IMG/VR virus record: IMGVR_UViG_3300033998_000206
Span: 1 to 29,415 of that record
Length of the DNA: 29,415 nt
Direction: 5' to 3' (one strand)
From: a virus
The notes under the pieces were generated by a model, which saw only the letters and a list, made by a program, of their open reading frames with translations, did no database searches and was not told where the DNA came from. Every line of letters starts with the position of its first letter. Position 1 is the first letter of the stretch. A program made the position numbers and the translations under genes. Below, piece by piece: positions 1 to 29,415 of the stretch.

Positions 1-1969
1 CGCTCTGCCAGTATCCTCTATTGCCCCAATGCGACCATTTAGACCAGTCCTTGGAAGCTCCGCCGCCCTCCGTTTCTATCTTATTCGTCGTCCCCTCCTC
101 CACCATCACCGCCTGGCCGAATTTGCCCGCCTCGAAGCGGGGGACGTTGGCCGCAACCTGTGTGCCGTCCTGCTTGTAGGCCACGGAGGGGCGGGAGAAC
201 TGGGCGGTTTGGTCGCCGAGGGTTTCGTACCAGCCCAAATGCCCCTTCAGGTTGCCCACATCATCGTAAACCCGCAGGCCGTCCCCGGTAATTTTGAAGT
301 AGCCGTTCTGCCCCAGTATCTCCACCAGGTAGGCCAGAAGCTGGCCGGTGGTGATTTTGTTGGCGGAGACGTTGGCAATGTGAGCATCAAGAATCTGCGC
401 TTCGTCAATGTGGGCGGATTTTATCGCCGCATCTGCGATAAATGCCGAACCGATAAACTGCCGCCCATAACCCTTGTTCCAGACAATATCGTGCAAACCG
501 CCGTTATTCACGGCAATGATAAACTGCCCATCAGTCAAATTTGGTTCCGTTGCGCTGGCGGAATAGGTGCTGGACGAGCCATCCCAATAAATGTACTTCA
601 GGTTGGTATTGCCCGCCGCAATGACGTACTCCCGACCAGCATAGTACAGCTTGTGCTGGTTCCAGGAAACATAGCCCGGAGATGGAGAATTATCCGTCCA
701 GGCATCATCCAGGAGGACAACCGTCTTGGTATTCAGCTTCGTCGCATCAACGGCGGCCTTGGCAATCTTTTGGGCAATAATACTCTCATCCACCAGCTTG
801 TAAGCCGTAATCTGCCCCCGGCTGGTCTTGATGGAGTTGAGGTACTGCACCATCTCCTTGCTGTCAACCAGCATGGATTCGATTTTCTCAATTGGGTCGC
901 CCACTTCCAACTCACACTGCCACGGCTGGAAGACGTTATACCTGTAGCCAATAATCCGGGCTTTGGTGTTTACACCTAAATCTTCATCGATAATGTCTAC
1001 TAGGTGACCCAAGTCGAAATCCTCATGCTGGTAGCCGGGGAGAAGCCGCAGGTCAACCTGGCTTATGCGGTAGTTGTGTCTTGGCCGGCAAACCTTCGCC
1101 AGATACTTTTCTGCTTCCGCTTTCAACTCGGCTGGGTCGGCAATGTCCTGGTTAATCCAAATACCCTCCAGCACTTCGGCAGTATAACTGTAGTTTTCCA
1201 GGTAAATCTTCCCTGCGTTGACGGAAGCAATGTTTAAGTCGTTTTCGCCGAATGGGTACAGCTTGGTAATGATGTCGTAATCGTCCGTCCTGGTGATATT
1301 CTTCAGGTTCTTCGCATAGCGCACCTGGTAGCCCGTGTACGGTGCCCAGGCCGTTTCGCTCCGCAGGGAGACGGTCTTGTTTACGCTGTCCCAAACCAGA
1401 TACCCGCCCCATATTTCCTGGATCTTGTTGATGTTCTCTAGAACAGACAGCTTTTCCGTTTCCAGATCGTGCGTGCCTTCCACGTCAACCGTGCCGACAG
1501 ACCAACCTGTACCCTGGAGGATGGCGTAAAGCGCATGGCCCGCACTGCCGACAGGGTAGCGCCCACCAGATAAATCACTACCGCCGGAAAGGATAATGAC
1601 GGCCAACGGGGGAGGATTGGGTGTCTGCGGGTCGTTGGAAATGCCCGGGTCAACGTATTTCTTGCCCAGTAACACCCACGATTCGTGGGCTGTTACCTTG
1701 CCCCACAGTTTTTTGCCATCCCGTACCTTTTCCACGGCGTCCGGGTTCAAGACAACAAATTCCCTGCCGCCAGCATAGATACGGTACTGGTCGGTGAGGT
1801 ACTGCCATTTGGCGGAAGTCAAGGGCAAGGAAAAGGTAAGGGTGGATTTGCCGTTAAGTTGGCGGTCAATCCAGCAATCCTTCATGTTGTCGCTTGATGG
1901 AGATAAATAAGCCGCCGTTGCTCCGGCGGCAGTTTTGACTGTGATGTACTCGGGGATGGTAAGAGGCAT
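1..1969 (-). CDS. Tail-associated (Tal-like) protein, prophage endopeptidase/tail spike type, 3' end outside window
   Basis: The frame is open from an ATG at 1969 to the left edge (656 codons seen, C-terminus missing). The start is 13 bases after the Dit stop and has a GGTGATTTAA-like ribosome site. The N-terminal part contains WIDRQLNGKSTLTFSLPL and a following strand-rich region, as in the baseplate-hub/Prophage_tail family that joins the tube tip to the receptor-binding parts. Around residues 375 to 560 it has repetitive 'IADAAIKSAHIDEAQILDAHIANVSANKI'-type sequence (only a motif description), usual for the shaft of tail spikes. The last visible residues (FGQAVMVEEGTTNKIETEGG) resemble the entry into a concanavalin/LamG-like carbohydrate-binding domain. 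Role: adsorption, and possibly cell-wall digestion, at the tail tip. The family assignment is firm by position after tape measure and Dit. The lectin-like end is an inference because it is cut off. Confidence 0.85.
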   Translation of the reverse strand, partial: MPLTIPEYITVKTAAGATAAYLSPSSDNMKDCWIDRQLNGKSTLTFSLPLTSAKWQYLTDQYRIYAGGREFVVLNPDAVEKVRDGKKLWGKVTAHESWVLLGKKYVDPGISNDPQTPNPPPLAVIILSGGSDLSGGRYPVGSAGHALYAILQGTGWSVGTVDVEGTHDLETEKLSVLENINKIQEIWGGYLVWDSVNKTVSLRSETAWAPYTGYQVRYAKNLKNITRTDDYDIITKLYPFGENDLNIASVNAGKIYLENYSYTAEVLEGIWINQDIADPAELKAEAEKYLAKVCRPRHNYRISQVDLRLLPGYQHEDFDLGHLVDIIDEDLGVNTKARIIGYRYNVFQPWQCELEVGDPIEKIESMLVDSKEMVQYLNSIKTSRGQITAYKLVDESIIAQKIAKAAVDATKLNTKTVVLLDDAWTDNSPSPGYVSWNQHKLYYAGREYVIAAGNTNLKYIYWDGSSSTYSASATEPNLTDGQFIIAVNNGGLHDIVWNKGYGRQFIGSAFIADAAIKSAHIDEAQILDAHIANVSANKITTGQLLAYLVEILGQNGYFKITGDGLRVYDDVGNLKGHLGWYETLGDQTAQFSRPSVAYKQDGTQVAANVPRFEAGKFGQAVMVEEGTTNKIETEGGGASKDWSKWSHWGNRGYWQS

Positions 1970-1982
1970 TTAAATCACCACG

Positions 1983-2690
1983 CTAAATCCAATGGTCGTA
2001 CCACCTGATTGTCGTCGTCCCGCTCACCGCCGCCACAACGTTGTTTCCGCCCGGAAGCAAAACCGGAAACACGCCGTTGTAATTCGGCAGGGCGTTCTGG
2101 TTGTTCAAAACCGCCGTTTTCTTTTCCGTATCGACAACAAGGGACTGCCCCGCCGGGACAACTCCCCGATAAAGCATGGCGTAGCCGCCAACGGAAACGC
2201 ACGGACTGGTTGATTCGCCGTCGATGATGAGGATGAACGGCGCATCGACGTTGCCCGCGTTGGTGGCCGTGCCGGAACCGACAAGCTGATTCTGCGTTGC
2301 GCTGGTGATAAACGGGTTGCACATTCGGAAAGGGATGGTAAACTCCCTGGCATATGGGTACTTGGTCACGTCGATTTTTCCGGCATAGCGCACGTGGTAA
2401 ACCTTCCCCGGTTCATCCGCAAACGTTAAAGTTTGCGTCCCCAGGAGAGGGTTCAAATATTTCGCTATTTCAAGCCTTTTTGCCGGCCACTCCGAAGGGC
2501 TTACCTCAATAAGGCAGTGCAGTTCCAGCACACGGGCCTGCAACTCCGCGCCAAAATCAATCTCCCCGTGCCTTCCGGGGACTTCCTCGAAATAGTCCCT
2601 GGTGCCGGGGAGAAGTTCAAAGCGGGAGTCGCGCAATACCGTTACACCCAAAGGCTGGAGGATTCCGTCTGCGTCAACTTCAAAGGCCAT
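1983..2690 (-). CDS. Distal tail protein (Dit), siphovirus tail family
   Basis: This 235-residue protein starts at an ATG seven bases after the tape-measure stop. Dit proteins form the hexameric ring that closes the tail tube and carries the Tal/receptor-binding parts. The N-terminus has the usual pattern of this family (an early 'GVTVLRDSRFELLPGTRDYFEEVPGRHGEIDFG'-like stretch, residues about 15 to 47, and the DVTKYPYAREFTIPFRMCNPF segment before the galectin-like half). The order tape measure, Dit, Tal is diagnostic for phages of Gram-positive hosts. Length is on the short side of the family. Nothing looks broken. Confidence 0.88.
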   Translation of the reverse strand: MAFEVDADGILQPLGVTVLRDSRFELLPGTRDYFEEVPGRHGEIDFGAELQARVLELHCLIEVSPSEWPAKRLEIAKYLNPLLGTQTLTFADEPGKVYHVRYAGKIDVTKYPYAREFTIPFRMCNPFITSATQNQLVGSGTATNAGNVDAPFILIIDGESTSPCVSVGGYAMLYRGVVPAGQSLVVDTEKKTAVLNNQNALPNYNGVFPVLLPGGNNVVAAVSGTTTIRWYDHWI

Positions 2691-2696
2691 GTTCCA

Positions 2697-5600
2697 TCAC
2701 CCTCTTGCCGTCTGAAGCATGTTCACCGCCCTGGCAAGCTCACGGCTTAAGATTTCCATGTCGGTTCTGTCGGCCAGTTCTACCGTTTCGGCATTGAAAA
2801 GTCTCTCGATATGGATTCCCTTGCGCCGTTCGATGGCCGCAATTATTCTATCGGCCAGCCGGTCGAGGTTACCGTATCCCTGTTGCATGAGGCTGATTCG
2901 CTCCGGTATATTCGGGAAATTCGCCAGCACGTTCGCCAGGCGGTCGAAAGAAACCGTAAGCTGCGGAGAAAGCACCCGCTCGCCTTTCAGCAGTTCGGCT
3001 ATGCCGCTTTCCACCACATAAGCCCCGGTGTGGGCCTTGGGCAGGAAACTAACGTATTTGTTGGTGTAATCCACGTCGTAACCAAACGCCTGGCCCACAG
3101 TTCTTAGCGCAAGATAAGCCTTGTCTTTTTCTATAAAATCGGGGAAGAATGATTTGCCGCCGATGGTAACAATTTTCTTCTGCGCATCCCACGTCACCGG
3201 CAGGCCCAGTTTATTCCCAATGGTCTTGGCCCAGGCATATGCCCTGCCGCCTCTCTCGGTGTAATCCGACGGGCCGAACACGGCCACAGGTTCGCGGGGA
3301 GGCGTTGGCGGTTCTTCCCTGGGCCTGCTGCGTTCTGTTTCCTCGGCTTCGTCTATGGTATCTTTCGCTTCATCCAGTAGTCCCGGTATCAACTCTATGT
3401 TACCTTCTTCAATGGCTTGCCTGATCTTGTCCATGATCCGCTTTACCGCGTCATAATATTTATCCTCGTATAGGCTCAAGGAAGCAAGCATGTTCAGGTG
3501 GGCGTCGTTGAACATCCTCTGGATTTCATCATAGTATTCCTGCAGTTCCTTCTTCTTCTGGTCGGAAGCCTTCTGGAGGTCGTTTATCTCCTGCCGGATG
3601 GCGTCCTGGCGTGCCTTAGCCTGCTCCCGCAAAGCCTCTATCTGCTGCTGGTAGGCTTTACGTTGATCTTGTCTGGCCCACTCCTGCTTCTGGAGTTCCC
3701 AACGGTGTTCTTCCTCGGCTATTTCTTCCAGTATCTCCGCCATCCTGCGCTGGTGTTCGAGGCCGGTTCTTAGCGCATGGTACTGATATTCTTCACGCAA
3801 CTTGGCCAACTTCTGGTTGTGCTGGCGTTCGGCTTCTTCGCGGTTAGACTGTTCATCTTCAATATCCAATGCTTCAATTAGTTTCTTGATGGCTTCTATC
3901 TGCGCGTTGGTGGTTGCTTCGATAGCTTCTATTTCCTTCTCTTTAATTTCGATCCTTTTCTGGTCGGCCTCGATCTCTTTCTCTATCTGCCGCATCCGCT
4001 CGTCGTAGGCTTCGCGGATGGCGTCCATTTCTTCCTGGAGGGCCTGGCGGCGGCGGCGGTAAATGTCTTCCTGTACCCGCCACTGGTCCTGCAGGGCCAG
4101 CCTTTGCAGATCGATACCTTTGAGGATTTCCAGTTGTTGTGCCACCGTCAGTCTGCCGATGTTCTCCATGTGCTGCATCCATGCCATAAGATTATTGAAA
4201 TAGTGTTGATAAGGCATGTTTATTGCTTCGTTCATCGTCCTGTTCAACTCGATCATTTCTCTGTTCAGTTCAACAATTCTCTGCGAAGCGTCGGCGATGG
4301 CTTTGTTATATAATGCGTATTGATATGCCCCTTCCTTAGTAGAAGTGTTCAGGCTGGCCTGCTCCTGTTTTATCGCTGCTATAAACTCCTGCTCCGCACG
4401 TATCTTGTTGAGCAATTCGGTCCTTTTTTCGTTAAGCAGGTCGATATATCGCGCATTAAGGATATATGCCCTGTTTAACTCCTCCTGCGAAGCACCATCT
4501 CTGGTGAGGTATTCTATTTCATTTTTAAGAGAATCTATTTGCTGCTGTCTCATTGTCCTGACGTATTCGAGGCCGGAGATGGTCAAATCCGAAATTTCCT
4601 TCTGCGAACGCCACCAATCGGCCTGCGCCCTGTAAATCTCCTGGTACATATTGATTGTCGCATCAGCATACTGCTCCTGGATCTGCTGGCGGCGCTCGTA
4701 TTCTTTCTGCAGTTCGTCGGATATTTTCTGTTCACCGGCAACCACACCAGAAACACTCCCCAGGTTACTCAAAACCTTGGGGACATAAGCCTGTGTCTCT
4801 TTCGGGAGGTACTTTTTCACGTTTTCCCAGGTTTCAGACCCGGCCTTTTGAATCGCCCGCTGAACCGCCCCGATCCCGGCGTTGTAGGCGGCCAATGCAA
4901 GCTGGAGGTTGCCGTTGAAGGCATTCAAAGCCTGCTGCAAATACTTCGCCCCGCCGAGGATGTTCTGGCCTAGGTCGTAGGGGTCAACACCCAGTCCCCT
5001 TGCCGTTCCCGGCATCAACTGCATTATCCCGATTGCCCCGGCGGAACTCCTGGCAGCCTGGTTGAAACCGGATTCAACCTTTGCCACCGCTTTCAGCAAG
5101 TCAACGGAAACACCCGTTGCCCTGGAAGCTGAAATGAAATAATCTTCCAGCGAACCGCTTAATTTACCAATGGATGACGCGGTGGCGGTTATGCCTTTGC
5201 CCAGATCAACTCCTGCTGTCTTTAAATCGCTTAATGCCCTTCTGTTGGCCTCCGCCAGTGAGTGCAGGTCATCCTGCTTCGTGAGCAACAAGCCTATTGC
5301 TTCAGCTTGTAACTTAACCGCTTTAACCCTGTCTTCTAAAGGCGCACCTTCCCTGCTATAAAACTCATACTGCGCCCTGTTTATGTCCAGCAGGGCTTCC
5401 GTTTCCGCAACTAGGTCCTGATATGTTTTGAGCATCCTTTCGACGGTGTGAAGGTGTTCCTCGAGAGCATCGTTCAGTCTCTTGAGGATTTCCTCCTGGT
5501 TGGCGAAAGCAGTATTTTGTTTTTCGGTTTCATCTATCTGTTGCGCAATCGTGTCCGCATATTCCTTATTCAAATCGTCAAGTTCCTTAAGTTTTTCCTC

Positions 5601-8222
5601 CAACTGCTTACCTGCTTTATGAAGAGAACTTTCCATCTCTTGAGCCATCTTATCCAATGCCGCATGATAGTTCTCCATAAACAGGAACGGGTCCGGCAGG
5701 GGAAAAGTCTTTATGAATGCTTCGCCCCAGGCTTTAAGTGTTTGTTGCCAGCGCAGAGGTGTTCCTGCTTCTAATGCCGCAATTTCGGCCTGTAGTGCTT
5801 TGATACGTTTCTTTGTTTCCTCTATCGTGTTCTTGGTCATTTCGATCTGGCGTTTCTTTTCTTCTAACACTTCCTGCCTTTTTGCCTGTGCCGCTTTCTT
5901 GATTGCCTCTATCTCCTGCTGTACCGCTTTCTCGGTAAACCCGGCAGCTTTCAATCTTTCCAAACCGGCGGTACCGATGATGGCGGCAATGCCTTCTTCG
6001 ATTTTGGCCATTTCCTTGCTTTTTTCGGCGGAATCACCAGCAACCTGTTGATAATTACGGTAATAATTTACAAGGTCGCGCAGCGTATTTGCGCTGGACT
6101 CAATCCTACCTGCTTCTTTTTCAAGTTCCAGAATCCGCTGGTTGGACGCCTGCATTGATTCCTTGTAGGAATCAACAACTTTCTTCTGGCTCTTGGAAAG
6201 TTTTTCGTATTCTTTGGCCAGTTGCGATATCTTTTCCTGGTCTACTTCGACAACCTTGCCGTATTCGTTGGTTTTCTTAACCAATTCAGGGTACCTTATG
6301 CCGATGTCCTGCAACAGGTCGCTCTGCTGTTTTAACGCATTCTGGTACTGCTCGCTACCCTCGGGGGCACTTTCCAGCGTCTGCTGGTACTCTTCCAGTT
6401 TGCCCTGCACGTCATACATGGCCCGGGTAAACTCTTCGTGTTCTTTGCGTGCGTCTTTTGCCGACGAAACAAAAGCCGTAAGGGCCGTTCCGGCGGCAAT
6501 AATGGCCAGTGCCACCGGGCCGCCGAACAGGGCAGATATGCCGAGGCCAACGTTCCTGGCCACAGTGCCCAGCAAGGTAAGTGTGGTGGCCATCCCTCTC
6601 GTGGCCGTTGTTGCGGCGGCAATCGGCACGGCCCACCCGGAAAAGATGCTTACCATGCCGCTGATACCAGCCATCTTGAATACCGCACCAAGGACTTTCA
6701 TTGCGACAGTCAGTTCGACAAAAGAGAATATCAATTTACGCAGTGTGGGATCCAGTTCATTGAACCAGGTGACGGCATCTTTAGCACCCTCAACCAGTTC
6801 TTTTAATTGCTCCAATAAGCCAGCATCACCCAAAGCAACTGCTAACTCCTGGGCGACTGCCTTCAAAGATTCCCACTGCTTCGCCAGCGTCTGCATGGTG
6901 CGCTCGTTTTCCCGCATGGAGTATCCGAGGCTTTTCTCCATGCTGATGAGCACCTGGTCGATCTTGGCCCAGTTCTGGAGCAAAGCCAGCAGGTAGTTCC
7001 GGCGGTAAATCCCAGCCATGGCCTGGGAAATGTCCCGCTGCTGGAGGTCGTTGAATTCTTTTTGCAACCCTGCCAGTTCCGCCAGTTCTTCGGAATACAG
7101 CCCGGCCTGTTCTGCGGCCTGGACGAACATATCTCTCGATGCTTCGCCCATCTGCGGCCAGCGCCTGGCAACTTCCTCAAATATTTCAATAACACTGCGG
7201 AATTGAGTTTTCGCCGCGTCCGCCCAAATATTGATACCTTCCGCTTCAAACGCTTTGATTGCAATGGGCCTCTGCATGAAAGACAGGATGGAGTTGAGGG
7301 CATTGCCAACTTCCTTACCCGTCCTGCCCGTTGCTTCACGCATAACGGTGAGTATGGCGATGGTTTCGTCAAGACTAAGGCCTAACACCTTGGCCGCGCC
7401 GGAAGACCGCATAAGGCCGTCCACCAAATCCTGGGAAGTAACGGCAAAGTCGTCCGCTACTTTGTTAATCTTATCTATTGTAGGTAATAACTGGTCGGCA
7501 GTAAGCCCCCACTGGGCCATGATGGCGATAAGTCCCTGGGTCGCGTAGTTAGCGTCTAACTCGGCGGTATTGAGTGCCAGCAGGGAAGTTCTTGTCAATT
7601 CCAGTGATTCCGATACACTGTAGCCTGCCTGCACCCAGCGGGTCATGATGTCGCTAACCTTGTCCCAGGTCATGCCGTATTCCACGCCCATCCGGAGCAA
7701 CTGGTCGCGCACGTCCTTGTAGTTGAACGTCACGTCCTCCGTCACCCGGGCGATGGTGGTCATGCCCGCTTCCACTTCGGAGATGGTTGTCGCCGCCTGC
7801 CGGATGGCCTCCAGCGAACCGAAGAAGCCAGCCCCTGCTACGAACCATGAAACCCTTCTCTCGAACTGGCTGCCCAGGACGTTGTATTCCCTTTCCAGAT
7901 CCTTTACCGTCTTGATGTGTTCTCTTGCTACGCGGGTGGCGTCTTTCGTCTTTCTGGCAATATCCTCTATTCCAGTACCGACAATTGAAATGGCCCTTCC
8001 ATACTGGTCGTAAATCACCTTGCCGCCCGCCATCTGAGCAAGCTGGGCGGATAAATCCCTGTTGGTTGCTCTTGCTAAATCTGCTACGGTTATTTTCAAT
8101 CCACGCAGCTGCCGGTCGAGTTGAGCAGTAGCATCGGCCAGCATTCTGGTGGAAACTATTGCCTGGGAATAATCAACGCCAAGCCTGGAAATAATTTGCA
8201 CGACAGCATCGCTTTCAGGCAT
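2697..8222 (-). CDS. Tail tape measure protein with lytic transglycosylase and stalk domains
   Basis: The protein has 1841 residues; the start ATG at 8222 has an AAGGTGGTGG ribosome site. Residues about 130 to 480 match the TP901-type tape measure core (AGMTTIARVTEDV, NTAELDANYATQGLIAIMAQWG, VTSQDLVDGLMRSSGAAKVLGLSLDETIAIL, EATGRTGKEVGNALNSI). Hydrophobic stretches follow at about 490 to 590, then long coiled coils (about 600 to 1000 and 1170 to 1630). Residues about 1035 to 1160 form a soluble-lytic-transglycosylase domain with the likely catalytic Glu1050 in AKVESGFN, then IGIMQLMPGTA and LALAAYNAG. Residues about 1645 to 1735 resemble a copper amine oxidase N-terminal 'stalk' domain. The C-terminus (KGERVLSPQLT) is typical of tape measures. 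The gene sets tail length and probably opens peptidoglycan during DNA entry. At this length a tail of roughly 250 to 280 nm would be expected under the usual 0.15 nm per residue rule (inference). Confidence 0.96.
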   Translation of the reverse strand: MPESDAVVQIISRLGVDYSQAIVSTRMLADATAQLDRQLRGLKITVADLARATNRDLSAQLAQMAGGKVIYDQYGRAISIVGTGIEDIARKTKDATRVAREHIKTVKDLEREYNVLGSQFERRVSWFVAGAGFFGSLEAIRQAATTISEVEAGMTTIARVTEDVTFNYKDVRDQLLRMGVEYGMTWDKVSDIMTRWVQAGYSVSESLELTRTSLLALNTAELDANYATQGLIAIMAQWGLTADQLLPTIDKINKVADDFAVTSQDLVDGLMRSSGAAKVLGLSLDETIAILTVMREATGRTGKEVGNALNSILSFMQRPIAIKAFEAEGINIWADAAKTQFRSVIEIFEEVARRWPQMGEASRDMFVQAAEQAGLYSEELAELAGLQKEFNDLQQRDISQAMAGIYRRNYLLALLQNWAKIDQVLISMEKSLGYSMRENERTMQTLAKQWESLKAVAQELAVALGDAGLLEQLKELVEGAKDAVTWFNELDPTLRKLIFSFVELTVAMKVLGAVFKMAGISGMVSIFSGWAVPIAAATTATRGMATTLTLLGTVARNVGLGISALFGGPVALAIIAAGTALTAFVSSAKDARKEHEEFTRAMYDVQGKLEEYQQTLESAPEGSEQYQNALKQQSDLLQDIGIRYPELVKKTNEYGKVVEVDQEKISQLAKEYEKLSKSQKKVVDSYKESMQASNQRILELEKEAGRIESSANTLRDLVNYYRNYQQVAGDSAEKSKEMAKIEEGIAAIIGTAGLERLKAAGFTEKAVQQEIEAIKKAAQAKRQEVLEEKKRQIEMTKNTIEETKKRIKALQAEIAALEAGTPLRWQQTLKAWGEAFIKTFPLPDPFLFMENYHAALDKMAQEMESSLHKAGKQLEEKLKELDDLNKEYADTIAQQIDETEKQNTAFANQEEILKRLNDALEEHLHTVERMLKTYQDLVAETEALLDINRAQYEFYSREGAPLEDRVKAVKLQAEAIGLLLTKQDDLHSLAEANRRALSDLKTAGVDLGKGITATASSIGKLSGSLEDYFISASRATGVSVDLLKAVAKVESGFNQAARSSAGAIGIMQLMPGTARGLGVDPYDLGQNILGGAKYLQQALNAFNGNLQLALAAYNAGIGAVQRAIQKAGSETWENVKKYLPKETQAYVPKVLSNLGSVSGVVAGEQKISDELQKEYERRQQIQEQYADATINMYQEIYRAQADWWRSQKEISDLTISGLEYVRTMRQQQIDSLKNEIEYLTRDGASQEELNRAYILNARYIDLLNEKRTELLNKIRAEQEFIAAIKQEQASLNTSTKEGAYQYALYNKAIADASQRIVELNREMIELNRTMNEAINMPYQHYFNNLMAWMQHMENIGRLTVAQQLEILKGIDLQRLALQDQWRVQEDIYRRRRQALQEEMDAIREAYDERMRQIEKEIEADQKRIEIKEKEIEAIEATTNAQIEAIKKLIEALDIEDEQSNREEAERQHNQKLAKLREEYQYHALRTGLEHQRRMAEILEEIAEEEHRWELQKQEWARQDQRKAYQQQIEALREQAKARQDAIRQEINDLQKASDQKKKELQEYYDEIQRMFNDAHLNMLASLSLYEDKYYDAVKRIMDKIRQAIEEGNIELIPGLLDEAKDTIDEAEETERSRPREEPPTPPREPVAVFGPSDYTERGGRAYAWAKTIGNKLGLPVTWDAQKKIVTIGGKSFFPDFIEKDKAYLALRTVGQAFGYDVDYTNKYVSFLPKAHTGAYVVESGIAELLKGERVLSPQLTVSFDRLANVLANFPNIPERISLMQQGYGNLDRLADRIIAAIERRKGIHIERLFNAETVELADRTDMEILSRELARAVNMLQTARG

Positions 8223-8249
8223 GAAACCACCACCTTATGAAAATACCAA

Positions 8250-8522
8250 TCAATCGCCAACGCCGGCAAACAAACTGACAAACCGCATGGCATCCTCCAC
8301 GGTATGCTCTTCCGCCGGCTCTTCCCGTACTTCTTCGTTCCTGACAGGAACACCTATCTTTAAACCGATGTGCTTCTCCAAGCGCTCCACAATGGCTATA
8401 ATTTGCGGTAATGTCCTCTCACCTATTTCTTCATAGTTCATATTGGTGTGGCAAAGTAAAGTGGTAAAAACTTCCCCCCAATCGGCTGGTTTTTTCTCTT
8501 TCTGCCGGTCGGGGGGAAGCAA
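8250..8522 (-). CDS. Tail assembly chaperone, T-like part (gpT equivalent)
   Basis: This frame of 90 codons begins two bases after the stop of the preceding chaperone gene. The first in-frame start is TTG at 8522, and it has no clear ribosome site. Residues about 13 to 50 (PADWGEVFTTLLCHTN..EIGERTLPQIIAIVERLEKHIGL) have the DW..-(hydrophobic)-TLPQ pattern seen in the second half of siphoviral G/GT tail chaperones. In those systems this part is usually made only as a fusion through a -1 ribosomal frameshift. Here the -1 frame has a stop at 8540..8538, so a fusion would need slippage in the last four sense codons of the G gene, where I see no classic slippery heptamer. Reinitiation at the TTG is an alternative. 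The C-terminal part is acidic. The function is inferred from position directly before the tape measure. Confidence 0.72.
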   Translation of the reverse strand: MLPPDRQKEKKPADWGEVFTTLLCHTNMNYEEIGERTLPQIIAIVERLEKHIGLKIGVPVRNEEVREEPAEEHTVEDAMRFVSLFAGVGD

Positions 8523-8524
8523 AT

Positions 8525-8842
8525 TCAGCCCGATATGTCAAGCAACTTCTGCACGCACCGCTTCAGGTCGGCCAGGTCCCAGTCATCCTCCATAGCTTTT
8601 TCCAGGGTCACGGGATTACCCTTTTCATCAACAACCTGTCTAGACAACCACTTGTCCAGCTTGCTCCGGGCATCCTCGTTCGTTATATTGACAAGCTGCC
8701 ATCCCAGGCTCAAATTGTCGTTGATAAACTCGTCGATATGCTTCAGTTTTAAAGGCTTTACGGTGTACCGCTTTTCGCCCACAAAAAAATCTTCGCCGCT
8801 CCCCAGCATAACGGAAAGCGGCGTCGCCTCCTTTTTAGCCAT
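8525..8842 (-). CDS. Tail assembly chaperone, G-like part (gpG equivalent)
   Basis: A 105-residue protein between tail tube and tape measure, the conserved site of the tail assembly chaperone that coats the tape measure before tube polymerisation. It begins at an ATG with an AGGAGGATTAAGTC ribosome site. The sequence is soluble and mixed in charge (FFVGEKRYTVKPLKLKHIDEF, then DDWDLADLKRCVQKLLDISG). The motif 'VGEKRYTVKPLKLKHIDEF' resembles the start of many G-type chaperones, where the tail-tube partner is followed by a T-like frame. It ends with TGA at 8527..8525. There is no transmembrane or signal segment. Confidence 0.72.
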   Translation of the reverse strand: MAKKEATPLSVMLGSGEDFFVGEKRYTVKPLKLKHIDEFINDNLSLGWQLVNITNEDARSKLDKWLSRQVVDEKGNPVTLEKAMEDDWDLADLKRCVQKLLDISG

Positions 8843-8855
8843 GACTTAATCCTCC

Positions 8856-9602
8856 TTACTGTTCAACCACATAATCAACCACTTTGTAGCCGGGCCTGGG
8901 TTTGAGCACCTGCAGGGTGAAGTTCCAGCCCTGCGGCTCCTTCTGACGGGAAGGCCACGGGATGTCACCGGTAGGCATCACCCGGTCGAAGGTGATGGCA
9001 TCCAGTTTGGTCGTGCCTTCATCCTTTCTGAGCACCGCTTCACCGGCCACGATAAGCCTGAAGACGTCGTTGCTGGCCTCGGCGGAAAGCTGCATCCGCT
9101 TGGCGTTCGTGGCGGCCACATCGTAAGCGATAACAACTTCTTTGCCGGCATCGACACTGTTGAAAGTCACCACGTTGGCCGACACGCTGTACTGCCCAAC
9201 TGCCGGATCGCTGGCCACCTTGACAAACGGGCTGTCATCCTCGTTGTGAACAACAACGGTGTCCGTTACCGGCGTCCTGGTCAGGGTGACGGTAAACGGG
9301 CTTGCGCTGGGGATGGTGTTCTCTTCGATTCTCCTGATGGAGACGCCGGTTTCATCCGTTACGTCACCCGCTACCAGTGCGGCATAGAGACTGGGCTGGA
9401 AGCTGTTCAGGTTAACTGTCACCTGCGCCGCCTTGCCCGAAGAGAAAACCATGTCCATCGCGCTGTTACCGTCAGCCAGTGTTGCAGTGTTGTTGGTGAT
9501 CTGCGGCGATAAAGACTGCACCACGCCGTTCTTCAGGAACCGCTTGCCGTCCCTGTAGCGGATTAACTCAATGCGGCCCGCCTTTTTGTAAACCAGTTCC
9601 AT
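8856..9602 (-). CDS. Major tail (tube) protein
   Basis: A 248-residue, strand-rich protein starting at an ATG with a GAAAGGAGTG ribosome site. It lies between the tail-completion genes and the chaperones, the fixed place of the tube protein in siphoviruses. It begins with a beta-strand pattern (MELVYKKAGRIELIRYRDGKRF) and has LSAEASNDVFRLIVAGEAVLRKDEGTTKLDAITFDRV late in the chain, consistent with a tube protein fold. The segment at about 95 to 165, rich in T, V and D, is an inserted strand-rich region. A terminator-like hairpin lies 25 bases upstream of its ribosome site, so it may have its own expression level. Confidence 0.82.
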   Translation of the reverse strand: MELVYKKAGRIELIRYRDGKRFLKNGVVQSLSPQITNNTATLADGNSAMDMVFSSGKAAQVTVNLNSFQPSLYAALVAGDVTDETGVSIRRIEENTIPSASPFTVTLTRTPVTDTVVVHNEDDSPFVKVASDPAVGQYSVSANVVTFNSVDAGKEVVIAYDVAATNAKRMQLSAEASNDVFRLIVAGEAVLRKDEGTTKLDAITFDRVMPTGDIPWPSRQKEPQGWNFTLQVLKPRPGYKVVDYVVEQ

Positions 9603-9626
9603 TCAAGGACACTCCTTTCTCGGGAA

Positions 9627-9650
9627 TTAAAAAAGCCGTCAGATGACGGC
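9627..9650 (-). terminator. Hairpin plus T-run between tail-completion and tail-tube genes
   Basis: Read on the minus strand, GCCGTC / loop ATCT / GACGGC is followed by TTTTTTAATT. The stem contains the stop codon (TGA at 9641..9639) of the upstream gene. It has the form of an intrinsic terminator, but it sits within the late operon 25 bases before the tail-tube start. No promoter is visible after it. Confidence 0.7.
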
Positions 9651-10016
9651 ATAGAAGCAGTACCGGCTACCCACGCAGATGAATCCGGGCATGGAGGGCA
9701 GTTCCCCCAACTGCCCGTCGAAATACAAAAGCCTGCTGCCGATCTGCTTGTTGTGCAGCAGGCTCTTTATCCGCTTCTGCACCCGGTAGGCGATATAGTC
9801 CTGCTTCGCCGGTACATGACAGTCAACTTGCAGGACTTCCTCGGTGACGAGTTCATTCCTCACCCGCCGGGAAGGTCGGAAGTAAAAGCACAATCGCTTC
9901 TCGTTGGTTGCCAGGTCGTCCCACTGGCTGCGCTTGATAATGTGCTTCGCTATTTCCAGGATTGGTGCCCCGGTGAGGCCCAGGGCTTCAAGAAGTTCTG
10001 CGTCGGTTGAAAACAA
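9639..10016 (-). CDS. Tail terminator / tail completion-like protein
   Basis: 125 residues if the TTG at 10016 is the start; no ATG or GTG is available in frame before the upstream stop, and the ribosome site is weak (CTGGAAG), so the exact start is uncertain. Small size, position just before the tail tube, and the pattern 'VDCHVPAKQDYIAYRVQKRIKSLLHNKQIGSRLLYFDGQLGELPSMPGF' (residues about 63 to 112) fit the tail-terminator fold that caps the tube and joins it to the head. The stop codon is embedded in a terminator hairpin. Confidence is moderate on function and high that it is a gene. Confidence 0.65.
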   Translation of the reverse strand: MFSTDAELLEALGLTGAPILEIAKHIIKRSQWDDLATNEKRLCFYFRPSRRVRNELVTEEVLQVDCHVPAKQDYIAYRVQKRIKSLLHNKQIGSRLLYFDGQLGELPSMPGFICVGSRYCFYAVI

Positions 10017-10070
10017 CTTCCAGAGTTCATTTAAGTCTGTTTCGGGGCTAAAACAAGAAAACCACCCCTT

Positions 10071-10631
10071 TCAGTCGGGCGTGGCGATGATGAACTTCCC
10101 CCAGGGGAAGGTGTTCAGGGATTCCCGCCAGATTTTCTCCAGCCTCGTCATAGCAAGCCATCTTGCCGCCGTCTCAAAAGCGTGGCTCGGCGGCCAGGGC
10201 GCATATTTACCTCCCAGTCGCTCAAGGTTGAAGCCGGGGACGGGAGCGCGGGATATTACCGTTTCCCCGAAGATGTTTTTATACGGCCCCGCCTTCCTGC
10301 TGCGGATGGCCGTATCGTCTGGACCGTGCTTGCCCCGATACGGGTTCCAGAGTTCGCTTAGTTTATAGGCCGGCAGTGCCGGGTTATCCCTGTCCATCAG
10401 CGAACCGGTACCGTAGTTGTCCATCACGGCCCAGGCACCGCCGACAACCACGGCGGCGATAAACCCGGCCAGGGCCTCGATTTCTCCGGCCTCCAGGTCG
10501 TCCTTCGCTTCGGGGTGCTGCATGTGGGAGGCAACCTCCAGCATATATTCCTCCCGGAGCAGGAGAAGTGTTTTGGTCAGATGGGCGGTCAGGGCGGCAA
10601 TGCACCCGGCGGTGTCGAACTTAACGCCCAT
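10071..10631 (-). CDS. Tail/neck protein (HK97 gp10-like position), function by context
   Basis: A 186-residue protein whose ATG overlaps the upstream stop (TAATG), with translation clearly coupled. It has an N-terminal helical part, a Gly/Ala-rich helix at about 50 to 68 (EALAGFIAAVVVGGAWAVMD), then a basic C-terminal half with PVPGFNLERLGGKYAPWPPSH. It lies between head-completion and tail-terminator genes, where HK97 gp10-like minor tail proteins occur. I do not recognise a family signature, so the role as a neck component is inferred from order alone. Confidence 0.6.
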   Translation of the reverse strand: MGVKFDTAGCIAALTAHLTKTLLLLREEYMLEVASHMQHPEAKDDLEAGEIEALAGFIAAVVVGGAWAVMDNYGTGSLMDRDNPALPAYKLSELWNPYRGKHGPDDTAIRSRKAGPYKNIFGETVISRAPVPGFNLERLGGKYAPWPPSHAFETAARWLAMTRLEKIWRESLNTFPWGKFIIATPD

Positions 10632-11209
10632 TACGGCCTCACGTCCTGCCCCGCCTGGATTCTTGCCACGCCGGGCAACATGATTTCGTCCACGGCGTTT
10701 ACCTGGAGGTTTTCACCGCCTAAAACAAGGCGGTCCATCACCTGCACTCCGGCAACCTTGGGAACAAAGAAAACGTACTTAGTCGTTTCCAATAAGCCGG
10801 GGTCGGTCTGCCGCAGGGAAGCGGTAACTACCTGGCCGAAAGCGGAGAGGCTGGCGTTTAGCGTTGTCCATCCCTGGATGATGTTGCCAGTATTCGGGTC
10901 AACCGTTTCTGTATATCGCTGGTGCGTCAGGGAGGCATTAACCTTTGCGGCAAAAAAGGCAAGTTCGCCGGAAGCAGGGTCTGCATCAACTGACTGGACA
11001 AGATACTGCGTGCCACCAATTTCGACAACTTCGCCGCTCGCCAGAAGGCTTTCCGCAAGGATTAATCCCTCCCAATAGGCATCTCTTGTACCCGGATCGC
11101 GGGTGGCTCTCGTGGACCGCTTTAAACTGGCGTAGCTTTGAACCTCCGGAGTGCGCTTGATAACGCACGCCTGCCCGTGGGCCTGGAGGTACTTTGCGGC
11201 GTAGGACAT
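10631..11209 (-). CDS. Head closure / head-tail adaptor protein, by context
   Basis: 192 residues. The ATG at 11209 is preferred over GTG at 11218 because GGCGGTGGTG lies just before it. The protein is strand-rich with a repeated TGN/ASL pattern in the middle, a segment EVVEIGGTQYLVQSVDADPASGEL typical of small head-tail stoppers, and ends PGVARIQAGQDVRP. It is directly downstream of the connector gene and coupled to the next gene (TAATG). Position in the connector block supports a structural role in sealing the portal. There is no motif precise enough to name it. Confidence 0.6.
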   Translation of the reverse strand: MSYAAKYLQAHGQACVIKRTPEVQSYASLKRSTRATRDPGTRDAYWEGLILAESLLASGEVVEIGGTQYLVQSVDADPASGELAFFAAKVNASLTHQRYTETVDPNTGNIIQGWTTLNASLSAFGQVVTASLRQTDPGLLETTKYVFFVPKVAGVQVMDRLVLGGENLQVNAVDEIMLPGVARIQAGQDVRP

Positions 11210-11221
11210 AAGCACCACCGC

Positions 11222-11617
11222 CTAACCCGTTGAAATAGCGAAATGCGGAAGGTCGGGAATAAGGGCAATTTTGCCGATGTAGTTGTCCCGCTCATCCTCA
11301 AGTTTCTGCCGCTTCTCTTCCCAGTCCACGGTAATTTCCCGGGTGAAGTGCGGCCCCTGCTCCCTTGTCGGCAGGCGTGCGGGCATGGATTTGCACAGCA
11401 AAGCGGCGCACTCGCACACAACGGCGGCCTCCAGGTACACCCGGCTTGTCCCCGTCAGACTCTCCCATTCGGGCACCTGTTCGATTATGTTCGCTTCCGC
11501 CACGGCAATGATTTCAGGTTGTTGAACGGCGGCGTCCGGGACGTAAGCCGAATCTACGCCCAGCTTGTCCCGGACGCGCTGTTCCCAGCCAACGGCGGTC
11601 AGGATGAGGTTAGCCAT
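11222..11617 (-). CDS. Head-tail connector protein (gp6-like)
   Basis: A 131-residue, mainly helical protein starting at an ATG after a GGGAGGTGG ribosome site. It follows the major capsid gene directly. The N-terminus (MANLILTAVGWEQRVRDKLGVDSAYVPDAAV) and EAAVVCECAALLCKSMPARLPTREQ have the helical pattern of DNA-packaging/connector adaptors, which form the ring under the portal. The C-terminal region is rich in charged residues (DWEEKRQKLEDERDNYIGKIALI). Assignment rests on size, fold prediction by eye and order. Confidence 0.65.
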   Translation of the reverse strand: MANLILTAVGWEQRVRDKLGVDSAYVPDAAVQQPEIIAVAEANIIEQVPEWESLTGTSRVYLEAAVVCECAALLCKSMPARLPTREQGPHFTREITVDWEEKRQKLEDERDNYIGKIALIPDLPHFAISTG

Positions 11618-11634
11618 GAAAGGCCACCTCCCGA

Positions 11635-12702
11635 TTAGGCGTTGATGTTCAGGGTCTTGGTCGCTTCATTGAACATCTTCGAGAAGCCGGAGTTCTCCGA
11701 AATAGTGAGAACCTGGGTCTGACGGGTGATGAATTTGTCGGCCTCCTGAATATCCGAACCGGCCTCCGTTATCTGTTCAATGGCGTACTGGTTATTGATC
11801 CCGTGCACATGCAGGCTATCAACCGCATCATTCCAGAAAAGCCGGAACTCGCCGCTGGGCAACTGCGGAGCGTTGAACGAAATACCCCTTGTAGCGCCCT
11901 GCGCCAGTAACCGCAGGAGATCAGCCGTGGTCAGGTTCGGGATGTTGGTCAGGACAATCTGGATGAACGCATCCTTGGCCGCAATCAAGGTATTGCACGG
12001 GAACGGCTCAAACTCCATCAGGAACGCCAGGAAGCCTTTCGCAGTAAGCGTACCGGCAGTTGCGCTGGAATCAAGGGCGGTCAGGTTCAGCACGGGGGCG
12101 GCGTTGTTGTTGCCGTCACCATTCTTGATTACGTAAATAATCTCTTCCACCTTGTCCTTGGCTACCTGGATAGCAATACGCCTTACGTGCAGGGCCAGCA
12201 TGTCAATCTGCATCCGGCGGATAACTTCGTAACTGGCTTCAATCTGCCGGCCAAATTTATAAAGCCTGGTAACCTGTTCCTTGCCAACGATCCTGGCCTT
12301 GGGCAGTTCGGAGGCTTCGGTCACGCGCTTCTTACGGGCCGCTTCCGGCTGGTCCTCGACGTAGAAGGTGCGGTAGGTGTCACCGGTAATGATGGTGTTC
12401 TGGCCAATGAGATAGGGCAGCATGGTGTCCTGGACAATAGCTTCCCGCACCTGCCGGGCAATGAATTCAGGGAAAAGCACCTGGCTTTCGCTGGTGCGGT
12501 AGAAAGCCTCCACGGGATCGGCGTAAATGCCTTTTTCGTAGATGGACTTGGTGATGATACCGCACTTCTTCAGTTGCCTCTCAAAAGCATCCAGCTTTTC
12601 GCCGGGAGGGGTGGGGTCCAGTTTCTCCAGGTACTGCGAAAGCGTCATCTTTTCCGAAGCCGCAGCCAAGTACATATCGCGGTTCAGGGTAATTTCTGCC
12701 AT
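11635..12702 (-). CDS. Major capsid protein (HK97-like fold)
   Basis: A 355-residue protein starting at an ATG with an AAAGGAGTG ribosome site. It lies between a decoration-type protein and the connector, the standard place. The N-terminal ~75 residues are helical and acidic, like a delta/scaffold arm. They are followed by FIARQVREAIVQDTMLPYLIG and YRTFYVEDQPEAARKKRVTEASELPKARI (E-loop-like), then the long spine helix region RQIEASYEVIRRMQIDMLALHVRRIAIQVAKDKVEEIIYVI and the A-domain region after GTLTAKGFLAFLMEFEPFPCNTLIA. These fit HK97-type capsid proteins. The same family is usually cleaved after the N-terminal arm by the protease encoded upstream (inference). Confidence 0.9.
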   Translation of the reverse strand: MAEITLNRDMYLAAASEKMTLSQYLEKLDPTPPGEKLDAFERQLKKCGIITKSIYEKGIYADPVEAFYRTSESQVLFPEFIARQVREAIVQDTMLPYLIGQNTIITGDTYRTFYVEDQPEAARKKRVTEASELPKARIVGKEQVTRLYKFGRQIEASYEVIRRMQIDMLALHVRRIAIQVAKDKVEEIIYVIKNGDGNNNAAPVLNLTALDSSATAGTLTAKGFLAFLMEFEPFPCNTLIAAKDAFIQIVLTNIPNLTTADLLRLLAQGATRGISFNAPQLPSGEFRLFWNDAVDSLHVHGINNQYAIEQITEAGSDIQEADKFITRQTQVLTISENSGFSKMFNEATKTLNINA

Positions 12703-12732
12703 ATTAAAACACTCCTTTCTTTCCTTAGTTGG

Positions 12733-13125
12733 TTAGGCAATCAGGACCATGACTTTGAGATTGGTGGCGTCAACATTCACCGCTTTAGCCGGGCCGGTCG
12801 CGCCTGCGGAAGCGACGACAGCGCCCTGGCCGTTAACCACAACGTAATTGCCGGCAGTCGGTAGGGAACCGGAAACGCCGGGTAAAGTGGCATAACCAGC
12901 ATCCTGGACAGTCACATAGCCGTCGGATTCGTACTTGTCCACCCGGCCCAGGAGCGGTTGCCCTGCGCTACCGAAACCAACCTCACCGTTGCCGGTGATA
13001 GTCACGGCCTTGCCCTCGACAGCAGCCACACCGCTGGCGGCCACCATGCTGACCAATGCGGCGTTAGCTTTGTAGGTGACGTAACGGGCACCAATGCCTT
13101 CCCAATCAAGTCCACCGCGTGCCAT
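12733..13125 (-). CDS. Head decoration / capsid cement protein (DUF2190-like)
   Basis: A 130-residue protein, rich in Gly, Ala and Val, with short beta-strand blocks (GKAVTITGNGEVGFGSAG, LGRVDKYESDGYVTVQDAGY, ATLPGVSGSLPTAGNYVVVNGQGAV). This is the look of trimeric capsid decoration proteins of the DUF2190 kind, and it is placed directly before the major capsid gene. The ATG start at 13125 has a GAAAGGAGTG ribosome site. A strong terminator-like hairpin lies 25 bases upstream of that site. The family is judged from composition and position. Confidence 0.75.
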   Translation of the reverse strand: MARGGLDWEGIGARYVTYKANAALVSMVAASGVAAVEGKAVTITGNGEVGFGSAGQPLLGRVDKYESDGYVTVQDAGYATLPGVSGSLPTAGNYVVVNGQGAVVASAGATGPAKAVNVDATNLKVMVLIA

Positions 13126-13149
13126 GAAAATTCACTCCTTTCGAGATTT

Positions 13150-13190
13150 GGCAAATAAAAAAGCCCTCCGGGTATTAACCCGTGGGCTTT
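13150..13190 (-). terminator. Intrinsic terminator-like hairpin upstream of decoration and capsid genes
   Basis: On the minus strand AAAGCCC and inner ACCC pair with GGGT and GGGCTTT around a TTAAT loop, followed by TTTTTTATTT. The hairpin begins about 20 bases after the protease stop and about 25 bases before the ribosome site of the decoration gene. It has all features of a strong terminator although the operon continues. No promoter consensus is visible in the short gap after it. Confidence 0.8.
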
Positions 13191-13210
13191 ATTGCTGGAT
13201 ATTCAGCCGG

Positions 13211-14836
13211 TTAAGCCTTGAAGCAATCGTCGGGGATATCGCTCTTTACGGCAGCATTACCTTTTCCTACTTCCGGAGCCGTCTTTCTCCCGGCGGGAAT
13301 GGCCGCTTCCGCCTGCTTCTTGAACTGCTCCCGGAAGTCCTTGATGGCCTCGATGGTGCGCCCGGGTTCGCTCAGGAGCTGTTTCCAGGCGTCCGCTGGG
13401 AAGTCGTTGCCCTGCGCCCGGATGCCCCATTCAATGGTGTCCTGGATTAATTCTTCACGGTATTGAATACCTTCCCTGGCGAATTTCAGGATAGTGTCGG
13501 CATCATACTCTTTACCCAGGACTTCGACGGCTTTTTCTTTGGAGATGAATTCCTGGACATTCTGCTGTTCCACCCTTGTTTCACCCCCTCCCGAAGCGGT
13601 TTGAGTTGTGGTTATTGCCGCGCTCATGCTTACTGGCACCCCCTGCGTCAAATCTGGAACGTAAAGGTTGAATCCGCTGAATGGTGCCCATATCTTCCTT
13701 TCCAGCGCATCTCTTTTGGCGAAGGTGAGAACCCTGCCTCTGCTTGCGCTGTAGACCCGGAATTTCTGCACCTCGGGATTAACTTTTTTGAGGTCGGCAT
13801 CCTTAAGCAAAACGAAATCTCCGGCACCGTCACCGCCTGCGGAGGACAGCACCATCGCCCCAGGATAGGCCCCGTCAAACACGGCAGAAAGCTCCATCAG
13901 GTACCCCGGAGGCTTGGCGATGACATAGCAAAGCTGGCCGTCGTAAACCCGGCCAGGGTAGTGTTCGCACTTGCTCACATCCCAGATGTTGTTGCCGCAA
14001 ATGGAGCACTCGTCCACCTCGTTGCCGAAGCCTACGGAAACGTCGAACAGCGTTCCGTCCTCAATGCTGGCGATGATGGCATCTGTGGAAACGCCGTCCA
14101 ACTCTTTGCCCCGGACGATGTAGACATCGCCGTAGAGCGCCCAGTTCTCGCCTTCCTGGTCGCCCTTCTTAAGGACGGCATCAAACGTCCTGCCGTAAGG
14201 ATAAGCGGGCTTCGGCCTGCCGAACCCGGCCCAGGAATGGTCCAGCAGGAAGGCCACGCCAGAGAGGGCATCCTTCTTGAACACTTCCAGCAGGGACTTG
14301 TGGAGCTTCACCGGCCAGGGATGGTTGATTATGGCATCGCCCACCATCTTTGCCGAAAAAGTAAAGACCTCTTCAGCGGAAAGAGGCCTTTTGGCTAAGG
14401 CATTGATTTTTTCGAGTTGGGAAGGGGTGGGCTTGCCGAACTCCCTGCCCAATGTCCTGCTCATCCTGCCTTCGCTTTCTTCATCCTGGAACCTCTCCAA
14501 CTGTCGCCTGGCCACCCTTTCCACGGCAGGTTTGTCATCTTCGGGAATGTCCGTGTTGGGTAGCCTGGCAAGCGCATTGCGGACGGCATTGTAGACGACA
14601 TGAGGTTCGCCGTTTATAATGTCACAATAGGGCAGCTTGAACTGCCCGAAATCTTCAAGATCTCCAGCTTCGTGCCAGAAGAATACCTTGCGGTACTTCT
14701 GCCAGTCCATCTGGTCTTTGTCGCCGCTGCCGTCCCTGGAGGCCCACCTTCTCAGGCGGGGTATGGCCTCGTTCTTGTCCCACTCTCGGTCACGGGGAGC
14801 CAAGGGGAAGTCATGATATTGTTCAGCGGGCATCAT
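13211..14836 (-). CDS. Prohead (capsid maturation) protease with scaffold-like C-terminus
   Basis: 541 residues from the ATG at 14836; this is preferred over the GTG pair at 14845 because AAAGGTGGTGA is spaced correctly before it. The N-terminal ~120 residues (EAIPRLRRWASRDGS, WHEAGDLEDFGQFKLPYCDIINGEP, VYNAVRNALARLPNTDIP) are the domain often found ahead of phage capsid proteases. The protease core holds the likely catalytic His in AFLLDHSW (about residue 200) and Ser in FDVSVGFG (about 267). Residues about 277 to 303 contain Cys-x2-Cys, Cys-x-His and Cys, a probable metal-binding insert. The C-terminal ~110 residues are helical and charged, as expected for a scaffold. Role: assembles and cleaves the procapsid. 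Confidence 0.87.
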   Translation of the reverse strand: MMPAEQYHDFPLAPRDREWDKNEAIPRLRRWASRDGSGDKDQMDWQKYRKVFFWHEAGDLEDFGQFKLPYCDIINGEPHVVYNAVRNALARLPNTDIPEDDKPAVERVARRQLERFQDEESEGRMSRTLGREFGKPTPSQLEKINALAKRPLSAEEVFTFSAKMVGDAIINHPWPVKLHKSLLEVFKKDALSGVAFLLDHSWAGFGRPKPAYPYGRTFDAVLKKGDQEGENWALYGDVYIVRGKELDGVSTDAIIASIEDGTLFDVSVGFGNEVDECSICGNNIWDVSKCEHYPGRVYDGQLCYVIAKPPGYLMELSAVFDGAYPGAMVLSSAGGDGAGDFVLLKDADLKKVNPEVQKFRVYSASRGRVLTFAKRDALERKIWAPFSGFNLYVPDLTQGVPVSMSAAITTTQTASGGGETRVEQQNVQEFISKEKAVEVLGKEYDADTILKFAREGIQYREELIQDTIEWGIRAQGNDFPADAWKQLLSEPGRTIEAIKDFREQFKKQAEAAIPAGRKTAPEVGKGNAAVKSDIPDDCFKA

Positions 14837-15023
14837 GATCACCACCTTTACAGGATCTTATTTCGTATTCCGGCTTCACGGGCGCCGGATCTAAGATTCC
14901 ACATTTTTTACATCTGTATAGAATTTTTCCGCTCGGCGTAGTTTTATTTGACAATTCCCAATCGTGAACGTGGAATTTTGCTGGTCTGTCGTAGTCCACC
15001 CTTGCCATCGCTTGAGGTTGCAA
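14823..15023 (-). CDS. Small Zn-ribbon-like protein overlapping the portal 3' end
   Basis: A 66-residue frame. The TTG at 15023 is chosen because GGGAGG lies 8 bases before it; GTG at 15032 sits on that site itself, and ATG at 15008 has none. The first 80 bases overlap the end of the portal gene, and the stop overlaps the start region of the protease. A late segment has His-x-His followed by YRCKKCGILDP and a further Cys (about residues 31 to 60), which suggests a single metal-binding knuckle. No function is recognised. The good ribosome site, coupling and Cys pattern support a real gene. Confidence 0.55.
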   Translation of the reverse strand: MQPQAMARVDYDRPAKFHVHDWELSNKTTPSGKILYRCKKCGILDPAPVKPEYEIRSCKGGDHDAR

Positions 15024-16377
15024 TTCGCTCACCTCCCATACTCAAACTAATCCTGATAGCCTCGGAGGGAACATCCGATACGGCCTTTTCAGCACCGATA
15101 ACCTCTTGTGCTGCTTCGTCGGCGCTAACCCAGCCCATGAGCTGCGCTATTGAATAAAATTCCTGTTGTAGCAATTTAACAGTCCATCTCTGCTCTTCAG
15201 ATTGCCAATCAATGGTGTTATGCGTAAACTTCGGAATACCCTGTATCCCGTTCACCCGTAGCCACAAGCGGGCAACTTCTTCAATCAATCGCTTCGAACC
15301 ACGCTGAACGCTGGCAATGGCCGATACCATGATCTTGAATTGTACGGAACCCCAACTTTCTGTAATTCCCTGGTTCCTGTTCATAAAAATTGCCAATTGT
15401 TTTGAACCACTCAGCAACTGCGTGTCCACCAGTTCGGCAACCGCCCGCACGTCCAATCCACGTCCGGCATTTGCCCCAGGCGCAAGGGTCACGGTCACAT
15501 CGTCGAAGTGAATGTAGTCGCTCTCAGGCTCCAGGTTTTTGAAGGCATTGACAACTTCTTCCCATTTTTCTTTCAACCAGGCCCTCATCTTGGCAGCGTT
15601 CATCTTAACCTCAGCCGGTGCTATCTTCATCAGCCGTTCGAGGTTGATGGAAATGTCGTTTCTGGACCAGCCCTGGTGATGTAGGACTGCGGCCAAATCC
15701 TGGAGGACCTGCAACTGAAAATCAACCGCCTGGAGAACAGGAGTAAGAACTAGGTTCCCTCTCGGGTCGTCTATATCCGGGTCGGTCGGCACCCAGAAGA
15801 AGTTTGCCTTGCCCGGCTCCAGGGACACCTTGTTCATGCCTATCTGCTGGTAGGGTATCCACACCTTGTGCCCGTTGCGCTCCTCGATGTACCAGTAGAT
15901 AGTTTGCGGGATGACAGGGTAAATGTCCACTATATCCGTCCGGTCGCTGTTTACCTCCACTTCAACGGCCATTGCTCCCCGAAGGAAAGCCGATTGGTGC
16001 AGGATGTCGATCAGTCCGTCCAGGCCGGCATTACTCGTCTCGTTCACCCGCTCGGCAAATTCCCGCCACTTCGCTTCCGCCCGTGGCAACCGCCTGTTCT
16101 TCTCCCGGATGTCGTAGAAGTGCATCTCGTGGCCCTGGTTCGCCAGCCGGACGAAGTTCCAGACGGCCATCGAAACGTCCGGCGTTACCTTGCGGAGAAA
16201 ATCAATGGCTTGAGCTTCTTCCGGGATCATCCGCAGGGTTTCGAGAATCTGCGTCGTCCGGGAACGGTACGGCGAAAGCACGGAATAAGAAGCGGTGGAA
16301 ATCTGCGTCATCCTGCCGGTGGGAATTGCTACCGGCTCGTCCCTGTTGCGGGCGAACCACTTGTGCCAGAAGGCCAT
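14944..16377 (-). CDS. Portal protein
   Basis: 477 residues; the ATG at 16377 follows the methyltransferase stop TAG without a gap and has AAGAAGGTGG before it. Portal proteins form the dodecameric gate through which DNA enters and leaves the head. Recognisable features are the N-terminal helical/wing region (AIDFLRKVTPDVSMAVWNFVRLA), the strand EAKWREFAERVNETSNAGLDGLIDILHQSAFLRGAMAVEVEVN, the clip/stem region with RGNLVLTPVLQAVDFQLQVLQDLAAVLHHQGW, and the GSKQLAIFMNRNQGITESWGSVQF stretch before long C-terminal helices. It is next to the prohead protease, as in other HK97-like phages. The C-terminus overlaps a small ORF. Confidence 0.88.
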   Translation of the reverse strand: MAFWHKWFARNRDEPVAIPTGRMTQISTASYSVLSPYRSRTTQILETLRMIPEEAQAIDFLRKVTPDVSMAVWNFVRLANQGHEMHFYDIREKNRRLPRAEAKWREFAERVNETSNAGLDGLIDILHQSAFLRGAMAVEVEVNSDRTDIVDIYPVIPQTIYWYIEERNGHKVWIPYQQIGMNKVSLEPGKANFFWVPTDPDIDDPRGNLVLTPVLQAVDFQLQVLQDLAAVLHHQGWSRNDISINLERLMKIAPAEVKMNAAKMRAWLKEKWEEVVNAFKNLEPESDYIHFDDVTVTLAPGANAGRGLDVRAVAELVDTQLLSGSKQLAIFMNRNQGITESWGSVQFKIMVSAIASVQRGSKRLIEEVARLWLRVNGIQGIPKFTHNTIDWQSEEQRWTVKLLQQEFYSIAQLMGWVSADEAAQEVIGAEKAVSDVPSEAIRISLSMGGERIATSSDGKGGLRQTSKIPRSRLGIVK

Positions 16378-16908
16378 CTAGACCACCTTCTTTGCCAAAC
16401 AATAGACAAGATAAGGTTCCGATTCCTCCGGGCCAAACCGCTTCGCCCATTCTTTGCCTGCATAGCCCGTTTCGAGGACTTTCAGTCCGGCGTTTTCGTG
16501 GAGGATTGCCAACTCCTCTTTCGTGTAATCCAACTCGTCTTTCCACGAGGCGGTAGTCCTGGCCTTCGCATTTTTGTAGGCCACGCATCCCGTGTTCGGA
16601 ACGTAGGTAAGGACGTACTTCCTGCTTACTTCGGCCATCGCTTTGAGGATTTCCACGGCCTCAGCAGGAGAGTAATGTTCGATCAGGCCGGAACTGAAAA
16701 CGAGGTCATATTTCTTCTTCGGCTTAAACTCCCGGATGTCGGCTTTGATAACATCGTCCCTCTGCGGTTCAATGTCGATACCGTCCGCACCAACGGCGTC
16801 TTTTAGTTCGCCGGAGAAGCAACCTACTTCGAGAGCGGATTTCACGCCCAGCTTTTTGATGTAATCCTTGAATTCCTCAATGAAATGCGGACAGTTAAAG
16901 GACATCAT
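16378..16908 (-). CDS. Class I SAM-dependent methyltransferase
   Basis: 176 residues from the ATG at 16908, which overlaps the glycosyltransferase stop (TGATG) and has AAGGAGG spaced well upstream; an earlier in-frame start has no such site. Motif I is SALEVGCFSGEL (residues about 21 to 32), the acidic ribose-binding position is GIDIEP, and motif IV is YDLVFSSGLIEHY, as in methyltransferases of the Methyltransf_11/25 type. Length is near minimal, with a short C-terminal substrate region. The substrate is unknown. Tight coupling with the glycosyltransferase suggests both modify the same sugar or surface polymer. It is cargo inserted between terminase and portal. Confidence 0.85.
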   Translation of the reverse strand: MMSFNCPHFIEEFKDYIKKLGVKSALEVGCFSGELKDAVGADGIDIEPQRDDVIKADIREFKPKKKYDLVFSSGLIEHYSPAEAVEILKAMAEVSRKYVLTYVPNTGCVAYKNAKARTTASWKDELDYTKEELAILHENAGLKVLETGYAGKEWAKRFGPEESEPYLVYCLAKKVV

Positions 16909-18035
16909 CAGGCAAACCTCCTTATCAATTCTCGCCACTGCGCACGCCAGATTTGAATATTGAAACATTCTACGGCAATTTGCCGATTTCTTTCGCCGAA
17001 TTTGCGCCTTAAATCCTCATTTTCCGCTAAATATTGGATATAACCGGTCAAATCGTCGTGATTCGGGTCGTAGATAAGACCGTTATAGCCATCTATAATG
17101 GCATCGCCCAAACCGCCAACCGGCGTTGTTATCACGGGCAACCCGCAGGCCATGCTTTCCAGCAGGCTCAAACTTAATCCTTCACTGGCACGTGTTGGGA
17201 CAACACTTATATCCGCACTCTGGTATATTTCCTCCATCCCGTCCATCGGCTTCCAGACGAAGCGGATATTCGGCGTCGTCTCGCCCCACAGCTTCACCTT
17301 TTCGTTAATCTGCTCATCGTGCGCCTGGCCCACGGCAAGGAATTCGTATTGCGGTAACTCCCGGCTGGCTTTGATAAACTCGTTACACCCGCGCAAAACC
17401 GTCAGCCTGCGGGGATAAAGCACCCTGATACCGTCCCACGTCTTGGGAGCGGGCTTGAATTTTTCGGTGTCCACGAAGTTGTAGATAACCCGGATCTTCT
17501 GCTCATCGCCTGGAGATATGGCCTGGATAACCTTCCGCACGTTTGAGTCCACGGCCACACACACATCCGGCGCGGTGAAGCCGTAGAGCTGCCGGCGGAA
17601 GAATTCTTTGCGGTCGATCTCGTTCAATGTGTTGATTAAATGGTACTCATAATCCCAAAATATTCCGTGGCTGATTGAAATAGCCGGCAGAACAACATGA
17701 GGCCAGCAACAGAACGTTGCAAAGTATATACGCAGGTCGAAGTAAGTTCCCGCTATCTCGTTGAAAATCATGTTTAAACGCGGATTTGTCGAATACGACC
17801 AGTCGCCTTTCACCGGCAGGCAGATAATCGGAATGCCACGGTAATTCTTTGTTATTTCGCCCTTGGATTCCGGCGCGTCAATAGCTTGGTAAACAGCTAC
17901 TTCGTGGCCGTCTTCTTGGAGAAGGTGGCAAAGATTAACAAGATATTTTTCAGCGCCTCCATAGATGATGCGGTCTTGGCCGTGGTACTCGGCTACTTGA
18001 TGATAGAAGAATGAGGTTAAAATAGCAATACGCAT
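16908..18035 (-). CDS. Glycosyltransferase family 4 (GT-B fold)
   Basis: 375 residues; ATG at 18035 with a perfect AAGGAGG site. The N-terminal Rossmann half starts MRIAILTSFFYHQV and has the IYGGAEKYLVNLCHLLQEDGHEVAVYQ block of GT4 enzymes. The C-terminal nucleotide-sugar half has IRVLYPRRLTVLRGCNEFIKA, and the EX7E motif lies in SEGLSLSLLESMACGLPVITTPVGGLGD. The donor and acceptor cannot be read from sequence. Being in the late operon, it probably acts on the host surface or on virions late in infection (inference). It is bounded upstream by two hairpins and coupled downstream to a methyltransferase. Confidence 0.92.
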   Translation of the reverse strand: MRIAILTSFFYHQVAEYHGQDRIIYGGAEKYLVNLCHLLQEDGHEVAVYQAIDAPESKGEITKNYRGIPIICLPVKGDWSYSTNPRLNMIFNEIAGTYFDLRIYFATFCCWPHVVLPAISISHGIFWDYEYHLINTLNEIDRKEFFRRQLYGFTAPDVCVAVDSNVRKVIQAISPGDEQKIRVIYNFVDTEKFKPAPKTWDGIRVLYPRRLTVLRGCNEFIKASRELPQYEFLAVGQAHDEQINEKVKLWGETTPNIRFVWKPMDGMEEIYQSADISVVPTRASEGLSLSLLESMACGLPVITTPVGGLGDAIIDGYNGLIYDPNHDDLTGYIQYLAENEDLRRKFGERNRQIAVECFNIQIWRAQWRELIRRFA

Positions 18036-18048
18036 AACACTGCCTCCT

Positions 18049-18075
18049 TAAATAAAAATAGCACCTTTCGATGCT
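18049..18075 (-). terminator. Terminator-like hairpin directly before the glycosyltransferase
   Basis: On the minus strand AGCATC, a GAAA tetraloop and GGTGCT (one G-T pair) are followed by ATTTTTATTT. The tail runs into the ribosome site of the glycosyltransferase. The shape fits an intrinsic terminator or a 5' stabilising hairpin for a processed mRNA. Confidence 0.6.
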
Positions 18076-18097
18076 CCTGCCTCCCGTTTAAAAGAAA

Positions 18098-18154
18098 TTT
18101 GCGCGGCAACCCCCGGAGGCAAGGGGCCGGGCGCTAGCAACCCTGCCGCGCAAA
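18098..18154 (-). other. Large stem-loop after the Cys-rich microgene
   Basis: An 11-bp perfect outer stem (TTTGCGCGGCA with TGCCGCGCAAA) encloses an inner 5-bp stem (CCGGG with CCCGG) with an unequal internal loop. It begins three bases after the stop of the microgene. On the minus strand it is followed by AAATTTCTTTT, so it could be a terminator or another RNA element. It lies in a gap of 121 bases before the glycosyltransferase. Confidence 0.6.
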
Positions 18155-18156
18155 AT

Positions 18157-18273
18157 TCACTCTTCTTCTACCTCAAACGGCCAACAGTCTCCCCACTTAT
18201 ACCACAGACAGCACAAGCACGAAACCCTCCTGCCGAAAAGAAAGAACCTCGGGCAGTTTTCCGCCTTCACCAT
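18157..18273 (-). CDS. Cys-rich microprotein overlapping terminase stop (38 aa)
   Basis: The ATG at 18273 overlaps the large-terminase stop by seven bases (ATGGTGA); a GTG start at 18270 would give a four-base overlap. The product ends in FEVEEE and contains Cys at 7, 19, 21, 22 and 30, with aromatic residues between them (SCLCCLWYKWGDCWPF). The cysteine pattern and coupled start suggest a folded, possibly metal-binding peptide. I know no family for it. It is too short for most gene finders, so it may be unannotated elsewhere. Confidence 0.55.
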   Translation of the reverse strand: MVKAENCPRFFLFGRRVSCLCCLWYKWGDCWPFEVEEE

Positions 18274-19775
18274 ACACCCACCGCCTTTTTTTCGATTCCT
18301 CCGAACAACCCCACGAATGGGGGGTCCATCTCCGGCACGTTGAAATCCTTGAACGCCAGGAACATAGCCGTCACAAGGTCGTCGTGCCTGTGAGATGATG
18401 AGGCACTGTACTTGATGGTACCGGTTTTGGTTATCGTGTACTCGTAGTCTTTCAGTTCATTAATCAACACATCGTTGTTCGGGTATTTGATCAACTTCTG
18501 TTCGATAAGCATCGCCAGGTGATTGACCATCTTCTCTTTCTCCGGGTTTGAGATGTAGATAGCTTCAACGTCTATCCCTCTCTGCGCCAGTGCTTCCGGC
18601 AGCGTTTCGCCCAGGCCGGTGCGATCCATAACTACAAGTGCATTGTTGTAATACCGCGAAAGGTAAGCTATCTCGTCCATCTGCACCGTCCAGGGTTTGC
18701 CCGTCCACTGCTCCACCCGGACGGCCTCGCCCCTGCTGTTGCGGATAACCACGCCGGAATAGTCAACCGAACGGGCCGGGTCGTAGCCGATGACGTATAT
18801 TTCGCCCGGTTCCGGCCTGCCGTCTCCATCGTATATGGCGCACTCTTCGGCGGTCGGGAACACGCTGTTCCCCTCGGCCAGAAATTCGGCTAATATTTCC
18901 TGCCGGTAAATCCTCTCCGGGTAGCGCTTCTCCATCCGTCTGATGTACTCCAGATCTTTGTCCCGCAGGTAAGGATTCTCGAATGAAGAAAAGCGCCAAC
19001 TCTCCCAGTCCGGGTCGTAAAGAGGGTCGTCTTTCTGGCCCCAGCGGAACATTTTGTAGAAAAAGTTGCGTCCGAGCGGGGTGGAGTTGATTAACGCCAA
19101 CCCGCCTTTGCCTCCCGGCCCTCTCCCAGGCGACAGCAGGCGCGTCTCGATGTTGGCCCACACTTCGTCAAGGCGCGGTATTTTCGCCGCTTCGGTTATC
19201 AGCACGATGTCCAGGCCGACACCCACCAGGTAGTTGGGATCGTCGGCGGATTTAACTTCTATGATGCCGTCGTTTATCGTCTCGATTACTTTGTCCGATT
19301 CAAGGATGTTCACCGTCCAGGCGCGGGGGAAGTAAGCCTTCATTTCCCGCCATATCTGCCTGGCAAGCTGGTAAGTAGGAGCAATCAGCCAGCCGTGGAC
19401 GGAAGGTATCAACTCCGGCCCCCTGTCCTCGGAAAGCATCTCCGCGAACCTGCGGATGAATTCCATGATGCAGCAGCGGTCCTTTCCGAAGCGGGCTCCG
19501 CAGGCCAGGAGGCGGAACCTTGCCTTGCTGTCATGAAACAACTGCTGTTTCGGGTGCGGAGTATATTCAATAACTGCCCTTGAAGAGTTGTACCTTTTGT
19601 TTACCCTGCACGTTTCGCAAGTTTTAAAGCACGTATAAACACCCAACTTCGGCCTGTATACCTGCTCAAACGTTTTGCCGCAGCGTTCGCAAATAGAAAA
19701 GCGCCCGCCGGAAGTGTGGATTATCTTCTCGGCAAGGCGCTTTGCTTTGCGCTTGGGTGACATTTTATCTGCCAT
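18267..19775 (-). CDS. terL: Terminase large subunit (packaging ATPase and nuclease)
   Basis: 502 residues, ATG at 19775. The N-terminus carries a cysteine cluster, Cys29-x2-Cys32 and Cys49-x3-Cys53-x2-Cys56, likely zinc-binding. The ATPase domain follows: adenine region TPHPKQQLFHDS, Walker A CGARFGKD (Lys98), Walker B-like LDIVLITEAAKI in which Glu195 is kept but the usual Asp is Thr194, and coupling motif INSTPLG. The nuclease domain shows Asp332 (GYDPARS), Asp384 (VVMDRTG) and the HDD of SSSHRHDDLVTA. The enzyme cuts concatemers and pumps DNA into the prohead. Its gene starts one base after the preceding gene ends. Confidence 0.95.
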   Translation of the reverse strand: MADKMSPKRKAKRLAEKIIHTSGGRFSICERCGKTFEQVYRPKLGVYTCFKTCETCRVNKRYNSSRAVIEYTPHPKQQLFHDSKARFRLLACGARFGKDRCCIMEFIRRFAEMLSEDRGPELIPSVHGWLIAPTYQLARQIWREMKAYFPRAWTVNILESDKVIETINDGIIEVKSADDPNYLVGVGLDIVLITEAAKIPRLDEVWANIETRLLSPGRGPGGKGGLALINSTPLGRNFFYKMFRWGQKDDPLYDPDWESWRFSSFENPYLRDKDLEYIRRMEKRYPERIYRQEILAEFLAEGNSVFPTAEECAIYDGDGRPEPGEIYVIGYDPARSVDYSGVVIRNSRGEAVRVEQWTGKPWTVQMDEIAYLSRYYNNALVVMDRTGLGETLPEALAQRGIDVEAIYISNPEKEKMVNHLAMLIEQKLIKYPNNDVLINELKDYEYTITKTGTIKYSASSSHRHDDLVTAMFLAFKDFNVPEMDPPFVGLFGGIEKKAVGVW

Positions 19776-19776
19776 G

Positions 19777-20247
19777 TCAATCAGCCTCTACTCTCACACC
19801 GCACTGCTCTCCCGATTTGCTCTTCCAGACAACCTCCAATTTCATGCGCTTCTTGTTTCCACCTCTCGAGTTGTCGAATCCCAGCAGCATCTCCCGCTTG
19901 TCCATGGCTACACCAAGTGCTATCATCAACTCTTTCAGGTGCATCAGTTTGCCGCTTTCCAGAACTTTGCGGACGGATTTCTTGAACGCTTCGTTGTCCT
20001 CTTTGAGCACGTCTACAAATGCGTCAAGTATACCGTCAAGCAGTACGTCAACTTTCTCAATGTATTCAATATCCTTCTCCCGTTCGGCAAGAGCAACTTC
20101 CTGCCGACGTTCTTCAAGCGCATCGGCCAGCGTAGCCAGTTTCTCCATGTGCTGTTCCCACTGCAAAGATTGCTCTACGCCGCTTTTTACCGGATCCGGT
20201 ACGTCCGGAAGAAGGATGTCAACCGCCGTCTTTTTCCTGCGGGCCAT
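19777..20247 (-). CDS. Probable terminase small subunit or terminase-associated protein
   Basis: 156 residues, ATG at 20247 with GGTGGTG before it, ending one base before the large terminase. It is almost wholly helical, with a long charged helix at about 28 to 75 and KLMHLKELMIALGVAMDKREMLLGFD near the end. The last pattern is like the C-terminal oligomerisation part of some small terminases. I do not see the usual N-terminal helix-turn-helix, so DNA recognition might be supplied by the upstream winged-helix protein. Function is inferred from position. Confidence 0.6.
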   Translation of the reverse strand: MARRKKTAVDILLPDVPDPVKSGVEQSLQWEQHMEKLATLADALEERRQEVALAEREKDIEYIEKVDVLLDGILDAFVDVLKEDNEAFKKSVRKVLESGKLMHLKELMIALGVAMDKREMLLGFDNSRGGNKKRMKLEVVWKSKSGEQCGVRVEAD

Positions 20248-20259
20248 AACACCACCAGC

Positions 20260-20766
20260 CTAACTGTTTTTGGCTGCGCCTTTCTTTATAAGGGAGCGGG
20301 AAATAAAATAGCCTCCTTCCTCACAAGAAAGGAGGCCGTATTTCTTCATTTCGTCCAGGATGCGTAGTGTATGCCGGTAACTCTTTTTAAAAACTTCCGC
20401 GATATCCTCAGCCTTCATCTGCCTCTTCTTCCGCCCAACCAGAAGTTTCCCCGTGCCCCACTCTATATACGGAGCCAGACAGATTAAATAACCTACAACA
20501 TCGGCAGGTACACCGGAGGCTATCAATGCGGTAAGTTCCTGTATCATCACCATGACATAAGGCTTCCTGCCGCCGGTGTGTTTCGGCCCTGCTGTTCTCT
20601 TCGCCCTGCGCTGCCTCGATACCCAGAAACTGTATATGGGCTCCTGTATCTCAGGGTGCTGCACCAGAATAAAGTCGCTCTTATCGCCTCTCTCCCTGCT
20701 CAGTATGAACTCGTCTCTGACTACATTTCTTTCTCCCCGGAGGTATTTCAGCATCTCCTCCTTCAC
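20260..20766 (-). CDS. Winged-helix DNA-binding protein
   Basis: 168 residues from GTG at 20766, chosen because CAGGAG lies 8 bases before it; ATG further in is only two bases from its own GGAGG. The C-terminal half is a winged helix: helix GYLICLAPYIEWGTGKLLV, then KRQMKAEDIAEVFKKSYRHTLRILDEMKKYGLL and the wing SCEEGGYFISRSL. The layout resembles RepL-type plasmid initiators and some phage regulators. It is the first gene of the late operon, follows two perfect DnaA boxes, and is next to the putative small terminase. It may therefore be a replication initiator, a regulator, or the DNA-binding partner in packaging. The sequence cannot decide. Confidence 0.75.
   Translation of the reverse strand: MKEEMLKYLRGERNVVRDEFILSRERGDKSDFILVQHPEIQEPIYSFWVSRQRRAKRTAGPKHTGGRKPYVMVMIQELTALIASGVPADVVGYLICLAPYIEWGTGKLLVGRKKRQMKAEDIAEVFKKSYRHTLRILDEMKKYGLLSCEEGGYFISRSLIKKGAAKNS
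20298..20336 (-). terminator. Terminator-like hairpin inside the winged-helix gene
   Basis: On the minus strand GCCTCCTT, a 10-base loop and AAGGAGGC form a perfect 8-bp stem, followed by TATTTTATTT. It lies in the codons for the wing near the 3' end of the gene. It may lower transcription into the terminase genes, or be only a coding coincidence. Confidence 0.45.
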
Positions 20767-20787
20767 AAAAAACACTCCTGAATAAAG

Positions 20788-20807
20788 TTATCCACAGGTT
20801 ATCCACA
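20788..20807 (+). promoter_or_regulatory. Two tandem DnaA boxes
   Basis: TTATCCACA occurs at 20788..20796 and again at 20799..20807, both perfect matches to the consensus box and in the same orientation, 11 bp apart. They lie directly before the start of the winged-helix gene. A small palindrome TGACA-AAAA-TGTCA (20808..20821) follows. Binding by host DnaA could mark a replication origin or couple transcription to replication. Confidence 0.7.
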
Positions 20808-20925
20808 TGACAAAAATGTCACATTGAAAAATGGCCTTCAGCCTTACAGCCACAAGGGGTTCAGCGATTTTGGCGTGCAAATCGTTTATATATATGTTCA
20901 CGTAACTCCACCCATCCACCGCAAG

Positions 20926-20963
20926 CCGAAAACGAAAAGGCAGGTGTAAATGAACCTGCCTTT
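20926..20963 (-). terminator. Leader terminator downstream of late promoter
   Basis: On the minus strand AAAGGCAGGT and ACCTGCCTTT form a perfect 10-bp stem around an 8-base loop, followed by a T-rich tail (TTTCGTTTTC). It lies only about 30 to 60 bases after the predicted transcription start and more than 150 bases before the first gene, as an attenuator would. Confidence 0.75.
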
Positions 20964-20996
20964 CCTGGAAAATACCGACACTAATTCGACATTTTA

Positions 20997-21053
20997 ATTT
21001 TATCATATCTGGGAAATATGTCAACTACAACAAAAATGGATCAATTTTGGATC
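20997..21053 (-). promoter_or_regulatory. Late-operon promoter with tandem upstream repeats
   Basis: On the minus strand a perfect -35 TTGACA (21024..21019), a 16-base spacer and -10 TAAAAT (21002..20997) are present. Two copies of TGGATC on the plus strand (21037..21042 and 21048..21053) lie 11 bp apart just upstream of the -35, the placement of sites for a dimeric activator. The candidate late activator encoded at 26470..27003 would be a natural partner (inference). Confidence 0.75.
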
Positions 21054-21535
21054 GCAAAAATTTTAGTTTTCCTTGACATCGCTGGATTTTTTGCGGGGAC
21101 TTGACAAGGTTTTGAAGTAGATCGGGGCAGAAAATTGGCCGGAAAAGCCGGGAAGCCTTGATTCTGTAGCGCTGAGAGGCATTTTAGGGTGAAAACTGAC
21201 GGGAGGGATGAGTCTCCCGCCCGGCAGCGCCCCTCCCCCCTACCCCCGCCGGAAATCGTGCAACAGGCACGGCCAGCCGGCAAGCCAGAAGCCACAACCG
21301 GGAGCGCCACGGAAAAGCCCGCATGGCGCATGGCTGTAGGGCTGGAGGCAGTACCGAAAACGTAGATTTTCGGTATTGGCACAGCGCAGATAGTGCGGCG
21401 GGAACGGTGGACAGGTGGAGAGTGGCTGGGGGTCATAAAGTATGCTTATGGGCCTATAAAAGTTTTGTATGGTTAGCATGGCCGCGGCGAACTAAACCTG
21501 TATATACAACTATACATTTACGCCGTTTCCGTAGT
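21054..21535. other. Non-coding stretch between late promoter and thiC remnant
   Basis: No frame here has a ribosome site, conserved motif or neighbour coupling that would make it a gene. It contains two CTTGACA copies 28 bp apart (21072, 21100), a hairpin CGGGAG/CTCCCG at about 21200 to 21220, a C-rich tract near 21230 to 21250, and a perfect 9-bp inverted repeat TACCGAAAA/TTTTCGGTA (21352..21375). None can be assigned a function. Confidence 0.6.
21352..21375. repeat. Perfect 9-bp inverted repeat
   Basis: TACCGAAAA, a 6-base spacer CGTAGA, and TTTTCGGTA. It lies in non-coding DNA next to the thiC remnant and could be an operator or a hairpin. It has no T-run for termination. Confidence 0.6.
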
Positions 21536-21780
21536 CAGGCCTAGGTGCTCCGCTGGTGTGACGTAGCAGATGAAATCCGCCCCGGAAGCCCGGCCAGGGC
21601 GCCGCCGATGGCCGCGGTGATGTGGTCGTACCCCAGAGCCACGTCAATGGCCAGGGTGCCCGGGACAAAATAGGGAGCCTGGTGGCAGAGCTGTTTTTGC
21701 AGGAGCATGGTGGTCTCCACATGGTGTATGGGCACGTGTCCCGGCCCCTCCACCATCACCTGCACCTGCGCCTTTTGGCT
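21536..21780 (-). pseudogene. thiC: Decayed internal fragment of phosphomethylpyrimidine synthase (thiC)
   Basis: About 80 codons on the minus strand match the conserved core of ThiC, the radical-SAM enzyme that makes the thiamine pyrimidine. Visible motifs are VQVMVEGPGHVPIHHVETTM, LQKQLCHQAPYFVPGTLAIDV and GYDHITAAIGGALAG. After this the reading frame is lost: the expected GADFICYVTPAEHLGL is still present but in the next frame, so one base is missing near 21589..21593. Both ends of the gene (most of ~430 residues, including the C-terminal iron-sulfur CxxC motif) are absent. It is therefore a remnant of host DNA, not a functional gene. It forms the left edge of the plus-strand island. Confidence 0.88.
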
Positions 21781-21812
21781 GAAAAACGGTACTGCGTTTT
21801 CCCTCACCTCCC

Positions 21813-21842
21813 TTGCGCTCAGCAGTGCATACCTGCTACAAT
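21813..21842 (+). promoter_or_regulatory. Promoter of the ribbon-helix-helix gene
   Basis: A -35-like TTGCGC (21813) and an extended -10 TGCTACAAT (TACAAT at 21837..21842) are separated by 18 bases. They are placed about 40 bases before the start codon of the next gene, just beyond the edge of the thiC fragment. Confidence 0.6.
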
Positions 21843-21884
21843 ATAGACGTATACCACACCCACACACGAAAGGAGTGACGGCAC

Positions 21885-22100
21885 ATGCCGAACCAATACG
21901 CGCCCGATTCCGCCCGTCTCTTCATTCGCATCCCCCAGGCGTGGAAGGAGCGCCTGGAGCGGGTGGCCAGGGAGAAGAACGCCCTGGATCCCGCCGGCAA
22001 CTACTCTGTCAACTCCATCGTCCGGGCGGCCATCATGGAAACGGTGGTTCGTTTGGAGGAGGAGATTGCCCGGGCGAAGGCGGCCAAAAATGGCCGGTGA
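21885..22100 (+). CDS. Ribbon-helix-helix-like small protein
   Basis: 71 residues, ATG with an AAAGGAGTGACGGCAC ribosome site. The pattern ARLFIRIPQAWKERLERVAREKN (strand then helix) followed by YSVNSIVRAAIMETV (second helix) fits a ribbon-helix-helix dimer of the Arc/CopG sort. A charged C-terminal tail follows. Such proteins often repress their own promoter. Two palindromes (22109..22145 and 22174..22191) directly downstream would suit it as targets. It is the first gene of the plus-strand island. Confidence 0.7.
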   Translation: MPNQYAPDSARLFIRIPQAWKERLERVAREKNALDPAGNYSVNSIVRAAIMETVVRLEEEIARAKAAKNGR

Positions 22101-22108
22101 ACGGTCGT

Positions 22109-22145
22109 TTTCCATGGACGAACGGTAGATGTTCGTCCCTGGAAA
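22109..22145 (+). terminator. Long hairpin after the ribbon-helix-helix gene
   Basis: TTTCCATGGACGAAC and GTTCGTCCCTGGAAA pair over 15 positions with one mismatch around the loop GGTAGAT. Seven T follow about eight bases later (22153 on). It is probably a terminator separating this gene from the next promoter; it could also serve as an operator. Confidence 0.65.
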
Positions 22146-22169
22146 GCAGAAATTTTTTTGAAAAGGGTA

Positions 22170-22198
22170 TTGACAGGTAGACGGTTACCTGGTAAGAT
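22170..22198 (+). promoter_or_regulatory. Strong promoter with palindromic operator
   Basis: TTGACA (22170..22175), a 17-base spacer and TAAGAT (22193..22198). The spacer holds a perfect inverted repeat, CAGGTA-GACGGT-TACCTG (22174..22191). This is close to an ideal sigma-A promoter under repressor control. It is predicted to drive the whole set of small genes to the integrase. Confidence 0.85.
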
Positions 22199-22205
22199 AT
22201 ATACA

Positions 22206-22506
22206 AACAGAATACCGAGGCAGTGAGTACGGCGGACGTGGCTCTGCCGGGACCATGCCTGAGCTGCGCGCGGTTGGCCAGGGGAAGGGAGCCGGGAGGC
22301 GATGACCGGGCCATGGGCGGGAACCGCACGGGGAGAGCGCACGGTGAGGGCATGCGAGCGGGGCGGACGGTGCCAGAAAGCTGCGGGAGAGTGTTTTTTT
22401 TCGCAGGAATCCCTGCGTTGCTCCCGCTCCTGGCGCTTGCTGGGGGCGGCATGGAGCGCAGGCTCCAGAAAACAACCCGCCACCGACAGAGAAGGAGGGA
22501 GGAAGC
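22206..22506 (+). ncRNA. GC-rich structured leader, candidate regulatory RNA
   Basis: This 300-base stretch after the promoter is far richer in G+C than its surroundings (60 of 80 bases in 22241..22320 against 35 of 80 in 22521..22600). A nested helix is visible by eye: GCCAG (22372) with CTGGC (22430), GCGGGAG (22383) with CTCCCGC (22421), and CGCAGG (22402) with CCTGCG (22412). A second one follows: GGCGG (22445) with CCGCC (22477) around GGAGC/GCTCC. It matches no RNA family I know. A GTG-started frame of 95 codons (22223..22510) ends in an ATGA overlap with the next gene, so a coding role cannot be ruled out. That frame has a poor ribosome site and an odd composition. Confidence 0.45.
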
Positions 22507-22746
22507 ATGACCAAGAAGGAAATTACCCAACATCTCACTACGGCTATGGTAGATTTCTATTGCGACTATCTCGACGCACGCGAAGGAGATTACACTGAAG
22601 AAACTAAAAAGGAATTCTACCATGACATGCGCACAGCGATAACAGCAATAGCATATGCGGCTAAACTCCTTGGAGTGCAAGTACCTAAACTGGATCAGAT
22701 ATACCGCCTGGCCTACGTAAAACTGCAACAACAGCAAGCCAGTTGA
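22507..22746 (+). CDS. Small helical protein, unknown function
   Basis: 79 residues; ATG with GAAGGAGGGAGGAAGC before it. The product is helical and contains HLTTAMVDFYCDYLDAREGD and ITAIAYAAKLLGVQVPKLDQIYRL, with a polar Q-rich end. No signal or membrane segment. I know no family. It follows the GC-rich leader and precedes a 43-residue gene by 18 bases. Confidence 0.7.
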   Translation: MTKKEITQHLTTAMVDFYCDYLDAREGDYTEETKKEFYHDMRTAITAIAYAAKLLGVQVPKLDQIYRLAYVKLQQQQAS

Positions 22747-22764
22747 ACGAAAGGAGGAAAGCAC

Positions 22765-22896
22765 ATGATCAACAAACTCACCGCACCTAGCGGCACTGTT
22801 GCTTTCGTCCCCTGGCCGGACGTTACGGCCTGGGCCGCCTGCGGGTGGGCGATCGTAGAAACCCGCCTGGGCGGGGCGGTAATGCGGAAGAAATAG
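22765..22896 (+). CDS. Very short protein (43 aa), unknown function
   Basis: The ATG at 22765 has an ideal AAAGGAGGAAAGCAC site. The product reads MINKLTAPSGTVAFVPWPDV at the start and ends AVMRKK, with a small hydrophobic centre. There is no recognisable motif. It is supported by the ribosome site and by even spacing with its neighbours. Confidence 0.55.
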   Translation: MINKLTAPSGTVAFVPWPDVTAWAACGWAIVETRLGGAVMRKK

Positions 22897-22901
22897 CCGA
22901 A

Positions 22902-22939
22902 ACCGGCGCAAGCCGGTCCGCCGGGGATGGCCGTCCGGC
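22902..22939 (+). other. Double hairpin in the leader of the 120-residue gene
   Basis: ACCGGC-GCAA-GCCGGT is a perfect 6-bp stem with a GNRA-type tetraloop. It is followed by GCCGG paired to CCGGC across ten bases. A GGCTGAAAATAAACGAAAGGGG stretch then leads to the start codon. It belongs to the recurrent leader family of this operon. Confidence 0.65.
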
Positions 22940-22982
22940 ACTGACGAGGCAGGCTGAAAATAAACGAAAGGGGAAGGGAAAA

Positions 22983-23345
22983 ATGAAAAGCTACGGAACA
23001 CGGTGGACCAGAAACGGTCAGTATAACTGGACCGAATATGAACCCGGTGAAAAAATCGAGGCTCTACACTTTGCGCCCCCTGCACAGACCAGATATATTG
23101 CTTGTTGGTATCCTGGAAAGCCGTTGCTAGGTTGTTGTTTAGCGGACGGGAAAGGTTTCGACAATGTGTTGTCCCAGCTGGAGTCCTTGCCAGCGGAAGG
23201 AGATTTTGTTATATTCCAGGAGCCGGTTGAAAACGGTGCTTGGTGGATTGGCAAGAAATACGAGCGGCCAGCTGGTCCTTACTCCTGGCAGCAAGCAAAA
23301 GAGATTATCGAGGCACTTTCAAACCACGGCTTGGGGCCAGCCTAA
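22983..23345 (+). CDS. Hypothetical protein (120 aa)
   Basis: The ATG at 22983 has AAAGGGGAAGGG before it; a longer in-frame extension has no ribosome site and runs through the leader hairpins. The product is soluble, rich in Trp and Tyr, with a mixed strand/helix pattern (QYNWTEYEPGEKIEALHF, RYIACWYPGKPLLGCCLADG, NGAWWIGKKYERPAGPYSW). It has two Cys in tandem. I do not recognise it. Confidence 0.7.
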   Translation: MKSYGTRWTRNGQYNWTEYEPGEKIEALHFAPPAQTRYIACWYPGKPLLGCCLADGKGFDNVLSQLESLPAEGDFVIFQEPVENGAWWIGKKYERPAGPYSWQQAKEIIEALSNHGLGPA

Positions 23346-23385
23346 AAAGCCCCGCCAGAAAAATTGCCAGGAAGGAGAGGGAGAA

Positions 23386-23889
23386 ATGAAACGCGGTGAT
23401 AAAATCCCTGTACTAAATTCCGCTTATAAACCTGCACCCCGGATGTACTCCTACTGGGATGCGGATTTACAGCTAGAAGACACCGTCCTCCCAGCCGGGA
23501 CAGTTTTGTTCCACATCTCGGTGGAGGAAAAACTCACAGCGTTTGCGCCGTGCGTCACCTGTTTTTCCCTGGAAAGGCCTGTCCTTACCGGACACTGTTA
23601 CATCGCCATCTGCCGGGAAGACACTCCCGCGCAGGTGGATGACCTGGAAGTCCGCATCGATTTAGCCACCGCCCCGGTGGATATCTACTACGCGGGACGG
23701 TGGAAAAACGACTACCGCCGCGTGTGCGTGGACCATGCTGGCCGCGTGGTCTACGTCCCACGGCGGGCCTTCTTCGCTCCCGTCTTCCGGGAAATCGCCC
23801 GGAAGGCCCAGGAAGCGGAGAGGCAGGCTAACTGGCGGTACTACACCGGGTATTACAAGTGGGTAAGCCGTGAGGAGGCTTATAAGTAG
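23386..23889 (+). CDS. Hypothetical protein (167 aa)
   Basis: The ATG at 23386 follows GAAGGAGAGGGAGAA. The product is mostly strands in the first 120 residues (VLPAGTVLFHISVEEKLTAF, CFSLERPVLTGHCYIAIC), followed by a basic helix (FREIARKAQEAERQANWRYY). No catalytic motif is known to me. The leader before it has only a weak repeat, GCCAGAAAAATTGCCAGG. It is the largest unassigned gene of the island. Confidence 0.7.
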   Translation: MKRGDKIPVLNSAYKPAPRMYSYWDADLQLEDTVLPAGTVLFHISVEEKLTAFAPCVTCFSLERPVLTGHCYIAICREDTPAQVDDLEVRIDLATAPVDIYYAGRWKNDYRRVCVDHAGRVVYVPRRAFFAPVFREIARKAQEAERQANWRYYTGYYKWVSREEAYK

Positions 23890-23955
23890 GCAGTGGGGCC
23901 TGCCTGAAAATCCCCCGCCAAGTCACTTCGGCCCGCCGGAGCCGGTAATCCCGGC
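23888..23955 (+). other. Double hairpin in the leader of the 90-residue gene
   Basis: AGGCAG-(TGGGGC)-CTGCCT at 23888..23905 overlaps the previous stop region. TGAAAATCCCCCGCC follows, then GCCGG-TAATC-CCGGC at 23941..23955, and AAAGGAGG soon after. It is a member of the same leader family. Confidence 0.65.
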
Positions 23956-23977
23956 GAATAGAAAGGAGGAGAAGAAG

Positions 23978-24250
23978 ATGCTTAAAAACGTTTATGTTGA
24001 TGTTGAGAATTCTGGTGAGTATGTAAAGTTTGCTGCTTTAGCACCAGAAGGGGAAATTCATCTCCTCTGGGATGGCGGAGAGTTTTATAACTATTGCAGA
24101 TGCAGAATACCGGATGCTAAATACGCACACGAAGTAAACTCGCTCTTGGCCGAATACGGCGTTCCCGAAACCTGGCAGGGTCACTCCCGGCGGGTTAAGG
24201 CGCCAAGAGATCCGTCCGTAGGCTTAGTCCCTACGGACTGGAACGAGTAA
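23978..24250 (+). CDS. Hypothetical acidic protein (90 aa)
   Basis: ATG at 23978 with AAAGGAGGAGAAGAAG. A longer frame upstream runs through the leader and is not supported. The product begins MLKNVYVDVENSGEYVKFAA, has WDGGEFYNYCRCRIPDAKYAHE in the middle and ends PTDWNE. It is small, soluble and rich in Tyr, with no known family. Confidence 0.7.
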   Translation: MLKNVYVDVENSGEYVKFAALAPEGEIHLLWDGGEFYNYCRCRIPDAKYAHEVNSLLAEYGVPETWQGHSRRVKAPRDPSVGLVPTDWNE

Positions 24251-24256
24251 CCCTAC

Positions 24257-24334
24257 CCCGCCGGCAGCCGGGGCGGGTAAGAAATACCGGCTGCCCGGAA
24301 AACTTCCCGACCGCCGCCGGGGGAAATGCGGCGG
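24257..24334 (+). other. Leader with competing helices before the 109-residue gene
   Basis: CCCGCC (24257) can pair with GGCGGG (24272). GGCAGCCGG (24263..24271) can pair over nine bases with CCGGCTGCC (24287..24295). The two pairings interlock, so they are either alternatives or a pseudoknot. AAACTTCCC follows (24300), then CCGCCGC (24311) with GCGGCGG (24328) and GAGGAGG. The last part aligns with the leader at 24691..24754, with the stem bases changed on both sides. Confidence 0.65.
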
Positions 24335-24349
24335 AGAGAGGAGGATGCA

Positions 24350-24679
24350 ATGTTTAGAGATTTAGTTTATACTGTGTGGGATGCTGGATGCGAACTCCTA
24401 TTTGCAGGATCCGGCTCCGTTCTTACGGAGCAGGATCTGGATGATGAGTTGCTGTTCCTAGGTGCAGAAGATGTTACCGTTGCTCTCTACCCCAGTCCTG
24501 AACCGCTTGTAGAGGACGGAGAAGTTCACCCTGCCTTTCGAGGCGGTAACTGCAACTGGCGGTGCAGTTTAACCGACCTGACCGACCAGGAGGATACTGC
24601 CCTCGTTTACGGCCAGGTTGAGACCGATGATGTTATTCTTTACATCGTCGGTCAACCCGGAGTAAAGTTGCCCTTTTAA
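24350..24679 (+). CDS. Hypothetical acidic protein (109 aa)
   Basis: ATG at 24350 after GAGAGAGGAGGATGCA. It is strongly acidic (EQDLDDELLFLGAEDV, EPLVEDGEVH, DLTDQEDTALVYGQ) with alternating hydrophobic residues, suggesting strands. Strong acidity and small size are common among phage anti-defence and DNA-mimic proteins, but that is only a resemblance. No motif is recognised. Confidence 0.7.
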   Translation: MFRDLVYTVWDAGCELLFAGSGSVLTEQDLDDELLFLGAEDVTVALYPSPEPLVEDGEVHPAFRGGNCNWRCSLTDLTDQEDTALVYGQVETDDVILYIVGQPGVKLPF

Positions 24680-24690
24680 CTACCCGCCCC

Positions 24691-24754
24691 AGCGCCGAGG
24701 CGTTATATCGGCGCTACCAGAAACTTCCCCAGCCCGGCGGGGGTAAGGCCGGGC
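24691..24754 (+). other. Double hairpin in the leader of the zinc-ribbon gene
   Basis: AGCGCCGA (24691) pairs perfectly with TCGGCGCT (24708) around nine bases. CAGAAACTTCCCC follows, then GCCCGGC (24732) pairs with GCCGGGC (24748), and GGAAAGGAGG leads to the start codon. It is the clearest example of the leader family. Confidence 0.7.
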
Positions 24755-24768
24755 GGAAAGGAGGAAAA

Positions 24769-25080
24769 ATGAAGTGTTTCAAGTGCGGGCGTACCATCGC
24801 CCGCTTGGAGGACGCTTACGTTAGCTGCCGCCACACTGCTGGCGGTGTGCAAGATATTTTCCTGTGCGCCGAGTGCGGAGCTCCCCGTACCTGCGCCCGG
24901 TGCGGCGCGGAACTGGGAGAGGACTGGCGGCATGGCTGGGGGCCGGGAGAGTACCTGTGCCCCAGCTGCGAAGGTGTCTACCTCGCCGCTTTCCGGGCGG
25001 CGGGGGAAGCAGACGCCCAGCGTGGTAGAGAGGAACGCCCCATGAAGTTCTTCCGCCGCCCGCCGCTGTATGCGCTATAG
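24769..25080 (+). CDS. Zinc-ribbon protein (103 aa)
   Basis: ATG after AAAGGAGGAAAA. Cys pairs are CFKC (residues 3 to 6), a Cys near 20, CAEC (about 33 to 36), CARC (about 42 to 45), and CPSC (about 64 to 67). This implies two or three metal sites in a rubredoxin/zinc-ribbon arrangement. The C-terminal tail is basic (KFFRRPPLYAL). It probably binds nucleic acid or a protein partner; nothing more specific can be read. Spacing to the next gene is 17 bases. Confidence 0.75.
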   Translation: MKCFKCGRTIARLEDAYVSCRHTAGGVQDIFLCAECGAPRTCARCGAELGEDWRHGWGPGEYLCPSCEGVYLAAFRAAGEADAQRGREERPMKFFRRPPLYAL

Positions 25081-25097
25081 AAAGGAGGTATACATAT

Positions 25098-25418
25098 ATG
25101 TTTGCCGCCGTTCTTAGTACCACCGTTTTGCCTGTGGACGGTGTCTACCGGGTGGAAACCCTGCCGCCTGGTCAGATTCCGTCCCTGGCCGGGGTGCCGC
25201 ACTACATCGGGCACCCCGACACAAAGGCTATCGTGGAGGGCCTGGGCGCCGTCCCGGCCCCGACAAAGTTGTTCCCCGGCCTTGCCGTGGGGGAGCAGGC
25301 CATCTGTTTCCCGATAGCACAGGGGAAGAGCACGCGGGCGGTGGACGGCTTCACCAGTCCGCACCAGAATGTTAGCCTGGACGATCTCCAGATCCGGGTT
25401 ATTACCCGGCTGGAGTAG
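25098..25418 (+). CDS. DUF1874 / AcrIII-1-like protein, candidate viral ring nuclease
   Basis: 106 residues; ATG with AAAGGAGGTATACATAT, one of the best ribosome sites here. The N-terminal strand LSTTVLPVDGVYRV matches the LTNTSILTTFG-type start of DUF1874 proteins (YddF, STIV B116, SIRV gp29). His39 lies in YIGHPDTKAIVEGLG, matching the IGHxST motif whose His is catalytic in AcrIII-1. Arg80-x2-Asp83-Gly84 stands where the family has RxxEG (an Arg and a Glu that act on the ligand). The C-terminal strand IRVITRL also fits. AcrIII-1 enzymes destroy cyclic tetra-adenylate and so block type III CRISPR defence. The resemblance is from motifs by eye, the flanks differ, and Asp replaces Glu, so activity is a hypothesis. 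Confidence 0.6.
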   Translation: MFAAVLSTTVLPVDGVYRVETLPPGQIPSLAGVPHYIGHPDTKAIVEGLGAVPAPTKLFPGLAVGEQAICFPIAQGKSTRAVDGFTSPHQNVSLDDLQIRVITRLE

Positions 25419-25474
25419 ACTGCCGCCCAGGGCACGGCGTAAAACTGCCCAATTTTTGCGAAGGAGGTTTAACC

Positions 25475-25729
25475 ATGCCCAAAATCGACCGCCAAAAACC
25501 CAATGAATCCCTTGTTGCCGAAATTTCCGCCATCCTCCCTGTTATCCATGCGGCCAAGACAAAGAAAGCGCAGGAGTATCCCAAGCTGAAGGAACTCCTG
25601 CGCCCGAATGGTTACAAGCCTTTCGACATCTTCGCCACATACAATTACCTCACCGGTAGCGCTGCTGGCGATTGGGAGGCCAGCGTTAAACTGGCGGCGT
25701 ACGTGGCCCAAAGGAGGAAGGCGGGATGA
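25475..25729 (+). CDS. Small basic protein coupled to the integrase
   Basis: 84 residues; ATG after GAAGGAGGTTTAACC. It ends in an ATGA overlap with the recombinase, so the two are probably made together. It is helical and basic (AAKTKKAQEYPKLKELLRP, then KLAAYVAQRRKAG). It could be a directionality factor or a DNA-binding helper for the recombinase, by context only. Confidence 0.65.
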   Translation: MPKIDRQKPNESLVAEISAILPVIHAAKTKKAQEYPKLKELLRPNGYKPFDIFATYNYLTGSAAGDWEASVKLAAYVAQRRKAG

Positions 25730-26331
25730 TGAGGAAGAAACATGCCTTGCCTAAAATTATTAGCCGGGAAGCTGCCTCCCGGCTTTTGTCCCGGCTGAAG
25801 ACGGATAATCCGATCGGCCTGCGGAACCGAGTAGCTCTCCAGTTATGCTACCGGGCGGGCCTGCGGATCAGCGAAGTCTGTAACCTTTCCCTTGCGGATG
25901 TGGACCTGCGGGAAGGCTACGTCTACGTCCAGCAGGGAAAAGGAAAAAAGGATCGAGTTGTGCCTTTAGACAAAGAAACAGCCGAATTGTGCCAAAGGTG
26001 GCTTGCAATTCGGCCTGAAAGCAGCTCTGATTATTTTATCACAACCCTGGCCGGCGGTAAAGTTTCCGACCGCTACCTCCGGGAAGTCTGCTACAGGCTT
26101 TCCCGGATAACGGGGGTTTATATCACCGACAACCACAAGAAGAAGCCCGTTCACCCGCACATCCTCCGGCACTCCTTCGCCACGGAGCGTCTGGAGGACG
26201 GGTTCAGCCTGGTGGAAGTGCAGGCTTTATTGGGGCACAGCGATATTTCTACCACCAGCGTCTACCTGCACGTGCGGCCTACGGTGCTTAGAGAGAAAAT
26301 GAGGGGTTTAGCGCCCGTGGGAGGTGCTTAG
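25726..26331 (+). CDS. Minimal tyrosine recombinase (catalytic domain only)
   Basis: 201 residues, ATG at 25726 (a second ATG follows). The full catalytic set is present: Arg47 in YRAGLRISE, Lys74 in the GKGKKDR beta-hairpin, His145-x2-Arg148 in HILRHSFA, His171 in LLGHSDIST, and Tyr180 in TSVYLHV. The N-terminal SAM-like core-binding domain found in XerC/XerD and most phage integrases is missing; only ~35 residues precede box I. It is thus a short integrase of about two thirds normal length, yet the active site is intact. It may integrate the phage, or move or invert the island. It is the last enzyme gene of the plus-strand operon. Confidence 0.92.
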   Translation: MMRKKHALPKIISREAASRLLSRLKTDNPIGLRNRVALQLCYRAGLRISEVCNLSLADVDLREGYVYVQQGKGKKDRVVPLDKETAELCQRWLAIRPESSSDYFITTLAGGKVSDRYLREVCYRLSRITGVYITDNHKKKPVHPHILRHSFATERLEDGFSLVEVQALLGHSDISTTSVYLHVRPTVLREKMRGLAPVGGA

Positions 26332-26333
26332 GC

Positions 26334-26450
26334 TTGCCCGCCGCAGTTTTAGCCATCGCCGCAGTCCTGGCGGTTAATTCGCCGAAAGCGGCGATTCCGG
26401 CGGCGGTAGGCGTGGTGGTTCTGGCGGTAATAATGAGAATGGCCCGCTGA
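26334..26450 (+). CDS. 38-residue membrane protein
   Basis: The TTG at 26334 is nine bases after GGGAGGTG at the end of the integrase gene. The product has two hydrophobic stretches (PAAVLAIAAVLAV and AAIPAAVGVVVLAVIMRM) joined by NSPK, and ends MAR. This is the form of a hairpin in the membrane, such as a small holin-like or accessory peptide. The stop codon lies in the loop of the terminator. It is too short to be called by most programs. Confidence 0.55.
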   Translation: MPAAVLAIAAVLAVNSPKAAIPAAVGVVVLAVIMRMAR

Positions 26451-26471
26451 TGAGGCGGGCCGTTTTGTTTT
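26441..26471 (+). terminator. Terminator of the plus-strand island
   Basis: GGCCCGC (26441) and GCGGGCC (26455) form a 7-bp GC stem around TGATGAG, followed by GTTTTGTTTT. It ends the island operon, and its tail overlaps the stop of the convergent late-regulator gene by two bases. Confidence 0.85.
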
Positions 26472-27003
26472 ACCTTGTCCCCTCCTGCCACAACTTCACA
26501 AGGTACTCTTTTTCCTTCTCATCGAGTTCAATCAATCTCTGCAACTTAGCCACCGCTTCCTGCCGCAACCGTTTACAGTGCGGTTTGCTGTAGCCAACCT
26601 TCGGTGCAATTTTGCTTACCGGCAACCCGTCGAAGTAGTACAATTCCACCACCTTTAACTCGACCGCCTTTAACCCCTTCAGCGCATTCTTCACCTTCTC
26701 GGCTATATTGCCGTAGACGTGCACTTCGTCCATAATTTGCCTTTCCGCCTCGCCCCAAAGTATCAAGCTCATCTTATCGTAGTTCAGCGCAACCCAAGCC
26801 GTCACATCGGAAAGTTTATTTGACTGCACGATTACTTTGGCCAGGTCGTACGCCCGGAGCGAAAGTTCTTCAATCAGGTTGCCTTTTTCGTGCTGTAGTT
26901 TATAAGCAATTACTTTTTGCAGTTCGATAGCCGCATTTTTCGCCCTGGCGATTATGCTGTGGTAGTGGTCCAGCAGAAATTCGGCCTGTGCGTATGTGAT
27001 CAT
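26470..27003 (-). CDS. Sigma-region-4-like protein, candidate late gene activator (ArpU/RinA-like)
   Basis: 177 residues from ATG at 27003, chosen because AGGGGG is 7 bases before it; the ATG at 27009 is too close. The N-terminal ~100 residues are helical. Residues about 110 to 165 hold the helix-turn-helix LKAVELKVVELYYFDGLPVSKIAPKVGYSKPHCKRLRQEAVAKL, which is like region 4 of sigma factors and the phage ArpU/RinA regulators. In related phages this gene sits just before the terminase genes and turns on late transcription. Here the plus-strand island separates them. Confidence 0.8.
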   Translation of the reverse strand: MITYAQAEFLLDHYHSIIARAKNAAIELQKVIAYKLQHEKGNLIEELSLRAYDLAKVIVQSNKLSDVTAWVALNYDKMSLILWGEAERQIMDEVHVYGNIAEKVKNALKGLKAVELKVVELYYFDGLPVSKIAPKVGYSKPHCKRLRQEAVAKLQRLIELDEKEKEYLVKLWQEGTR

Positions 27004-27065
27004 CAGCATTCCCCCTGGACATATTTGCCAAAGCGTGGTATGCTTTGGGTGAGCGCATGCCCAAG

Positions 27066-27090
27066 GGCCGGAATACGGCCTTATTTTTTC
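27066..27090 (+). terminator. Terminator-like hairpin on the plus strand
   Basis: GGCCG-GAATA-CGGCC followed by TTATTTTTT. It faces away from the island and would stop plus-strand transcripts antisense to the regulator. Upstream of it is a second hairpin, CCAAAGC with GCTTTGG (27028..27048). No plus-strand gene lies between. Confidence 0.5.
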
Positions 27091-27317
27091 GTCATTTTAA
27101 AATAATAATCATACATGCGTAAGTGATAAGCAGCCAAATTCTTTGATAATTCATCTACAAAATTTTCATCAAAAGTGCCATCATCTTTCAGTGGATAACT
27201 TATATTACACCTTGAACAAACTGCATACCACCCGCACTTTTTATTACGCACTTCGTATTCATAAAAATCAATAGATCCAAAGCATTTGATACATCGCAGT
27301 AACGGCTTATCTATCAT
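27081..27317 (-). CDS. Zinc-ribbon-like protein (78 aa)
   Basis: ATG at 27317 overlapping the stop of the preceding 54-residue gene (ATGA), with GGGAGGAAGTGGTGA upstream. Two Cys pairs (LRCIKCFGSIDF and AVCSRCNISYPL) suggest one zinc site. The C-terminal half is helical (ENFVDELSKNLAAYHLRMYDYYF). Function is unknown; it could bind DNA or a partner protein. Confidence 0.7.
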   Translation of the reverse strand: MIDKPLLRCIKCFGSIDFYEYEVRNKKCGWYAVCSRCNISYPLKDDGTFDENFVDELSKNLAAYHLRMYDYYFKMTKK

Positions 27318-27478
27318 AGATTCACCACTTCCTCCCCCGGCAATAATCCCGCCCTGCCAGGTAACGGCCTCTCACTCATGATTTCCTCCCAGTCCACCAC
27401 GAAACACAGGTACCTGCGAACCAATGCTTCCCAAACTTGTGGTTGATGATGTTCTATATACTCCCCAATCGCAATCAA
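27314..27478 (-). CDS. 54-residue protein with TTG start
   Basis: TTG at 27478 lies in TTGA, overlapping the stop of the upstream gene, with GGAGGAAGG just ahead. It ends in ATGA with the next gene. The chain is MIAIGEYIEHHQPQVWEALV at the start, then a helical middle and an end rich in Gly, Pro and Glu. No motif is known. Coupling at both ends is the main evidence. Confidence 0.55.
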   Translation of the reverse strand: MIAIGEYIEHHQPQVWEALVRRYLCFVVDWEEIMSERPLPGRAGLLPGEEVVNL

Positions 27479-27627
27479 CTAACCTTCCTCCCATACCTCT
27501 TAGCCTTCCAGATTTCCACCAGCCGGCCCGTTTTGTAACTCAGCCGCACAAGCCTGCCGCACACGGTGCACAACCACGCCCGCCTGCTACGGTAGCGGCA
27601 GGGTATCATTTCGACGCAGCACCGCAT
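27475..27627 (-). CDS. Cys-rich basic microprotein (50 aa)
   Basis: ATG at 27627 after AGGAGGAGCAAGCC. Cysteines at 3, 4, 10, 20 and 23 with LCTVCGRLVRL form a zinc-knuckle pattern. The rest is strongly basic (WKAKRYGRKVS at the end), so nucleic-acid binding is likely. Its start overlaps the end of the upstream gene by 22 bases. Confidence 0.55.
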   Translation of the reverse strand: MRCCVEMIPCRYRSRRAWLCTVCGRLVRLSYKTGRLVEIWKAKRYGRKVS

Positions 27628-27824
27628 GGCTTGCTCCTCCTGACACGCACCCGGACTATCTCGCCGTTGCCTACGTAATAGGCAGCCACGACCGGGAATT
27701 CTTCATCAAGGTTGCAACATTCATTCTCCGCCGATATCTTTGCCCCGCACTCCGGGCATGTCCACGTCCCGCGCGAATCAGCCGAGTATGCCGCTGCGCC
27801 GCATTTGCATACGCGCTTTTCCAC
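27606..27824 (-). CDS. Zinc-ribbon protein (about 72 aa)
   Basis: GTG at 27824 is preferred, with GGAGGAGTGACTGCC before it; GTG at 27833 would overlap the upstream stop as GTGA. Two Cys pairs (CKCGAAAY and WTCPECGAKI) form a classic zinc ribbon, then ENECCNLDEEF and a basic tail. It resembles small phage zinc-ribbon proteins of unknown function. Confidence 0.7.
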   Translation of the reverse strand: MEKRVCKCGAAAYSADSRGTWTCPECGAKISAENECCNLDEEFPVVAAYYVGNGEIVRVRVRRSKPCGAASK

Positions 27825-27829
27825 GGCAG

Positions 27830-28189
27830 TCACTCCTCCTCGTAAGTTTCACCACGGTAGTAGTTTGTTAAGGCTTTGAACAACTCAGACTTCGCCATCA
27901 CGATTTTTGCATAATCAGAATCATTGTTGAAGCACGCTCCATGTATTTTACCGTATTCGCACTTGGGACAGTACCCATCAACCGCAATGCAGAAATAGCA
28001 TGCCTCATAGCCAATAGGCAGTCTAAAAACCAGTTCCATGAGAAACTTCGCTTTTGCCTCCATAACATCTTCAACTGTTTTTGCTCTTTTAATCAGTTTC
28101 ATAAAGTGACTATAAATTTCATCTATATACTCTTTCCAATTTTCAAATGTGCTGGTTAGTTCTTCTTTAACACGCGGATCTGCCTTCAC
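27830..28189 (-). CDS. Cys-rich helical protein (119 aa)
   Basis: GTG at 28189, with AAGGAGGAGTAAAA before it, is favoured over an upstream ATG at 28261, whose extra part lies over a membrane gene in another frame. It has a long N-terminal helix region (residues about 1 to 60) and then a metal-binding-like block ACYFCIAVDGYCPKC with further Cys. Function is unknown. Confidence 0.6.
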   Translation of the reverse strand: MKADPRVKEELTSTFENWKEYIDEIYSHFMKLIKRAKTVEDVMEAKAKFLMELVFRLPIGYEACYFCIAVDGYCPKCEYGKIHGACFNNDSDYAKIVMAKSELFKALTNYYRGETYEEE

Positions 28190-28191
28190 TT

Positions 28192-28353
28192 TTACTCCTC
28201 CTTCACACTTATATTCGACAGCACCGCAAGCCACACAGCCACGACAAGGTATTTCCCCCATGCTGGAGCAGTGACGATAGCCGCAATTATGAAGCCTAAC
28301 GACAGCAGGTAGTTTATGAATTTAATCGCTTCAATTATTAGCCTTATTTTCAT
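28192..28353 (-). CDS. Two-helix membrane microprotein (53 aa)
   Basis: ATG at 28353 after AAGGAGGAAGAGGTGAC. The product starts MKIRLIIEAIKFINYLLSLG, continues into FIIAAIVTAP, and has a second hydrophobic segment (YLVVAVWLAVLSNISV), ending VKEE. Its last codons contain the ribosome site of the next gene (AAGGAGGAG then TAA). That placement strongly supports it over the frame in which the longer version of the next gene would be read. Confidence 0.6.
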   Translation of the reverse strand: MKIRLIIEAIKFINYLLSLGFIIAAIVTAPAWGKYLVVAVWLAVLSNISVKEE

Positions 28354-28359
28354 CGGATG

Positions 28360-28572
28360 TCACCTCTTCCTCCTTAACTCATACCCGCACCATTCATACC
28401 TCTCCTCAAACTCCCGCTTACGGTGTTCCTGCAACTCCGCGATAGTCATCTTTGTGAGGCCGCCCGGGAAGTAGCACCGGGCCACGCCGTTTAAGCCGTC
28501 GTAGTGAACGTGGGTGCATTGCAGTTCGACGGTGAGCATGTTGTCTCCACATGGTGTAGTGTTTTTAGTCAT
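28360..28572 (-). CDS. Hypothetical protein (70 aa)
   Basis: ATG at 28572 overlaps the resolvase stop (ATGA), with GAGGAGGA ahead. The chain MTKNTTPCGDNMLTVELQ.. has four Cys and a helical end (IAELQEHRKREFEERYEWCGYELRRKR). No family recognised. The 16 bases at 28543..28558 also occur in the thiC remnant. Confidence 0.65.
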   Translation of the reverse strand: MTKNTTPCGDNMLTVELQCTHVHYDGLNGVARCYFPGGLTKMTIAELQEHRKREFEERYEWCGYELRRKR

Positions 28573-29000
28573 GGTGAATCCTCCTCTTCAATCTCTCGGA
28601 TTGTTATTTCAATCCTCGGCGGATCGCCGTACCATTTGCCGCTTTCTCCATAACTGACAATCTGACTGTCGTTTTCAAAAATGACTTTTTCAAGCGCGTC
28701 CTCCACACCAGCAATGTAGTTTTTTAGATCCGGCTTGGTCGTGGGGCGGACTATTCCAGCAAGGGCTTTCTCCCGCTTCTTTTTTGAAAAACTCTTCGGG
28801 ATAGAACGAAAAACTTTTACTTCCAGCACGATTGGCCCGGTGATGAGTTGCTCGGGGACATAATCCTGGGCGACCCTCTTTATGTCCCGCTTGAAGTCCC
28901 GTGACTTCTTCGGGTCGTAGACAATGGCGCGACCGTTTACGACAGCCGTCCTCGGCCTACCCTGGGGGACGGGCTCGCCGTAGACAACAAAGTTAATCAC
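28569..29000 (-). CDS. rusA: RusA-family Holliday junction resolvase
   Basis: 143 residues from GTG at 29000 with AAGGAGG 8 bases before it; an ATG at 29051 in the same frame overlaps the upstream stop and would add 17 residues. The RusA marks are FVVYGEPVPQGRPR at the start, FKRDIKRVAQDY, and TTKPDLKNYIAGVEDALEKVIFENDSQIV. Asp91 and Asp111 are kept, but the position usually held by the second Asp (PDLDN) is Lys93. RusA cuts four-way junctions formed in phage DNA replication and clears branches before packaging. It is the main named gene of the replication block. Confidence 0.9.
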   Translation of the reverse strand: MINFVVYGEPVPQGRPRTAVVNGRAIVYDPKKSRDFKRDIKRVAQDYVPEQLITGPIVLEVKVFRSIPKSFSKKKREKALAGIVRPTTKPDLKNYIAGVEDALEKVIFENDSQIVSYGESGKWYGDPPRIEITIREIEEEDSP

Positions 29001-29047
29001 GTTCACTACCTCCTTTTTCTGTGTCCTGCCGCCTTTAGCTTTGCCTC

Positions 29048-29239
29048 TCATCTCAACACCCTCACATTTCCCCTCGGCACAACCACTGTCCAGTAGAGGT
29101 AAGTTTTAACCAGCACGTTTCGCGGCCCCGGCCCTCTGCCGACACACATTACCCGACCTACGGCATCGCGCCATCTTTCATCCGGGGCGCGGTTGTCTTT
29201 GGCGTAGTGGATGATGCATGTTCTACCCTTCAGTCGCAT
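29048..29239 (-). CDS. Small hypothetical protein (63 aa)
   Basis: ATG at 29239, with GTAGGTGAAACCA before it, is preferred over GTG at 29248. It is basic, with RTCIIHYAKDNRAPDERWRDAVGRVM and strands at the end (NVLVKTYLYWTVVVPRGNVRV). Its end overlaps the longer resolvase start and its start overlaps the preceding gene by 17 bases. Function is unknown. Confidence 0.6.
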   Translation of the reverse strand: MRLKGRTCIIHYAKDNRAPDERWRDAVGRVMCVGRGPGPRNVLVKTYLYWTVVVPRGNVRVLR

Positions 29240-29414
29240 TGGTTTCACCTACTCCCAGTTCCAGCCTCACCCGTCTGCCGAACTCCGCCACCATCCGGTG
29301 GAAGCGGGGGCCGTCGTCCATGACGGCCTCTGCTTCCAGCCACATGGCCAGGAGCTGGCGGAGGCGGGCGTTTTCGGCTTCAAGTTCACGCACTCGCTCC
29401 AGCCAGTTCTGCTC
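29223..29414 (-). CDS. Coiled-coil protein, 5' end outside window
   Basis: An open frame comes in from the right edge and ends at TAG 29225..29223 (63 residues seen). It contains a heptad-like NWLERVRELEAENARLRQLL, then PRFHRMVAEFGRRVRLELGV. It probably ends a small helical early gene. The start and size cannot be told. Confidence 0.6.
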   Translation of the reverse strand, partial: EQNWLERVRELEAENARLRQLLAMWLEAEAVMDDGPRFHRMVAEFGRRVRLELGVGETNATEG

Positions 29415-29415
29415 C

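Follow-up and report, generated by a model that had tools for sequence, protein, structure and literature searches.

A remote DUF1874-fold protein family carried by phages as a candidate type III anti-CRISPR ring nuclease

A short gene in the window (the whole stretch of viral DNA analysed here, 29,415 nucleotides long) probably encodes a member of a new and remote subfamily within the DUF1874 ring nucleases that would act as a type III anti-CRISPR by cleaving cyclic tetra-adenylate (cA4). The first-pass annotation had put it forward as a candidate AcrIII-1-like protein, and this reading is now supported by fold matches, by a second family member, by a match to the AcrIII-1 of phage THSA-485A and by a profile alignment. 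That the protein has the DUF1874 fold and a family relationship to AcrIII-1 and Crn2 is almost certain. We file it as a variant subfamily rather than as an ordinary member of PF08960, because it does not reach the cut-off of that family and two of its pocket residues differ.

A conserved gene in a phage accessory cluster

The open reading frame proposed in the first-pass annotation was recovered with exactly its coordinates (Table 1), and it is a genuine gene, more than a chance reading frame, with a good ribosome-binding site and under strong purifying selection: among close copies dN/dS is 0.12-0.17 and the differences are biased to third codon positions. At least 15 homologues, 48-93% identical, occur in unrelated phages and prophages, on viral contigs, in two cultured phages and in three cellular genomes. 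A single-protein search gave nine viral contig loci (48-93% identity), and an alignment-based search brought in L019-L021 and L026, the last of these a broken copy. The phage collection holds copies in Moorella phage MTATph1 (66.7% identity; its annotation says no more than 'hypothetical protein') and Parageobacillus phage JGon-2020a (64.5%), and the cellular copies belong to UBA4795 (L012), Ca. Syntrophopropionicum (L013) and genome G276 (L032). The carrier phages have known or inferred hosts in Bacillota, and the family alignment comprises 13 sequences.

Table 1. Coordinates of the candidate gene, its signals and motifs, and its neighbours in the window
Feature	Position	Strand	Basis
Accessory cluster of short ORFs upstream of the integrase	24326-25729	+	Same orientation; no confident family matches
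Short ORF in accessory cluster	24326-24679	+	
Short ORF in accessory cluster, zinc-ribbon-like	24769-25080	+	
Shine-Dalgarno AAAGGAGGT	25081-25089	+	8 nt upstream of ATG; read from sequence
AcrIII-1-like gene, predicted DUF1874 fold, 106 aa	25098-25418	+	ORF, homologues, AF2 model and fold matches, DUF1874 profile match, dN/dS
His35 codon	25200-25202	+	Invariant and specific to the family; aligned with residue 43 of SIRV2 gp37 (Ser in most DUF1874 proteins)
IGHPDT motif, residues 37-42	25206-25223	+	IGH invariant in the family; aligned to His47 in 30/30 resamplings
His39 codon (predicted catalytic histidine)	25212-25214	+	Counterpart of His47 in AcrIII-1 and of His495 in Crn2
RAVDG motif, residues 80-84	25335-25349	+	Arg80 aligns with Arg85, Asp83 with Glu88; Arg invariant, Asp position D/E/N/Q
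Short ORF in accessory cluster, after the candidate gene	25475-25729	+	
Tyrosine recombinase (integrase)	25726-26331	+	PF00589, 1.6e-39; 92% identity to the integrase that neighbours the homologue in prophage locus L012

The gene lies in a plus-strand run of short genes that ends with the tyrosine integrase and is flanked on one side by a structural module (terminase, capsid, tape measure) and on the other by early genes (sigma-70 region 4, RusA), both on the minus strand. Calling this a phage cargo island, as had been done from the sequence, is fair, because the short genes around it lack confident family matches. In the prophage locus of UBA4795, the sigma-like gene is 81% identical to that of the window, in addition to the integrase. 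Outside that locus, the only neighbours in common with the window are, in L014, a recombinase with 32% identity and, in L023, a RusA-like protein with 29% identity, and the two complete carrier phages differ greatly in size (55 kb and 177 kb). Since the carriers have almost no neighbours in common, it seems that the gene travels independently between phages of widely different size, and such non-conservation of neighbours is as expected for a mobile accessory gene. The phage search gave no near-identity relative of the first 20 kb of the window.

Some loci show peculiarities of their own. In the broken copy (L026:3876-4250) a deletion has removed the middle part, IGH motif included, and there is a frame shift, which makes it either a pseudogene or an assembly fault. 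At L015:5581-6318 the homologue is in frame with an upstream gene, with no intervening stop (a 245-aa ORF), and its upstream portion is similar to a stand-alone 174-aa ORF of L014 (7962-8486), so the arrangement is a possible fusion or translational coupling. A match on a Jannaschia plasmid (E 0.1) falls in a stretch without an annotated gene and was taken as chance. In the window itself, the integrase has only 201 aa and lacks an N-terminal core-binding domain, its sequence beginning within the catalytic domain; its start is overlapped by an 84-aa gene. The interval between the terminase and a portal-like gene (16378-18035, minus strand) is an unusual site for cargo: a group 1 glycosyltransferase (PF00534, 1.2e-25) is encoded there, together with a 196-aa protein that has no Pfam match and looks like a SAM methyltransferase.

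Fold and remote homology

Ordinary sequence searches do not reveal the relationship. The window protein has no match in Pfam, PHROGs, NCBIfam, PADLOC or, with phmmer, the sequences of the PDB; it does not reach the curated cut-off of PF08960, a model that only 1/13 family members matches (E 0.15). A single-sequence DUF1874 query against viral contigs returned nothing, and the other strand of that locus holds only stops. The FeoB matches obtained by hmmsearch of the PDB with the family profile are chance only. Aligned by hhalign with 14 DUF1874 proteins headed by SIRV2 gp37, the family gives a probability of 97.3, an E-value of 2.4e-11 and a score of 64.2, whereas the controls, in which the columns were shuffled (249 shuffles) or the alignment was reversed, score 23.2 at most. 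At the level of sequence profiles, the relationship to the DUF1874/AcrIII-1/Crn2 superfamily is thus statistically supported, at 8-18% identity between the window protein and DUF1874 structures.

The predicted structure leads to the same place. The AlphaFold2 model built from the 13-sequence family alignment has a pLDDT of 88.4 and a pTM of 0.79, the loop that bears Asp83 being its least confident region (pLDDT about 69). Comparison of a predicted structure with AcrIII-1 and STIV B116 had been suggested as a check, and the only confident matches are proteins of exactly this kind: AcrIII-1 (6scf), AFV3-109 (2j6b), SIRV1 ORF114 (2x4i), Csx1-Crn2 (8y7f/g) and STIV B116 (2j85). In the Foldseek search of the PDB, ranks 1-16 are all AcrIII-1/Crn2/DUF1874 chains, with probabilities of 0.89-1.00, and rank 17 is an unrelated protein at 0.05. 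VIA-align gives Z-scores of 8.9 for 8y7g (cA4-bound Crn2), 8.6 for 6scf (SIRV1 AcrIII-1) and 8.2 for 2j6b over 96-97 residues, against 2.7 for the best unrelated row. In the BFVD viral-structure library the best match is I3VYU1, the AcrIII-1 of phage THSA-485A. A second AlphaFold2 prediction, made from a 48%-identical member, is poorer (pLDDT 74.9) and again has the same fold family on top; the two predictions are not fully independent, because alignment rows are common to both.

The closest known proteins are those of AcrIII-1 (SIRV1 gp29, 6scf/2x4i; SIRV2 gp37; THSA-485A I3VYU1), classified as PF08960, DUF1874/STIV_B116-like. The window family has in common with them the fold, the length, the histidine of IGHxxT, the arginine of RxxEG and the hydrophobic strand pattern, as well as phage carriage in a viral accessory-gene setting: like AcrIII-1, it is found in viruses outside cas operons, in phage genomes and prophages with unrelated neighbours. 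Unlike AcrIII-1, it lies below PF08960 detection, at about 10% identity. The best structural match is Crn2, including the Csx1-Crn2 fusion of Marinitoga (8y7f, 8y7g), with its equivalent catalytic His495; Crn2 is, however, a host CRISPR component, whereas the window family resides in phages and prophages and not in cas operons. A more distant structural link to the AcrIII-1 fold is that of Csx16 (PF09652), a cA4-specific ring nuclease (PMC12409355). The PADLOC model of Csx16 gives one weak match, to 1/13 family members (E 0.033), and the failure to find Csx16 in 398 genomes of the phylum is uninformative, since no control genome matched either.

The predicted active site

The IGHPDT (His39) and RAVDG (Arg80, Asp83) motifs are present as first described, and hhalign recovered the register guessed for them against AcrIII-1 without its being imposed. 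The pairs are His39-His47, Thr42-Thr50, Lys57-Arg66, Glu66-Asp75, Arg80-Arg85, Asp83-Glu88 and Gly84-Gly89; this mapping is constant across five settings, and the pairing of Arg80, like that of His39, came back in 30/30 resamplings. Both residues are invariant in the 13-sequence alignment, and the catalytic histidine is invariant in every intact homologue. In SIRV1 gp29 His47 is catalytic, and the inactive H47A variant retains cA4 binding (PMC7213978); His495 of Crn2 is its counterpart (PMC7293037). The aspartate in IGHPDT is not alarming, because the AcrIII-1 of phage THSA-485A, a proven enzyme, reads IGHADT and so likewise carries Asp in place of S49. That protein abolishes cA4-mediated immunity in vivo and served there as the positive control (PMC7371418).

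Other parts of the pocket diverge. An Asp-for-Glu change had been singled out in the first-pass annotation, which is right for Asp83 of the window protein and does not extend to the family, where the Glu88 equivalent can be D, E, N or Q among the aligned sequences and L032 has K; being so variable, the position is not diagnostic. The Asn-Arg pair that includes Arg66 is absent and replaced by Thr56-Lys57 in the window protein, the lysine being nearly invariant in the family. In contrast to AcrIII-1, the family has HYIGHP (for SAIGH), Lys57 (for Arg66) and Asp83 or a variable residue (for Glu88), a four-residue insertion before Arg80 that is visible as a gap in the profile alignment with DUF1874, the extra invariants Arg100 and Arg104 besides the family-specific His35, and a near-invariant PHQ, which is missing from the Moorella phage copy.

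Two further DUF1874 genes deserve mention. A protein of genome G218 (C257:2186-2464, L045) that scores above the Pfam cut-off has Tyr in the position of the catalytic His (IGYPAT), and its RxxEG reads RVTDPG, making it a candidate non-catalytic binder. In Vibrio phage Rostov 7 (MK575466.1, L046), the annotated CDS of a YddF/DUF1874 gene starts about 50 codons too late.

Type III CRISPR in the carriers and the proposed function

Type III CRISPR loci are present in 3/3 carrier cellular genomes (G001, G002 and G276), which is suggestive only and statistically weak, because RAMP genes occur in 67/199 sampled genomes of the phylum (34%). G001 has a III-B locus with Cmr1/3/4/6, Cas10, a CARF-PDDEXK effector and another CARF effector, and it bears its copy of the gene in the prophage whose integrase is 92% identical to that of the window. 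G276 has both a III-A-type and a III-B-type Cas10. The GGDD palm motif of Cas10 is intact in G001, in G276 (two) and in G002, where matches to PF22335 below the cut-off were left out of the Cas10 count. Because the integrase is common to the window and the UBA4795 prophage, a relative of UBA4795 is the likely host of the window phage. A search of the carrier genomes for spacer-like matches to the first 10 kb of the window yielded nothing useful, so that spacers lend the reading no evidence.

From the fold, the conserved His and Arg and the carriers' type III systems we infer the following scheme. The gene product would be a ring nuclease with the DUF1874 (AcrIII-1/Crn2) fold, small and probably a dimer. 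In the course of infection it would bind the cA4 that a type III CRISPR system produces through its Cas10 cyclase. His39 would serve as the general acid and Arg80 would act at the phosphate in the cleavage of the ring, and the resulting linear products would be unable to switch on CARF effectors.

Several points speak against a cA4 ring nuclease: no family model matches the window protein itself, its identity to DUF1874 structures is 8-18%, Glu88 is not conserved, the loop with Asp83 is modelled with the least confidence, and changes are seen both in the Asn-Arg pair and at Ser43. The altered pocket, with His35, Lys57, a relaxed Glu88 site and invariant residues of its own (Arg100 and Arg104) beyond the common His and Arg, could alternatively belong to a protein of the same fold and anti-defence role whose signal is not cA4 but cA3, cA5, cA6 or a cyclic oligonucleotide of the CBASS type, and ring nucleases of broad specificity do exist, such as Crn4 (PMC12830947). 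We nevertheless consider this improbable, as the characterised proteins of the DUF1874 fold in the literature consulted cleave cA4 and G001 has CARF effectors of the type activated by cyclic oligoadenylates. Formulated as a separate DUF1874-fold lineage, with its pocket rebuilt (His35, Lys for Arg66, a dispensable Glu88, Arg100/Arg104) around a different cyclic oligonucleotide, the idea is likewise rather unlikely; if true, it would mean that phages counter signalling systems beyond the reach of AcrIII-1.

The Glu88 equivalents N, Q or K (the last in L032) of some members would also suit a sponge of DUF1874 fold that binds and sequesters the messenger uncut, and phage sponge proteins are common (PMC12043709). 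A sponge would not need the catalytic histidine, however, and its invariance in every intact homologue makes this very unlikely. There is a slimmer chance still that this DUF1874-fold protein does another job, for instance in regulating phage development or binding DNA in the course of it, as earlier annotations of homologues in archaeal viruses suggest. The label 'DNA binding protein' is attached to several DUF1874 records; against this, the nuclease pocket residues are conserved and the gene sits in unrelated phages without a conserved partner.

Cleavage of cA4 by a new subfamily therefore remains our preferred reading, and it bears on how widespread this kind of counter-defence is taken to be. 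AcrIII-1 was found in only 36/28,114 phage genomes in a 2025 survey (PMC12409355). Because the window subfamily escapes every model tried, such counts probably overlook some of the means by which Bacillota phages counter type III systems. The natural substitutions at Glu88 and Arg66, both conserved in AcrIII-1, also make it possible to test directly which residues are required and what sets substrate specificity.
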